Shown here piece after piece: positions 1-64,000 of a stretch of 64,000 nucleotides of DNA (its first letter is position 1; every line of letters begins with the position of its first letter). The position numbers and the translations under genes were made by a program. The DNA comes from Prochlorococcus sp. AG-409-P03 (GTDB taxonomy: Bacteria > Cyanobacteriota > Cyanobacteriia > PCC-6307 > Cyanobiaceae), in NCBI GenBank assembly GCA_003215295.1, contig QCKN01000005.1, positions 22,019 to 86,018 on the forward strand, in the 5' to 3' direction. The notes below the pieces were generated by a model, which was not told the origin of the DNA, ran no database searches, and saw only the letters and a program-made list of their open reading frames with translations.

Positions 1-1485
1 GTCTTCTATTCCTTGAATGTCCGTAAGGATTCGGACTTCTTTCCCTTCTTTAATAAGTCCCATGGCAGCTCCACTTACAGGGGCTTTTAGAGGTACACCT
101 GCATCCATAAGAGCCAATGTGCTTCCACAGACTGAACCCATTGATGTTGATCCGTTTGAGCTCAGAATTTCACTAACCACCCTAAGTACATAAGGGAAAG
201 TATCTTTTGCTGGTAAAACGGGAATTATGGCTCGTTCAGCTAAGGCTCCATGGCCAATCTCGCGGCGTCCAGGCGATCTCATTGGCCTGGTTTCACCAAC
301 GGAGAATGGTGGAAAATTGTAGTGATGAATGTAGGTTTTCTCGGTATTTGGATTTAAGTCGTCCATTTCTTGAGCGTCACTTGGTGTGCCAAGTGTTGCT
401 GTAGAAAGAACCTGAGTCAGACCTCTTTGGAAGAGCCCTGAACCATGAACCCGCTTTGGAAGAATTCCCGCAGCAGCATCGATTTTTCTTACTTCATCAA
501 GCTTGCGTCCATCTACACGTTTTCCATCTTTTATAATTTGTTCTCGCATTAACTTCTTAGTTAATGATTTAAAGCTATTCCCTAGTAATTTGCTATTTGT
601 TGAGAGGGCTTTTTTTACTGCATTGTCATCTTTAAGAGCGTCTATTGCTTCTGAAAGTTCAGATTTAATTTCAGCAAGCTTGTTATCTCGCTCTTCTTTT
701 GTTTGTTCAAAATGTTTTAGTACTTCTCCAATGGCTTTGCTGCAATTTTTCTCGATGTAAGCAGGAAGAGTTTTATCTTCAGGTGGCTCTTCTGGTTTGA
801 CTTGTTTAATCCCTGCTTCTTTAATGATTTCTTCTTGGGCTTTGATTAATTCTGTAACGGCTTCATAGCCAAAATCTATGGCTTCTATGACGTCTTGTTC
901 TGTTAGTTGGTTTGCGCCCGCTTCTACCATCACGACTCCATCAGGAGTACCTGCGACAACTAAGTCAAGATCTCCTCTCTCAATTTCTCTATAGCTTGGA
1001 TTGAGGACAAAATCATCACCAAGAAGTCCAACTCGAACAGCGGCCATTGGGCCACTAAAAGGTATTCCAGCTAGCAAAGTTGACATTGATGCGCCAGTTA
1101 CGGCAAGTACATCAGCTGGAACTCTTTCATCAAGTGATAGACATGTTGCCACTATTTGAATGTCATCTCTCATCCATGCAGGGAAGAGGGGCCTCATTGG
1201 ACGATCTATGAGGCGTGAAATTAGCGTTGCTCTTTCTGGAGGGCGACCTTCTCGCCTCATGAAGCTGCCTGGAATACGACCTGCGGCATAAAGCCTTTCT
1301 TCGTAATCGCAAACGAGTGGAAGGAAGTCAATCCCTTCTCGTCCTGTTGCTTGGGTCGCTGTAACAAGGACTGCGGTATCCCCGCACTCCACCATTACGG
1401 ATCCTCCGGCCTGGGGCGCGAATCTCCCTGTTGTCAACCTTATCTCCCGACCATCAAAGGAGATCGTCTTTGTCTGACCTTGCAC
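1..1485 (-). CDS. pnp: Polyribonucleotide nucleotidyltransferase (PNPase), 3' end beyond window
   Basis: PNPase degrades RNA 3'-to-5' by phosphorolysis and works in mRNA turnover. The reading frame is open for 495 codons from a GTG (residues [17 protein letters not shown]) to the window edge, so it is absent from the ORF track. The first RNase PH-like domain is clear ([16 protein letters not shown], then [14 protein letters not shown] and LIDRPMRP). An all-alpha linker follows, then the second RNase PH domain ([46 protein letters not shown]), ending at ...TDIQGIED. The KH and S1 RNA-binding domains should lie beyond position 1. The GTG start is chosen because it matches the conserved family N-terminus. 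The gene follows rpsN on the same strand after about 160 bp. Confidence 0.95.
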
Positions 1486-1643
1486 GTGCTCTTATGTCCT
1501 TTTGTCTATCGATATTGTTGCACTTTATAGGCACCCTTTAAAGAGAAAATTTGATTTGACGACGTTTGAGCAATATGTATACAAAATTTTTTCAGCAATT
1601 TATCTGTATTTTTGAGGGTTTTGCCAAATATTCCTTTAGGAAG

Positions 1644-1946
1644 TTACCAGCTTGATTTAACTACACCAGGTAATTCACCTTTATGTGCTCTTTCTCGCAG
1701 CTGGTTTCTGCAAAGGCCAAAGTCGCGATAGACACCTCTTGGTTTACCAGTTGCCCAGCAACGATTCCTAATCCTGTTGGGGGCACTATTCCGTGGTAGG
1801 GCTTGGATTTTTCTGTGTATTTCTAGGCGCTCCATAGGGTCTTTGGCTGACCGGAACGCTTTTATTAGCGCAGTTCGCTTTGTAGAGAACCTCTCAACTA
1901 GCTTTTTGCGCTTCACATCTCGCGCGATCATTGATTTTTTGGCCAT
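1644..1946 (-). CDS. rpsN: 30S ribosomal protein S14
   Basis: Small-subunit protein that helps assemble the 30S head near the A and P sites. The 100-residue product starts [16 protein letters not shown] and holds the S14 signature ([26 protein letters not shown]). At 100 residues, and without the paired CxxC motifs, it is the zinc-independent long form. It stands alone between pnp and rseP rather than in a ribosomal-protein operon. Confidence 0.97.
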
Positions 1947-2051
1947 GCAGTGGCGTTACTGAGTAAGAATCTTGGTTGAATCTTAACTGTTGGTGTATAC
2001 ACGTCCTGTCATGTGACAGATCAATTGGCTGAAAGGGCTTCCTTTGCAGGA

Positions 2052-3134
2052 TTAATGACTTATCAGTTGATGAACAAAGCTCAACTGACTTGTGTCTCGA
2101 ATAATTAGGACAATGCTTAGCCCTACTAGGAGGAGAAAACCGGATTGCATGAATGCAAGTTGAATCCGTTCAGGGATGGGTTTCCCTCGAAAACCTTCAA
2201 TTAGTAGTAGTAATAATTGCCCGCCATCTAGTAGTGGTAAGGGTAGTGAGTTAAGAACAGCAAGGTTTATTGAAACTAATGCTGCAAATAGAACTAAGCC
2301 AGAACCTCCTTTTTCTGAGAGCTGGGCTCCAATTTCTACAATCTTTACAGGTCCACTTAGCTGTTTTGCCGTGCTTCCAAAATCAGTGATCAGACCTTGA
2401 TATCCCTTGATTGTTCTGTTTAGCAGCTCAAAAAATTGTTTGCCTGAGTATTGCAAGACCTCAAGAACACCTTTGGCTGGGTGGAGTGCATCAATGACAT
2501 TTGGCTGTAATTGAGCCCCTATTTTCCCAATTCCAAGATCATCTGAGGGGGTGAGGTTAATGATGTTTTCTTCATGTCCTCGAATCACTCCAATTTTTAC
2601 ATTTTCTCCAGGTGAGGATTGAATACTATCTACAAAGGTTTGAACTCCTTTTTGGCCACTACTCAAGGATTCCCCATCAATACTAAGAATTTGATCCCCT
2701 GCTTTAAGACCAGCTTGGTCTGCAATTTCTGATTGTTGGACAGCTAAAACTAGAACTCCTGGTTCTGGTGGGTTTGGAATTCCTGCAAGCGTTGCCTGAC
2801 CTAATAGTACAAACCAAGCAAGAAAGAGATTCGCTAGAACTCCTGCTGAAATTACAAGTACCCTTTGCTGAATTGGCCTATTACGAAGCAAATCAGGATC
2901 ATTACGCGGGATTTCACTTTCTTTGTCGTCATCTGGGAATGAAACAAAGCCACCAAGGGGCAATGCCCTGAGGGAATAAGTGACTCCTCGAAATTGTTTT
3001 TTGAATAGAGGTGGGCCAAAGCCAATAGAGAACCCGTTAACCCTGATTCCTTGTAAGACTGCGGCAAGGAAGTGCCCACTTTCGTGTACAAATATCAGGA
3101 GTCCTAGAACCGCTAAAGATGACAGGACGTTCAT
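2052..3134 (-). CDS. rseP: RIP metalloprotease, site-2 protease family
   Basis: Membrane zinc protease of the S2P/RseP family, which cuts substrates inside the membrane, typically releasing membrane-held regulators. The catalytic HExxH (HESGH) is at residues 17-21 in the first membrane segment. A PDZ domain follows (about 120-210: GVLVLAVQQSEIADQAGLKAGDQILSIDG in part), and the second active-site motif lies in NSLPLPLLDGG near residue 300. At 360 residues it is the usual size for a single-PDZ cyanobacterial member. The substrate cannot be told from sequence. It lies just downstream of serS, 19 bp away on the same strand. Confidence 0.92.
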   Translation of the reverse strand: MNVLSSLAVLGLLIFVHESGHFLAAVLQGIRVNGFSIGFGPPLFKKQFRGVTYSLRALPLGGFVSFPDDDKESEIPRNDPDLLRNRPIQQRVLVISAGVLANLFLAWFVLLGQATLAGIPNPPEPGVLVLAVQQSEIADQAGLKAGDQILSIDGESLSSGQKGVQTFVDSIQSSPGENVKIGVIRGHEENIINLTPSDDLGIGKIGAQLQPNVIDALHPAKGVLEVLQYSGKQFFELLNRTIKGYQGLITDFGSTAKQLSGPVKIVEIGAQLSEKGGSGLVLFAALVSINLAVLNSLPLPLLDGGQLLLLLIEGFRGKPIPERIQLAFMQSGFLLLVGLSIVLIIRDTSQLSFVHQLISH

Positions 3135-3153
3135 TAGGACGGAATTTGTTGGT

Positions 3154-4431
3154 TCATTCTGGACTTAATTGAGTGTCTCCAAAGTAAGGGATTAAGCATT
3201 GTGGTAGCGATACGCTCCCATCGGATTGCTGTCCATTTTCGAGAATTGCTGCCATTGTCCTCCCAACAGCTAACCCGCTGCCATTGAGTGTGTGTAGAAG
3301 TTGAGTAGCTTTTTCTTGTTTTGTTCTTATTGAGGATCGTCTTGCCTGAAAAGCTTCACAGTTGCTGCAACTTGAGATTTCCCTGAAGGCCTTTGCACCT
3401 GGTAACCAAACTTCTAAGTCAAATGTTCTGCATGCAGAAAAGCCAAGATCACCTGCACAAAGTTCAATTACTCGATATGGGAGTTCAAGTTCTTGCAATA
3501 CGGCTTCTGCGTCTTTAGTTATTTCTAAATGTGCAGCCTTAGATTCTTCAGGGTGGACAAACCAATAAAGCTCAACTTTGTTGAATTGATGAAGCCTTAT
3601 AAGCCCTCTTGTATCTCTTCCATAGCTTCCTGCCTCTCTCCGAAAGCAGGGGCTATACGCTACATATTTAAGAGGGAGATCTTTCATAGGAATGATCTCT
3701 TCACGATGGAGAGAGGTAACAGGAACCTCAGCGGTGGGAGTTAGCCATAAATCATCGTCGGCACAACGAAAGCTTTCTTCTGCGAACTTGGGCAGCTGTC
3801 CCGAGCCTGTCAGGCTGGCACTGTTGACTAATACAGGAGGAAGAACTTCTTTATATCCCTTGGAGCTGTGAAGATCCAACATGAAGTTGATTAGAGCTCT
3901 TTCTAGCCGAGCACCTTGATTGATCAAGGTAACAAAGCGACTTTGAGCGATTTTTGCAGACCTTTCTGTCTCGAATAGATCTAGTCGTTCTGCAATCTCC
4001 CAATGATTTTGAAGATCCTTTCCGCGCTTTGGTATGCCCCAACGGCGGATTTCTTTATTGTCTTTTTCATCTTTACCATCCGGGCATTCTATTGAAGGAA
4101 GATTCGGCAATTTCAGAAGCTCTTCTTTCAAAGTTTTTGAAATTGCTTTTTCTTTTTCTTCTATGAGGGAAACTTTTTGCTTGACTTCGTTTCCAAGTAG
4201 GCGGAGGTCAGCTATCTCTTTTGAGCTTGGGGTCGCTCCATTTTTCAGTCTCTGACCAACTTCTTTCCCGATGTTATTGCCTTTAGCTTGGAGGTTAGAT
4301 CTTTCAACTTCTAGATCTTTTTGGTGGGATGAAATTTTCTGAAGAGTGGATAAATCGACATTAAGACCTCTTCTGGCGAGTGAATCTGCTACCAGAGAGG
4401 GGTTTTCACGTATCAGACGCTGGTCAAGCAA
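3154..4431 (-). CDS. serS: Seryl-tRNA synthetase
   Basis: Charges tRNA-Ser with serine. This class II synthetase has 425 residues. The N-terminal coiled-coil arm that grips the tRNA extra arm covers about residues 25-115 and is rich in E, K and L. Motif 2 is visible as FRREAGSYGRDTRG...HQFNKVE, and motif 3 as GSGLAVGRTMAAILEN near the C-terminus. The upstream gap to the AAA ATPase gene is about 160 bp and shows no recognisable gene. Confidence 0.96.
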   Translation of the reverse strand: MLDQRLIRENPSLVADSLARRGLNVDLSTLQKISSHQKDLEVERSNLQAKGNNIGKEVGQRLKNGATPSSKEIADLRLLGNEVKQKVSLIEEKEKAISKTLKEELLKLPNLPSIECPDGKDEKDNKEIRRWGIPKRGKDLQNHWEIAERLDLFETERSAKIAQSRFVTLINQGARLERALINFMLDLHSSKGYKEVLPPVLVNSASLTGSGQLPKFAEESFRCADDDLWLTPTAEVPVTSLHREEIIPMKDLPLKYVAYSPCFRREAGSYGRDTRGLIRLHQFNKVELYWFVHPEESKAAHLEITKDAEAVLQELELPYRVIELCAGDLGFSACRTFDLEVWLPGAKAFREISSCSNCEAFQARRSSIRTKQEKATQLLHTLNGSGLAVGRTMAAILENGQQSDGSVSLPQCLIPYFGDTQLSPE

Positions 4432-4593
4432 GATGGTTTTTGAGTAACAAAATCAGCCTAAGACTTCTTGCGCCCGACCTTTTGCTTTGGGAGGTTTAAA
4501 GGTATTACACCATTGCCTTTGAAGCTTTGTAGCGAAAATAGCTTTTTAAAGATTAGTAGATCAATTTTATTAGGCTATTACTATTTGTGTGGA

Positions 4594-6072
4594 CTAATTA
4601 ATTTGGATTGATGCTGGCCGTGCTCTTCCAGTTGAACTCCACTGCTTTAAAGAGGTGAGTTGTTCTTTTGCTGTTCTTGATAGTGGAACAAGTTGACTTG
4701 CGGCAAGGATTAGATCGCTTTCTTGGAGTTCCCTTCTTTCAGCGAATGCAAAGTGCATGCCTTCTATAACAGTTTGCTCTAGCTCTGCACCAGAAAAGCC
4801 AACTGTTCTGTCCACTACTGAGCTTAGGGGTAAATTTATGTTTGGACGTCTTTGTTGAATATGAAGTTTCAAGATGCTAAACCGCTCATTATCTGTGGGT
4901 AGGTCAAGCAAGAAGATTTCGTCAAAGCGGCCTTTCCTAAGGAGTTCTCCAGGTAGGCGTTCCACTCCATTTGCTGTGGCAACAACAAAAACAGCTGAAG
5001 TTTTTTCAGCCATCCAAGTCAGCACATTAGCTAGTACGCGTTGACTTGTTCCTCCGTCACTTCTTGCATCTCCACCAAACCCTTTGTCTATTTCATCGAT
5101 CCATAGGACACATGGAGCCATTGCCTCTGCACGTTGAATGGTTTCTCGAGTCCGAGCTTCACTTGCTCCTACAAGCCCTGCGAAAAGTCTTCCTACATCG
5201 AGCCTAAGCAGTGGCATTGACCAACTGTGAGCAATGACTTTTGCTGTTAAGGATTTACCTGTGCCTTGAGGGCCAATTAGTAAAACCCCCCTTGGGAGTG
5301 GCAACCCAAAGCTTCTTGCCTCATCGGAAAAAGCTTGATGACGTTGATCCAGCCATTTTTTAAGTGCGTCTAAGCCGCCAATGTCAGCAGGCGTGGCCTG
5401 TGTTTCGCAATATTCAAGGACTTCGCTGCGGGCGACTGTTTGGCGCTTCTCTGCCAGGACTTCACTTAGGTCTTCTATTCCCAGCTTTCCCCTCTGTGCT
5501 AAGGCACGTGCGGCAACTTGACGAACTCTCGCTTCACTGAGTCCAGTACAGGCATGAGTGAGTTCTTCTAGAACATCATTTTCGAGAGAACTTCCACTCG
5601 CTTGGGAAATATTCTCAAGCAGGACTCTGAGCTCAGGTTCCTGTGGAAGAGGTAGGTCGAGAATTGTTAAAGCATCTTCAAGATCACTTGGAGGAGTCCA
5701 GAGCGCTGAGCAAAGAACAATTGTGTGAGGCTGTTGTCTTAAATGTCCAGAAAGATTCCTTAGCATTCGGGCAATTCCTGGGTCTTCACAGAAACGGTGA
5801 AAATCCTTAAGTAGAAGAATTGTTGGATTGCTTGAGTCGAGGTTTTGAATCCATTCCAGGACAGCCATAGGTTGCCTGGTGCCAAGGCCTTTCGCATTCA
5901 ATATTCCTTTTAGACCTTGGATGTAGTCCCACGAAGCTAGTCGGCGTGGGCTCAGCCTTGTTGCAGCACTTTCTAGTAAAACCTCTACTCTTTCTTCTTC
6001 TCCACTGCGAATCCAGATCATAGGAGTACTCGCCCGAATTAAAAGATCTAGATGGTCATCCCAGTACTGCAT
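4594..6072 (-). CDS. AAA+ ATPase, Ycf46-like
   Basis: A 492-residue AAA+ ATPase resembling Ycf46, a protein encoded in some algal plastids and in cyanobacteria. The N-terminal half (about 1-225) is poorly typed. The AAA module follows, with Walker A GPQGTGKS at about 267-274, Walker B VLWIDEID, and sensor and arginine-finger segments (VATANGVERLPGELLRKGRFDEI). The C-terminal lid carries FSGAELEQTVIEG. Ycf46 homologues have been linked to inorganic-carbon use and photosynthesis regulation in cyanobacteria, but the molecular substrate is not established. The gene starts 2 bp after the DUF177 gene stops, so the two are probably co-transcribed with yidC. Confidence 0.88.
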   Translation of the reverse strand: MQYWDDHLDLLIRASTPMIWIRSGEEERVEVLLESAATRLSPRRLASWDYIQGLKGILNAKGLGTRQPMAVLEWIQNLDSSNPTILLLKDFHRFCEDPGIARMLRNLSGHLRQQPHTIVLCSALWTPPSDLEDALTILDLPLPQEPELRVLLENISQASGSSLENDVLEELTHACTGLSEARVRQVAARALAQRGKLGIEDLSEVLAEKRQTVARSEVLEYCETQATPADIGGLDALKKWLDQRHQAFSDEARSFGLPLPRGVLLIGPQGTGKSLTAKVIAHSWSMPLLRLDVGRLFAGLVGASEARTRETIQRAEAMAPCVLWIDEIDKGFGGDARSDGGTSQRVLANVLTWMAEKTSAVFVVATANGVERLPGELLRKGRFDEIFLLDLPTDNERFSILKLHIQQRRPNINLPLSSVVDRTVGFSGAELEQTVIEGMHFAFAERRELQESDLILAASQLVPLSRTAKEQLTSLKQWSSTGRARPASIQIN

Positions 6073-6074
6073 GA

Positions 6075-6602
6075 TTAAAGAAGCTTCTTTAAAATTTCCA
6101 TTCTTGGATCAATCGAAGTCCTGGCATTGGCTTTCTCTTTATTTGCTCTGACCGTAGTGACTTCATGGTAATTATCTTGGCCTGGGCATTCTTTGCCGCA
6201 AGTATTAAGTAAAGGTAGTCCTAGAGTTAATTGTTCAAAAGTCCATCTTTCTGGATTAAAGTAACCTTGAGGGTCTAAAGACTCAACCCATGAGTACAAG
6301 TTCGGTGTTTTTGGGGAGAGAGCTCTTTGAGGAAGACTTGCTTCCCCAACCCTGATCAACTCTTTTGGATTGCATTCAATACCTTGGTTGAAAGCGCGGA
6401 GACATCTGTCACATGTCAGTTTCAAAAGAGTAGCTAGCCTTCCTTGCAATACAAGAAAATCGTCATTCAATTCTGCACTAATAGTCCCTTGGATAGGCCT
6501 TGAAGAAGGTAGTTCGTTTAGATATACTTCGAAGTCCCATGTTTTCGGGCTGGCAAGAGCTCTCAATTCCTTTATAGGAATTGGGTTCAGCCCAGCTATC
6601 AT
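6075..6602 (-). CDS. DUF177 (YceD-like) protein
   Basis: 175-residue protein of the YceD/DUF177 family. In other bacteria YceD is linked to 23S rRNA accumulation and often sits near rpmF; in plants DUF177A affects plastid 23S rRNA. The diagnostic segment is the [13 protein letters not shown] region, whose paired cysteines join two later ones ([12 protein letters not shown]) to form a possible metal site. It overlaps the end of yidC by 4 bp (ATGA), which suggests translational coupling. Here it sits between yidC and the Ycf46-like gene rather than beside rpmF. Confidence 0.82.
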
Positions 6603-7741
6603 TTTCCACTTTTAGGCTCGAAAGGAAGACGTTCTCCCATTCCAGAAGGAGTTGTGGCTATTGCAGTGGTGGGTTTGTTAGAGAGTTGATCGTCAAGAAT
6701 TTTTTGGAGGTTTTCCGGAAGAGCCTCTTGACTAAGAAGAAAAGTCTGGAGGGCTTGAAACATATTTGCGATAACCATATAGAGCAGAACACCAGCTGGC
6801 AATGGAAAAAATAGAAACATGCCTGTGATCATTATTGGTGTGATCTTGTTGGCAGTTGACTGTTGGGGGTTTACTGGCATCCCTTTGCCCGAAAGAGCTT
6901 GAGAAGCTAAAAGAGTTAGACCAAAGGCTCCAACAAGGATTGCTATGTCCCAATTGATTGCACCATCAACGTAAAAACCAACTTGCCCGAGTGCTTTTAT
7001 AAAAAGAAATCCACTCTTTGCTGCTAAACCAGGAATCTTTGCTTCAACTGTTGCATCGCCTTCTTTCAAGGCTTTTACTGTCCCATTAGAAGAGACTTGA
7101 ACTAGGTCTTCTCCTTTTGTGACTTTCCAGTTGGGAGTGAATTTTGCCCCGTCTTCAAAACGGGAAGTTACGTTGCTGAAGGGTTCTCCGTTAAGAGTCT
7201 GAAGGTTGATTTGGACAGTCTCCCCACTCCCGATTTTTGTCCCGCCTGGAATAGACGCAACTATTGGGAAATGGTCGGTTTCAGTAACAAATATTGAATG
7301 ACGAGCACTTAAAAAGGGTTTTGGTTCAACAGTAGCTACCTGATCAGAAGGCAGGATTTTTAAATTTACTAAGTAGGGAACATCAGCAAATGGTGACCCT
7401 CTCAAAGTTGCAAAGAGAGCAAATAAAATCGGCATTTGAACTAGGAGAGGAAGGCATCCGGCAAGTGGACTCCCGAACTCATTCATCAGCTTCCCTAATT
7501 CTTCTTGCTGCTTTTGGGGGTTGCTTGCATATCTGGATTTGATCTCAGCCTGACGTTTTTGCATCACTGGCTGGGCTATTCGCATTCTTCTTGCACTTCG
7601 AATAGAACCCGCACTTAAGGGGAAGAGTGCAAGTCTGATAACAATTGTTAGGGCGACAATCGCAAGGCCATAGCTAGGGACTAGTCCATAGAAGAAATCC
7701 AGAATCGGGATCAGCAAGTTGTCAGAGATGTACCCGATCAC
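6599..7741 (-). CDS. yidC: YidC/Oxa1 family membrane insertase
   Basis: Inserts proteins into the plasma and/or thylakoid membrane. The core has TM1 (residues 18-43) with the conserved groove arginine in [10 protein letters not shown], the cytoplasmic helical hairpin (51-90), TM2 ([19 protein letters not shown]), TM3 ([16 protein letters not shown]) and two C-terminal segments ([22 protein letters not shown]). The periplasmic/lumenal stretch between TM2 and TM3 is unusually long (about 120-260) and holds a segment resembling a bacterial Ig-like (BIG2) domain ([21 protein letters not shown]). Cyanobacterial YidC lacks the large Gram-negative P1 domain, so this loop is the main extramembrane part. 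The neighbourhood rpmH-rnpA-PH-yidC is the classic one. Confidence 0.94.
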
Positions 7742-7825
7742 GATGTTTCTCTCAGAGATTTGGGAAAGGTAATGCCAGTTTGCAACATCAAGTGTTGTGC
7801 TGTCTAAAGTGGATTCTGAAGTTGA

Positions 7826-8239
7826 TCATGCTGCAAACCCTTCTACATTGTTTTTCAGAGCCTTTGCAGTACGGATATTTATTTGCTGATTGATGTACTT
7901 CTCGACTTCCCTAAACCTCGGTACTGACCTCATTTCGAGCTTTGCCCCATCTTTAACTACTAGAACCATATCTCCATAAAAGCCGAACCCCCTTGAGATT
8001 GATCGGATTTCTGTGATTTGACCAAAAACCACTTGACTTTGATCTTTCCCAAACCAGCCTCCAGTTACTGAAACACGTTTATTGGTGATCTTGTATCTAA
8101 GCCAAAGTGCTCTGACTATTGCTGCAAATGTAAATGGAAGGCCAATTATGGTTAAGCCTGCAAGCAAATTTATTGCTAGGTCAACTTTGGCAGGACCTCC
8201 TTCGTAGAAAGTTTTCTCAATAGATCCTGAAACTGTCAT
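7826..8239 (-). CDS. PH-domain (bPH2) membrane protein
   Basis: 137 residues with a central hydrophobic hairpin (about 23-45) followed by a bacterial pleckstrin-homology-like module: RYKITNKRVSVTGGWFGKDQSQVVFGQITEIRS..., then MVLVVKDGAKLEMRSVPR. In cyanobacteria a gene of this kind sits between rnpA and yidC, as here. It overlaps the end of rnpA by 4 bp, so it is likely translated with it. No molecular function is known to me; the position suggests a membrane-biogenesis role, which is inference. Confidence 0.8.
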   Translation of the reverse strand: MTVSGSIEKTFYEGGPAKVDLAINLLAGLTIIGLPFTFAAIVRALWLRYKITNKRVSVTGGWFGKDQSQVVFGQITEIRSISRGFGFYGDMVLVVKDGAKLEMRSVPRFREVEKYINQQINIRTAKALKNNVEGFAA

Positions 8240-8622
8240 AAAAGGAGGTCTGCAGCGTCGAGTAGTTGATCACATTCTTCTAGCAGTTGGCAGGTGGATT
8301 TGTCAGAGGACTTTGGCTTAAGGCTGATTAACAGCCAATTCTTTATTTGGGCGGAATCCTGAAAGAGTCTTTCCCTGAGGTGATTATGAATTAGCCGTCT
8401 TAAACGGTTTCTAACAACTGCCTTTTTGCTAACTTTGTTGCTTATGGCAACAGCACACTTACAGGCAGTTGGGTTACCATCTTTGAAGCTTGATTTTTGC
8501 AAGATGGGTTTAGACTTTGCAACTCTAAGAATCATTAAAGAGCCGTGATATCTCTTGCCAAACCTATGAATGTGATCAAAACATCTATGTCCCTTTAGCC
8601 GCATTGATCTTGGTAGAACCAT
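8236..8622 (-). CDS. rnpA: Ribonuclease P protein component
   Basis: Protein cofactor of RNase P, which matures tRNA 5' ends. The 128 residues include the RNR signature ISNKVSKKAVVRNRLRRLIHNHLRE and the N-terminal FGKRYHGSLMILRV region. It lies just downstream of rpmH and overlaps the PH-domain gene by 4 bp. Confidence 0.95.
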   Translation of the reverse strand: MVLPRSMRLKGHRCFDHIHRFGKRYHGSLMILRVAKSKPILQKSSFKDGNPTACKCAVAISNKVSKKAVVRNRLRRLIHNHLRERLFQDSAQIKNWLLISLKPKSSDKSTCQLLEECDQLLDAADLLL

Positions 8623-8671
8623 TGATGGGAATTTCTTGTGACCCTTCTAAGGAAGTTTGCTGAGATTTTAA

Positions 8672-8809
8672 CTAAACCGCTAGTCGGCTACGGCCTCTTT
8701 TCCTGCGACTTCTTATGACTCTTCGCCCAGTATGAGTTCTCATTCTCACCCGAAATCCTGAGACGCGTTTTCTTTTTCGGCTTGTACCACCAAGGGTTCT
8801 TTTTGTCAT
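8672..8809 (-). CDS. rpmH: 50S ribosomal protein L34
   Basis: This 45-residue gene is too short for the ORF track. Translating the reverse strand gives [20 protein letters not shown], then [20 protein letters not shown], then SRLAV and a stop. This is the L34 pattern: highly basic, with the (K/R)RTLGGT...RVSGFRxRM...GRRVI core. It heads the rpmH-rnpA-PH-yidC cluster. Confidence 0.96.
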
Positions 8810-8859
8810 TGAATAGTTCCGAGGCTTGGCTTTGTAAGACTTTTTCCTAATTTATCAGG

Positions 8860-9441
8860 TCAATCGATATCTATATTCCAACTTCCGATATAACTCGATA
8901 TTGGGAGATCCCCAGGAGTTTGGGACGTGACATTGATTTGAAACATTCCTGCTCTAGAAGGATTGAAGATTTTCATAACCAAGGCGATTGACTCCCTAGC
9001 AGGGATTGGCTCGTCAGGAAATACTTCAATAGAGGTGTTGTCATTGTTAACTTCAAAGACTGCAGGAATGTTCTCTTTACATTTTGTTCTCTCGAGCATT
9101 CCTCCTACCATTACTTTGCATAAGCTCAGCTTTTTGGGAGTTATGGTTGCGTCGAAATATTTTGGAATTGTCAGACTTAGTTTGAGAGTCGCATTTTTTC
9201 GATCTCTTTTTTTCATGATTAGGTAGTAGGTAGATCTATCGCGTTTTGTTCTCGAACTTTGAGTGTAATAAAGCTTTTTGTATGTGCCAGTGTCGTCCCA
9301 TCGAAATTCAACCATTGATGGGTTGGCAAGTGCTTTAGAGCTAAAGGCTTCGGGCAAAGTCAAACTGCCAGTAAGAGCAAATGCTGTAATAGCGATTGCT
9401 GGGATTCTTTTTAGGTGAAAACCTGTTTGAGTTCTAGTCAT
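8860..9441 (-). CDS. DUF2808 secreted protein
   Basis: 193-residue exported protein with an N-terminal signal peptide (hydrophobic stretch AIAITAFALTGSLTLP, probable cleavage after SSKALA). The mature part matches the cyanobacterial DUF2808 family as I remember it: a VEFRWD start, LKLSLTIPKYFDATITPKK, IEVFPDEPIPARESIALVMKIFNP and a C-terminal YIGSW. Its role is unknown and the likely location is periplasm or outer membrane. It stands alone between rpmH and the chorismate mutase gene, on the same strand as both. Confidence 0.78.
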   Translation of the reverse strand: MTRTQTGFHLKRIPAIAITAFALTGSLTLPEAFSSKALANPSMVEFRWDDTGTYKKLYYTQSSRTKRDRSTYYLIMKKRDRKNATLKLSLTIPKYFDATITPKKLSLCKVMVGGMLERTKCKENIPAVFEVNNDNTSIEVFPDEPIPARESIALVMKIFNPSRAGMFQINVTSQTPGDLPISSYIGSWNIDID

Positions 9442-9549
9442 TGGATTAAAGAAGATGTCTTAGCTAGAGATTTTCACCTTTAGGTTAATAAGGCAATTCT
9501 CCTTTGCTCTTGGGGGCTGAAGATGAAACTTATGCCGGCCCCATATCTG

Positions 9550-9939
9550 TCATTTCTTGTTTGACCTGTCTGGTCTAAGCAAACGTGCTTGCCCTAGATA
9601 AGGGTGTTTAGGCTTTTGAGCAAGTGGTAACAAGACGTGAGCAAGAATTCGAATGCAAAATTTGAGATCTCCTTCCACAGACATTTGCTGGCAGTCAAGC
9701 AAGGCAATACTTTCCCAACCCTTTTGCTTTCGAGCAATCGCAGCAGGAAAACAAGCATTGAGATCTGCTGTTACTGAAAATGTAATAGAAATAATTTGTT
9801 CAGGGCTAAGTGCATTTCTGCTGACAAGCTCTGAGACTAATTCGCTTACAGCTGTTTCTATGGCTTCTGGTGTGTTGTTATGAGCAGTAGTAGCCCCTCG
9901 CAAGCCGCATAGGTTTAACGATTTTGTATCTAAGGCCAT
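9550..9939 (-). CDS. aroH: Chorismate mutase, AroH class
   Basis: Converts chorismate to prephenate for phenylalanine and tyrosine synthesis. The 129-residue length and sequence match the monofunctional AroH type known from Bacillus: GLRGATTAHNNTPEAI at the N-terminus, then FSVTADLNACFPAAIAR and LDCQQMSVEGDLKFCIRIL, which holds the active-site Glu/Arg region. It begins 3 bp after the sppA stop and is probably co-transcribed with it. Confidence 0.9.
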   Translation of the reverse strand: MALDTKSLNLCGLRGATTAHNNTPEAIETAVSELVSELVSRNALSPEQIISITFSVTADLNACFPAAIARKQKGWESIALLDCQQMSVEGDLKFCIRILAHVLLPLAQKPKHPYLGQARLLRPDRSNKK

Positions 9940-9942
9940 GGA

Positions 9943-10755
9943 TCAAGGCTTATAGAGCCAAAGAATTTGGCCGCTATTTGTAAGTTCTATATTCAGCATC
10001 TCTATGAGTTGGTTAAGAAGCTGATTGCCTGGAATTAATCCCATTAGCTTCTTTTTTGTACGCCCAAAGGTAATGGGTTGGGTATTCTCTTCATCAAGAT
10101 TTGCAAGTTTTGCAGCCAGTAATCTTGCAGTCTCTTCATCTCCAAGCTCATCTATTAACCCAACTTCTTTTGCTTGTTCTCCAGTAAAGACTCTTCCATC
10201 GGCAAAGGCTTTAACTTCTTCATTACTAAGTTGTCGACCATTAGCTACTGCTGAAACAAATTGCAAATAACTGCTATCAATCAAAGACTGCAGAAGCTCC
10301 CTCTCTTCTGCAGTAAGCGCTCTGTCTGGTGAGAGGATATCTTTGTAGGTTCCGCTTTTTATAGTTTCAAAGCGAACACCTATGCGTTCGAGCAACTTTG
10401 AAAGATTGTTCCCACGAAGGATTACGCCAATCGATCCAGTAATTGTGCCTGGATTGGAAACAATTTTTTCTGCGGCTACGCCCACATACACTCCTCCTGA
10501 GGCTGAGATGTTCCCAAAACTCGCGACCACATGGCACCCTTTTTCGCGAAGTCGCAAGATTGCACTATGAATCTCCTGACTATCTCCCACTGTGCCGCCA
10601 GGGCTATCAATGCGAAGCAATAGTGCTGGGAATTCCCTCTCTTCAATCTGTTTAAGTGCTTTTAAGACGCGCTTTCGTGTAATCCCTGTTATGGCACCAT
10701 CAATGCAGATACGTGCCATCCTTCTGCGGGACTTCCGAGACCAGGGCCAGATCAT
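9943..10755 (-). CDS. sppA: Signal peptide peptidase SppA, short form
   Basis: Serine protease that clears cleaved signal peptides. The 270 residues form a single S49 domain. The nucleophile serine is in ISASGGVYVG and the general-base lysine in the SGTYKDI region, the Ser-Lys dyad of short SppA proteins. LLLRIDSPGGTVGDSQEI is the conserved strand-turn. Unlike many family members there is no clear N-terminal membrane anchor: the protein begins with a basic MIWPWSRKSRRRMARICIDG. The start region overlaps the upstream end of the opposite-strand permease ORF, but that ORF's likely start lies outside sppA. Confidence 0.9.
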   Translation of the reverse strand: MIWPWSRKSRRRMARICIDGAITGITRKRVLKALKQIEEREFPALLLRIDSPGGTVGDSQEIHSAILRLREKGCHVVASFGNISASGGVYVGVAAEKIVSNPGTITGSIGVILRGNNLSKLLERIGVRFETIKSGTYKDILSPDRALTAEERELLQSLIDSSYLQFVSAVANGRQLSNEEVKAFADGRVFTGEQAKEVGLIDELGDEETARLLAAKLANLDEENTQPITFGRTKKKLMGLIPGNQLLNQLIEMLNIELTNSGQILWLYKP

Positions 10756-10808
10756 GCAAATTGTGCGTATTTCACCTGATCTTAAAAAGGAGCTCGCAAA
10801 CTGACCTT

Positions 10809-11768
10809 ATGTCTTTAATTCGGCACTGGTTGCTGATGGTTCTGCCATTTGCTTTATGGGGCACAGCAATGGCTGCTATGGCACCTCTTGTTCTGTCTGG
10901 AGGTGCTTTAACTGTTGCTTCATTACGGCTTCTGCCGGCTGGGATTGCACTTTTAATAGCAGTCCCCCTTTTGAAAAGGAGTTGGACTATTGCAATTGGG
11001 GATCTGTGGTGGTTCCTGGTTTTTACGCTAATAGATGGGAGCATATTTCAACTTTGCTTGGCAAGAGGCTTGGCTGAAACGGGCGCTGGGTTGGGATCGG
11101 TTCTTATTGATTCACAACCGTTAATGGTTGCTCTTTTGGCTCGCAGCCTTTTTGGAGATGCAATTAACCCAATAGGTTGGATGGGGTTGATTTTGGGCTT
11201 GTTGGGGATAATTTTTATTGGTGCTCCACCTGGGCTCCTTAAGCATTGGTGGTTAATGGGTCAGCCTGTAGCAGTGGAAAGTTTATGGAGTCATGGAGAA
11301 GGGTGGATGCTTGCAGCTGCTGTTGCAATGGCTTTTGGAACGGTGTTGATTCGTTTTGCGTGTAAGGAAAGTGATCCTGTGGCTGTTACGGGTTGGCATA
11401 TGCTCTGTGGCAGTATGCCGTTACTTATATGGCATCTTTTTGATAAGAATTGGCCATTATTACCTCAGTGGTCGACATTTGAGTGGTCTCTGATGGTCTA
11501 CGCAAGTCTTTTTGGAAGTGCGCTTGCTTATGGACTGTTCTTTTGGTTCGCTAATAGAGAAGAATTGACCAGTTTCAGCACACTTGCTTTCTTGACACCT
11601 GTTTTTGCTCTCTTAACAGGAGGAATCTGGCTTGGAGAAAGGCTCGCCTTTTTACAGTGGATTGGCGTGGGCCTGGTTCTTGTGTCTGTTCTTTTAGTAA
11701 GTCAAAGAAAGCGTTTTTGGGAGCCAAATCAGTCAGAACAAAGCCTTATGAAACGAGGTCTTGGTTAA
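10809..11768 (+). CDS. DMT-superfamily (EamA) permease
   Basis: Ten-helix drug/metabolite transporter-type membrane protein; the substrate cannot be told from sequence. Two EamA repeats are visible, the first with PFALWGTAMAAMAPLVLSGG and the second after GWMLAAAVAMAFGTVLIRFA. The ATG at 10809 (MSLIRHWLLMVLPFALWG) is preferred over the track start at 10713, because the extra 32 residues are polar, lie inside the opposite-strand sppA start and do not look like membrane protein. An AAGGAG lies 16 nt upstream, farther than ideal. The stop overlaps the next start by one base (TAATG). Confidence 0.85.
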   Translation: MSLIRHWLLMVLPFALWGTAMAAMAPLVLSGGALTVASLRLLPAGIALLIAVPLLKRSWTIAIGDLWWFLVFTLIDGSIFQLCLARGLAETGAGLGSVLIDSQPLMVALLARSLFGDAINPIGWMGLILGLLGIIFIGAPPGLLKHWWLMGQPVAVESLWSHGEGWMLAAAVAMAFGTVLIRFACKESDPVAVTGWHMLCGSMPLLIWHLFDKNWPLLPQWSTFEWSLMVYASLFGSALAYGLFFWFANREELTSFSTLAFLTPVFALLTGGIWLGERLAFLQWIGVGLVLVSVLLVSQRKRFWEPNQSEQSLMKRGLG

Positions 11769-12874
11769 TGACTCTCAACCAAATGAAGCTGGTATTGGTT
11801 AGTACTCCTATTGGTTATTTGGGAAGTGGTAAAGGAGGTGGTGTTGAGGTGACGATGTGTTCCTTGATTAAAGGGCTTTTGAGCCTTGGACACCAGTTGA
11901 TTGTCGTCGCGCCATATGGCTCCGTTTTGCCCTCGGGCTGTAGTGCAGCAGAAATCTGTTTGGTAAGTGGTGTTGAACAACCGAGTTGGCAGCATCAAGA
12001 GCGTGATGCTCCAATGCTTATTCCTCCAGATGGCCTGCTCTTAAAGCTTTGGGAGCAAGCAATTCAGCTTGGAAAATCTGCGGATGCTGTTCTGAATTTC
12101 AGTTATGACTGGTTACCTCTTTGGCTTACTCCTCATGTAACTGCAGACCTCTTTCATTTGATAAGTATGGGTGGGGTGTCGAACGTGATGAAAAGTCTTG
12201 TTGAGGATTTGTCTAAGTCAAATAATCACGGTCGATTGGCTTTTCATACCTACTGCCAGGCTGCTGACTACTGCCTCTCAAAGGAGCCCGTAGTGGTTGG
12301 TAATGGTTTTGATCTTGGAAAATATGAGTTTCAACCTTCCTCTGGCGGGGCACTCGGTTGGGCTGGTCGTATTGCTCCCGAAAAGGGCCTAGAGGATGCT
12401 GTTGCTGTTGCGTCAGCTTTAGGGGAACGTCTTTTGGTCTGGGGGGTAAAAGAAGATCTTGAATATGCAGCCGTTGTGGAGGAAAATGCACCTGCAGGGA
12501 TGATTGATTGGCGAGGATTTCTACCTACAGATGAATTTCAGAGGCAAATAGGAGCCTGCCGTGTGTTGTTAAACACTCCGAAGTGGAATGAGGCCTATGG
12601 CAACGTTGTTGTTGAAGCAATGGCTTGTGGAGTTCCAGTTGTTGCTTATGACCGTGGAGGCCCTGGGGAGCTGGTTACTTCAGGTTTAACTGGCTGGTTG
12701 GTGGCCCCAGATGATATTAGTGAAATGACAGCTGCTACATCACGTATTAATGAGATTGATCGAAGAGAATGTAGGGTTTGGGCTGAGAAGTTTGCGTCTG
12801 CTGAAGAGTTTGCTCAACGAGTTGAGGATTGGATCTCGTCAATTATAAAGAATAAAGATGCCTCCATTAATTAG
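11768..12874 (+). CDS. Glycosyltransferase family 4
   Basis: GT-B fold sugar transferase, 368 residues from the ATG at 11768 (MTLNQMKLVLVSTPIGYLGSGKGGGVE). The N-terminal domain has the glycine-rich loop GSGKGGGVEVT. The C-terminal donor-binding domain has GWAGRIAPEKGLEDAV and the EX7E motif in EAYGNVVVEAMACGVPVVAYDRGGPGE. The track start at 11657 is rejected because its first 37 residues overlap the permease gene. Coupling to the permease and to the following GT39-type gene suggests an envelope glycan or glycolipid role. Confidence 0.87.
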   Translation: MTLNQMKLVLVSTPIGYLGSGKGGGVEVTMCSLIKGLLSLGHQLIVVAPYGSVLPSGCSAAEICLVSGVEQPSWQHQERDAPMLIPPDGLLLKLWEQAIQLGKSADAVLNFSYDWLPLWLTPHVTADLFHLISMGGVSNVMKSLVEDLSKSNNHGRLAFHTYCQAADYCLSKEPVVVGNGFDLGKYEFQPSSGGALGWAGRIAPEKGLEDAVAVASALGERLLVWGVKEDLEYAAVVEENAPAGMIDWRGFLPTDEFQRQIGACRVLLNTPKWNEAYGNVVVEAMACGVPVVAYDRGGPGELVTSGLTGWLVAPDDISEMTAATSRINEIDRRECRVWAEKFASAEEFAQRVEDWISSIIKNKDASIN

Positions 12875-12883
12875 CTAATCGCA

Positions 12884-14719
12884 GTGACAACGTCTCACAC
12901 AACAGTGGAATTAACCTCACGCATGCGTCGTCGAGGCCTTTACTTGATATTGGCCATTGGACTTGTAATTTGTTTTTGGCAGCTTGGTTCAACAGGCTTG
13001 GTGGATGAAACGCCACCTCTTTTTGCAGCTGCTAGCCGGGCAATGAGTAATACAGGAGACTGGCTCACGCCTCGTGTAAATGGCCTACCTCGGTTTGACA
13101 AGCCTCCTTTGGTTTATTGGTTAATGGGTTTGGGATATTCGATCCCAGGAAATGCGGATTGGGATCCTCTTGGCACCTGGTCTGCACGTTTCCCTTCGGC
13201 AGCTTCGTCTTTGTTCATGATGTTGCTTTTAGGAGACACTGTAATGAGGTGGCCTCATAGAGGTGAGGCGTTTCCTCGACGTTGTGGCTTAATTACTGCG
13301 CTTGCTTTTGCGTTTTCTCCTCTAGTGATGATTTGGAGTCGGATTGCAGTAAGTGATGCATTGCTTTGCACGACTCTAGGTTCAGCTTTGATTTTTCAGT
13401 GGAGGTCTTATGCAAAGTCTCAAAATGGATCTTGGCGGTTGGCTTGGGTTTTTTTAGGCCTTGCAGTTCTTACCAAGGGGCCGGTAGCAGTAGTCCTGAT
13501 GACTATGACTTTGGTTTTATTTGGATCTCTGCCACAGATTGATTTTTCACTACTCCTTGCGCGTATTCGTCCTGTTCCTGGTTTTTGTATTACGGCTCTT
13601 GTCTCTCTACCTTGGTACTTACTTGAGCTTAGAGCAGAGGGACAAGCTTTTTGGGATAGTTTTTTTGGGTATCACAACCTCCAGAGATTTACATCAGTAG
13701 TCAATTTTCATCAGGAACCTTGGTGGTTTTTCGTTCTTATTCTGATTATCGCCTCGTTACCGTTTACTCCTTTTTTAATTCTTGGTCTGTTTAAAGCCTT
13801 CTCAATTTCATTTCCTGGTAGCAATGGACACAAGCTCGACTTAAACCCTAGGGATTCGCTGGTGCCTTTTGCGGCATGTTGGCTTATTTGCGTGTTTGTA
13901 CTTTTTACGTCTGCAGCAACGAAGCTTCCTAGTTATTGGTTGCCAGCTACCCCTGCAGCAGCATTGTTAATTGGCTGTGTCGATAGTGGCACTAAGTCTT
14001 CGCGGTTTGCTTGGTGGGGATCAATTTTCTTGTCTTTTTCTCTGGCATTAGTCTTTTGGTCCTCACCATTTTGGCTTTTGTCGATCAAGGATCCTGAACT
14101 ACCTACTCTTGGTTCGGAATTACTTGCGAGTCGTCTGGTTTTAAGAGCTGCTATTTCTTTCACTCTCGTTGGTGTTTTGGGGATCTTTCTGGGCTTTTTC
14201 TCAAAAACAAAGAGGTTACTTGCAATGCAAGCCCCTCTTTTACTCTTCCAAATGCTTGTGTTGGTGCCAATGATCAGTTTAGGAGATCAAGTCAGACAAG
14301 CCCCTCTAAGACAGGTAGCGAAGTTGCTTGTGTCATCGAAGAAGCCTTTCGAAGCTCTTGCAATGGTAGGAACTCAGAAGCCTTCTATACATTTTTACAC
14401 AGGTGAGGTGATCATTTATGAGGGGCGCTCTGCTTATGCATTGGTTAACCTTGAAGAGCGATTACGACTAGAGAAACGCAAAGGCTGGTCAGGTTCGCAA
14501 ATAGATGGATCTAAAGGAGCTAGAACTGCGTTGGTGGTTATAGATAAGAGGACTGCCAAGCGTTTGCACTGGCAGGAGTTAAATCCTGAGATTATTGGGG
14601 AATTTGGGGTTTATATGGTTTGGCGTTTAGATAGACAAACTCTCAAGATGAGAGCTAATAGGTTAGTTGAAAATGGTTTTAAACCTAATTGGAGGGCTTT
14701 TAGACCTGAGCGCTTCTGA
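12884..14719 (+). CDS. ArnT/GT39-like membrane glycosyltransferase
   Basis: 611-residue polytopic protein of the ArnT/PMT type, which moves a sugar from a polyprenyl-phosphate donor to a lipid or protein on the outer face of the membrane. The catalytic acidic pair is in the first external loop (GLVDETPPLFAAA), followed by the typical RFDKPPLVYWLMGLGY. About eleven to thirteen hydrophobic segments run to residue 480, and a soluble C-terminal domain ends the protein. The track start is a GTG; an ATG 13 codons on (MRRRGLYLILAIGL) is an equally good start with a basic N-terminus before TM1. Acceptor and sugar are unknown. Confidence 0.86.
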   Translation: MTTSHTTVELTSRMRRRGLYLILAIGLVICFWQLGSTGLVDETPPLFAAASRAMSNTGDWLTPRVNGLPRFDKPPLVYWLMGLGYSIPGNADWDPLGTWSARFPSAASSLFMMLLLGDTVMRWPHRGEAFPRRCGLITALAFAFSPLVMIWSRIAVSDALLCTTLGSALIFQWRSYAKSQNGSWRLAWVFLGLAVLTKGPVAVVLMTMTLVLFGSLPQIDFSLLLARIRPVPGFCITALVSLPWYLLELRAEGQAFWDSFFGYHNLQRFTSVVNFHQEPWWFFVLILIIASLPFTPFLILGLFKAFSISFPGSNGHKLDLNPRDSLVPFAACWLICVFVLFTSAATKLPSYWLPATPAAALLIGCVDSGTKSSRFAWWGSIFLSFSLALVFWSSPFWLLSIKDPELPTLGSELLASRLVLRAAISFTLVGVLGIFLGFFSKTKRLLAMQAPLLLFQMLVLVPMISLGDQVRQAPLRQVAKLLVSSKKPFEALAMVGTQKPSIHFYTGEVIIYEGRSAYALVNLEERLRLEKRKGWSGSQIDGSKGARTALVVIDKRTAKRLHWQELNPEIIGEFGVYMVWRLDRQTLKMRANRLVENGFKPNWRAFRPERF

Positions 14720-14724
14720 GAGAT

Positions 14725-15303
14725 TTAAAACTTACTTTTAGGTGATGCTTGGGATGAATCCTTGGTAGTTGTAACTTTGCTTATCTGCGGAGAAAGCTCT
14801 TGCCTGTGACAGAAGCCACATTGACCCCAGAGAGAAATTTCTCCAGTAGGAGCAGGCTTCCCACATTTTTGACAAGTTGCTAAGCCATGTACGTCAATCC
14901 TGCTTGGATGTCTTTCCCAGATATTCTTTTCGCTCTCAATACGTTCTGTTTTTGAAGGGTGATATTGCTGTATGCGAAGGTCTTTGATTCTGTGGCCTGC
15001 AGTTTGCAAAGTGGCTAATAGCTGCATTTTGTTGTATTGCAAAGCCTGGCGCCATTGCGGGTGACTAGCTCCTATCACTAAAACACCTCGATGCATGCTT
15101 ATTGGACGGCAATTGGGAGCAAGTCGTTCTCCGACTAATTTGGGCCAGTCATGCCACAAGCCAGCAAGACTCTTGCTCTTTTTCCAACCTAGTTTTAAGT
15201 CATCAAGGCAGTCAGATAGGGAGGAGGCCCCAGGTATTGGAGCTTCTTGCAGGATCTTTACTTCCCCAAGACTTTTACTTTCTTGACTATTTGCTAAATG
15301 CAT
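14725..15303 (-). CDS. DciA-like (DUF721) protein with C-terminal zinc ribbon
   Basis: DUF721/DciA proteins bind the replicative helicase DnaB and help load it in bacteria lacking DnaC or DnaI. The 192-residue product has the DUF721 core at about 28-105 (WHDWPKLVGERLAPNCRP, GVLVIGASHPQWRQALQY). The C-terminal third has two cysteine pairs, CQKC and CGFC, 14 residues apart, which look like a zinc ribbon. It is convergent with the GT39 gene (5 bp gap) and divergent from vipp1. The helicase-loader role here is inferred from family membership. Confidence 0.82.
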   Translation of the reverse strand: MHLANSQESKSLGEVKILQEAPIPGASSLSDCLDDLKLGWKKSKSLAGLWHDWPKLVGERLAPNCRPISMHRGVLVIGASHPQWRQALQYNKMQLLATLQTAGHRIKDLRIQQYHPSKTERIESEKNIWERHPSRIDVHGLATCQKCGKPAPTGEISLWGQCGFCHRQELSPQISKVTTTKDSSQASPKSKF

Positions 15304-15370
15304 ATCATTAATCTAGGTGGAGTATTGCTTTAATCTCGCTAGCCTCCATTAGGTCTTATTAAATTCCTCT

Positions 15371-16171
15371 ATGGGGTTCTTTGACAGGTTAAGCAGGTTA
15401 CTTCGAGCAAACCTTAATGATTTAGTTAGTAAGGCTGAGGATCCAGTCAAAATTCTTGAGCAGTCAGTAGCTGATATGCAGGCTGATTTAGTCAAGTTAC
15501 GACAAGCTGTGGCTGTGGCTATAGCCAGTCAAAAAAGGCTGAGGAGTCAAGCAGAACAAGCTGAGTCTCAAGTGAAAACTTGGTATGAACGAGCAGAGCT
15601 GGCTTTACAGAAAGGAGAAGAGGATCTTGCTAGAGAAGCTTTGACGCGTAGAAAGACTTTTCAGGAATCATCTGTTGCTTTGTTAAGCCAACTGCAGGGT
15701 CAAGACGGACAGGTAGAGATGCTGAAGAGAAGTCTGGTTGCGCTTGAGGGGAAAATTGCTGAGGCGCGATCTAAGAAGGACATGCTGAAAGCACGAGCTC
15801 AAGCTGCAGAAGCGCAACAACAGCTTCAGAGCGCAGTTGGAAGCTTGGGCTCTAATAGTGCAATGGCTGCTTTTGATCGAATGGAAGATAAGGTTGAGTC
15901 GCTAGAAGCTTCAAGTCAGGCAGCGGCAGAGTTGGCGGGTGCCGATTTGGAGAGTCAGTTTGCTGCTCTCGAAGGGAATGACGATGTTGATCTTGAACTG
16001 GCACAGTTGCGACAAAAACTTCAGGCTGGTGTTGAGGTTGCAGCTCTCCCCTCAGCTGAGGTGGAAAGTGTCAAAACCAATGTGGAGGAAGAAGGAGATA
16101 TTGAGGCTGTAAATGTAGCTGAAGTGGATGCTGATCTTGAAGCCTTGAGGCGCTCCATTGATAAGCTTTAA
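15371..16171 (+). CDS. PspA/IM30 family protein (Vipp1-type)
   Basis: 266-residue, almost entirely helical coiled-coil protein of the PspA/Vipp1 family, which forms rings and filaments on membranes and in cyanobacteria supports thylakoid integrity. The N-terminal amphipathic helix MGFFDRLSRLLRANLNDLVSKAEDP and the EQSVADMQADLVKLRQAVA segment are characteristic. An acidic C-terminal extension (about 190-266) includes a final helix, as in Vipp1, but I cannot firmly separate Vipp1 from PspA. It is divergent from the dciA-like gene. Confidence 0.88.
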   Translation: MGFFDRLSRLLRANLNDLVSKAEDPVKILEQSVADMQADLVKLRQAVAVAIASQKRLRSQAEQAESQVKTWYERAELALQKGEEDLAREALTRRKTFQESSVALLSQLQGQDGQVEMLKRSLVALEGKIAEARSKKDMLKARAQAAEAQQQLQSAVGSLGSNSAMAAFDRMEDKVESLEASSQAAAELAGADLESQFAALEGNDDVDLELAQLRQKLQAGVEVAALPSAEVESVKTNVEEEGDIEAVNVAEVDADLEALRRSIDKL

Positions 16172-16318
16172 AAACTCTGGCTTGACTATTTCCTGATGTG
16201 ATAAAAGTTACTTATCTCTCAGGTAGTCTGGTTTTGTGGAGGTGAGATTCAGTTAGGTTTTCGCCTTTTCTTTTTAGGCTTAAGCATTGATTCAATCCCA
16301 TTAAGAAGGGGGAGCTTT

Positions 16319-17515
16319 ATGCGGACTTCCAAGCGACTGGATCGTCTCGGTAAAGGCGTATTTCAGCGTAATGACTTTCGCAAGAATGCTTATCGGCTTG
16401 CAAATAAAAACAACGGCCTACCTCCTTTATTGGATCTTTCCTTAGGATCTTCGGACTTATTGCCTCCTGAAAATGTACTTGAGGCAATCAAAAAGGCTTT
16501 AAATGAACCAGGTAGCTCTGCTTATTGTTTACATGCTGCGACAAGACCTTTCCGGGAGTCTGTAGCAGTTTGGTGTCAGAGACGTTTTGGTGTTTCCATT
16601 GACCCTGAAAGAGAGGTTCAGTTTTTGGTTGGGTCTCAAGAGGGTACGGCTCACTTGCCTCTTTCATTATTGGATCCAGGAGATGTTGGATTGATCCTGA
16701 ATCCTTCTTATCCATCTCATAGGGGAGGAATGCTCTTGGCAGATGCTCAAATAGAAAGTCTTTTACTTAGTGCTGAAAAAGATTGGCGTCCTGACTTTGG
16801 CTCTTTGCAATTAAGTCAACTAGATCAATTGAGATTGATTCTTTTTGGATTCCCTCATAATCCAACTGCTCAAGTTGGCAGACAGAGCTGGTTAGACGAA
16901 GCAATGTCATTAGGTGTTCGCAATCAAATAGTTATTGCACATGACAACCCTTACTTAGACCTTTCTCTCGACGGAGATGCTCCTGCTTTGCTTCGTTGTG
17001 AAGGCTGGAGAGAATGGGGGATAGAGTTTTTCTCTTTATCCAAGGCTTGGAGTTTGGGAGGTTTCAGGCTTGCTTTCGCTATAGGTGCTGAAAATGTTTT
17101 AACTGCTCTTCAAAGAGTAAAGGGTGTTGTTGATTTCAATCAATCTTTGGCTTTACAGGCAGGTGCAATTGAGGCATTGACCAATTCTTTTGGATGGCCA
17201 GCGCAAATTCTGGGAACTTATAGAAATAGAAGGGATAGAACACTTAAAGCCCTGGCTCTGATGGGATGGCAGATCCCAAGTCCTTCAATGGCTATGTATC
17301 TTTGGATGCCATTGCCAGGATGGGCCAAAGCGAGAGGATGGAACGATGAAGTTATGGCAGCAGAACTCCTGGAACAGACGGGCATTGCCTTGACTCCTGG
17401 TTCAGGCTTTGGTTCTGGTGGTGCGGGTTGGCTGCGTCTTGCTTTGGTTCATCAGGCTGATGACCTAGAGGCAGCTGTTGCTCGAATGAAGGTGTGGTGG
17501 GATGCACATAGTTGA
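16319..17515 (+). CDS. Class I/II PLP-dependent aminotransferase
   Basis: 398-residue fold-type I aminotransferase. The PLP lysine is in FFSLSKAWSLGGFRLAFAIG, the Asn in FGFPHNPTAQ, and the substrate-carboxylate arginine in GWLRLAL. The closest relatives I would expect are DapC/LL-diaminopimelate-type aminotransferases, but the substrate is not certain. A GGGGGAG lies just before the ATG and gives a strong ribosome-binding site. The birA start overlaps its end by 14 bp. Confidence 0.85.
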   Translation: MRTSKRLDRLGKGVFQRNDFRKNAYRLANKNNGLPPLLDLSLGSSDLLPPENVLEAIKKALNEPGSSAYCLHAATRPFRESVAVWCQRRFGVSIDPEREVQFLVGSQEGTAHLPLSLLDPGDVGLILNPSYPSHRGGMLLADAQIESLLLSAEKDWRPDFGSLQLSQLDQLRLILFGFPHNPTAQVGRQSWLDEAMSLGVRNQIVIAHDNPYLDLSLDGDAPALLRCEGWREWGIEFFSLSKAWSLGGFRLAFAIGAENVLTALQRVKGVVDFNQSLALQAGAIEALTNSFGWPAQILGTYRNRRDRTLKALALMGWQIPSPSMAMYLWMPLPGWAKARGWNDEVMAAELLEQTGIALTPGSGFGSGGAGWLRLALVHQADDLEAAVARMKVWWDAHS

Positions 17516-18263
17516 ATGCTCTACAGGTGCTGCTGCTGTTGCGCGTCAATGGAAACTTAATTCGCCCTCTCAAAAACATCCTTGGCAGTTGCGTTGGAAA
17601 CCAGTATGTGCAAGTACAGAGATTGTTTTATCCGATTGGCTTTTGGCAAAACCTATGGGATCTTCTCCAAGAGCATTTTTAGCTGCTCGTCAGACTCGTG
17701 GAGTGGGTCAAAGAGGACGGACTTGGCATGCTCCAATTGGTGGGGTGTGGCTTAGCGCTGCCTTTAAAATGAATCTAATTGCTGAATCTGCTGGCCTACT
17801 TGGTTTAGGAGTAGCAGTTGCACTGGCTGAAAGTCTGGAAAGAAAATTTATACCCGTTCAAATTAAGTGGCCTAATGATCTAATAGTTGATGGTAGGAAG
17901 TTGGCAGGTCTTTTGCCTAAGTTGGTTCATCGAGGGTCAATATTGAGATATGGGCGTATAGGAATTGGTTTGAATGTTGCGAATAAGGTTCCACGTGGGG
18001 CTATTGCTTTGAATGAAATTTTGAAGCCTGCTAGTTGTAAAACAGTCTTTTGGGCTTCAGAGGTTCTTTTGGCTTTAGATCGAGGACTGGAGTTGTCTAG
18101 TAGAGCCGATTCTGTATGTGAAGCAGCGCAGCGTCGTCTTTGGTCAGATCACGTTAAAGATCCTAAGACTGGCAAGACTTGGCAGATTGAAAGGTTAGGT
18201 TTAGACGGATCTCTACATCTCCGTAGGGGTAGTTGGAAGACTGCTTGGACTCGTTGGGGGTGA
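17502..18263 (+). CDS. birA: Biotin--[acetyl-CoA carboxylase] ligase
   Basis: Attaches biotin to the carrier protein of acetyl-CoA carboxylase. The 253 residues contain only the catalytic domain: the biotinyl-AMP loop QTRGVGQRGRTWHAP, then KWPNDLIVDGRKLAGLL and GIGLNV. There is no N-terminal winged helix, so it should not act as a repressor as E. coli BirA does. It is convergent with the ABC ATPase gene, 23 bp apart. Confidence 0.9.
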   Translation: MHIVECSTGAAAVARQWKLNSPSQKHPWQLRWKPVCASTEIVLSDWLLAKPMGSSPRAFLAARQTRGVGQRGRTWHAPIGGVWLSAAFKMNLIAESAGLLGLGVAVALAESLERKFIPVQIKWPNDLIVDGRKLAGLLPKLVHRGSILRYGRIGIGLNVANKVPRGAIALNEILKPASCKTVFWASEVLLALDRGLELSSRADSVCEAAQRRLWSDHVKDPKTGKTWQIERLGLDGSLHLRRGSWKTAWTRWG

Positions 18264-18286
18264 GGCTCAGATTGTGGATGGGGTCT

Positions 18287-19009
18287 TTATTTCACACTTA
18301 GAACTTTGCCATCGCTAAAGCGAGCCACTTTTTTTGCACGAGCTGCAACATCGTCTTCATGGGTTACAAGGACAACAGTTATACCTTGTTTGTGGAGTTC
18401 ATCAAAGATATTGAGTACGTCTTTTGTGGTTTTTGAATCGAGCGCTCCAGTTGGCTCGTCTGCTAGTAGCAAAGCTGGTTGATTGATAATTGCTCTGGCA
18501 ATAGCTACACGTTGTTGTTGACCACCTGAAAGTTGGTTTGGTCGATTTTGCATTCGGTCTGCAAGGCCCACTCTTTCTAAAGCTTGTTCTGCTCGTAGTT
18601 GTCTTTCAGTAGCTTGTATTCCAGCGTAAATCATTGGCAGCATGACATTCTCTAGTGCTGTAGCTTCAGGCAGTAGATGGAATTGTTGAAAGACAAATCC
18701 AAGTGCTTGGTTTCGGAGGTCGGCCAGCTCATCGTCATTTAGCGCTTCTACGGCGACTCCATTGAGTTCATAGCTTCCAAGGGTTGGCCGATCTAGGCAG
18801 CCAAGGATATTCATAGCAGTGCTTTTCCCTGACCCACTTGCCCCCATAACGGCTAGGTAATCACCCTTATGAACTTCAAGGTTGATTTGATCCAAGGCCT
18901 TTACTAAAAGGGAGTCTTGGCCATAAAGCTTGCTGACATTAATTAGTCTCGCTACTGGACTAGATGAAAAGTGTGGTTGATTCTGTTTAACCAATTGGTT
19001 GTCCTCCAA
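18287..19009 (-). CDS. ABC transporter ATP-binding protein (DevA/LolD/MacB type)
   Basis: 240-residue ATPase with Walker [10 protein letters not shown], signature [14 protein letters not shown], Walker [14 protein letters not shown] and switch histidine VTHED. The pattern is that of the LolD/MacB/DevA group, which pairs with FtsX-type permeases to move lipids, lipoproteins or glycolipids across the envelope. No permease is adjacent; its start overlaps the end of ndhB by 23 bp. The partner must be encoded elsewhere, or the protein serves an unlinked system. Confidence 0.87.
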
Positions 19010-20555
19010 TTGCTATTGCCTCTTGTAATAAAGGCGTGCCCGCTACTGCACTGTTAGCCCATTGAAATAAAGGGTTGGACAAAATACCTCCTATCGCTGT
19101 TACAAGAACGCATGAAACCAAAGCAATTCTTAGTGGTGGAAGCCCTATTGTTTTCCATTGAACTGGTGGATATGTCTTGACTACTTCAGAGGCTTCTTGA
19201 GGCTCTTTTACTACCATCATTTTGATGACAGAGATGTAGTAATAAATTGAGATTACAGAAGTTACTAGCCCAACAACTACTAGTAGGTATTGCTGGTCAG
19301 CCCAGCCAGCAAAGAAAAGGTAGATTTTCCCGAAGAATCCAAGCATGGGAGGGATTCCACCGAGAGACAGAAGGCAGAGACTTAGACCTAATGTTATTAG
19401 CGGATCTTTTTGATAAAGGCCAGCGTAATCAGAGATTCGATCACTTCCTGTGCGTAATGAGAAGAGGATTATGCAAGCAAATGCACCTAAATTCATGAAT
19501 AAGTAAGCAGCCATATATAAAACCATTGCGGCAAAGCCATCTGCAGTGCCGCAAACTAGACCAATCATTACAAAGCCAGCTTGTCCAATTGAGCTATATG
19601 CAAGCATCCTCTTCATGGATGTTTGGGCAAGGGCAACTACATTCCCAAGCGTCATGCTCAGAACCGCTAAAACAGTGAAAAGAAGCTTCCATTGAGCATC
19701 AAATGCACTAAAACAACCAACAAGAAGCCTGAGAGAAAGAGCAAACCCAGCTGCTTTTGAACCGACGGAAAGGAAAGCAACTACAGGGGTTGGTGAGCCT
19801 TCATATACATCAGGAGTCCATTGGTGGAAGGGTACTGCAGCTATCTTGAAGGCTACTGTTGCAAGAACGAAAACAAGAGCTAGAGCCGCTAGTGGAGTTG
19901 GGCTTTCTACAAGTGCAAGTCCTATCCCTTGCAGACTTGTAGTGCCACTGATTCCATAAAGGAGGGATGATCCATACAGAAAAACAGCAGCAGCGGCAGA
20001 TCCCACGAGTAAATATTTTAGGGCTGCCTCTGAACTCCTGGCATCACGTTTCATGTATCCAGATAAGAGATAACTGGCTACAGAAAGTGTTTCTAGGGAA
20101 ACAAAAATACTTACAAGGTCAGTCGAGCCACATAGCAGCATCCCACCAAGAGTTGCAGCAAGAAGGATTGCGGCATATTCACCAACTGGACTTCCACTTT
20201 GCTCTGCATACCGCCAGCTGATGAGTAATGAGATAAGAGTTGATAGGGCGACTACAGCTCGGAATGCAATTGCAAGATTGTCTGCAAGAAATGCTCCGAG
20301 GAAAGAAGATTCCAGCGGGATATTCCATTGAAACGCAAGTAAAACTAATGCGCCTCCTAAACCCAGATAGCAGATTGGTGGTGACCACCTGATGGCTGCT
20401 TTGTCACCAGCAAGGTCAACTATTAGGGTTCCGAGCATGGCTAGAAGCACGCAGCCTTCGGGGGCAACGGCTCCAGCATTTAATCCAATGCTTAGAAGAT
20501 CTCCTGGATTAGCAAGGGCTTCTCCAGAGTTAAGCAGTGCACCCATTGCGGGCAT
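18987..20555 (-). CDS. ndhB: NAD(P)H-quinone oxidoreductase (NDH-1) subunit 2
   Basis: Proton-pumping membrane subunit of the cyanobacterial NDH-1 complex, which serves cyclic electron flow, respiration and CO2 uptake. The 522 residues form about 14 membrane helices. The Nuo/Mrp antiporter core is visible in [22 protein letters not shown] and [20 protein letters not shown], the latter with a conserved lysine in the channel. It is divergent from topA across a 133-bp region that must hold both promoters. Confidence 0.95.
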
Positions 20556-20688
20556 ATCTTCACGAGTTCAAACCGGGCTTTATGACTTTAGCCGCGTTAC
20601 TAAATACTCTCCAGTTATGGGTTAGATCTATGCATTTCGTGCTCTGGTGCGATAGAGAGGGGTAAGGGTTATATGTATTTGCTCGCTT

Positions 20689-23424
20689 GTGGCGCAAACT
20701 CTTGTAATCGTTGAGAGCCCGACAAAGGCAAGAACCATAAGGGGTTTCCTGTCTAAGGACTTCAAAGTAGAGGCCTCAATGGGGCATGTACGTGATCTGC
20801 CAAACAGTGCTAGTGAGATTCCTGCGGCTCAAAAAGGAGAGAAGTGGGCAAAAGATTATGGAGTGAACACAGAAAAGGACTTTGAACCTTTGTATGTAGT
20901 TCCTAGTGATAAGAAAAAAGTTGTTCGTGAACTGAAGGCAGCTCTTAAAGATGCTGACCAATTACTACTTGCGACTGATGAAGATCGAGAGGGAGAGAGC
21001 ATTAGTTGGCATTTGATGCAGTTGCTCGCCCCGAAAATCCCTGTGAAACGTTTGGTCTTTCACGAGATCACTAAGGACGCGATAGCAAAGGCACTTGATC
21101 AAACAAGGGATTTGGACATGGAATTAGTTCATGCCCAGGAGACACGCCGGATTCTTGACCGATTGGTTGGATATACGCTTTCACCGTTACTTTGGAAGAA
21201 GGTTGCTTATGGTTTGTCAGCTGGCAGGGTTCAGTCCGTTGCCGTGAGGCTTTTGGTTCAGCGAGAGCGAGCGAGAAGGGCTTTTTGTAGTGGTAATTAT
21301 TGGGATCTGAAGGCAAATCTTGATAATGGCGGTAGCTTTGAGGCCAAACTCACACATGTAGATGGTAAGAGAGTTGCTATAGGTGGTGACTTTGATGAGA
21401 CAACAGGACAGATCAAGAAAGGCAGTCAGGTTCGCTTGCTGACAGAGAAAGAGGCTCGAGAATTGGTTGAGAAAGTAAAAACGGCCTCTTGGAGAGTTGA
21501 TGAGGTTGAAGAGAAGCCAATTACTCGCAAACCAGTACCACCCTTTACTACCAGTACCCTTCAACAGGAGGCGAATAGAAAGCTCCGGCTTTCAGCTCGG
21601 GAAACGATGAGATGTGCGCAGGGGCTTTATGAAAGAGGGTTTATTACATATATGCGTACTGATTCTGTACATCTTTCTGACCAAGCCATTACTGCAGCAA
21701 GAAGTTGTGTTGAGCTGCGTTATGGAAAAGAGTATTTAAGTAATTCGGAACGTCAATTCACCACCAAATCAAGGAATGCTCAAGAGGCACATGAGGCGAT
21801 TCGTCCAGCGGGAGCAAGCTTTAAGACCCCGAATGAAACTGGCCTGGATGGTCGTGATTTGGCCTTATATGAACTCATATGGAAGAGGACTGTTGCATGT
21901 CAAATGGCAGAGGCACGTTTGACAATGTTGGCTGTTGGTTTAAGTGTCGAGAATGCAAGGCTACGGGCAAGTGGGAAAAGGATTGACTTTCCAGGTTTCT
22001 TTCGAGCTTATGTAGAGGGAAATGATGATCCAGATGCCGCACTCGAGGGTCAAGAGGTTTTGTTGCCCTCATTGTCCGTTGGGGATACTCCCAAGTTGGT
22101 TGATGTAGAGGCTTTGGGGCATCAGACCCAACCACCTTCGAGATATAGCGAGGCTTCTCTAGTAAAGATGTTGGAAAAGGAAGGAATAGGTAGGCCTTCT
22201 ACTTATGCGAGCATTATTGGTACGATTGTGGATCGTGGCTATGCATCCCTTCAGAACAATTCTCTAACCCCTAGCTTTACTGCTTTTGCTGTAACTAGCT
22301 TGCTTGAGAAACACTTTCCTGATTTGGTTGATACGGGCTTTACTGCTCGAATGGAATCTTCACTTGATGGGATATCAACAGGCAAGGTCTCATGGTTGCC
22401 CTATCTCGAGCAGTTTTTTAAGGGGGATAAGGGGCTGCAGTCGCAAGTCCATCAGCGAGAAGGAGATATTGATCCAGGGGTTTCACGCATTGTTGACTTG
22501 GATGGACTGCCGTGTGTTGTGAGAATTGGAAGATATGGAGCTTATTTGGAAGCTAAGAAGCTGGGTGATGATGGTCAAGAAGAACTCATCAAGGCGAATC
22601 TTCCTAGGGAAATAACCCCAGCGGAACTTGATTCTGAGAAGGCAGAATTTTTTCTTAAACAGAAAGCTGAAGGACCGGAATCATTAGGTGAGGATCCTGA
22701 TACTGGAGAAAAGATATATCTTTTGTTTGGACAATACGGTCCATACGTCCAACGAGGACAGGTGAGTGATGAGGTTCCTAAACCTAAGCGAGCTTCATTG
22801 CCTAAAGGTGTTAAGCCTGAAGATGTCACTCTTGAAGATGCGCTTGGGTTACTTCGTCTGCCTCGTTTACTCGGAGACCATCCAGATGGAGGGCGAGTCA
22901 AGGCAGGCCTTGGTCGTTTTGGGCCATATATTTCTTGGGAAAGAGGTAAAGGAGAAAAACCTGACTATCGCTCTTTAAAAGGTGATGATGATGTTTTGCT
23001 TGTTGAGTTAACTCGTGCATTGGAGTTGCTTGCAATGCCAAAAAGAGGTCGCGGGGGCAGGACAGCTCTGAAGGATCTTGGGATACCCAAAGGTAGTCAG
23101 GAATCCATTCAGATTTATGATGGTCCTTATGGCTTGTATGTAAAGCAGGGCAAAGTAAATGCCTCCTTGCCAGAAGGTCAGACAGCTGACCAGATGACCC
23201 TTCAAGTTGCTGTTGAGTTGTTGGAGGCAAAGCTTGCAAGCAAAAAGTCGTCACGTAAATCAACCAAGTCCAAAAGGTCTTCTAAGACAACATCTAAGAC
23301 AACATCTAAGACAACATCTAAGACAACATCTAAGACAACTAAAAAAGCACCAACACGTGCAACAACAAAGTCAGGAAGGTTGCGTGCAAGTGCCGTAAAG
23401 ATAATTAAAACCGGGGAGGTTTAA
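20689..23424 (+). CDS. topA: DNA topoisomerase I
   Basis: Type IA topoisomerase that relaxes negative supercoils. It has 911 residues from a GTG start ([17 protein letters not shown]). The Toprim domain has VESPTKA and [17 protein letters not shown], and the catalytic tyrosine is in [14 protein letters not shown]. The C-terminus has no zinc fingers; instead several Topo_C repeats ([45 protein letters not shown]) lead to a lysine/serine/threonine tail. That tail contains five SKTT units encoded by 12-bp DNA repeats. The stop overlaps the next start by one base. Confidence 0.95.
23281..23340 (+). repeat. Five-copy 12-bp tandem repeat in topA tail
   Basis: Five head-to-tail copies of TCTAAGACAACA, the last ending in T, encode (SKTT)5 inside the basic tail of topoisomerase I. 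The copies are identical at DNA level, so the array is young or kept uniform by slippage. Gain or loss of a unit keeps the frame. Confidence 0.97.
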
Positions 23425-23888
23425 TGCCAGTTGTGAGGCATAACATTTCTTCTTGCACTTTGAAAACTCTCGCCTTAGCGTCAGTTGTTGTTTTTATGCA
23501 GTCTTGTAGTGGTAGTCAGATAGGACAAGAGTTGGCAAATAGCTTTGATGGGATAACAGATGTTTCTGAGTTAAAAACAACTACATTGAACTCATCCAAA
23601 GCACCTTTGAAGAAGGAGATTGAAGCTCCTAAGAAAAAAAGCATTAGGCCTACGGATCGAAATGAGAAGGTAAAGAGAAAGAGAAATACCCCTATTAAGC
23701 TCCCTCCTTTTACTCCTCAGCCCTACCGCATCACAATCAAACTTTCGGCAGCAAACCCTTCAGCACCTGCCGAAACAGTGACAAAAGCACTTAGAGCAGC
23801 TGGGATTAGGTTTTCAGTTGAAAGAATTGAGCAGGTTCAGCAACAATCTTTGGAGAAAGATTTTAAAAGAGATAGGCAAAGACGTTGA
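23424..23888 (+). CDS. Hypothetical basic protein with lipoprotein-like N-terminus
   Basis: Not recognised. The 154-residue product begins with a basic stretch and a hydrophobic segment (LKTLALASVVVFMQSC) ending in a cysteine that could be a poor lipobox. A long, charged, low-complexity region (about 55-95, rich in K, R, P) follows, then a C-terminal segment, PYRITIKLSAANPSAPAETVTKALRAAGIRFSVERIE in part, that looks like a small alpha/beta unit. A good ribosome-binding site (GGAGGT) sits in the topA end, and the ATG overlaps the topA stop. It overlaps the DUF2232 gene by 4 bp, so the three are probably one transcript. Confidence 0.7.
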   Translation: MPVVRHNISSCTLKTLALASVVVFMQSCSGSQIGQELANSFDGITDVSELKTTTLNSSKAPLKKEIEAPKKKSIRPTDRNEKVKRKRNTPIKLPPFTPQPYRITIKLSAANPSAPAETVTKALRAAGIRFSVERIEQVQQQSLEKDFKRDRQRR

Positions 23889-24571
23889 TGAGGAATCTGC
23901 GAACTATTAAACGGCAAAGATCAGTTTCTTCAAAGCCATTAAGTCGGGCTCAGGCAGTAACGATTATGGAAACTTCTTATCTTGCAGCACTTTTTTCGTT
24001 GATATGGGTAGCTCTTTATTACTTGCCTGTTGGTGGGGCTTTATTTCGGTTGGCAATGCCTTTGCCACTTGCGTTGCTGCAGATCCGTAGGGGTGCGTCT
24101 TCTGGTGTTGAGGGAGTTGCAGTTGCTGTAATGCTCCTTGTTGCTCTTATGGGGCCAGTGCGGGGGGGCTTGGCCTTGTTCCCATATGGATTACTTGCAG
24201 TATGGCTTGGTTGGAGTTGGAGAAGAGGTGTTAGTTGGTGGTTGAGTTGGGGGTTTGGAGTGATTATTGGGAGCTTTGGATTTGCAGTTAGAGTCTTCGT
24301 GCTTTCGTTTTTAGTTGGAGAAAACCTTTGGGTTGTAATTACAAGGGCAGGGGCAGGTTTGCTTGAAAGGATTGTTGAATTGTTAAATCTCCAATTTATT
24401 CCAGACTTGAATCAGGTGCAGTTGATGGCTGTATTGCTAGTGGTTTTGCAGGAGACAATATATGTCTTGACTTTACATGCATTGGCCTTTTGGATTTTTC
24501 CAAGGTTGCACGCACCTATGCCAGAACCTCCTAATTTGCTAAATGGGATTATTGCCCTTGATCCCCTTTGA
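23885..24571 (+). CDS. DUF2232 (YybS-like) membrane protein
   Basis: 228-residue protein with six or so hydrophobic segments, from SYLAALFSLIWVALYYLPVGG to LVVLQETIYVLTLHALAFWIFPRL. The first part, ending in FRLAMPLPLALLQIRRG, is the DUF2232 pattern. My unverified recollection is that this family is distantly related to S-components of ECF vitamin transporters; no ECF ATPase or T-component lies nearby. It overlaps cobT by 29 bp. Confidence 0.75.
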   Translation: MMRNLRTIKRQRSVSSKPLSRAQAVTIMETSYLAALFSLIWVALYYLPVGGALFRLAMPLPLALLQIRRGASSGVEGVAVAVMLLVALMGPVRGGLALFPYGLLAVWLGWSWRRGVSWWLSWGFGVIIGSFGFAVRVFVLSFLVGENLWVVITRAGAGLLERIVELLNLQFIPDLNQVQLMAVLLVVLQETIYVLTLHALAFWIFPRLHAPMPEPPNLLNGIIALDPL

Positions 24572-25763
24572 ATTAAATAAGGGAACAATTTCTTTCTCTA
24601 AGGATTGTTCAACCAGCTGCAAAGCCTTTGGTTCTGCAGCAACTCTAGGGAAAGTTGAATCTTGCCTGGCTACTTGGAGAGAAGGTATTCATGATTGGAT
24701 GGTTCTTCTTGTCTTGGCTGGCACTAGAACAGCTGAAATTCAAGGGATTTCTGCGGCTGGAGCCACTTCGGATTCACGACGCCTCACAGCTCTAGCAGAT
24801 GCTGAGTTGCTGTTGCAGGGGCCATCAAGTTTAAGAAGGAATCCTTTACCTCCATTGAGTGGGGGTGTGTCTCCTGCTCTTATTAGTTATGTGGCTTCTC
24901 GCTTGATTGGTGTTAGTCCAGCCGTCATAGCTGCTGGATTGTTTGAACAGCCTTTATTTCCTCATTTCCTTCTTGAACCGGTTTCTTTGGGGCCATCGGC
25001 TTGTCTTACTACTGGGAAGGCAATGTCTTGTGAACGCGTTCGCAGGCTTTGGGATAGAGGGTTCCAGATGGGCTTGAAATTGCGTAAACCGCTATTGCTT
25101 GCTGAATGTGTACCAGGCGGAACTACTACAGCGCAAGCTGTCTTGACGGGACTGGGCTTATCTGTTTCAGATTTGATTAGTGGAAGTGCTCGGAATCCAC
25201 CTACGCTGCTTAAAAAGATGGTCGTCGAGAGGGGCTTGAGAGCCTCAGGACTTCATGTTAATCCGCCTCCTCAAAGATTATTGGCAGCGGTAGGAGATCC
25301 GTTTCAACCAGTTGCTGCTGGTTTGTTACTAGGAGCAAGGGAGGCAGGTCAACAGGTTTTATTAGGGGGCGGCAGTCAGATGCTGGCTGTTTTGGCTTTG
25401 GCTCTTTCTTCTCTGCAACCATCCCTCAGAGCAGAATTTGTTGAAGGGGTTGCAATTGCAACTACGGCCTGGCTAGTAGAGGAGACAACGAGCCTTTTCA
25501 AAGATGCTAGTGGTAGTGCACTCTTGCAATTAATTGACCGTGTGGGTAAGCATTTTGATGTGGATTTATTCGGTTTGTCGACTGGGTTGCATTTTCATGG
25601 CAGTTCGCAAGATGTTCTTAGAGATTATGAGTGTGGATATATCAAAGAAGGTGTTGGAGCAGGCGCTTTGGCTTTGATGGCTCAGATTGATGGAGTTAGT
25701 TGCAAAGATTTGGTGGTTGCTTGTGAAGAAGCTGTTGATGAATTGCAGAGAGTTGCTAATTGA
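24543..25763 (+). CDS. cobT: CobT-type nicotinate-nucleotide:base phosphoribosyltransferase
   Basis: Activates the lower-ligand base of cobamides by moving phosphoribose from nicotinate mononucleotide. The 406 residues show the CobT fold motifs: a glycine-rich start to the core (LAGTRTAEIQGISAAGATSD), ECVPGGTTTAQAVLTGLG and VLLGGGSQMLAVLAL. It is the longer form I associate with cyanobacteria and archaea rather than the about 350-residue enterobacterial enzyme. Prochlorococcus is reported to make pseudocobalamin with adenine as lower base, so adenine may be the substrate here; that is inference. The start lies 29 bp inside the DUF2232 gene and no later start fits. Confidence 0.85.
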   Translation: MGLLPLIPFELNKGTISFSKDCSTSCKAFGSAATLGKVESCLATWREGIHDWMVLLVLAGTRTAEIQGISAAGATSDSRRLTALADAELLLQGPSSLRRNPLPPLSGGVSPALISYVASRLIGVSPAVIAAGLFEQPLFPHFLLEPVSLGPSACLTTGKAMSCERVRRLWDRGFQMGLKLRKPLLLAECVPGGTTTAQAVLTGLGLSVSDLISGSARNPPTLLKKMVVERGLRASGLHVNPPPQRLLAAVGDPFQPVAAGLLLGAREAGQQVLLGGGSQMLAVLALALSSLQPSLRAEFVEGVAIATTAWLVEETTSLFKDASGSALLQLIDRVGKHFDVDLFGLSTGLHFHGSSQDVLRDYECGYIKEGVGAGALALMAQIDGVSCKDLVVACEEAVDELQRVAN

Positions 25764-26797
25764 TGAATCAGACGCCACGTAACTTCTACCCCATGAGTGA
25801 TACATCGATTGGGAGGCGAGAGTTTGTTCGCTTGAGTTTGTTGGCGAGTTTGTCTGGCTTGACTGGGTGTGGTCGTAATCAAGGTGGGCCTGTTCTCATG
25901 TGCCCTAAGAAGGTTTTGCCTACGGAATGGCTAAGGGCTTTACCTGTCCCTTGGCGAGTTAAGTTTTTGAAAAATGAATTACCGCAAACTCCCTTTGGAA
26001 ACCTTTCAACAAAAAAAGTTGACTTGTTGGCTTGTGGTGATGGCTGGTTAAGCGACTTCCAACCTAATTCACTTCAGCCAATTTCCTCTGAGACATTGTT
26101 TAAAAGACTTGACTATCAGGCGAGGAATTTCCTCGCGGTTCTTGGTCCGAATCTTGCCAATTGTGCTTTGCCTGTTGGGGTAAGTCCTTGGGTCATGCTT
26201 TTTCGCAATGGGAAGCATTTGTTGAAAAGGGCAAGATTAGGTTGGGATGTTTTATTAAGCCCTGAGTTGGCAGGTTCGGTCGTATTGCCAGCTAGCCCTC
26301 GATTAGTGATGTCTTTGGCAGAGAAGATGCTGGAGGTTGATGCTTTAAAAAGATTGCGAAGTCAGGCATTAACCTTTGATGACAGAAATGGTTTGAACTG
26401 GGTTCTTTCAGGAAATGCGAGAGTTGCGGTTCTGCCTTTAAATCGATGTTTTCGAAGTCTTATTAGAGACCCTCGATTAAGTGTTGTACTTCCTTCTTTG
26501 GGAGCTCCTTTGGATTGGACTGTCTTAGTAAGGCCAACTCAGACACGTGAACCTGTTCCGCAGGCATGGATTGAACAGTCTTGGACAATACCTTTGTTGG
26601 CATCTCTTCTGGGTAGGGGGTGGATGCCGCCTCTTCCTAGAACAGTGCTCAATAAGGCCCTACTTACTATTCCAAGTGAATATAGATCTATCGTCCTTCC
26701 GCCAGAAGATTTATGGCAGAAATGTTGGTCTTTACCTCCATTGAGAAACATAGAAAAGAAAAACCTTGAGATGGTTTGGAGAGAATCAACTCCATAA
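25763..26797 (+). CDS. Twin-arginine-type lipoprotein, possible solute-binding protein
   Basis: 344 residues from the ATG at 25763, which overlaps the cobT stop (TGATG); the track start at 25760 is a TTG. A later ATG (MSDTSIGRREFVRLS) is also possible. The N-terminus has a twin arginine (GRREFVRLSLLASLSGLTGC) and a lipobox cysteine, so it is probably exported by Tat and lipid-anchored. The mature part (SWVMLFRNGKH-type strand, LLSPELAGSVVLPASPR, VLSGNARVAVLP) loosely resembles periplasmic iron/polyamine-binding proteins of the two-lobed kind. No ABC permease is adjacent and the ligand is unknown. It is convergent with the aldo/keto reductase gene, overlapping it by 12 bp. Confidence 0.6.
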   Translation: MNQTPRNFYPMSDTSIGRREFVRLSLLASLSGLTGCGRNQGGPVLMCPKKVLPTEWLRALPVPWRVKFLKNELPQTPFGNLSTKKVDLLACGDGWLSDFQPNSLQPISSETLFKRLDYQARNFLAVLGPNLANCALPVGVSPWVMLFRNGKHLLKRARLGWDVLLSPELAGSVVLPASPRLVMSLAEKMLEVDALKRLRSQALTFDDRNGLNWVLSGNARVAVLPLNRCFRSLIRDPRLSVVLPSLGAPLDWTVLVRPTQTREPVPQAWIEQSWTIPLLASLLGRGWMPPLPRTVLNKALLTIPSEYRSIVLPPEDLWQKCWSLPPLRNIEKKNLEMVWRESTP

Positions 26798-27973
26798 ACG
26801 TCTTCTGGGTTTATCGGCTAATAGCTTATGAGTTTCTTCTAGTAGATCTGGGATCGCGAGATTATATGGGCACCTAGGTAGACATTCTTTGCATTTTTCA
26901 CAGGCATTAGCATTGGTTGACTCCCACCAATGTCCTGCTTTGCCTATTAAATTGTAGCGTTCCTTCGCGAAAGCCTCAAGGTCGTAGCCGAGAGTGAGAT
27001 TCCGTAGCCGGAGGAGTTCAGTTATAGGAATGCTTTTCGGGCATGGGAGGCACTTGCGGCACTGCCCGCAATGGCTTGCTCCAACTCGCCGTTCCCCAGC
27101 TTCTTTAAGAGATTTGAGGACATCTTGTTCTTCCAGGCTTAGTGATTTATCTGAGCTTCGAAGCTTTTTTGCGATTGAGAGATCTGCTGCTTTAGAGGCA
27201 CCCAAAGTTAAAGTACTTATTTCTTGAGCTATTAGAAACCTGTAGGCGAGTTCTAGGGGTGGGAAGGGCTTGCAATCTTCAATAAGGGTTTTACTGGGGT
27301 CGTAAAGGCGACCACCTTTGTCTGCTGGGGAAATAGCCATAACACCCATGCCTTTCTCCAATGCGAGCTTTGCTAGTGGCAGTCTTGAGGGATCAAGAAG
27401 ATGAAGGTGGAGACTACAAAATTGGAATCGATTACTCTCTATTGCTGCTTCTATAAGCTCTAGAGAACCATGAGAGCTGAAGCCGACTTGCTCAATTAAC
27501 TTCTCTTCTTCTGCCCACTGAAGTAGGTCAGCCCCCTCGCCATTTATTGTCCATTCAAGGTGATTAGTGAGATTGATTCCATGAATGGCCAGGCTGTTGA
27601 TTTTTGGGATGTCTAGTCTTTCTAAAATGCCTTGAAGTTGTTTCTGTCCTTCTTTAAATGAAAGCCCTGGAAGAAGCTTGCTTGTGACCATCCACCCACC
27701 TTTTGGTTCTTTTGAGTTGAGGTTTAGTTTTTTAAGAGCTTTCCCTAGAAAACTTTCTGCAGAGCCGTATGCAGGCGAAGTCTCTAGGTGATTTATTCCA
27801 GCGAAGGCGGCGGATTCCAGTACTTCATACATTTGTTCCTCCGACTTTGTGGCTCTCATTGTTCCTAGAGTGAAGAGGCTGACTCCGCCTAAACGACCAA
27901 AAGGTCTTCTTGCCGCATTAATTGAAAGGTTCTTTGCTTGAGTCTGAGTCGGAGGAGTTGAAGGGAGGGTCAT
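26786..27973 (-). CDS. Aldo/keto reductase with C-terminal iron-sulfur motifs
   Basis: 395 residues. The barrel (about 20-290) keeps the tyrosine of the AKR tetrad (SPAYG), the lysine (MVTSKL) and the histidine (LAIHGIN). The usual catalytic aspartate before the tyrosine is glutamate (HLETSPAYG). The C-terminus has two cysteine clusters, CGQCRKCLPCP and CEKCKECLPRCP, typical of an appended ferredoxin-like domain holding two [4Fe-4S] clusters. Such fused reductases are widespread but their substrates are mostly unknown. Its start overlaps the DUF151 gene by 56 bp. Confidence 0.82.
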   Translation of the reverse strand: MTLPSTPPTQTQAKNLSINAARRPFGRLGGVSLFTLGTMRATKSEEQMYEVLESAAFAGINHLETSPAYGSAESFLGKALKKLNLNSKEPKGGWMVTSKLLPGLSFKEGQKQLQGILERLDIPKINSLAIHGINLTNHLEWTINGEGADLLQWAEEEKLIEQVGFSSHGSLELIEAAIESNRFQFCSLHLHLLDPSRLPLAKLALEKGMGVMAISPADKGGRLYDPSKTLIEDCKPFPPLELAYRFLIAQEISTLTLGASKAADLSIAKKLRSSDKSLSLEEQDVLKSLKEAGERRVGASHCGQCRKCLPCPKSIPITELLRLRNLTLGYDLEAFAKERYNLIGKAGHWWESTNANACEKCKECLPRCPYNLAIPDLLEETHKLLADKPRRRLWS

Positions 27974-28505
27974 TGATTCCTTCTCTAGTCTTTAGATGGC
28001 GAATAAGAGCTGCGGGACTGACGTGATCAAGGAAGCGACGAAACTTGTCGCTATCTTCTTCATCTGCTTCAGCATCGACTGGAATAGATGCCTCGGCAAC
28101 AATTTTTTCAAGCATCCAAATGCCGCATTTCGCTCTTATTGCTAAGGCAATTGCGTCACTTGGTCTGGCTTCAATTTCAACTTCGTTTTTTATAGCGTCA
28201 TTTTCTTTTGTTGAATCTGTACTTTTTGCGTGGACTTTTAGTACAGCCTGGAAAGCTTTTTCATCTAACTCATAGATGATTACTCGACTTAAAATAAGAC
28301 TTCCTGCATCCATTAAGGAAATCATTAGGTCATGGCTTAGAGGTTTATGGTTTTTTGTGTTCTGGATGCCAGCAAGAATATTGTGTGCTTGGGCGTTATC
28401 AATCCAAATGGGTACTTGCCTTCTGCCAGATGGATCCCTTAGTAAGATGATTGGGCTACGGCTTGTGGCATCGATGGCGAGACCTGCCACGGTCATTTCG
28501 ACCAC
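27918..28505 (-). CDS. Bifunctional nuclease domain (DUF151) protein
   Basis: 195-residue protein of the BFN/DUF151 family. Plant members have been reported to have RNase and DNase activity, and some actinobacterial and Thermotoga members have been studied structurally. The core is clear: VEMTVAGLAIDATSRSPIILLRD, RRQVPIWIDNAQA, and IEARPSDAIALAIRAKCGIW. An acidic serine-rich tail (SSDSDSSKEP) ends the protein. It is divergent from ribE and runs into the aldo/keto reductase gene, so the two are likely co-expressed. Confidence 0.85.
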   Translation of the reverse strand: MVEMTVAGLAIDATSRSPIILLRDPSGRRQVPIWIDNAQAHNILAGIQNTKNHKPLSHDLMISLMDAGSLILSRVIIYELDEKAFQAVLKVHAKSTDSTKENDAIKNEVEIEARPSDAIALAIRAKCGIWMLEKIVAEASIPVDAEADEEDSDKFRRFLDHVSPAALIRHLKTREGINDPPFNSSDSDSSKEPFN

Positions 28506-28565
28506 TTTCCCTCCAGCAATCTTTATCCGATTATGGCTAAAGAACTTTGCTGAATGCCAGCTGTC

Positions 28566-29231
28566 ATGTTTACAGGTTTAATTCAGGCGGTTGGGACACT
28601 GCATCGTCGTGGGAACGGCGTAGTAGTAGGAGGTTGTGGAGCCTTTGCCCCATTGGCTATTGGAGACAGCATTTCTGTCGATGGAGTTTGTTTAACAGTT
28701 GCAGCGTTGGTTGGTGATGGTTTCTTTGCAAATGTCAGTGAGGAAACAATCAGACGCACAACTCTTGGTGTAACAGCTGATGTGCGAGGAGTCGTTAATC
28801 TTGAACCAGCTCTTCGTCTTTCGGATAGGCTTGGCGGTCATTTAGTTAGTGGACATATCGATGGTCTTGGGAAAGTTGTTTCCCTCGAGGAACTTCCTCT
28901 TTCTTGGCACTTAGAGATTCAGTGGCAAAGCTCTTCCTTTTCACGATTTGTCTGTGAAAAAGCAAGCATTGCTTTAAATGGGATTAGCCTGACAGTTGCT
29001 GATTGCTCAGAAAGTGGAGATAAGTTTTCTATAGCGATTATTCCTCATACATGGCAGATTACTTCATTGAAGTCTTTGTGCGAGGGGGATTTGGTAAATC
29101 TAGAAGTGGATTTAATGGCTAAATATGCAGAGAATCTTTTGAGAAACACTTCCTCAACTCTTTTTGAAGAAAACCCCTCGGCAGAAAATCAGATCAATAA
29201 AGATTGGCTTGCATCACACGGATGGAGCTGA
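28566..29231 (+). CDS. ribE: Riboflavin synthase alpha chain
   Basis: Converts two 6,7-dimethyl-8-ribityllumazine molecules to riboflavin and a pyrimidine. The 221 residues contain two lumazine-binding repeats, one starting MFTGLIQAVGTL with SVDGVCLTV, the other starting HLVSGHIDGLGKV with ALNGISLTV. I place the start at the second ATG (28566), not the track start at 28554, because the family begins exactly at MFTG. It is followed by a strong bidirectional terminator. Confidence 0.94.
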   Translation: MFTGLIQAVGTLHRRGNGVVVGGCGAFAPLAIGDSISVDGVCLTVAALVGDGFFANVSEETIRRTTLGVTADVRGVVNLEPALRLSDRLGGHLVSGHIDGLGKVVSLEELPLSWHLEIQWQSSSFSRFVCEKASIALNGISLTVADCSESGDKFSIAIIPHTWQITSLKSLCEGDLVNLEVDLMAKYAENLLRNTSSTLFEENPSAENQINKDWLASHGWS

Positions 29232-29264
29232 CCTTTTTACTGTTTTGAGAAGATAATCTCGCGC

Positions 29265-29308
29265 AAAAAAACCATTCCTATTCCAAAAGGAGGAGGAATG
29301 GTTTTTTT
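29265..29308. terminator. Bidirectional hairpin terminator between ribE and abrB
   Basis: A perfect 15-bp inverted repeat, AAAAAAACCATTCCT and AGGAATGGTTTTTTT, around a 14-nt loop. The A and T runs at the two ends give a U-tract on both strands, so it can end both ribE (plus) and the AbrB gene (minus). Confidence 0.92.
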
Positions 29309-29329
29309 ATGTGGAGCCTGTAAAGACTC

Positions 29330-29701
29330 TTATTTGTTTGCGGACTTGATTTCCCCCTCAAGAGGTACCAACCAAATTGCGCGTGAATCTTTGCGAATTT
29401 CAATTCGGAACTCTTGACCAGGCTCTAGACCAAGCTTTTTGGTATAGGCATGACCAATGAGTAAATTGCCATTCCCATGGACACGAGTACGGAACTCTGC
29501 TTGTCTACCACGAGAAGACCTTCCTCCAGCTCGTCCGGCAGAACGGAGTTTGTAGCCTTTTGCCTCGACCAAGGCACGGTAGAAGTTTTTACGTAGAACC
29601 CTTCCGCTGGGGCCTACGTAACCACAGCCTTTAGCAATTTCATCCTCAGGACGATTGCTGAGTGACCTGGCTTTGTCCAGTAGTTCTTTTCCGACCAGCA
29701 T
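29330..29701 (-). CDS. Cyanobacterial AbrB-like transcriptional regulator
   Basis: 123-residue cyAbrB protein. In cyanobacteria these DNA-binding proteins regulate nitrogen and carbon metabolism and redox response. The N-terminal half (MLVGKELLDKARSL...GYVGPSGRVLRKNFYRALVEAKGYKL in part) is specific to the cyanobacterial type. The C-terminal half holds the AbrB-like swapped-hairpin module (RVHGNGNLLIGHAYTKKLGLEPGQEFRIEI). It forms a short monocistronic unit between the terminator and ctaE. Confidence 0.9.
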   Translation of the reverse strand: MLVGKELLDKARSLSNRPEDEIAKGCGYVGPSGRVLRKNFYRALVEAKGYKLRSAGRAGGRSSRGRQAEFRTRVHGNGNLLIGHAYTKKLGLEPGQEFRIEIRKDSRAIWLVPLEGEIKSANK

Positions 29702-29796
29702 TTGCCAGTTTTAAATTAAATGAATTCTGACGGCTAAGTCCAATTGTGGCAAGGAATTGTTCGAAAGTTTGCCTTCTAGTATCAAGATATGCTGTT

Positions 29797-30405
29797 TTAA
29801 AGCAGGTATAGGATGATAAACAGAACCACCCAAATCCCGTCTACGAAGTGCCAATAGAGCTCTGCTGCTTCTAGAGGGAAGTCATTTTTGCTTGTAATTC
29901 TCCCGCCGGGAGAACGGCTTTGCCACCATACAATTAAAATCATTATTGTGCCTAAAGTTACATGTAGACCGTGAAATCCAGTTAATGCATAAAAAGTACT
30001 TGCGTAAAGATTGTCAGTAAGGCCAAAAGGTAATGTGAAGTATTCAATCATTTGACTGCCAAGGAAGGCTAGCCCTAAGGAAGCGGTAATGAGGAGCCAG
30101 CGTTGACATAGACCAGCTTGATTTGTTTTTAGAGCTTTGCCAGCACGGTGGAATGTTGCGCTACTGAGAAGGAGTAAAATTGTGTTGATAGTTGGTAATG
30201 GCAGTTCAAGTTCATATATTGCTTCTGGCGCGAGGGGGTTAACAGCTTTGAAGGTTAGATATGCAGCGAAAAAACCTGCGAAAGTCATTCCATCCGCTAT
30301 TAAGAAAGCAATAAGCCCAAATAATCTGTGGTCTCCATGAGTTTCTTCCTCATGTACGGCCTGAAGTGAAGCGCTTTCTTCAATTTTTTTTGTGGATGTT
30401 GTCAT
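29797..30405 (-). CDS. ctaE: Cytochrome c oxidase subunit III
   Basis: Third core subunit of the aa3-type terminal oxidase. The 202 residues form five membrane segments; HEEETHGDHRLFGLIAFLIADGMTFAGFFAAY and FHGLHVTLG are typical. The shorter length, compared with about 260 in seven-helix forms, is normal for cyanobacteria. It overlaps ctaD by 4 bp. Confidence 0.95.
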   Translation of the reverse strand: MTTSTKKIEESASLQAVHEEETHGDHRLFGLIAFLIADGMTFAGFFAAYLTFKAVNPLAPEAIYELELPLPTINTILLLLSSATFHRAGKALKTNQAGLCQRWLLITASLGLAFLGSQMIEYFTLPFGLTDNLYASTFYALTGFHGLHVTLGTIMILIVWWQSRSPGGRITSKNDFPLEAAELYWHFVDGIWVVLFIILYLL

Positions 30406-32063
30406 TCCTTTGCCCTCTCGGATACTTCTTCTGTGCGTTCTTCAAGTTCTAATAATTCGTCTTTTTGACCATATCCATAGGGCTCAGTTACAAGAGGGGC
30501 TTCTCCTATCCAGTTTTCGACTGGTGGTGGCGAACTGGTTAGCCATTCAGGCGTTAGGCCTTCCCAGGGGTTGTCACCTGCTATCTGCCCTTTTATAGAG
30601 CTATGAAATATATTCCATAAAAATGGGAGTGTACTTAGTGCCATTAACAAGGCACCGAAGCTGCTGATCTGGTTTACAAAGGTGAATTGTGGGTCGTATT
30701 CGGCAACACGTCTAGGCATACCATTTAGACCTAGCCAATGTTGCGGAGCAAAGCATAGATTGAAGCCGATAAAGGTTATGAAGAAGTGAATCCTCCCGAG
30801 GTTTTCATTAAGCATTTTCCCAGTAGCCTTTGGGAACCAGTGATATATCGAGGAAAAGATTACAAATACAGAGCCTCCATAGACTACATAGTGGAAGTGG
30901 GCAACAACAAAGTAGGTATCGTGGACATGCACATCGAAAGGAACTTGAGCTAGTGCAACGCCTGTGATCCCTCCTAAGACGAAATTAATAATAAAGCCAC
31001 AAGAGAATAGAACGGCGCTGTTTAGGGATATTCGCCCACCCCAGAGAGTGGCAACCCAATTGAAGAACTTAATGCCTGTAGGGACGGCGATGAAAGCTGT
31101 GGCAATGGTAAAGAAAAGACGCATCCATGGTGGCGTCCCACTTGTAAACATATGGTGTGCCCAGACCATAAGTCCAAGAACTACAATTGCCATTATTGAG
31201 TACACCATTGTGGTATAGCCAAAAAGAGGTTTTCGACAATGGATAGGCAGGATTTCACTGACTAAGCCGAAAGCTGGCAACACCATTATGTAAACAGCTG
31301 GATGTGAGTAGAACCAAAACAGATGTTGATAGACAATCACATTTCCTCCCAGGGCTGGATTGAAGAAGCCTGTATGAGCAACTATGTCAAAACTTAGAAG
31401 GATTAAAGTCCCTGCAAGTACTGGAGTGGATAAGACGACAAGGATGCTTGTTCCTAGCATTGCCCAGCAATACATAGGTAGCTGCATAAGTTTTAGGCCA
31501 GGTCTTCGAAGCTTGAGAATGGTTGCAATGAAGTTAATACCACCAAAAATCGAGCTTCCTCCTAATAGCAGCACGCTTAGTATCCAGATTATTTGTCCAG
31601 TCGCTGGTGACGTAATGCTTAGTGGTGGGTATGCAGTCCAGCCTGATTGAGCTGCCCCTGTTATGAAATAACTGCTAATTAGCATTAAACCTGCTGGAGG
31701 AATTAGCCAGAAAGCCACGGCATTCAAACGAGGAAATGCCATATCTCTAGCGCCTACGTAGAATGGAATTAAGTAGTTACCAAAAGCTCCATTTACAACA
31801 GGTACAATCCACAAAAATATCATTATTGTCCCATGCAGAGTTAAGACTTGGTTATAAACATCTCTTGCCATAAAATCCGACATTGGACTAGTTAGTTCAA
31901 TACGTATTGCACTCGCTAGTAGGCCTCCTATAAGGTAAAATAGAAAACCACATACTAAATATTGAATTCCAATAACCTTATGATCTAAACTAAAACTTAG
32001 GTATCTCAATAAACCTTTAGGTTGAAGGCTTACTTTATCAGTTGGAGGAATGGAAATAGTCAT
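30402..32063 (-). CDS. ctaD: Cytochrome c oxidase subunit I
   Basis: Catalytic subunit with heme a, heme a3 and CuB, reducing O2 to water. The 553 residues have twelve helices. The heme a ligand is in LTLHGTIM, the CuB histidine and cross-linked tyrosine in FWFYSHPAVYIMVLPAFG, the HH pair in VWAHHMFTSG, and the heme ligands in HDTYFVVAHFHYV. Start and stop each overlap neighbours by 4 bp (ctaC-ctaD-ctaE). Confidence 0.97.
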   Translation of the reverse strand: MTISIPPTDKVSLQPKGLLRYLSFSLDHKVIGIQYLVCGFLFYLIGGLLASAIRIELTSPMSDFMARDVYNQVLTLHGTIMIFLWIVPVVNGAFGNYLIPFYVGARDMAFPRLNAVAFWLIPPAGLMLISSYFITGAAQSGWTAYPPLSITSPATGQIIWILSVLLLGGSSIFGGINFIATILKLRRPGLKLMQLPMYCWAMLGTSILVVLSTPVLAGTLILLSFDIVAHTGFFNPALGGNVIVYQHLFWFYSHPAVYIMVLPAFGLVSEILPIHCRKPLFGYTTMVYSIMAIVVLGLMVWAHHMFTSGTPPWMRLFFTIATAFIAVPTGIKFFNWVATLWGGRISLNSAVLFSCGFIINFVLGGITGVALAQVPFDVHVHDTYFVVAHFHYVVYGGSVFVIFSSIYHWFPKATGKMLNENLGRIHFFITFIGFNLCFAPQHWLGLNGMPRRVAEYDPQFTFVNQISSFGALLMALSTLPFLWNIFHSSIKGQIAGDNPWEGLTPEWLTSSPPPVENWIGEAPLVTEPYGYGQKDELLELEERTEEVSERAKE

Positions 32064-32884
32064 GCTTCAGTAATCAAATCCTTGGCATTTTTGTTGAACC
32101 ATTCTTGGTAGTTGGCTTGATCCTCTACTACCACTGTGGAACGCATTCCACCATGGTATGGCCCACAGAGTTCAGCGCAAATTATGGGATAGCGACCAGG
32201 CTTCGTTGGTGTGAAGTTGAGGATAGTAGGTTGTCCTGGGATTACATCCTGCTTTAAACGAAATTCTGGAACCCAAAATGCATGGATAACATCATTAGAC
32301 TCCATCTTGAGGGTCACGGGTTCTCCTGTTGGAACGTGAAGTTCTCCTGCAATGATGTCTCCTTTTGGGTAATGAAAAAGGAAGGCGAACTGCATGGCAG
32401 TGACCTCAACAGACAATCCCGACACTGTGTTTTCTGAGTCTTGGGTAATGGGGCCCGCCCCAATTCCTCCCCATATGCGATTTTCAGAAACATCTGTATG
32501 GTGATGTCCCTCAGATTGAAGAGGTTGCATCCCTCCCATGCGGTCATAGATGTCGTAGCTATATATTCCTACAAATAAGATGACTACTGCAGGAATAGCT
32601 GTCCATAAGATTTCAAGAGGTAGATTTCCCTCTAAGGGGATGCCATCACCATGTTGACCAGGCTTTCGTCGGAATTGAAACAGGCTATAAACAACCAGTC
32701 CAAACATTCCTAAAAAGAGGATTGTTCCTATTGTGAACAACACTCTGAAGAGTTCATCGTAAACCGGGGCATTCAGACTTGCGTCCTCAGGTAGAAGGTT
32801 GACGTGTTGACCAACCCATACACTTCCCAAGATCAGCGCAAGGCTAAGCAGGACAGTAATTATGGCCGAAGATTTCGGCACCAC
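32060..32884 (-). CDS. ctaC: Cytochrome c oxidase subunit II
   Basis: Receives electrons from cytochrome c6 or plastocyanin at the CuA centre. 274 residues from a GTG start. Two membrane helices (about 8-30 and 45-67) precede the cupredoxin domain. CuA ligands are visible in VIHAFWVPEF and CAELCGPYHGGM. It heads the ctaCDE operon and is divergent from ctaA. Confidence 0.95.
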   Translation of the reverse strand: MVPKSSAIITVLLSLALILGSVWVGQHVNLLPEDASLNAPVYDELFRVLFTIGTILFLGMFGLVVYSLFQFRRKPGQHGDGIPLEGNLPLEILWTAIPAVVILFVGIYSYDIYDRMGGMQPLQSEGHHHTDVSENRIWGGIGAGPITQDSENTVSGLSVEVTAMQFAFLFHYPKGDIIAGELHVPTGEPVTLKMESNDVIHAFWVPEFRLKQDVIPGQPTILNFTPTKPGRYPIICAELCGPYHGGMRSTVVVEDQANYQEWFNKNAKDLITEA

Positions 32885-33150
32885 ATTGCCTCAGATATGT
32901 TCTAAGGGTATGAAAAAGAGTCCCGTTCGGCATGAATGGGATTGTTAAATCGAGATGAAATTCTCGAAAGAGCTATATTTTGCAAGGACTTTGGCTCGCC
33001 TCTCAAAGAAAATTAGAAAATACTTCTGTCAGCAATGGGAGATTTAATAGCAGTAAATGGTGTTGCAGACGTCCATACAACGTCAAGTATTGCTTTTGGC
33101 AGCTACTTTGCACAAATACCTCTTTTTCCTTAGGGGACTGAGTTAATTCT

Positions 33151-34077
33151 TTGACTGCCTCATCTCAGCCTTTAATTCATCGACGACTTGCTCAACTGGC
33201 GGCTCATCTTTTAGTCGCTGTTATTGCCTTGGTTGCGATAGGAGGAGCTACACGGGTAATGGAAGCTGGATTGGCATGTCCAGACTGGCCTCTTTGTTTT
33301 GGGTCTTTTTTCCCTGAAAGACATATGAACCTCAAGGTTTTTCTTGAGTGGTTTCATCGCTTTGATGCTTTTATTATTGGGATCTTTGCTCTGGTTCAGT
33401 TTGGGCTAGCTTTTCTTTGGCGGTCTCAATTGCCCAGATGGCTTCCTTGGGCAAATGGACTAATTGTAATTTTGATTGCATTACAGGGTGCTCTTGGTGC
33501 TTTAACGGTTCTTCAACTTTTGCCATCCCTAGTTGTCACTGCTCATTTGGTTTTAGCTTTAACACTAGTTGCCTTGGTTAGTGCGATTACAGAGAGATTG
33601 CAGTCTCCTAATGGACTCTTGCCTCCTTTATGGTGGCGTTTCTTTTCGGGTGGTGCCCTTCTGTCGGTTTTTGGCCAGTCGATTCTTGGTGCTCGCATGG
33701 CTACTTCCTGGTCAGTGCAGCGCTGTGCAAATCAAGGACACAACTGCCAATGGCTTGACTGGCATAAAGGTTTTGCCCTGGCTGTTGTGTCTTTAGTTTT
33801 TATTTTTATTTTGATCGCTATTTTCTCAGGAGGATGGGCTAGAAGTCAGTGGCCATCATTTTTGGTGGTTGTTGCATTGTTATCAACTCAGATTGCTCTT
33901 GGAATTTTGTCACTACACTTTTCTCTCTCTCAGCCTGTGATCACAGTTGCACATCAACTTCTTGCAGCTCTTTTGGTTGCATTCCTAGCATCGCTCAGTT
34001 GTCGGGGGCCGAATCTTTTACCTTCGAGATTAGTTCTTTTAAGTAAAGAGTCTGTTTTGGAATCTTGTCATGGTTAG
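33151..34077 (+). CDS. ctaA: Heme A synthase
   Basis: Oxidises the C8 methyl of heme O to make heme A for the oxidase. 308 residues from a TTG start ([21 protein letters not shown]). Eight helices in two four-helix halves, with a histidine-bearing [19 protein letters not shown] and later [12 protein letters not shown] cysteine pair occurs in a periplasmic loop ([10 protein letters not shown]). It overlaps ctaB by 8 bp and is divergent from ctaCDE, giving a complete oxidase-biogenesis locus. Confidence 0.93.
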
Positions 34078-35059
34078 TTCTATTCAGGAGACAATTCAGT
34101 CGGAACTGGTGAGGGAAAATGTCGTTCCTTCTCGGAAGTTAGTCAAGCTTCCGCCATGGCTCGAGGTGGCAAAGCCAAGACTTATCCCTCTCCTTTTGGC
34201 TACGACACTCGGTGGTATGGCTTTATCTGAAGGTTGGCCATTGTCTTCTCCTCGTCTTTTTTGCACTCTCGGAGGAGGTGCGTTGGCAGCTGCAGCGGCA
34301 GGAGCTCTGAATTGTCTTTGGGAGCAGGAGCTTGATGGACGTATGCAGAGGACTAGTGGCAGAGCTTTGCCATCAGGTCGGCTTGCTCCAGGGACTGTTT
34401 TTGTTGGCGCTATTTCTTGTACATTGGCTGCTGCAACACTCCTTGTTAGTGGAGTTAACTGTCTTGCAGCTGGCCTCTCCTTGCTTGGGCTATGCAGTTA
34501 TGTATTGCTTTATACAGCTCTCCTTAAGCCACGAACCTCACAGAATATCGTGATTGGTGGAGTGGCAGGTGCCATACCGCCGTTGGTTGGCGCTGCTGCT
34601 GCCACTGGACATGTTGGTTTAAGCGGATGGTGGTTATTTGCTCTTGTGATGGTTTGGACTCCAGCACACTTTTGGGCTCTTGCTCTTTTGTTAAAGGATG
34701 ACTACCAATCAGTAGGAATCCCAATGCTTCCAGTTGTTAAGGGATCTGTAGCTACAGCGAATGCGATTTTTTGGTATGGCTGGGCGACTGTCCTTTTAAG
34801 TAGCTTGGGCATTTGGGCTTTACCAGAAGGTGGTTTGCTTTATGCCGTCCTGTTGATTCCTTTTAATGCTCGTCTTCTTCAAATGATTCATAGGCTTTGT
34901 GGCGACCCAAATGATTTGGATCGAGCTAAGGGTCTGTTCAGGTGGTCAATCCTTTACATGTTTGGGATTTGCTTACTTTTAGTTATTAGTCGACAACCCT
35001 TGGCAGTCGAGTTTGATATTCAAGGAATGGCACTCTTGGGTCAAATGCTTAGCTTTTAG
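34070..35059 (+). CDS. ctaB: Protoheme IX farnesyltransferase (heme O synthase)
   Basis: Adds a farnesyl group to protoheme to make heme O. The 329 residues form a UbiA-superfamily membrane protein. First aspartate-rich site [23 protein letters not shown] (part of the NxxxDxxxDxxMxRT pattern), and the second region [28 protein letters not shown] is diagnostic of CtaB. Confidence 0.95.
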
Positions 35060-35161
35060 CCCGCAATTTAAATAAAATCTAGTCAGCTTATCTAAACATT
35101 AACTGCAAACCTCCTCTAATGACTAGATACTCAATCATTCACTGAGGGAACTCTTATATCG

Positions 35162-36175
35162 ATGTCTCTGATAGAACTTCAGGAAGTGGTTAAAACTTAC
35201 GGGTCAGTCAAGGCTCTTAGAGGTTTGAACCTGAGTATTCCTGAAGGATGCCTGTACGGCTTGCTTGGCCCAAATGGCTCTGGTAAGACAACTACTTTGC
35301 GAATTCTCTCAACCTTGTTGGAGCCTGATTCAGGTCAGGTTCATGTAGCTGGCTTTAATGTTCTTGGAAATCCTCGTGCTGTAAGAACTCGTTTGGGTTT
35401 TGTCGCTCAAGACATTGCCTTGGATAAGATTCTTACAGGACGCGAGTTGCTTCAGTTACAAGGAGATCTTTATCATCTCAGGTCTTCAGTTAAGGATCTT
35501 CGTATTGCTGAGTTAACTGCAAGGCTGGATATGGATAGTTGGATTGATCGTCGCTGCGGTTCTTATTCAGGAGGAATGAAGAGAAGGCTTGATCTTGCGG
35601 CAGGTTTATTACACCAACCCAAGGTTTTGGTTTTGGATGAACCAACAGTTGGTTTGGATATTGAGAGCCGTACAACAATTTGGAACTTATTGAGAGAGCT
35701 GAAATCCCTGGGAACCACAATTCTATTAAGTAGTCACTATCTGGAGGAGGTAGATGTTCTTGCGGACAGAATGGCAATAATGGACAATGGACGAGTAATT
35801 GCAGAAGGGACGCCTGCAGATCTTAAGAAGGAACTTGGAGGTGATCGAATAACACTGAGGGTTCAAGAATTTAGTGATGAAAATGAGTCTGAGGAAGTTA
35901 GGAGTTTGTTGTCATCGATAAATGAAGTTAGTCATGTCGTTATTAACCGCTCTCAAGGATTTTCATTGAACCTTGTTGTGGATGATCAGAATGTGTTACC
36001 CCTTATACGTCAATGTCTAGAGAGAGCAGGCTTTAGTATCTTTTCACTTTCCCAAAGTAGACCTAGCTTGGATGATGTTTATCTGAGATCTACTGGGAAG
36101 ACATTAATGGATGCTGAGCTTGAGCTAGCAGGGAAAAGAGACGTAAAACTTGAGAGCAAGAAGGCTATGCGGTAA
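35162..36175 (+). CDS. ABC-2 type exporter ATP-binding protein
   Basis: 337-residue ATPase of the DrrA/NodI type: Walker A GPNGSGKTT, signature SYSGGMKRRLDLA, Walker B VLVLDEPTVGLDI, switch histidine LLSSHYLEEVD. A C-terminal domain of about 110 residues follows, as in daunorubicin-resistance type exporters. The permease is the next gene, 67 bp on. The cargo is unknown; a link to heme or oxidase assembly is suggested only by position after ctaAB. Confidence 0.88.
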   Translation: MSLIELQEVVKTYGSVKALRGLNLSIPEGCLYGLLGPNGSGKTTTLRILSTLLEPDSGQVHVAGFNVLGNPRAVRTRLGFVAQDIALDKILTGRELLQLQGDLYHLRSSVKDLRIAELTARLDMDSWIDRRCGSYSGGMKRRLDLAAGLLHQPKVLVLDEPTVGLDIESRTTIWNLLRELKSLGTTILLSSHYLEEVDVLADRMAIMDNGRVIAEGTPADLKKELGGDRITLRVQEFSDENESEEVRSLLSSINEVSHVVINRSQGFSLNLVVDDQNVLPLIRQCLERAGFSIFSLSQSRPSLDDVYLRSTGKTLMDAELELAGKRDVKLESKKAMR

Positions 36176-36242
36176 ATCTTCTGCTTATGTCGCGCATTAT
36201 TTAGGTGCTATTTAAACAAACAATGTCTTTCATAATGAATCG

Positions 36243-37097
36243 ATGACTGGATCTATTGAATTTCCTACTTCTGAACCTGCTAGCCAGATGCAGCTTGCAA
36301 GTTTTACTCAAGAAACATTGGCATTAACCAGGCGGCTTTTTCTTCAATTGGCTAGACGTCCTTCCACTTTAATTGCTGGAGTTTTACAGCCAGTTATTTG
36401 GCTAATCCTTTTTGGGGCTTTGTTCTCCAATGCTCCTGAAGAGCTTTTGCCAGGTGGTATGAGCTATGGCAGGTTTCTTGGCGCGGGTGTAATTGTTTTT
36501 ACTGCTTTCAGTGGTGCTTTGAATGCAGGCTTGCCTGTCATGTTTGATCGTGAATTTGGTTTTCTTAACCGGCTATTAGTTGCGCCTTTAATAAGTCGAA
36601 GCTCGATTGTTTTGGCTTCGGTGATTTATATCACTGCAACAACTCTTATTCAATGTTTTTCAATTATGGCGATGGCTTCTTTCCTTGGATATGGGTGGCC
36701 AGAACCTGGAGGACTTCTTTTGACTGTATTGACTTTAGTGATATTAGTTTTTGCTGTTACGGCAATTAGTCTTGGCCTTGCATTTTCCCTCCCAGGACAT
36801 ATTGAACTTATTGCAGTGATATTTGTTGTCAACTTGCCTTTGCTTTTCGCAAGTACTGCATTGGCTCCAATTTCTTTCATGCCAGCCTGGCTGGGCTGGC
36901 TTGCAACCATTAATCCGCTTACCTTTGCTATAGAACCCATCCGTGCTGCTTATGGCGGTTCAGTAGATCTTCACACTGTTCTCATTCATGCCCCCTATGG
37001 GGATGTAAATGGGTTTGGATGTTTAGCTATTTTGATGGGACTCTCTATTGGGCTTTTCTTTTTGATCCGTCCAATGTTAAATCGTAAACTTGCTTGA
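36243..37097 (+). CDS. ABC-2 type exporter permease
   Basis: 284-residue membrane partner of the preceding ATPase. Six hydrophobic segments, including LIAGVLQPVIWLILFGALFS and a C-terminal LAILMGLSIGLFFLIRPML, match the ABC-2/NodJ-DrrB fold. The motif FGFLNRLLVAPLISRSSIVLASVIY is the conserved cytoplasmic coupling region. It overlaps the start of the next hypothetical ORF by 8 bp. Confidence 0.88.
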   Translation: MTGSIEFPTSEPASQMQLASFTQETLALTRRLFLQLARRPSTLIAGVLQPVIWLILFGALFSNAPEELLPGGMSYGRFLGAGVIVFTAFSGALNAGLPVMFDREFGFLNRLLVAPLISRSSIVLASVIYITATTLIQCFSIMAMASFLGYGWPEPGGLLLTVLTLVILVFAVTAISLGLAFSLPGHIELIAVIFVVNLPLLFASTALAPISFMPAWLGWLATINPLTFAIEPIRAAYGGSVDLHTVLIHAPYGDVNGFGCLAILMGLSIGLFFLIRPMLNRKLA

Positions 37098-37653
37098 ACT
37101 CGTGAACAAAAATCTTATTAAGGACTCCTTTCTTCATCGAAAGGCAGATCTAAAACAACAACTCTCTAATGCATCACTTCTATCAAATGAGGAAGATGTT
37201 TCAATTTTGGAGGCGCAGTGGGTTCACCGTTTTGGGTTTGAAACACTACCTACTAACTCTAAAATTCTAAGTTCCACTAATTCAAAAAGCCTTTTTACTG
37301 GAAATCAATATCAGAGTTCCTTCGTGACCGAAAATGGGCACAACAAAGAAAGGGAGGCTGATTTTTCATCTATAGCTTCAGATACTCAAGTAAGAAGAGC
37401 TGTCTCCTCACTTGAACCATCTCAAACAGAAGACTTGGATGTCAAAGATGTCAAAGATGTCAAAGATGTCAATGACGCCTCATTAAAGGAGCGAGTTGAG
37501 GATTTCAAATCTTCTAAGCAAGATTGTGCTGAATTAAAAGAGCATGAGATTTTTGTAAAGCACGAATTGTTTGTTTCGCCACCACCACGATCCTTAAAAC
37601 GTCTTCGTCGTTGGATTCCTATGATTGAAGAGAACTTGCCCAAGGCTTCTTAA
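37090..37653 (+). CDS. Hypothetical protein with DVK repeats
   Basis: Not recognised. 187 residues from a TTG; a GTG at 37102 (MNKNLIKDSF) is an alternative. There is no membrane segment and the composition is polar and serine-rich, so it is probably partly disordered. A short motif, WVHRFGFETLP, lies near residue 48, and the C-terminus (SPPPRSLKRLRRWIPMIEENLPKAS) is basic. The middle contains a DVKDVKDVKDVND run encoded by a 9-bp repeat. It follows the exporter permease directly and may share its transcript. Confidence 0.6.
   Translation: MLELVNKNLIKDSFLHRKADLKQQLSNASLLSNEEDVSILEAQWVHRFGFETLPTNSKILSSTNSKSLFTGNQYQSSFVTENGHNKEREADFSSIASDTQVRRAVSSLEPSQTEDLDVKDVKDVKDVNDASLKERVEDFKSSKQDCAELKEHEIFVKHELFVSPPPRSLKRLRRWIPMIEENLPKAS
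37438..37473 (+). repeat. Four-copy 9-bp tandem repeat
   Basis: Four copies of GATGTCAAA (the last ends AAT) encode DVK units in the hypothetical protein. The copies are in frame, so unit changes would alter length without breaking the gene. Confidence 0.95.
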
Positions 37654-37708
37654 ATCTTTTTAGGCAAGAATATTCGTATAAGAAATATCTTTATTGCTTT
37701 AGGAAGAG

Positions 37709-37744
37709 CCTAATAAATCAATTTTTTTAATTTGACTTATTAGG
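37709..37744. terminator. Hairpin between convergent hypothetical gene and groEL
   Basis: A 13-bp inverted repeat, CCTAATAAATCAA with TTGACTTATTAGG (one mismatch, which is a G-U wobble on the RNA read from the minus strand), around a 10-nt T-rich loop. It lies in the 100-bp gap between two converging genes. Neither side has a clear U-run, so it is a candidate transcript end or 3'-stabilising structure rather than a textbook terminator. Confidence 0.5.
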
Positions 37745-37755
37745 GAAAACCTGTA

Positions 37756-39477
<1,722 letters not shown>

Positions 39478-39602
39478 CTATTGGTACTCACATTAATTTC
39501 CCACAGTAAGCCGACTCATTGGGAGGGGCTTTAAGTGGGGAAAGCCGAATCCTTTCACTTTTTGCATTACCAGTGAAGGATAAACCTAGTTATGTTCTTA
39601 AT

Positions 39603-39779
39603 ATGAATGACTCTGGCTCGTTATTTTTCATACTTATGGCCGTTTTGGCCGGGGTGATGACATTGGTATATTTTCCTTTGCGCTTTTTCCTTACTGCTAC
39701 TGCTAGGAGTAGGAGGTTGAAGCTTTTGCAACGCATTAGAAGATTACGTGATGAACTTGGCCAATCCTTAGACACTTAG
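39603..39779 (+). CDS. Small single-helix membrane protein
   Basis: Not recognised by name. 58 residues from the ATG at 39603 (MNDSGSLFFILMAVLAGVMTLVYFPLRFFL). The track start at 39519 is rejected because the extra 28 residues lie in groEL's upstream region and add nothing family-like. One membrane helix (about 7-29) is followed by a basic C-terminal helix (RSRRLKLLQRIRRLRDELG), predicted cytoplasmic by the positive-inside rule. Divergent from groEL. Confidence 0.62.
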   Translation: MNDSGSLFFILMAVLAGVMTLVYFPLRFFLTATARSRRLKLLQRIRRLRDELGQSLDT

Positions 39780-40107
39780 AAGATAGGAGTCTCCTCCTAT
39801 AGCGTTTGAATAATAATCCATTAAACAATAATTTAGTTCAGTGCTCTTTTGAATTTTAACAAGTGATTTGGATTTTGTTTTCTAAAGTTGGATATTAATT
39901 TCTATGCTTTAGACTAATAATCTCTAATTCGTATTTAGAGCAGGTTTTAATTTACGTTCCAACTTGCAATTTCTTGTCACAGACTTATTCCATTGCAGTA
40001 CATAAAATTGAAACAGAAAAATCTTCTTTGGATCTTTTCTTTTAATAATTATATGATTAGGTAATAAATTAGTTGTTAGTTTATCTTCTGCGCTGAGAAT
40101 ACTTAGG
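39780..40107. other. 328-bp AT-rich intergenic region
   Basis: Lies between the small membrane-protein gene and the end of fabG, which converge. At 39783-39800 a short hairpin (ATAGGAG, TCTC, CTCCTAT) follows the upstream stop and may mark a transcript end. The rest is AT-rich with no ORF, tRNA or repeat that I can support. Confidence 0.6.
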
Positions 40108-40860
40108 TCAACTCATTACCATGCCTCCATCTACATTTAACACTTGGCCTGTTATATATGCAGCAGAAGGATCGGTTGTAAGGAATCTTACTGGCCCAGC
40201 AATATTCTCTGGAGTACCAAAACATCCTAGTGGTATTGCGTTCAGGATTGTTTCTGCTTCTAATTCTTTGGTCATATCAGTGGTTATGAAGCCTGGTGCA
40301 ACTGCGTTTACAGTGATTCCTCTAGCTGCAAACTCCTTTGCAGTGCTTTTTGTTAGTCCAATAACCCCTGCTTTGGAAGCTGCGTAATTTGCTTGCCCTG
40401 CATTCCCCATTATCCCAACTACTGAGGTGATATTAACAATTCTTCCCCGTTTTTGCTTCAGCATTGTTCTTGAAACGGCCTTTGTGCAGAGAAAAACACC
40501 AGTTAAATTTAAGTTGATTACAGACTCCCAATCTTCTGGTTTCATACGCATCAAAAGCCCGTCTTTTGTTATCCCTGCGTTGTTAACTAAGATATCAATG
40601 TGCCCACTTTTTTGCAGTACAGCTTTGATTAACCTATCGACATCATCTTCTAAGGAAACATTTGCATGTTCTGCATAAGCATTACCCCCTGAGGCTTTTA
40701 TTTCATTTACGACTTGATTTGCTTGTTCTGGAGAGTTTGAGTAGTTAACTACAACTTCTACTCCTGTTTTTCCTAGTTCTAAGGCTATGGCTTTGCCGAT
40801 CCCTCGACTTGCACCAGTGATTATTGCTGTTTGGTTGCTAGTGAGGTCAGGTGATGGCAT
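40108..40860 (-). CDS. fabG: 3-oxoacyl-[acyl-carrier-protein] reductase
   Basis: NADPH-dependent reductase of type II fatty-acid synthesis. The 250-residue classical SDR has TGASRGIGKAIA (cofactor loop), NNAG, the catalytic serine in NITSVVGIMG and YAASKAG (Tyr-Lys). The C-terminus ITGQVLNVDGGMVM is typical of FabG. Single-gene unit, divergent from ispD. Confidence 0.94.
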   Translation of the reverse strand: MPSPDLTSNQTAIITGASRGIGKAIALELGKTGVEVVVNYSNSPEQANQVVNEIKASGGNAYAEHANVSLEDDVDRLIKAVLQKSGHIDILVNNAGITKDGLLMRMKPEDWESVINLNLTGVFLCTKAVSRTMLKQKRGRIVNITSVVGIMGNAGQANYAASKAGVIGLTKSTAKEFAARGITVNAVAPGFITTDMTKELEAETILNAIPLGCFGTPENIAGPVRFLTTDPSAAYITGQVLNVDGGMVMS

Positions 40861-41043
40861 TTAAGAAAAAGCTTTATTTAAATCGTAAGAACTTTAAGGA
40901 GAGGCGTTCCATATTTGACTTTTTGTAGTTGTAAAGTTGTTTTAGGCTCACATTCATAAGCTAAGCAAATAGGGCTTACTAAGGATTTATGTGTGGCTTG
41001 ATTCATTGATAGTGCTTAGCTTCCCTTCGCAAAGGAGTTGATT

Positions 41044-41724
41044 TTGCATCTTTTAATTGCTGCAGCTGGAAGCGGAAGAAGGATGGGTGCTGATCGCAAC
41101 AAACTGTTGTTGCCAGTGGCTAAAAAGCCTGTTCTGGCTTGGACTTTTTATGCTGCTCAGGCGGCTGAATCCATTAGTTGGATAGGGATCGTAGGTCAGC
41201 CAAAAGATAAGACTTTGATCATGTCCTCGCTGAAAAAAATTGAAAAGCCAGTTTTCTGGATTAATGGAGGGAGTACTAGACAGGAGTCTGTTCAATTAGG
41301 CCTGGCAGGTTTACCTATTGAGGCGAAAAAAGTTTTGATTCATGATGGGGCTAGATGTCTTGCCGAACCTGAGCTTTTTGATCAGTGTGCAGCTGTAGTT
41401 GATCAAGGTGATGCTGTAATTGCTGCCCACAGAGTTACTGACACAATTAAGCGTGTTGACGCTGATGGAGTTATCGCTGGGACTACTGATAGGGAGGGCT
41501 TATGGGCTGCACAAACTCCACAGGGATTTTCAGTAGATCAGTTGCGCAAAGGCCACGCTCAAGCTGTTGCTAATGGCTGGAATGTTACTGATGACGCCTC
41601 TTTGTATGAACGTCTCGGATGGCCTGTGAGAGTTTTGGAGGCTCCCTCTTCAAACATAAAGGTTACGACTAGGTTTGACCTTATTGTTGCTGAGGCAGTT
41701 CTAGCTATTCGGGCAACAGCATGA
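41044..41724 (+). CDS. ispD: 2-C-methyl-D-erythritol 4-phosphate cytidylyltransferase
   Basis: Third-step enzyme of the MEP isoprenoid pathway, joining CTP and MEP. N-terminal [20 protein letters not shown] binds CTP; later HDGARCL and the RVTDTIKRV region are typical. Two TTG codons compete: the track uses 41038, but AAAGGAG ends right against it, so the TTG at 41044 ([11 protein letters not shown]), 6 nt after GGAG, is the better start, giving 226 residues. The end overlaps the converging ldcA by 20 bp. Confidence 0.93.
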
Positions 41725-42607
41725 GAGAACCTTCATTGCCATCAATCATTGCTTGATGTCCAAGTGGTAAAGCAGCATTGCCTAAGCAATGTCCTATCGG
41801 CAAATTCCCCACAACAGGAATATTTAGATCTTGACTTCGTTCTCTCAGAATTTCTGTCAGTTGGAATGTCTTATCTATGTCTATATCTTCATTGTCACTG
41901 CATTTCTTAAAATTGCCAAATCCGAGTCCTGCCAAATCTTGAAGAAGTCCTGCTAGTCGCCAATGGGTAAGCATTCTGTCTACTCTGTATGGAGCTTCAC
42001 CTACATCTTCTAAAATCAAAATTGCCCCTTTGAGGTTGGGCATATATTTAGTCCCAATTAGGTGAGATCCCACCGCCAAGTTGCTAACAACTATGGGCCC
42101 TCTTGCAATCCCTTTATTCCACCCTTCCCCAGCAAGGGCTGGTACAGATTTTCCAAAAAGTAGAGCTTCCAGTCTTTGTTTGCTCCAAAGGGGCTCTCTA
42201 CCCAGTGTTGTAAGCATTGGCCCATGGATGCATCCATCGAAACCATCTGAAAGTCTTGCAAGAAGCAATGATGAAACATCTGAGAATCCAAGAAGGATAC
42301 CTTTCTTCCATTGTTGACAATGCTCAAGCAACCTTGCAGACCCCCATCCACCTCTTGCAAATGCAATAAGAGGAGCATTTTTTTTTGGCCTTAGATCGTT
42401 ACTTCTAGTTTTGTCATTTCCTGCTAGATATCCCCAATACCTTCCTACTACATTGTTCTCAAGGCACACTAAGCCCCATTCATTTAGTATTTTTAGACCT
42501 TCTAAAAGAGCTTTTTCGTCATGGATTGCAGAGCTTGCTGCGGCAACTATGAATTCATCACCGCGGCTTAAGGGCTTCACTATTGTTTCGGCTCGGATAA
42601 TGACCAT
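41705..42607 (-). CDS. ldcA: LD-carboxypeptidase (muramoyltetrapeptide carboxypeptidase)
   Basis: Cytoplasmic S66-family peptidase that trims the terminal D-alanine from recycled murein tetrapeptides. 300 residues, with [14 protein letters not shown], the nucleophile region [11 protein letters not shown], a glutamate in [17 protein letters not shown] and a C-terminal [15 protein letters not shown] that supplies the histidine. It starts 3 bp after the ubiA-like gene stops. Confidence 0.88.
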
Positions 42608-42610
42608 TGG

Positions 42611-43498
42611 TTAACTAATATGTCCAAGAACTAATCCAAGTAGAAGTAGAGAACCTAGCCAGACTTGTCGTTTGAAATGTATTCCAAAAATATTTATTAA
42701 ACACTTTGACCTTTTGACTAAGATGACTTCTCGTTGCATTCCTATAGTGGCCAAACACCAGATAGGCCAGAAGATCCATCCTATTCCAACAGAGATTGCA
42801 GCAGCTGCTAGGAGAAAACATGTAAATCCATAACTAATGGAAACAGTTGTAATAGACTTCCCTCCAAGACTAATTACGCTGCTATTTAGACCTAGCTTTA
42901 AATCATCTTGACTATCTGCCATTGCATAAACAGTATCAAAGCCAAAAGTCCAGAATAAGGTTGCAGCCCATGTTAAAAATAGTGGCCACCCTCCTAATAA
43001 GTTAGATTGACTAGCTGCCCAAGGGATTAGTACTGAAAACCCCCAGCAGAAAGCAAGAAATGCTTGAGGATATTTAAACCACCTTTTGGCTGTTGGGTAT
43101 ATAAGAATTAATGGCAATGCTAATAGAGATAAGGTAAGAGTTATTTCCCTACTTGTTATTGGGAGAGTTAAGACAACTAGAAGACTTAGAAGAAGAAAAA
43201 ATAGGAGGAATCCCCAGGCTGTTGAAAATCGAATAGTGCCTTTAGCTAGGGGGCGTTGGTTTGTTCTGGAGACTTGTTGGTCAATATTTCGATCCCATAG
43301 GTCATTTGCTATGCAACCTGCTGCACTGATGCATACGCCCCCTACAGCAATTAGTGCGACAAGTTCTATTGAGGGCGGAGCGTTGGGTGTCAACCAAAGA
43401 GTCCAGCCAGCGGGGATCAACAAGATGATCCTGCCACTAGGTTTGTTCCATCTAATGAGATGCGACCAATGGATTAAGCGTTTGCAGAAAGTATGCAT
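42611..43498 (-). CDS. 4-hydroxybenzoate polyprenyltransferase (UbiA-like)
   Basis: Membrane prenyltransferase, 295 residues, with both aspartate motifs: NDLWDRNIDQQVSRTNQRPLA and DTVYAMADSQDDLKLGLNS. In cyanobacteria this UbiA-type enzyme prenylates 4-hydroxybenzoate for plastoquinone, so it feeds both electron-transport chains represented in this window. The start is MHTFCKRLIHW. Divergent from ppx/gppA. Confidence 0.92.
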   Translation of the reverse strand: MHTFCKRLIHWSHLIRWNKPSGRIILLIPAGWTLWLTPNAPPSIELVALIAVGGVCISAAGCIANDLWDRNIDQQVSRTNQRPLAKGTIRFSTAWGFLLFFLLLSLLVVLTLPITSREITLTLSLLALPLILIYPTAKRWFKYPQAFLAFCWGFSVLIPWAASQSNLLGGWPLFLTWAATLFWTFGFDTVYAMADSQDDLKLGLNSSVISLGGKSITTVSISYGFTCFLLAAAAISVGIGWIFWPIWCLATIGMQREVILVKRSKCLINIFGIHFKRQVWLGSLLLLGLVLGHIS

Positions 43499-43594
43499 TT
43501 TTTAAAGGGCCTCTTTGCTCTTGGGAAAAATTGCAGTTCTGTCTAATTTGTTCACTAAGTGGCAGAGTATTGAAATCGCAGGCCAGGTTTTCCT

Positions 43595-45250
43595 ATGCCA
43601 GGTGTCGACCACAGTTACTCTGAGAAAGATCATCAGCGTAAGGGGCTCAGCGACTCAGGTAGCCTTTCTGCGAGAAATGTAGGCGCAATTGATATTGGAA
43701 CAAACTCAATACATCTACTTGTTGCATCAGTAGATCCTGTCTTACATACATTCAGTATTGATTTAGCAGAGAAATCGACCACTCGCCTTGGAGAGCGTAA
43801 TTCTATTACAGGAGAGCTAACCGCAGCTGCTATTGAGAGGGCCTTTGAGACACTCAAACGGTTTAAAGAGCTTGCCTTGAGCTACAAGGTAGATCAATTG
43901 CTCATTGCAGCTACAAGTGCTGTAAGAGAGGCTCCTAATGGGCAAAACTTTTTAGACAACATCAAAATAGAACTTGATTTAGATGTTGAGCTGGTAAGCG
44001 GAATTGAAGAAGCACGGTTGATTTATTTAGGTGTTCTGAGTGGCATGCCTTTTGGGGATAGGGAGCACTTTCTACTTGATATTGGAGGTGGTTCGACTGA
44101 GTTAGTTTTGGCTGATGGGCATGATGCAATAGCCCTTACCAGTACAAAGGTTGGGGCTGTTCGACTTCAGAGAGAATTTATAAAGAATGACCCAATTTCC
44201 AAAAGTGAATGTGAATTTCTAAAAGCATTTATTCAAGGCTCTATGGAACCTGCGGTGGAGAAGGTTCTTAGTAGAACAAAGGCAGGAGAGATACCTTCTT
44301 TAGTAGTTACTAGCGGAACGGCAATGGCTATCGGCGGTTTAGTTTTTAATGAGGAAGTGAATCGCCCAATCAAATTGCATGGTTCCAGGCTGTCTAAGGA
44401 TTGCTTAAGTGAAAAGGTTGAGAGACTTCTGAGAATGAATTATGAGGAACGTAGGAGATTGAGCTCTGTAAGTGATAGACGTGCAGAAATAATTATTCCA
44501 GGAGCGTTAATTCTCCATACCACAATGCAAATGCTCGGTGCGGAAGAATTGCTTTTTAGTGAAAGAGCTTTAAGAGAAGGCTTGATTTGTGATTGGATGC
44601 TTCGAAAGGGATTTTTGAAGGATCGCTTTGCCTTTCAAAGCAGTATTAGAAGAAGAACTGTCTTCCATCAAGTTCAGCGCTTCGGCGTTAATCGTTTACG
44701 TGCTGAACGAGTAGCAAGAGATGCATTGATTTTTTATGACAGCACTAGGGGCTATTTACATCATGATCAAGGAGAGGGAAGAGAATTATTGTGGGCTGCA
44801 GCAATGTTGCACTCATGTGGACAGCAAATCAATAGCAGCTCCTATCACAAGCATTCCTGGTATTTGATTCGTCATGGTGATCTTTTGGGATATACACAGG
44901 CCGAGCATTTAATGGTTGCTGCGATTGCTCGTTATCACAGAAGAAGTCTTCCTAGAAAGCGTCACGAGGCTTGGCAGGTTTTGGAAAAGGGAAAACAGAG
45001 AGAAACCGTTTTTGAGATGGCCTTGCTTTTGCGCCTTGCAGCTTCACTTGATCGCCGACCTCAATCAGTGATTGAATTGATCAAGGTTCAATGTAACTCT
45101 TCAGAAATGCTAATTAATTTGATGCCCAGAAATGATAACGAAAGCCTGGAACTTGAAACTTGGAGCTTAATGAAATGTGCTCCAATTATACTGGAACAAA
45201 AAGGGATGGTTATAAAGACTATTGAAGAAATATTTGAACTTGGTTCTTAA
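43595..45250 (+). CDS. ppx: Exopolyphosphatase / pppGpp phosphatase
   Basis: 551-residue Ppx/GppA protein that removes phosphate from polyphosphate and possibly pppGpp. The ASKHA-type N-terminal domain has GAIDIGTNSIHLLVA and LLDIGGGSTELVL. The C-terminal part (about 330 on) is the HD-like helical domain (LLWAAAMLHSCGQQIN, HLMVAAIARYHRRSLPRKRH). The long N-terminal extension of about 30 polar residues may not be translated. Exact substrate preference cannot be told. Confidence 0.9.
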   Translation: MPGVDHSYSEKDHQRKGLSDSGSLSARNVGAIDIGTNSIHLLVASVDPVLHTFSIDLAEKSTTRLGERNSITGELTAAAIERAFETLKRFKELALSYKVDQLLIAATSAVREAPNGQNFLDNIKIELDLDVELVSGIEEARLIYLGVLSGMPFGDREHFLLDIGGGSTELVLADGHDAIALTSTKVGAVRLQREFIKNDPISKSECEFLKAFIQGSMEPAVEKVLSRTKAGEIPSLVVTSGTAMAIGGLVFNEEVNRPIKLHGSRLSKDCLSEKVERLLRMNYEERRRLSSVSDRRAEIIIPGALILHTTMQMLGAEELLFSERALREGLICDWMLRKGFLKDRFAFQSSIRRRTVFHQVQRFGVNRLRAERVARDALIFYDSTRGYLHHDQGEGRELLWAAAMLHSCGQQINSSSYHKHSWYLIRHGDLLGYTQAEHLMVAAIARYHRRSLPRKRHEAWQVLEKGKQRETVFEMALLLRLAASLDRRPQSVIELIKVQCNSSEMLINLMPRNDNESLELETWSLMKCAPIILEQKGMVIKTIEEIFELGS

Positions 45251-45405
45251 TTCTAACTTTGAGAATTTGAGAGATAATAGCTTTATATTTTTCTTGGATT
45301 TAATCTATTCTATAAAATTAAACTTGAGTGAATCGATATTTATATAGAATCAACCTTCGACGGCGTGCGAAATATTTTCGTGAGGAACGGAAAGTTAGTT
45401 CATGC

Positions 45406-45428
45406 AAAAAAAAAATAACTTAGAAGTT
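45406..45428 (-). terminator. Weak hairpin with T10 run after HTH gene
   Basis: Read on the minus strand, AACT-TCTA-AGTT followed by ATTTTTTTTTT. The stem is only 4 bp, but the ten-base T-run is strong, so this may end the HTH gene transcript. Confidence 0.35.
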
Positions 45429-45451
45429 TAGATGTTGCTATTGGATATAGC

Positions 45452-45751
45452 TTACCCAGAAGAAACATCGGGGTCTTCCAGTATTGCCAGAATTTTATCT
45501 TCGCCAATCTCTAGCTTTTCGGCAACGCGTCTAACCATGGCTCTTATGAAGACGGGTTCTGGTAAAAGATTTTCTTCTCCATTCTCAAGGGCTATAAGTT
45601 GTTCTTTGCCTAAATGAAGACTTTCTGCAAGCTTTTCAATAGATAGGTTTTTCTCTTCCCTGCATTTCTTGAGAAATCCACCAGTCTTCTGTAGAGGGTT
45701 TAACCCCTTTGAAGAATCAAGTAACTCAGATTGCTTCTCGTTAGTTGACAC
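45452..45751 (-). CDS. Small helix-turn-helix protein (RodZ N-terminal-like)
   Basis: 99 residues from a GTG start. The middle (GGFLKKCREEKNLSIEKLAESLHLGKEQLIALENG) is an Xre/HTH_25-type DNA-binding or RodZ-like fold, then LPEPVFIRAMVRRVAEKLEI. RodZ proteins carry this fold followed by a membrane helix; here the protein ends soon after, with no membrane segment. It could be a soluble regulator or a RodZ-derived cytoskeletal partner; I cannot decide. Confidence 0.7.
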   Translation of the reverse strand: MSTNEKQSELLDSSKGLNPLQKTGGFLKKCREEKNLSIEKLAESLHLGKEQLIALENGEENLLPEPVFIRAMVRRVAEKLEIGEDKILAILEDPDVSSG

Positions 45752-45934
45752 GCTAGGAAAACTCTAAAAGAATTAATGAGTTACCTAATTTTAGTAGTTT
45801 TTTCAGAACTGGCTAGTGAGGATTTTTAAAAGACCTGTATTTATAGTAATTATTAGTAGGCTATAAGTGTATTCCTGGGGCATAAGGTGTAATAAAAAAA
45901 CGTCATTTTGCAGGATCTTTTTTAGAGGATGTAG

Positions 45935-46774
45935 TCAATTTATCTCTAGCTTAGAATCTTTTGTTGGGCTAACTCTTCTATGGTAAAAAGATTTTAAAAG
46001 ATATAATTTATTTTGAATAAAATTTGGAAGTAGATTCAGGGGGAATGACATTTTGTATGGGCGAGTATTTAGGATATAGTCGTATTTCTTACTTTCTACT
46101 GGTAGCATTTTTTGAACATGTTCAAATAGCTTTGACCAGCCAGTAGAAGATTCTAAATATGGTTCCCAGTTAATTGTGTTTTGGCAGAATGACATGTCAA
46201 TAAAATGACGCTTACTTTGATCTGACTGACTTGGAAGACTTTCCCTGGCATGAACAAGTGCTGAGTTAACAAAAACCGCTGATCCTCTCGGAAGGTAACC
46301 AATCTCTTCGTGCTTGAAGGCATTTAGAGGAACTTTAGAAAGTTGATATCGATCTACAAGCCATTTGTGACTGCCAGGTATTAGAAGTAATTTACCTATT
46401 TCATAGTTCATTCCAGAAGGGTAAATTAAGACATGAACCATAAGTGACTTTTTTCTTCTGGAATATGCAGGAACTTTGTCATGGTGCCAACTTAGACTAG
46501 GTGTTTGCTTGGTGTGTAAGGCGCTAGTTATATGGTGTAGGGAATAATTATTGTTGGTAAATATTCCTCCTAAGCAGTTATGTATTGATGGTGAGAAAAG
46601 TAGATTTATGAGCGCTTTGGTTTTAATAGTTGACAGCATGTCAAAGTTCCCAGTGCCTTTTAGCTCCAGTGCATTACAGGCTTCTGCAATTAGGCCTTCA
46701 TTAATTAGGTTTTTTTTGACTAAGTACCCATTCTCTTGAAAGAAGCTGTTGTCACTTTGTTCAGTAAGAGTCAT
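45935..46774 (-). CDS. Phytanoyl-CoA dioxygenase (PhyH) family oxygenase
   Basis: 279-residue Fe(II)/2-oxoglutarate-type oxygenase. Metal-binding HxD is seen in SWHHDKVP, the distal histidine in NSALVHARESLP, and a downstream arginine could bind 2-oxoglutarate. A double-stranded beta-helix region (LMVHVLIYPSGMNYEIGKLLLIPGSH) lies between. PhyH-family enzymes in cell-surface loci may hydroxylate sugars or lipids; the substrate is unknown. It opens the AT-rich accessory segment and is divergent from rfbA. Confidence 0.8.
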   Translation of the reverse strand: MTLTEQSDNSFFQENGYLVKKNLINEGLIAEACNALELKGTGNFDMLSTIKTKALINLLFSPSIHNCLGGIFTNNNYSLHHITSALHTKQTPSLSWHHDKVPAYSRRKKSLMVHVLIYPSGMNYEIGKLLLIPGSHKWLVDRYQLSKVPLNAFKHEEIGYLPRGSAVFVNSALVHARESLPSQSDQSKRHFIDMSFCQNTINWEPYLESSTGWSKLFEHVQKMLPVESKKYDYILNTRPYKMSFPLNLLPNFIQNKLYLLKSFYHRRVSPTKDSKLEIN

Positions 46775-47161
46775 GCAAGTAATATACCTGTGATGGCTTG
46801 TACAATGTGAAAGTCAGATGCCATTATTGGCTTTGCCTATCGTAAATGCCACTCAGATGCAATAATTTGTCAAGCTATTGGATGTTGCAAACCATAAGTG
46901 AGGGAGTACTATCGATGTTTAACTAGACTATTTAATTCAATCAATATAGCGACCTTAAGTTTTTAGTTGCATTCTTAAGGTTTTTAAGTGGCGATTAGTC
47001 TCTATTTTTTTAGAGAAGACGTATTCGCTATTTGACAGGGTACTAAAACTTAGTATCTCAATTTAAATTGTTTATGAACTACGAGTTGTGCAGAGTTCTA
47101 GCAATCTAGTGAAACTCTTATGATTTAAGATAAGAAAATAATCCGCAGTTTGCTAGATATC
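46775..47161. other. 387-bp divergent intergenic region, PhyH / rfbA
   Basis: AT-rich spacer holding promoters for both divergent genes. A 6-bp inverted repeat with T-rich loop (TCTCTA, TTTTTT, TAGAGA) is at 46999-47016. A TTGACA at 47032 is followed 16 bp later by TATCTC, a possible weak -35/-10 pair pointing toward rfbA. I see no ORF or RNA gene in it. Confidence 0.45.
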
Positions 47162-48052
47162 ATGGCACGTAAGGGAATAATTCTGGCTGGCGGAACGGGC
47201 AGCAGGCTGTACCCAGCCACTAAAGCTTTGAGTAAGCAGTTATTGCCTGTTTATGACAAGCCCATGATCTATTACCCGCTAACCACGCTTATGTTGGCAG
47301 GTGTGCGAGAAGTTCTTGTTATTACCACCCCAAAAGATCAGGAATCATTTCAACGCTTGCTAGGGGATGGTATTGCATGGGGTATGAGTATTAATTATGA
47401 GATACAAAATAATCCAGATGGTTTGGTTCAGTCCTTTCTTATTGGCGAGAATTTTTTAGATGGAGAGCCAGTAGTTTTAATTCTCGGAGACAACTTATTT
47501 CATGGTCAAGCTTTGGTTCAGGAACTTAAAGCTTGTGATGAATCTCTAAAGGGGGCGACTTTAATGGCATATCCTGTAAGAGATCCAGAGAGGTATGGTG
47601 TTGTTGAATTTGACGAAAGTCGCAAAGTGATATCGATTGAGGAAAAACCAAATTTTCCTAAGAGTCGTTATGCGATTACAGGGATTTATTTTTATGACTC
47701 AACAGTTGTAGAAAGAGCTAGGAAGGTTCAGCCATCAACGCGGGGTGAACTGGAAATTACAGATTTAAATCAAATGTATTTAAATGATGGAGACCTTCAT
47801 GTTCAAATCATGAGTAGGGGAATGGCTTGGCTGGATACGGGAACCTCTGATTCTTTGCATGAAGCTTCTAGCTATATACGCACACTGGAACACCGTCAGG
47901 GTTTGAAAGTTGGTTGCCCTGAGGAAGTAGCATGGAGGAAAGGTTGGATAGATGACCAACAATTTGAAACACTTGCTAGTGGACTTCTTAGGAGTGGTTA
48001 TGGTGAGTATTTACTGCACATTTTAGGAAAAGGAGAACTCAAATTACTTTGA
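47162..48052 (+). CDS. rfbA: Glucose-1-phosphate thymidylyltransferase
   Basis: Makes dTDP-glucose, the first step to dTDP-6-deoxysugars. 296 residues from the ATG at 47162 (MARKGIILAGGTGSRLYPAT), chosen over the upstream TTG because it matches the family start. GGTGSRLYPATKALSKQLLPVYDKPM is the nucleotide-binding signature; later LGDNLFHG and EEKPNFPKSRYAITGIYFYD. It overlaps rfbB by 4 bp. Confidence 0.95.
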   Translation: MARKGIILAGGTGSRLYPATKALSKQLLPVYDKPMIYYPLTTLMLAGVREVLVITTPKDQESFQRLLGDGIAWGMSINYEIQNNPDGLVQSFLIGENFLDGEPVVLILGDNLFHGQALVQELKACDESLKGATLMAYPVRDPERYGVVEFDESRKVISIEEKPNFPKSRYAITGIYFYDSTVVERARKVQPSTRGELEITDLNQMYLNDGDLHVQIMSRGMAWLDTGTSDSLHEASSYIRTLEHRQGLKVGCPEEVAWRKGWIDDQQFETLASGLLRSGYGEYLLHILGKGELKLL

Positions 48053-49131
48053 CTAACCCTAGGCTTAAGCAAGGTTCGAGAGTTCTTGTCACAGGAGGAG
48101 CAGGTTTTATTGGTGGATGCTTAATCAGAAGATTAATCAAAATGAATGATGTGGAAGTATTTAATATAGATAAGCTTGGTTATGCTAGCGATCTTTGCAG
48201 TATTCAACTTTGTGAAAACGCAAGTAGGCATCAATTAGTAAAAGCAGATTTAGCCGATAAAGATGCTACTCGTTCTGCTATTCACCGTGTAAATCCCGAT
48301 GTCGTAATGCATCTTGCTGCTGAAACACATGTAGATCGATCAATTGATGATCCAGAAGCATTTACTCGCAACAATGTAATAGGGACTCTTAATCTTCTTG
48401 AAGCTATTCGAGACCATTTCCAAGATATTTCTGATGAACGGAAAAGTAGCTTTGTGTTTCACCATATAAGCACAGATGAGGTTTTTGGCTCTCTAGATGA
48501 CAAAGGTTTTTTTTCAGAATTATCTCGCTATGAACCAAGATCACCTTATTCTGCTAGTAAGGCCTCAAGTGATCATTTGGTTAATGCATGGCACCATACT
48601 TATAAATTGCCTGTGATAATTACAAACTGCTCAAATAATTTTGGACCTTGGCAATTTCCAGAAAAGTTAATACCTCTTGCAATAATTAAAGGATTGTCTA
48701 ATGATCAGATTCCACTTTATGGAGATGGAATGAATGTAAGGGATTGGTTGTTTGTAGAGGATCATATTGATGCACTTATCTTGACAGTAAGCTATGGGAA
48801 AGTAGGCGAGTCCTATTGTATCGGAGGCTATGGAGAAAGAACTAACAAAGAAGTATTGAAGGCAATTTGTGAATTACTTGATAATAAGACGGGCAAGGAA
48901 GATTCTTATTCTAACTTAATTAAATTAGTGACTGATCGACCAGGTCATGATAGGCGTTATGCCATTGACTCCTCCAAGATAAGTGATCAGCTTAATTGGA
49001 AACCAAAACATACCTTCGAACAAGCTTTAGAAATAACTTTTGACTGGTATTTGAATAATCTTGAATGGACTAAAAGGATGTTAAATCGAAACTCTTATAA
49101 TGGTAAGCGATTGGGACTATTAAAAGATTGA
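48049..49131 (+). CDS. rfbB: dTDP-glucose 4,6-dehydratase
   Basis: Converts dTDP-glucose to dTDP-4-keto-6-deoxyglucose. 360 residues from a TTG start overlapping the rfbA stop. GxxGxxG in VTGGAGFIGGCLIRRL, MHLAAETHVDRSI, the catalytic HISTDEVFGSL and YSASKASSDHLV are all typical of RmlB. No rfbC or rfbD homologue follows; a short SDR does. Confidence 0.95.
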   Translation: MTNPRLKQGSRVLVTGGAGFIGGCLIRRLIKMNDVEVFNIDKLGYASDLCSIQLCENASRHQLVKADLADKDATRSAIHRVNPDVVMHLAAETHVDRSIDDPEAFTRNNVIGTLNLLEAIRDHFQDISDERKSSFVFHHISTDEVFGSLDDKGFFSELSRYEPRSPYSASKASSDHLVNAWHHTYKLPVIITNCSNNFGPWQFPEKLIPLAIIKGLSNDQIPLYGDGMNVRDWLFVEDHIDALILTVSYGKVGESYCIGGYGERTNKEVLKAICELLDNKTGKEDSYSNLIKLVTDRPGHDRRYAIDSSKISDQLNWKPKHTFEQALEITFDWYLNNLEWTKRMLNRNSYNGKRLGLLKD

Positions 49132-49132
49132 A

Positions 49133-49825
49133 GTGAATAAGATAATAGGAAATGGCATGCTTGCAAAAACTTTTGGGGGGTATCTACCAGAACAATTGAA
49201 TTGCATTATTTTTGCTTCAGGAGTTTCCAATTCACTATGCAATGAACCCTTGGAATTTCTTAGAGAAAGAAAACTGCTTGAAGAAAAATTAGCTGAGGTC
49301 GAATATGGTCAAAGATTTATATATTTTAGTTCATGTAGTACATATGATACTGATTTAGAGAAAACACCATATGTTCGACATAAGCTGTCAATGGAGTCTT
49401 TAGTTCTTAAATACACTAAGGGGATTGTTTTTCGACTCCCCCAGCTTGCTGGCCCCAACGCGCCATCTACAACAATATTGTCATCCATTAGAGAAAAAGC
49501 TCTAACACGATCAAAGTTTACCATTTGGGAAAATGCGAAAAGAAATATTCTGGACATATCTGATGTAAGACTTTTGATATTAAAGATTTTGTGTAATCAA
49601 AACTTGACGTCTAGATTGATTAATATAGCAAATAGAAATTATTATTCAGTCTTTGAAATAGTACAGACTTTCGAAAGACTTTTGAATTTAAAAATGGATG
49701 TAAATTACCTTAATAAAGGAACAGCCTATGAAATTGATATAAGTTCAATAGAAGAAATTATTGATGAGCTGGAAATCGATTTCGACAATTATCTAGAAAG
49801 AGTTATACGTAAGTATTACCTTTGA
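49133..49825 (+). CDS. Short-form NAD(P)-dependent sugar epimerase/reductase (extended SDR)
   Basis: 230 residues from a GTG start 1 bp after rfbB. The cofactor loop is IGNGMLAKTF, and only about 20 residues separate it from FASGVSNS, so the second and third strand region of a normal Rossmann fold is missing. The serine-rich strand FSSCSTYD and YVRHK (Tyr-xxx-Lys) give a plausible catalytic set. The family usually has about 300 residues. I have an unverified memory of similar short proteins in polysaccharide loci. Next to rfbAB it may act on dTDP-4-keto-6-deoxyglucose. Confidence 0.75.
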   Translation: MNKIIGNGMLAKTFGGYLPEQLNCIIFASGVSNSLCNEPLEFLRERKLLEEKLAEVEYGQRFIYFSSCSTYDTDLEKTPYVRHKLSMESLVLKYTKGIVFRLPQLAGPNAPSTTILSSIREKALTRSKFTIWENAKRNILDISDVRLLILKILCNQNLTSRLINIANRNYYSVFEIVQTFERLLNLKMDVNYLNKGTAYEIDISSIEEIIDELEIDFDNYLERVIRKYYL

Positions 49826-49868
49826 TAATGCATTTTAAGGGTATTTAATTCGTAAAAAATGTAGATAA

Positions 49869-50954
49869 TTACCTTTCTAATTGGCTATTTTTGATTATTT
49901 TTAAATGTCTTCTGTGTAATAGGTATAACGACTTATTTCGTCCAAGTAGGATGATAGACAGTAGGCGAAGTGACTCCTTAAGTGATTTGCCCTCGATTAT
50001 GAAAAAGGGAAATAAACTTATAAATTTAATCAAAGCAGATAGTTTTCTGTTTGAATAAATATCAATCAGATACTCGTATTCTCTCATTAACAGTTCGTAT
50101 CTACTAAGAATATCTTTCTTTGCCGAAGCTTGCATTGATATCGAATTCAGGATGTGAGCTGTAAGAACATTAGTCTGGCTAATTCTCTTTATTGACGAAA
50201 CTTTTTGCCTTGCATCGGCTAATGATGGTGTAGCATTATTCAAGTGTCTTCTATAGTAGAAAAGGGTTGTATCTTTATACGCCACGTAACATTTAGGGTT
50301 TTTGGCTACAATGTATGGGGCTATAGTAAGATCACCGTAAGCATTCCTGCTCGAGGGACAATCTCTGATTATCTTTTCAAATTCTTCTAGGTTGAAATAT
50401 TTTCTTCTAAAAGAGTAGGCACTCCCTAGCCAGTAACCTCCCTTCCTAAATAAAATAGATTTCTTATAGTCAGATGACTCATTATAAAAGCCGTAATTCT
50501 TGGCTTTTATTCTGTCCATGTTCTTATGAGTTTCATCATAGATTGGAAGAGGGTTCCCTTCCCCGTTGATATGCTTATGCCTATGTGAACAGATAGAGAT
50601 TTTATCATTTTCTTCAAATATTGTTTTTATAATCTCTATTTTTTTGTTTCCCCACTTGTCATCTGAATCTAAAAAGAAGAGAATATCTGAGTTGCTCTCT
50701 CTTATGCCAGACAAGCAATTATGTAGAGGCCCCTTATTATCATTGCTTTTTAGAACCTTAATATTTTCCTGGTATTTCTCTAATATAAGTAGAGAGTTAT
50801 CGGAGCTGGCATCATCACAGATAATGATTTCGTCAGCTTGTTCTGTTTGGTGCAGAACAGATTGTATAGATTCCTCTAAAAAGCTTGCATTATTATAATT
50901 TAAAATAATTACAGAGCTCGTTAGGTTGTTCTTTTCGCTAGACAATTTATTCAA
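49869..50954 (-). CDS. Glycosyltransferase family 2
   Basis: 361-residue GT-A fold transferase: VIILNYNNASFLEESIQSVLHQT at the N-terminus, IIICDDASSDNS and the metal-binding FLDSDDKWG. The C-terminal 100 residues are basic and may associate with the membrane (LIKFISLFPFFIIEG). It converges on the SDR and probably adds a sugar to the same surface glycan. The sequence is strongly AT-rich like rfbB and the SDR. Confidence 0.87.
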   Translation of the reverse strand: MNKLSSEKNNLTSSVIILNYNNASFLEESIQSVLHQTEQADEIIICDDASSDNSLLILEKYQENIKVLKSNDNKGPLHNCLSGIRESNSDILFFLDSDDKWGNKKIEIIKTIFEENDKISICSHRHKHINGEGNPLPIYDETHKNMDRIKAKNYGFYNESSDYKKSILFRKGGYWLGSAYSFRRKYFNLEEFEKIIRDCPSSRNAYGDLTIAPYIVAKNPKCYVAYKDTTLFYYRRHLNNATPSLADARQKVSSIKRISQTNVLTAHILNSISMQASAKKDILSRYELLMREYEYLIDIYSNRKLSALIKFISLFPFFIIEGKSLKESLRLLSIILLGRNKSLYLLHRRHLKIIKNSQLER

Positions 50955-50966
50955 GATTAGTGTGAA

Positions 50967-51737
50967 CTAGCCTGCCGAAGGTTTTGGGCGAAAGATATGA
51001 TCATGCCCAGGAGAATAAAGCTTCGACCTGCTCTTAGTCCTTTTTAATGCAGGACTTACAACGTATAGCGTTGTGCGAGTCAATCCTTTCCCTCTAGAAA
51101 CATCAGCCATTTCTTTTAAAGTAACTATCTTTAGCCATTGATCCTTCTCCCAACTAACTCTGTAGCCGATAGCTACTGGTGTGTCTGGAGGGTAAAAGTT
51201 CAATAGAGTTTGTTGGGTCTCTTCAACATGAGAGGCACTTAAGTAGATGCAAATTGTTGCTCCCGTTGCTGCTAGTTTTTCCAATCGCTCACTTTCAGGT
51301 TTTCCTGTACGACCTTCTGCTCTTGTAAGGATTATGGTTTGAGTTAAAGATGGGATTGTTAGCTCGAGTTGTAATTCAGCTGCAGTTGCTTGATAAGCAC
51401 TAAGTCCAGGAACGACTTCTACACTTATCCCTGCTTCATCAAGTAGGCAAATTTGTTCTGAGACTGCACCATAAAGGCAAGGATCTCCATCATGGAGTCG
51501 AACAACTTTCTTTCCTTTTTTACTTCTGTCAATAAGCAAAGGAAGAATTTCTTCAAGAGTTAGGTTACTTGTTTTGATTCTTTCGCAGTCCTTAGGAGCT
51601 AGTTTTGCAATTTCTGGAGACACCAAAGAATCTGTCCAGACAAGTACCTCAGCTTCTTTTAAGCGTTTGGCTGCTCGCACAGTTAATAGATCAATAGCAC
51701 CTGGGCCGGCACCGACAATAGAAACTTGTTGATTCAT
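50967..51737 (-). CDS. cobM: Precorrin-4 / cobalt-precorrin-4 C11-methyltransferase
   Basis: Corrin-ring methyltransferase using S-adenosylmethionine. 256 residues from the ATG at 51737 ([22 protein letters not shown]), overlapping the lgt stop by 2 bp; the track's longer start at 51800 lies inside lgt and is rejected. [24 protein letters not shown] and [12 protein letters not shown] are the methyltransferase signatures. With cobT it shows that this organism makes its own corrinoid. Confidence 0.92.
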
Positions 51738-52645
51738 TTGAATCTTTTTTCGTGACGGCGCGTGTCTGGGAGCGGTCGATTTCGTTGGTAGATCCACCAA
51801 AGGCCCAAAGTACCTAGAGCTATTAAGAGAATGCTAGTTAACTGAGCAATTCTTATTCCTCCTTCGCAGAAGGGTGGAAGTGCGCCTAGACAGAGCGGGT
51901 CAGTTCGTAGGCCTTCTATCCAAAACCTGCCAAAGCTATAAGCTATTAGATATATACAGCTTATAGTTCCCTTAGGTAACCTTAATTGTGACTTAGATCC
52001 TTTTTTGAATAGGCTTAAAAGCAAAATGAACACTACGACATTCCAAAGAGATTCATATAGAAAAGTTGGGTGAAAATAGTTTTGCTCTGAAAAAATTTCA
52101 GGTCGATATAAATAAGGAATGAATAACTTCCATGGAAGATTCGTTGGCAAGCCAAATGCCTCATTATTAAAGAAGTTACCCCACCTTCCGATAGCTTGAC
52201 CAAGAGCCACTGATGGGACGATCACATCAAGAATATTCCAGAATGATTGTTTTTTTAACCTGCAAAAGAAGATTAGTGAAATACTCCCAGCTATAAGTGC
52301 TCCATGAATAGCAATACCTCCAGCCCATACTTCTATTGCACTCGGTATTAATAGCTTTATTCCCAGTATGTTTATTGAGCTCCAAAAATTCTCTCCACTA
52401 TAGCTACTCCATTCAAAGCCTACATAGTAGATTCTTGCACCAATAATTGAAGAGAGTATAAGAATAGGAAGAAGATCATTGATTAAACCAGGTCGTATGC
52501 CTCTTTGCATTGCAAGTCTGCTTGATAAATTTAGACCAATTAAAACGGATAGGGCTATTAGGAGCCCGTACCAGCGTAAGGTAAATGAACCTACTTGAAA
52601 TAAGTTAGACCCTGGGGATTGAAAAGTCGCAAATAGACAATCCAT
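51734..52645 (-). CDS. lgt: Prolipoprotein diacylglyceryl transferase
   Basis: Adds diacylglycerol to the lipobox cysteine of prolipoproteins. 303 residues with about seven membrane segments. The Lgt motifs [15 protein letters not shown] and [13 protein letters not shown] are clear, and the C-terminal [11 protein letters not shown] is conserved. The gene lies between petA and cobM on the same strand. Confidence 0.95.
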
Positions 52646-52673
52646 TTAATCCTATATATGTATTTAAAAAGTA

Positions 52674-53606
52674 TCAGATTCCTTCTACTGCTTGAACTTT
52701 TTCAACTTGCTTTTTCTTAAGCACCAATAAGATCTGAGTTAGGGAAACACCGATAAAGAAAGCTAATAACCCAAAAACTCGGGCAGGGCTTTGAAGAACA
52801 ACTTCTGTATCTATTTGCCCAAATCCACCAACATTGGGGTCGTTAGTTAGGGGCATTCCTTGCTCAATAGAGTCTCCTATTTTTACAAGTATTTCTGGGC
52901 CTATAGGTATTGTTTCGGTGATTGTATCGCCAGTATTAGTTTTAATACTTAAAAGCCTAGCGCCATTGTCTCCTGACTCTATTGAAACAACAGTTCCTGA
53001 CTTTGTTGAGGTATAAAGTGCATTATTACTCTTTTCTCCTGTTGGATAGACTTGCCCTCTCCCTCTATTACCCCCTACATGTATGGAATATTTTCCAAAG
53101 TGAATTTTGCTGTCTTTAGAAGGGTCAGGTGAGAGTATTGGGAAAACTATCTCTTTGTTTTTATCTCCTGGCAATGGACCTACCAGAATAATATTTTCTT
53201 TATCTTCACTGTATTGAGTGTAGTAAACACCCTGTGTTTCCTCTTTTATTTCCTCTGTCCATCGATCTTGAGGTGCAAGTTTGAACCCATCAGGAAGCAT
53301 TACTAATGCGCCAACTTGTAGAGGCACTTTGCTTCCGTCAGCACCAATCTCTTGAGTTCCATTCCTGTATGGAATTTTCACTACGGCTTTAAATACGCTA
53401 TCAGCACCAACTGATTGGGGTACTTCTGCTTGGGTTGTCATATTTGCCAAATGGCAGTTTGCACATACGATCTTGCCTGTTGCTTCTCGAGGGTTCTCAT
53501 AGTTTTGCTGTGCCCAAAAGGGATAAGCCCAACTTGCTGATGGGACAATGAGCAGTGAAATGCTTAGGAAGATTGATCCAAGTAGGGAGGTTATTAAGCG
53601 ACGCAT
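52674..53606 (-). CDS. petA: Cytochrome f
   Basis: Large electron-transfer subunit of the cytochrome b6f complex, passing electrons to plastocyanin or cytochrome c6. I choose the ATG at 53606 ([20 protein letters not shown]), giving 310 residues, not the track start at 53666 that overlaps petC. The signal peptide ends at SASWA, so the mature protein begins YPFWAQQNY; its N-terminal tyrosine is the axial heme ligand. Heme attachment is CANCH. A C-terminal membrane helix ([20 protein letters not shown]) anchors it. Confidence 0.96.
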
Positions 53607-53653
53607 GAGGAGATGATAATTAGGTGATGTATGAAAAAACTGGAGTTGAGAGG

Positions 53654-54190
53654 TTAACTCCACCATGGCTTATCACCAGTCCGGAAGTCGGTCTCTGTCC
53701 ATTGGCTTACTAAGACATTGTCATCTTCGACTGAAACATGAGCTATTGCAAGAGAAAGAGGAGCTGGGCCTCGAACTACCTTGCCGTTGGAATCATATTG
53801 ACTCCCGTGGCACGGGCAGATGAATTTATTTGCTCCATTGTTCCAAGGAACCACGCAGCCGAGGTGAGTGCAAATCGCATTGATGCCAAAGCTCCCAATT
53901 GCATCATCGCCTTCTACAAGAAGGTAAGTGGGATCCCCTTTGAGTCCCTGAACAAGGCTTCTATCGCCAGATGGGTGATTAGCTAGCCATCCGGTGGCTG
54001 TTATCGGGTTGCCAAGCTCGTCTTTTGCTGTTGTACCTCCTCCGCTTCCACCAGCTCTAAGAGGAGTGAAATACTGGCTAACTGGATACAAAGCTCCTAG
54101 TGCAACACCAGTTGCTGTTCCAAAGGTAAGCAGGTTCATGAACTGCCTTCGACCCATTGAGGGCACATCTGGGGTGGTCATTTGTGTCAT
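53654..54190 (-). CDS. petC: Rieske iron-sulfur protein of cytochrome b6f
   Basis: Carries the [2Fe-2S] cluster that takes electrons from plastoquinol. 178 residues. N-terminal membrane helix ([21 protein letters not shown]) preceded by RRQ, a Tat-like signal anchor. Cluster motifs are CTHLGC and CPCHGSQY. It lies 47 bp before petA on the same strand, the usual petCA order, and is divergent from the DUF3067 gene. Confidence 0.97.
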
Positions 54191-54279
54191 GACAGATGCA
54201 CAAAGGGGTCACATTGCACACCATTATGGACTGTGAAGGGTCTATATCGCTCTGCAAAAACTAGGGTTCTTATAAGGCT

Positions 54280-54654
54280 GTGGGGTTTGACTTTGTGCAT
54301 AACAGTCATTTTGCTGGTAACGAACCCCCTTTAGATGTTGATGAAGTCATCTCAGTGATTAAAAAGAGGTGGAGAGTTACCTATGATCTCAGGTTGGTGG
54401 TGAGAGGTAAAAGGGTGTATTTGCAAATGATGTGGAGATATTTGGAGCAGCTCTCTTTCCCTTTAGATGAAGATGGGTATCGCATTCACCTAAGGGAAGT
54501 CCTTGAAGTGGTTAATCGTCTAGGCCAAGCTCGTGTTGTCAGACATTGGTTGGCTACAACTCCTGCTAAACCGAGGATTGGACAGGCTATGAGTTTGCCT
54601 CTTAGGGCTGATCCAAAAGTACTTGGGGAATTTAATCTCTCAATTGATCTGTGA
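54280..54654 (+). CDS. DUF3067 family protein
   Basis: 124 residues from a GTG start (a second GTG 5 codons on is possible). The soluble core DVDEVISVIKKRWRVTYDLRLVVRGKRVYLQMMWRYLEQ in part, with SFPLDEDGYRIHLREVLEVVNRLG, matches the cyanobacterial/plant-plastid DUF3067 family as I recall it. Plant relatives have been linked to cytochrome b6f biogenesis in my unverified memory, which would fit its place beside petC. It overlaps the converging tatC by 23 bp. Confidence 0.7.
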   Translation: MGFDFVHNSHFAGNEPPLDVDEVISVIKKRWRVTYDLRLVVRGKRVYLQMMWRYLEQLSFPLDEDGYRIHLREVLEVVNRLGQARVVRHWLATTPAKPRIGQAMSLPLRADPKVLGEFNLSIDL

Positions 54655-55396
54655 GGGCTGTTAAACCAACCCCTATAAGGAATAAGGCCGTTATTGCAGT
54701 TGCAAGTAGGGACATTGTGATTGGATCAGTGCTTGGAGTGAGAACTGCACCAGCTATAGCTGCGGCAATTACGACTACTCTCCAAGATGAGAGCATGCTT
54801 TGCCATTTCAAGATTCCTAAAGCTCCTAAAATGATTTGCAAAACGGGTATTTGAAAGGCTAGGCCTGTTGCGAGCATCAAAAGGATTACGAAATCTAAAT
54901 AACGTTCAATTGACCAAATTGGTTCAACTACATCTGCGCCATAACTAACTAGAAAAGTAAGGGCAGCTGGCACGAGTGCCCACCAGGCAAAAGCAAGTCC
55001 TGCAATAAATAAGGCCCCTGACCCTGCCACAGCAGGAGCAATTAAGCGCTTTTCTGATTTTGTTAGCCCAGGTATAACAAAGGCCAGAGTTTGATAAAGC
55101 AAATAGGGAAGCGCGAGAGTTAAGCCTGCATAGCCAGCAACCTTTATAGATACAAATAAAAATTCTCCTGGAGCAACTTGCAGAAAACGAATTGATCCAG
55201 CAGGGACTTCCAAAATTCTTACTATCGGCTTGATTAAAAGCAGGCAGGCGGCTGCAGTTAATACAACAGCTAAAAAGCTTTTAAGCACGCGTTGCCTCAA
55301 CTCCTCAAGATGCTCTAGTAAAGGCATCTCCAAATCGTCAGTTGCCGTTAGGCCTCTGCCTTTTTTTTTGACGAGAATAGGTTTTGGCGGTTGCAA
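54632..55396 (-). CDS. tatC: Twin-arginine translocase subunit TatC
   Basis: Receptor of the Tat export system, which moves folded proteins such as the Rieske protein. 254 residues from a TTG; no ATG or GTG lies upstream in frame before a stop. Six membrane segments; the signature MPLLEHLEELRQRVLKSF is at the N-terminus, and the FIS/LPYLLYQTLAFVIPGL region follows. The N-terminal extension is basic (LVKKKGRGLT). Confidence 0.92.
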   Translation of the reverse strand: MQPPKPILVKKKGRGLTATDDLEMPLLEHLEELRQRVLKSFLAVVLTAAACLLLIKPIVRILEVPAGSIRFLQVAPGEFLFVSIKVAGYAGLTLALPYLLYQTLAFVIPGLTKSEKRLIAPAVAGSGALFIAGLAFAWWALVPAALTFLVSYGADVVEPIWSIERYLDFVILLMLATGLAFQIPVLQIILGALGILKWQSMLSSWRVVVIAAAIAGAVLTPSTDPITMSLLATAITALFLIGVGLTALTDQLRD

Positions 55397-55609
55397 AACA
55401 GATTCTTTTTTTGTGATGGGATTTTCCAGATTATTTCTATTTGGGTAGTTGCAGGCTAGAAGCTATTAGTCCTTAAACCAACATGGAACAAAGGATTCAT
55501 AACTATTAGCTTACACAGTTGACTTAAGCTTAAATGAAATGAGTGTTTTTGCGCTATAAATCAAAAGAAAAATTAGTTTAATTGATTAAAGTTTCTCCTT
55601 GAGAAATAA

Positions 55610-55903
55610 TTAGGCTATCCTTCTTCTTTTTGGGTTGGCACCTTTTACATTGTTTTCTGGATTTGTTGGGTCAGGCAGTAGGAATGGAGGACAATTGTTA
55701 AGAGATGAAGACCCATAAACTTCGTATTCTCTATAACCTCCCATTTTCCCATTGGTTTTCATTAGAGCACTAATGAAGGCTAATAGTAGGAAAACTGTTG
55801 GAGCTCCAATTATCAGTGCTGCTCCGAAAATGTAGCCGATTAGGAATTCTGGGAATGTATGATTTCCTAGGAATTCGTGTGCTCCAAAAAGAAAATTAAT
55901 CAT
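55610..55903 (-). CDS. Small membrane protein, conserved hypothetical
   Basis: Not recognised. 97 residues with one long hydrophobic segment (about 22-47, FLIGYIFGAALIIGAPTVFLLLAFI), then a polar C-terminal half with YREYEVYGSS and a basic end (NPKRRRIA). Location after tatC and petCA suggests a thylakoid or plasma-membrane accessory role, but this is only inference. About 210 bp separate it from tatC; that stretch shows no gene. Confidence 0.6.
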   Translation of the reverse strand: MINFLFGAHEFLGNHTFPEFLIGYIFGAALIIGAPTVFLLLAFISALMKTNGKMGGYREYEVYGSSSLNNCPPFLLPDPTNPENNVKGANPKRRRIA

Positions 55904-55991
55904 TTAAAAGCATTTCTCTTGGTTGTTGATAATAGTCCATCGCAAAGCTTTGGGGCACAAATCTTGGCCAATCTTAGGGCTGGAAATCTTT

Positions 55992-57728
55992 TCACTGCTT
56001 GTCACCACCTCGAAGTTGATCTGAAGCAGATTGGTCTACATATTTCATCCCGTTGGCTGGTTCTGCCCACATCACCTTGCTATTCCTATGGCTCACAGTT
56101 CCAGGAAGTGCACCAGGAATCCTCCTGAGTTGATCGGTTAAGGCCATTACTACAGGCACTTTTCTATTGCCTTTCGCCTTGCTGAAGAAAGCCGCAAGAT
56201 CAGCAGCCATTTGAATGTCGACATCGTCAGCTAATCCATATGAGGACTTCAGGATTACATGGCTTCCTGGGCACTCTTGCGAATGGAACCAAAGATCTCC
56301 AGTTCTTGATTGTTGGAGTGTGATCCATTCATTTTGACGATGGTTTCTCCCAATTTGAATAACCAATCCACTGTGGCTTTTGATTTCTAAGGGGTTAGGA
56401 ACTTTTTGTTTATTAGACTTTCGATGTTTTTTAGAAGCACTAGGCTTTAAAATTAAATCTTCTAACTCTTGTTTGAGTTCAATAAGTCCAGTTAATTTTA
56501 TATGCTCATCTTCCCATTCGCTTGTTTGTATTTGCTCTAAGAAGACTTCACTATTAGCAATAACTTTTAGTCTTGCCTGGTGATAGTTAACTCTTTCTTC
56601 GATTAGTGGCCGAGAACGCTTTAATTTTTTTGCCTTTTGATATAACTTCTGTGCTTTTTCTATTAAGCATTTATTTACAGATCTTTCACAGAGAAGCATG
56701 TCTGCTTCATTTTTAATTGACTGACTTTTGGATGCCTCTTTAAGGAGCATTTTCTGTTTAAATAGAGAATTAGTCTCAGTCTGCCTTACTCTTATAAGTC
56801 TTTCTTCAAGTTGTTTAGTGAGTTTATTAATAGCCTTCCTGATAAGACCTTTTTGATAATAATAACCAAGGCTTAGACTTGTCTGGGTGGGGGACATGAC
56901 TTCTGATCGTGACGTCTCCCACATTCGAAACTGTGTAGGGCCATTAAAACTAATCTTTAATTGCTTGCTTTCTACTTTCTCTAGCCAAGTACACCATCGC
57001 TCATGGATTCTTTCCCATTCTTGAGAAGGTATTTCGTTGATAGACATATGGAGGATTTTTCTCGCATTTTCGGCGTTATCATCAACTAATTGTAGTGCTA
57101 ATGATGGGCTGATACCCTGGTAACAATCTTGTAGGGCTGATTTAAAACTTGTTGGGATCAAGTTAAGCCTTTTTCTCCATGAGTTATATGATTCAGTTGA
57201 TTTAGGCTCTATTCCTTTTAATGTTGGTGGAGGAAGATAAGTATCGCCTGTTCCAATAGGTCTAATTCGCGAATGGCTTGAACGTACTTGACGCCCAATC
57301 GTTATTACTTTTCTCCCTTGATCTAGCAGTAGTAGGTTGCTGTATCTGCCCATTAATTCAAGTATAGAAAATCTTTGAATGGGTTCACCAGGTCGTTTAG
57401 CCCAGCAAAATTCCACAACACGATCAAACCCTTTTTGGCTTAATGCGACTAGGGCCATGTGATGAAGACCATGTTGAAATTGCTTTGCCAAAGTGCTTTC
57501 ACTCCCATTTTTCCCTGGTGGAGGAATTTGTACGAGCCTTGGTGCATCTGCGTTCCAGCTGAGCTCTAACCAAATAAGACCATTTAGACTTCTTAGTCCA
57601 AGTTGAAGAGTATTTGGCTCAGGCTGTTGTGCTTTTTCGAAACGACTTGGGACTATTACTGGCTCTATTTCATCTATGACAGCTTTGAGGCTGGTGATAT
57701 CCATCACTTGGAGGGCTCCAGAGTCCAT
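55992..57728 (-). CDS. NFACT/RqcH-family (fibronectin-binding-like) protein
   Basis: 578 residues. The N-terminal NFACT-N part is followed by a long coiled coil (about 290-400, NKLTKQLEERLIRVRQTE... KKLKRSRPLIEERVNYHQARL) and the C-terminal NFACT-R domain with the hallmark DLWFHSQECPGSHVILKSS. RqcH proteins bind stalled large ribosomal subunits and add alanine tails to nascent chains for degradation. Whether this member does so depends on residues I cannot assess. A second ATG at codon 9 is a possible start. Confidence 0.87.
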   Translation of the reverse strand: MDSGALQVMDITSLKAVIDEIEPVIVPSRFEKAQQPEPNTLQLGLRSLNGLIWLELSWNADAPRLVQIPPPGKNGSESTLAKQFQHGLHHMALVALSQKGFDRVVEFCWAKRPGEPIQRFSILELMGRYSNLLLLDQGRKVITIGRQVRSSHSRIRPIGTGDTYLPPPTLKGIEPKSTESYNSWRKRLNLIPTSFKSALQDCYQGISPSLALQLVDDNAENARKILHMSINEIPSQEWERIHERWCTWLEKVESKQLKISFNGPTQFRMWETSRSEVMSPTQTSLSLGYYYQKGLIRKAINKLTKQLEERLIRVRQTETNSLFKQKMLLKEASKSQSIKNEADMLLCERSVNKCLIEKAQKLYQKAKKLKRSRPLIEERVNYHQARLKVIANSEVFLEQIQTSEWEDEHIKLTGLIELKQELEDLILKPSASKKHRKSNKQKVPNPLEIKSHSGLVIQIGRNHRQNEWITLQQSRTGDLWFHSQECPGSHVILKSSYGLADDVDIQMAADLAAFFSKAKGNRKVPVVMALTDQLRRIPGALPGTVSHRNSKVMWAEPANGMKYVDQSASDQLRGGDKQ

Positions 57729-57783
57729 TGCTTTTTTGTGGATCTTTAGTGCCTACTCCCTTCCTACTCTGTTATTTGATTAG

Positions 57784-58362
57784 ATGCAAACCATGGTGAC
57801 ATCTGTTTCTGATGGGAAACTTTTCTTGCTTACTGGTCCTAGTGGAGTAGGTAAAGGGACTTTAATTAAGACTCTTCTTTCAAGACATCCGGAAATCTGG
57901 CTTTCAATCTCTGCAACAACAAGACAACCTAGAGATGGGGAGATAGATGCTAGACATTATTACTTCATGAGTAGAGCTGAATTCTCAGAACTTGCTTCGC
58001 AGGGAGGTTTTCTTGAATGGGCAGAATTCGCAGGGAATTTCTACGGGACACCTAGCAAGGAGGTTCGAGAAAGACTCTCTAGTGGAAGGCCTGTACTTTT
58101 GGAAATTGAGTTAGAAGGTGCTAGACAGGTGAGAGGTAGCTTCCCAGAGGCCTTACAAATATTTGTTGCTCCTCCTTCGTTTGAAGAACTTGAACGTCGC
58201 ATTCGAGGGAGGGCTACAGATTCAGAAGAGGCAATAGCGCAGAGATTGTTTAGGGCTAATGAGGAGCTTTCTTCCCAGAACGAATTTGATGCAATCGTTA
58301 TAAATGATGATCTACAAAGAGCAATTGAGGAGATTGAAAGATTAATCGGTTTAGTTAATTAA
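57784..58362 (+). CDS. gmk: Guanylate kinase
   Basis: Phosphorylates GMP to GDP. 192 residues, P-loop [12 protein letters not shown]-binding [19 protein letters not shown] and [12 protein letters not shown]. The lid ends in [10 protein letters not shown]. It converges on psaJ across a perfect bidirectional terminator. Confidence 0.96.
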
Positions 58363-58406
58363 AAAGAACCCAAAAGGCAATCTCTAAATAGCCTTTTGGG
58401 TTCTTT
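58363..58406. terminator. Bidirectional hairpin terminator between gmk and psaJ
   Basis: A perfect 16-bp inverted repeat, AAAGAACCCAAAAGGC and GCCTTTTGGGTTCTTT, around a 12-nt loop, just after the gmk stop. The flanks are A-rich on the left and T-rich on the right (TTCTTTACTGTTTTTT), so it can end both gmk and psaFJ. Confidence 0.92.
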
Positions 58407-58423
58407 ACTGTTTTTTACTATTC

Positions 58424-58561
58424 CTACCAGCTCATTGGGTGAAAGAGTAGGTCGGGGTGAAAGCGGTTAAATTCAATGAGATAACCAGCCGTAAATAAGA
58501 CCCAACCTGCGCCAATAACAGGAACGGATCTGAAGATTTTGTGCTTAGCTTTGAATGACAT
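58424..58561 (-). CDS. psaJ: Photosystem I subunit IX (PsaJ)
   Basis: Too short for the ORF track. The 45-residue product, read on the minus strand, is [20 protein letters not shown], then [20 protein letters not shown], then HPMSW and a stop. One membrane helix and the conserved [12 protein letters not shown] tail identify PsaJ, which stabilises PsaF at the edge of photosystem I. It lies 46 bp after psaF on the same strand, the standard psaFJ operon. Confidence 0.95.
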
Positions 58562-58607
58562 GACGAAAATGGATCAAGGTTTTTGAGAGTTGAAATTAGC
58601 CTTTGAT

Positions 58608-59180
58608 TTAGAAAGGTACTTTGCTGTAATCAGACTCAGGAGAAGTCGTGATGTTTTTGTTGCTCTCACGGAGGCCGCCATTACGGCCCTGGCTGTTTGC
58701 CATGAAGGGCCATTGAGCTCCTTTTATTAAAGCAGTCTTAAGAAGGTCTAAATCGATAAAGATTTCATTTTCAGCTGCATTTTTGGTTGCTCTAGCAGCT
58801 ATTAAATACTCCCTACCTGCCCATCCGATGATTCCACAAACACCAACAAAAATGTGGGCTGGGATAAGGACATTGCCTTCATAGCCACGCATATAGAGTG
58901 CTCCAAAAGGTTCAATTGTTGGTGCAATAATTAGATGAGGGAGACCATCATCTCCACAGAGAACCTTTCCGTAGCGTTCAAACCGAGCAACTTCTTGTGG
59001 TGTGCTTGCAGCACTTGCCCTTTCTTGGAAACGAGCGTTTTCAGAGCAGGTAGTAAGTGCAGAAGCTTCAAAAGCAGTACTCTCTCTGTCAGGATTTAAT
59101 TCTGGCCCGGCAGCATTAGCTGATGATGCTAAACCGACAATAAGGAAAGCCGATAGCAGAATGGCGAAGAGACGACGCAT
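58608..59180 (-). CDS. psaF: Photosystem I subunit III (PsaF)
   Basis: Lumenal-side subunit of photosystem I near the plastocyanin/cytochrome c6 docking site. 190 residues with a signal peptide (cleavage after ASSANA). Lumenal helices (ALTTCSENARFQERA...VARFERYGKVLCGDDGLPHLI, with the conserved cysteine pair) precede one membrane helix (LIPAHIFVGVCGIIGWAGREYL). An AAGGAA lies 10 nt before the ATG. Divergent from tsaD. Confidence 0.97.
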   Translation of the reverse strand: MRRLFAILLSAFLIVGLASSANAAGPELNPDRESTAFEASALTTCSENARFQERASAASTPQEVARFERYGKVLCGDDGLPHLIIAPTIEPFGALYMRGYEGNVLIPAHIFVGVCGIIGWAGREYLIAARATKNAAENEIFIDLDLLKTALIKGAQWPFMANSQGRNGGLRESNKNITTSPESDYSKVPF

Positions 59181-59239
59181 TAGTTCGATTCCTTGATTTG
59201 AACCTGCCTCTAAAACAGGATGTCACATACTAAAGCTAG

Positions 59240-60328
59240 ATGAGAGACAACCCTATCGTCCAAACAGTACTCGCGCTCGAAACAAGTTGTGACGAGTCTG
59301 CCGTCGCTATTGCTAGGAGTGAAGCTGATCAGTTTTCTTTGATTGCAAGTCTCGTTGCTTCTCAAGTCGAAGAGCATGCCAAGTGGGGAGGGGTGGTTCC
59401 AGAGATAGCTTCAAGAAGACATTTGGAATCATTGCCATTTCTTGTAGGCGATGCATTGAATGACGCTGGGATAAAAATGGATGAAATAGATGTGATTGCA
59501 GCCACAGTTGCACCTGGATTATCAGGAGCTCTCATGGTTGGATCTGTAACTGGAAGAACTCTTGCGAGTCTTTTTGGTCTTCCGTATTTAGGAATTCATC
59601 ATCTTGAAGCACATTTGGCTTCAGTTCATTTAGCTAACTCTGCTCCTAAATTTCCTTACATTGTGCTTCTGGTTAGTGGTGGTCATACTGAACTTATAAA
59701 TGTTCAATCGCCTACGAAATTTATCCGTCTTGGTAGGAGTCATGACGATGCAGCAGGTGAAGCTTTTGACAAGGTTGCTCGTTTATTAGGCATGACATAT
59801 CCAGGGGGGCCAGCTATTCAGCAGGCGGCAAAAAAAGGTAATCCAGGTAAATTCTCTTTACCTAAGTGCAAGGTTTCTAAGCCGGGCGGAGGCTTTTATC
59901 CATATGACTTTTCATTTAGTGGTTTAAAAACAGCTGTTCTTCGAGAGGTTGAATCTATTCAGAAACAAGGTGAAGAGATCCCTTTTAAAGACCTAGCGGC
60001 TAGTTTTGAGAAAGCTGTTGTCGATGTGTTGGTTGACCGCAGCATTAAGTGTGTTCTTGATCACAGAGTTGAGACCCTTGTCATGGTGGGAGGTGTGGCT
60101 GCTAATGACCGTTTAAGAAGAGTTATGAATCAGAAAGCTGCTCAAGATGGTATTGAGGTGCATATGGCTCCTAAAGCTTTTTGCACAGATAATGCTGCAA
60201 TGGTGGCAGCAGCAGCTTTATTGCGACTAAAATCAGGTGTAAGTTCAAGTTCGATTGAACTAGGGGTTTCTGCTCGATTGCCCTTGGATCAGGCAGGAGA
60301 GCTTTATAAATCCATTCCTCCCTTTTAA
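59240..60328 (+). CDS. tsaD: tRNA N6-threonylcarbamoyladenosine transferase
   Basis: Catalytic subunit of t6A synthesis at A37 of ANN-decoding tRNAs. 362 residues, ASKHA fold: [13 protein letters not shown], metal histidines in [35 protein letters not shown] and [11 protein letters not shown]. Divergent from psaF with a 59-bp gap. Confidence 0.96.
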
Positions 60329-60370
60329 AAAGCATTTAAGGGATTCAGTCAAACCCAGTTCTTAAGGCTT

Positions 60371-60553
60371 ATGGATTCTGACTCCAAGAGAGATCTTAAT
60401 CAGTTGATCCAGCCGGTGAGTAAAGGAGAGCTGAATTCATGGAGGCGAGGATTTACACCCCAGGCAGAAATTTGGAATGGAAGGATGGCTATGTTTGGCC
60501 TTGCCTTTGGATTGGGTCTTTTGATTCTTATGCGCTCTAGTTTGGGTAATTAA
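60371..60553 (+). CDS. High-light-inducible (Hli/ELIP-like) chlorophyll-binding protein
   Basis: 60 residues, one membrane helix carrying the chlorophyll-binding motif AEIWNGRMAMFGLAFGLGLLI (glutamate, NGR and methionine of the light-harvesting first helix). Polar N-terminal extension of about 25 residues. Hli proteins protect photosystems under stress. It follows tsaD by 42 bp; no separate promoter or early terminator is obvious, so it may be read through from tsaD. Confidence 0.9.
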   Translation: MDSDSKRDLNQLIQPVSKGELNSWRRGFTPQAEIWNGRMAMFGLAFGLGLLILMRSSLGN

Positions 60554-60619
60554 TACTTACCTGAGATTACTGTTAATCCTTGCATTACAAAACAAATTAG
60601 ACGTTCAAGATTTAGAAAA

Positions 60620-61168
60620 ATGAGCCGAATTTCCTATCTAGATTCTCAGGCTAAATTTAACTCTTCTGGTCAGTACCGTTGGTCATTACAACGAAGAATT
60701 AGTAGAAGCTCTCGGAAAATTATTTTTATTGGACTAAACCCTTCCAATGCTGATGTATCTAGGGATGATGCCACTTTGAGGCGAATTACAGGGTTTTGCC
60801 GGTGTTGGGGGTATGGGATTTTGGTGGTTGCAAATTTGTTCGCAAGGGTTAGCACCACTCCCCAATTCCTTAAGCGGTGTAATGAACCTATTGGTCAATG
60901 TAACGATAAGGAATTGTTGGGGTTCTTTTTAAAGTGGTCTAAGAGTCCTCTTTGGGATATTTGGCTTGGTTGGGGAGCTAATGGTTCTTTATTCAATCGC
61001 AACGTTGAAGTGATGAGCTTGATGAAAAGTTTTTGGGATAAAAGGACTTCTGAATTCCCTAAAGCATCTGGCCCATTAACTCTGGGCGTGACTTTAAATG
61101 GGCACCCTTGTCACCCTTTATATCTTCCAACTAGTTCAGTTCTTAAACCATTCTCTTGGTCGTATTGA
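60620..61168 (+). CDS. DUF1643 protein
   Basis: 182-residue soluble protein. The core IIFIGLNPSNADVSRDDATLRRI, then GYGILVVANLFARVST and a C-terminal HPCHPLYLP segment, is the DUF1643 family pattern. The family occurs sporadically in bacteria and in phage or mobile contexts; function is unknown. It follows hli by 66 bp on the same strand. The 268 bp after it contain no gene I can support; the 66-residue track ORF there is doubtful. Confidence 0.8.
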   Translation: MSRISYLDSQAKFNSSGQYRWSLQRRISRSSRKIIFIGLNPSNADVSRDDATLRRITGFCRCWGYGILVVANLFARVSTTPQFLKRCNEPIGQCNDKELLGFFLKWSKSPLWDIWLGWGANGSLFNRNVEVMSLMKSFWDKRTSEFPKASGPLTLGVTLNGHPCHPLYLPTSSVLKPFSWSY

Positions 61169-61436
61169 CTCTTCTTTGGTTTAAGCCAATTCTCGAGATC
61201 TCTCCCTCTACTCAGAACTTTTCCTTATTGAGGACTTGTGAAGAATTAATTTGCATTCATACCAGTAGGAAGGCCACTTTCCAGTTAAGCTCTTTTCAGC
61301 TATATAACGGAACCTTTAACGCTTCTATATTGGAGGATATTCAAAGTGTTGCTTAGAGAGGTTGATTGCAAGTTCCAAGTATTACTTTCAGAATTAGGAA
61401 TACTCGTGAGGGTGCGATCTCAGTTCGCGATTATCT

Positions 61437-62708
61437 ATGACACCTGAGCGGCTAGGTCTTCTTTGGGGGATCACCGTTTTCGCAGGCGCCGGGGCAAGGC
61501 TGCTTGCTGTACTCACAGGTCTTCCTGGAGTGGTTCTGTTGTTGCTTTCAGGCTTGCTTATAGGGCGTTCTGGGCTGGGGCTGGTTGAGCCCTTGGATTT
61601 AGGTCAAGGGCTCGAAATAATAGTTGGTCTTTTAGTGAGTCTTGTTCTTTTTGATGGAGGTTTGAACCTTCGTTTGCCTGGGGACACCATAAAAGCAACT
61701 GTACTGAGGATTTCACTCATAAGGCTTGTTGTTTCATTGTCATCAGTTTTGCTCGCTGCTCATTGGCTGGCGGGTTTGGGATGGTCAGTGGCAGCTGTTT
61801 ACAGCGCAATCGTTTTGGCTACAGGCCCAACTGTCGTAACACCTCTTGTTCAGCAGATTCGCCTTGCCTCACCCTTGGGCGATGTGCTTGAGGCAGAAGG
61901 TTTAGTGCTTGAACCAATTGGGGCTGTTTTGGCTTTATTGCTTTTGGAATTGTTACTTGGAGATCTTCATGGTTGGAAGGAGTTGGCTTTTGGATTGCTT
62001 GCAAGACTTGGAGGTGGAGTAATTATTGGCCTTTTTGCTGGTTGGATCCTCTCTGAGGCATTAAGACGTGTTAGGTCGGAAGACTCGGTGGGGATAAGAC
62101 TTCAAATAACTATTGGGGTTCTTTTTTTGTTGTATGGAGTGTGTGAATGGCTTTTACCGGAGTCAGGTTTGCCAGCTTCAGTTGCTGCGGGGGTCGTTGT
62201 TGGCAGAAGGCCTGCAACAGGCGCCGATAAGCTTGACCAGCTCATTAGAGAGCTTGCTCAATTGGCAATAACTATGTTGTTCCCTCTCCTGGCGGCTGAT
62301 GTGTCTTGGGGAGAGTTAAGTCCTCTTGGCTGGGGTGGAGTTACGTGTGTCCTTGTATTGATGTTGGTTGTTCGTCCTGTTGCGGTAAGCCTTGCCACTA
62401 TTGGATTGCCTTTAGATTTAAGGCAAAGATTGTTTCTTGGTTGGTTGGCTCCTCGAGGAATAGTTACAGCAGCTGTTGCGTCTCTTTTTTCAATTCGATT
62501 GGAGCAAGCAGGAGTTTTGGGTGCAGGACGTTTGCAAGGCTTGGTTTTCTTGACGATCCTTATGACTGTTGGTATTCAGGGCCTTACTGCACAGCCTCTC
62601 GCAAAGGCCTTTGGATTACTCGCTTTAGAGAAGCAAGAAGACCCTCTTGAGCAAGATAACTCAGAGGACACTAATCAATCGCTCCCTGTCTTTACTGACT
62701 CGGGCTAA
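61437..62708 (+). CDS. Na+(K+)/H+ antiporter, CPA1 family
   Basis: 423 residues, about twelve membrane helices. N-terminal [32 protein letters not shown] and [18 protein letters not shown] are CPA1/NhaP motifs; the ion site is normally an aspartate pair near the end of the fifth helix, and here that segment reads ATGPTVV rather than the usual ATDP, with the next helix offering acidic residues ([13 protein letters not shown]). Late [17 protein letters not shown] is typical. Its end overlaps the converging gltX by 48 bp. Confidence 0.88.
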
Positions 62709-64000
62709 GAGCCCCCAAGTGCTGATTAGATCGGGCCCCTGCATTTCACCAAGAAGTGCAGCTCGAAGGCTTTTCATAAGCAGACCTTTCTTTACACCAG
62801 CTGTTTTTGAGGTAAAAGCCAGTATTTCTTTTGCGTCTTCGCTTTTTATTCCGTCCCATGGTGAGCTATCAAGATATTCTAGGAGGGCTTGAAGAGATTC
62901 TTTAGCTCCTGATATTGAGAGCTGCTCTCTACCATCTTCTTTAAGTGCTGGTTGTTCAAAGTATGGTCGACCAAGGTTTATTCCATCATTAATTAATACT
63001 AATGATGGCTTTAGAAGTTCTACAAGAGTGAGACCCCAATTTTTGTTTGGGATTTGCCACCCTTCTCTATCCCACAAAGTCTCTAAATGGGTTAAAAGTT
63101 TTTCTGAATTCCATTCATGAATTACTTGCGAGTTTAGCCATTTGAGCTTGTCCCAGTCGAATTTCGCACCAGCCTTGTTAACTCTATTAAAACCAAACAC
63201 TTTTCCTGCTTGTTTAAGTGAAAACCTTTCCGACATTCCTTCTGGAACTGACCAGCCTAAAAGAGTCATATAGTTGGCAAGAGCTTCTGCTGTATATCCC
63301 ATTGCTTTGAATTCACTAATAGAAGTCACCCCATCTCTTTTTGAAAGTTTTTTACCTTCAGGATTAAGAATTAGAGGTGTATGGGCAAAGATTGGTTTTT
63401 GGGAACCGAGGGCTTCATAAAGAAGAATTTGCTTTGCCGTATTAGCAAGATGATCTTCGCCACGAATAACGTGGGTAATTTCCATTTCAGAGTCATCTAC
63501 AACAACAACAAGGTTGTAGAGGGGGTCTCCAATTGAGTTGGCAGTCGCTCGACGAGCGATAACCATATCCCCACCGAGATCTTGTCCACTCCATTTCATT
63601 TGCCCTCGAACAAGATCATTCCATGTGATAGAAGACTCATCTTCAATTCGAAAACGTATAACAGCCTCTCTTCCTTCTTGAATAAAAGCAGCTTCTTCTT
63701 GCTGACTTAGATGCCTATGACGGTTGTCATAGCGAGGGGCTATCCCATTTGCCTTTTGGGAATTCCTCATTGCTTCTAATTCTTCTTCAGTGGCATAGCA
63801 CCTATAAGCCAAACCGCGATCTAACAATTGTTGAATCGCATCGCAATGCTCTTTTGCTCTTTGGCTTTGGATTATGGGTTCACCGTCCCAATGCAAACCA
63901 AGCCATTCCAGTCCTTCTAGGATATTTTCGGTGTACTCGGGTTTGGATCTTTCTTTGTCGGTGTCTTCAATTCGAAGTAAAAAACTCCCTCCCTCATGAG
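62661..64000 (-). CDS. gltX: Glutamyl-tRNA synthetase, 5' end beyond window
   Basis: Charges tRNA-Glu, which in cyanobacteria also feeds chlorophyll and heme synthesis. The track lists only the part from 63896, but the frame is open to the window edge, where it reads [22 protein letters not shown]; the HIGH motif should lie just outside. The KLSKRDG motif that helps catalysis is visible ([13 protein letters not shown]), and the anticodon-binding C-terminal part is complete (ending DRERLISVL). [28 protein letters not shown] is typical. Confidence 0.95.

Follow-up and report, generated by a model that had tools for sequence, protein, structure and literature searches.

In SDRs, strands beta2 and beta3 form the part of the NAD(P) site that receives the adenosine, and the beta1 loop, beta4, beta5 and the YxxxK motif hold the pyrophosphate and nicotinamide ends of the cofactor. 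Several described enzymes of sugar pathways bear comparison with the short protein analysed here, a "mini-SDR" encoded behind the first two genes of the dTDP-rhamnose type pathway in a Prochlorococcus genome. RmlD is a 4-ketoreductase of the same pathway with the extended-SDR fold, and three of ten mini-SDR members match PF04321, but RmlD has the whole Rossmann fold (298 and 299 aa in the two proteins compared) and the two enzymes co-occur in one genome (G410). GDP-6-deoxy-D-mannose reductase, RMD (PDB 6x3b), is likewise a 4-ketoreductase and leads the listed PDB fold matches by TM-score (0.74 on the query), although it is about 300 residues long and carries NADPH on a full Rossmann fold. The lan and urd clusters have the gene order Q-R-S-T, in which R is a 4-ketoreductase. 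LanR has been treated as the 4-ketoreductase that sets the stereochemistry of D-olivose, a sugar that is gluco at C4 (PMC8944477), and the grecocycline cluster, which has L-rhodinose and L-tolyposamine as its sugars, is listed with Q, S and T and no R (PMC4943663).

The TDP-antiarose synthases RubS3 and RblE are SDRs that act on TDP-4-keto-6-deoxyglucose without RmlC (PMC8152690). RubS3 differs from the mini-SDR in having GXXGXXG and the triad 111/135/139 of a full-length SDR, and a RubS3-type antiarose synthase was rejected as a candidate identity, since RubS3, with its full GXXGXXG spacing, belongs to another family. ORF13 of Citrobacter youngae is a normal-sized SDR in a Gtr-like periplasmic glycosylation system, where it acts on a polyprenyl-phosphate-linked sugar (PMC11127046).

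Results

The window, the whole stretch of 64,000 nucleotides that was analysed, lies on contig C5 of an assembly (genome label G000) of 1.36 Mb in 47 contigs, 70.6% complete. Photosynthetic cytochrome genes in the window, like the nearest carrier of the mini-SDR gene, point to a Prochlorococcus-like cyanobacterium. The features discussed below are the following.

47162..48052, + strand: rfbA (rmlA), glucose-1-phosphate thymidylyltransferase; TIGR01207, 465.9 bits (cut-off 360.65)
48049..49131, + strand: rfbB (rmlB), dTDP-glucose 4,6-dehydratase; TIGR01181, 434.6 bits (cut-off 365.1)
49133..49825, + strand: mini-SDR gene, 230 aa, GTG start; PF01370 E=1.7e-8; family n=20
49139..49174, + strand: beta1 and glycine loop (KIIGNGMLAKTF), GxG in place of GxxGxxG; G6 and G8 invariant in 20/20; beta1 3-5 and alphaA 9-14 in the model
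49175..49201, + strand: site of the missing beta2-alphaB-beta3-alphaC, with the 9-residue linker GGYLPEQLN; from the G8-I26 spacing and the model
49202..49234, + strand: beta4 and next loop, CIIFASGVSNS; G30 invariant, model strand 24-27
49328..49333, + strand: catalytic Ser pair S66, S67; position 67 Ser or Thr in all members
49370..49384, + strand: YxxHK catalytic motif (Y80, H83, K84); Y, H and K invariant in 20/20
49541..49555, + strand: R137-NILD141 motif, equivalent to RDxxxVxD of extended NDP-sugar SDRs; R137 invariant in 20/20
49869..50954, - strand: GT2 glycosyltransferase; PF00535 E=2.7e-27; same low-GC block as the mini-SDR

A preliminary description of this DNA had placed a 230-residue SDR after rfbA and rfbB, with no rfbC or rfbD following. 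Both sugar genes score above their curated NCBIfam cut-offs, the operon lacks rfbC and rfbD, and the SDR reading frame is real, directly follows rfbB and carries every named motif where it was claimed to be. The rfbA and rfbB genes overlap by 4 nt and 1 nt separates the rfbB stop from the mini-SDR start, so that the three genes form a tight, operon-like unit of compact gene order. GC content is 32.3% in the mini-SDR gene and 34.1% in the GT2 gene, against 42.9% in the whole window, low values of the kind that a variable glycan island would show, and the GT2 is a possible user of the sugar product. Just upstream of the unit lies a phytanoyl-CoA dioxygenase-like gene (PF05721; 45935-46774, - strand) with a GC content of 36%.

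By profile alignment, residues 12-227 of the protein align with RmlB/RmlD/GalE-type SDRs, and PF01370 (Epimerase) matches above its gathering score over profile positions 82-240 only. Its GxG loop, IGNGMLAKTF, occupies residues 5-14 and CIIFASGVSNS starts at residue 24; the Tyr and Lys of YVRHK (80-84) and the SSCSxY strand (FSSCSTY, 65-71) are retained, as had been described. The unusually short stretch reported before the FASGVSNS strand measures 17 residues (G8 to I26), where most ordinary SDRs have 45-71. In an alignment of 20 mini-SDRs, with relatives drawn from genomes, plasmids and viral contigs, and 22 ordinary or intermediate SDRs, the spacing from glycine loop to beta4 is 13-18 residues in every mini-SDR and 29-71 in the comparison proteins, where a few intermediates (29-38) stand apart from the bulk (45-71). 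The loop between Ser/Thr67 and Tyr80 is shortened too, to 12 residues from about 23, the actinobacterial branch excepted. Invariant in all 20 members are G6, G8, G30, Y80, H83, K84, E88, R101 and R137, with Ser or Thr at position 67; S67, Y80 and K84 line up with the triad motifs of full-length SDRs.

Compared with extended-type SDRs, the protein has the C-terminal nucleotide-sugar half (PF01370) and the Ser/Thr-YxxxK triad; its cofactor loop is GxGxxA/G, one residue shorter than TGxxGxxG, and its Rossmann sheet is incomplete, beta2-alphaB-beta3-alphaC being missing in both sequence and model. It is thus a nucleotide-sugar SDR in which beta1/alphaA runs straight into beta4. Strand beta1 survives with its GxG phosphate loop, and so do strands beta4-beta7, the nucleotide-sugar domain and the Ser/Tyr/Lys triad; the lost part is the half of the Rossmann sheet built on beta2 and beta3, which normally holds the NAD(P) adenosine. 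Conservation of the deletion in 20/20 members means that it reflects neither chance nor a frameshift, and a frameshift or wrong start was ruled out as the cause of the shortness because the deletion is internal and common to 20 proteins. The short fold characterises the whole family and is no peculiarity of the window locus. Other shortened SDRs in cyanobacterial genomes (L043, L011, L067, L068, L079 and L090; 246-272 aa, 29-38 residues from glycine loop to beta4) perhaps represent an intermediate reduction in which beta2 is kept without beta3.

Structure prediction, which the preliminary description had called for, gave a confident SDR fold lacking the adenosine-side strands (AlphaFold2 model from ten mini-SDR sequences; mean pLDDT 92.6, pTM 0.90), with the strand order beta1, beta4, beta5, beta6, beta7 and alphaA leading directly into beta4. 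Nucleotide-sugar SDRs of normal size (261-352 residues) account for every one of the top 50 PDB fold matches; the best include RmlB, GalE, GDP-fucose synthase and RMD with NADPH. Among the matches reported by PDB sequence searches none spans the whole mini-SDR family, and sequence and fold searches of the PDB found no solved structure of it.

The 20 members come from Cyanobacteria, Pseudomonadota, Bacteroidota, Actinomycetota and phage-like contigs, and are at present annotated only as "NAD-dependent epimerase/dehydratase". In trees from which the deletion columns were excluded, one branch with support of 95/88 (15 members) or 93/80 (20 members) separates them from the other SDRs, and this fits a single loss of beta2-alphaB-beta3-alphaC; the tree is unrooted, four actinobacterial members join near its base, and these may have a separate origin. 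The closest carrier is Prochlorococcus sp. AG-435-K18, whereas identity between the window protein and a Streptomyces member is only about 26%. The full short form is rare in the Cyanobiaceae, with full-length, size-matched hits only in the window genome, G087 and G410 among 400 genomes, and it occurs in 6 of 399 Pseudomonadota genomes, the source genome of the query included. A DNA search of E. coli with the Paenalcaligenes gene gave no matches. Short phage proteins were among the matches in a viral library search; known phage genomes yielded no match to the window protein, and for one phage member the only matches among them were Campylobacter phage epimerases, which aligned with 46-61% of the member's length.

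A search for homologues in polysaccharide loci, also proposed at the outset, found mini-SDRs in glycan clusters such as that of Spirosoma (Bacteroidota) and those of phage-like contigs. In G410, a 100% complete genome, the gene stands directly after a full rmlA-rmlC-rmlD-rmlB set at a spacing of 5 nt, and in Paenalcaligenes the order is rmlB-rmlA-GT56 (Glyco_transf_56)-mini-SDR. In two further Pseudomonadota genomes a GT2-coupled mini-SDR lies within a few kb of rmlB, and GT2, GtrA or large membrane-protein genes occur in the vicinity; in two others GT2, GtrA or GT-C genes adjoin it. Streptomyces and Kitasatospora members lie in natural-product clusters, that of Streptomyces together with rmlB, and many mini-SDRs belong to clusters without adjoining rml genes. 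All six mini-SDR-bearing Pseudomonadota genomes, the window genome and G410 have rmlB above cut-off, which is weak evidence because rmlB is common in general; it is missing from the incomplete G087 and from the records of Spirosoma (W01), Streptomyces (W02) and the phage-like G731 and G732. With several records lacking rmlB and one phage-like member near gmd- and fcl-type genes, the substrate may vary among members.

On the phage-like contigs L103, L104, L106, L107-L112 and L113 mini-SDRs sit amid many glycosyltransferase and methyltransferase genes, and on L104 the neighbours include GDP-sugar genes of gmd and fcl type. The arrangement at L187-L190 (Pseudomonadota), where a mini-SDR coupled to GT2 lies by GtrA and/or GT-C genes, suggests a Gtr-like module for periplasmic glycosylation that brings along an enzyme of its own for modifying the sugar.

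An angucycline-type cluster of Streptomyces (L180) is annotated in the order rfbA, rfbB, SDR, RfbH (3-dehydratase type), mini-SDR, NDP-hexose 2,3-dehydratase and a Gfo/Idh 3-ketoreductase-type gene. The position between RfbH and the 2,3-dehydratase is what we take to be the place of lanR/urdR. The Streptomyces member L028 (gap 17, GxG, T67, Y80, H83, K84, R137) shares the deletion and motifs of the window protein and occupies that presumed place, LanR itself being likened by its gene order and annotation. The actinobacterial mini-SDRs differ in forming a separate branch with a longer Ser-Tyr loop, and the substrate of LanR is a 2,6-dideoxy sugar.

As for rmlC and rmlD elsewhere, which the preliminary description had wished to see checked, no RmlD reaches the family cut-off in the window genome (best 57 of 224 bits), but there are two RmlC-family matches. 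One falls in a second deoxysugar cluster (L014, contig C1:145000-162000) with rfbF-, rfbG- and rfbC-like and methyltransferase genes, a CDP-sugar cluster unrelated to the window locus. The other lies on the phage-like contig C3 (L070, 27000-40000), which carries a T4-type single-strand DNA-binding protein (PHROG E=3.1e-33), the RmlC-type epimerase (a PHROG auxiliary gene), an SDR, and apparent sugar kinase, acetolactate synthase, panB and B12-radical-SAM genes; this stretch is probably a cyanophage co-sequenced with the cell. Given an assembly only 70.6% complete, absence of rmlC or rmlD is provisional. The mini-SDR itself has no match to TIGR01214 (RmlD; cut-off 224 bits) at E<=1 and none to PF00908 (the RmlC domain), its model showing an SDR fold. 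Among 29 relatives of the window genome, most have rmlC-rmlD or rmlD beside rmlB, which makes the order rfbA-rfbB-SDR unusual; two relatives from another genus have rmlA and rmlB side by side, without an intervening rmlC/D and without a mini-SDR. The proposal that the mini-SDR stands in for rmlC/rmlD was not borne out: G410 has it after a complete rmlACDB, which weakens the replacement reading, and many members have no adjacent rml genes.

Discussion

We lean towards the view that the mini-SDR is a catalytically intact miniature of the extended type, a 4-ketoreductase converting dTDP-4-keto-6-deoxyglucose to a 6-deoxy-D-hexose, with a quinovose-type sugar favoured. The earlier suggestion of an active enzyme with an altered cofactor site agrees with a triad and nucleotide-sugar residues that are invariant in 20/20 sequences while the adenosine-side strands are missing, and the suggested reduction to a sugar other than rhamnose is supported as possible by the linkage to rfbA-rfbB, synteny favouring the quinovose type. 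The cofactor use, substrate, stereochemistry and fate of the sugar that we infer for the window protein would be as follows. RfbA and RfbB would produce dTDP-4-keto-6-deoxy-D-glucose, which the mini-SDR would bind along with NAD(P)H. The cofactor would be gripped at its pyrophosphate and nicotinamide ends as in other SDRs, and the adenosine would be exposed to solvent or lie under a partner subunit. Tyr80, Lys84 and Ser67 would then aid delivery of a hydride and a proton to C4, giving a dTDP-6-deoxy-D-hexose, of quinovose type according to the LanR synteny lead and possibly of fucose type, and a nearby glycosyltransferase would transfer this sugar to cell-surface polysaccharide. By analogy with Streptomyces, reduction of C4 to the gluco configuration would yield dTDP-D-quinovose. 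The keto intermediate may also have an amino-sugar fate; the rest of the assembly has four strong matches to DegT-family aminotransferases, one of them on phage-like contig C3, and all are remote from rfbA-rfbB-SDR.

Because the adenosine half of the site is missing and the pyrophosphate/nicotinamide half is kept, the simplest reading is that the mini-SDR still uses NAD(P)H with its adenosine exposed or covered by a subunit. It seems rather unlikely that this is a minimal SDR able to work with no adenosine pocket of its own, in which the site is completed by a partner, be it its own dimer or RfbB, or a non-standard, non-adenylated nicotinamide cofactor is used. Completion by RfbB would make channelling of the intermediate possible.

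An alternative that we consider possible but doubtful is that the enzyme acts on another nucleotide sugar or as an epimerase (e.g., at C2, C3 or C4 of a UDP- or GDP-sugar), and that its link to rfbA-rfbB is one of shared cluster only. The mini-SDR clusters of Prochlorococcus L018 (in a genome 59% complete with no rmlB above cut-off), Spirosoma L024 and phage-like L110 lack rmlB, the L104 member has gmd/fcl-type neighbours, and GalE-type epimerases are among the fold matches, but the gene follows rfbB at 1 nt in the window and the rml set at 5 nt in G410, and the position of the Streptomyces member in its cluster also counts against this alternative.

A non-catalytic protein, whether an RfbB scaffold, a regulator or the product of a decaying gene, would account for the loss of the adenosine-binding half and for the low GC of 32.3%; an intact reading frame, a confident fold prediction and a triad and nucleotide-sugar residues invariant over phyla and phage-like contigs make this very unlikely. 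Scarcely probable, too, is a role in a three-component, Gtr-like system of periplasmic glycosylation, with the enzyme modifying a sugar linked to polyprenyl phosphate: ORF13 offers a precedent (PMC11127046) and the GT2-coupled mini-SDRs L187-L190 lie by GtrA and/or GT-C genes, but ORF13 carries the usual TGxxGxxG motif, the window copy adjoins neither GtrA nor GT-C, and the Streptomyces and Paenalcaligenes members stand in dTDP-sugar contexts. Finally, replacement of RmlC and/or RmlD to yield dTDP-L-rhamnose is highly improbable, for although the operon lacks both genes, unlike most of the 29 relatives, and the genome lacks an RmlD above cut-off, the protein has no 3,5-epimerase-like domain, rmlCD may simply be unsequenced, G410 has the complete rmlACDB upstream, and the two other-genus relatives have abutting rmlA-rmlB with neither rmlC/D between nor mini-SDR.

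For the organism, the product of the 4-ketoreductase favoured here is probably a rare deoxy sugar destined for the cell surface. The mini-SDRs make up a widespread but little-studied family whose active site, judged by its residues, appears intact: a compact group, found in four or more phyla as well as on phage-like contigs, that has lost the strands for the NAD(P) adenosine and kept all tested catalytic and nucleotide-sugar residues. A structure would reveal how little of the Rossmann fold suffices for NAD(P) catalysis, and knowledge of the function would fill in a step of those O-antigen, antibiotic and phage glycan pathways that have rmlAB but not the expected follow-up genes.
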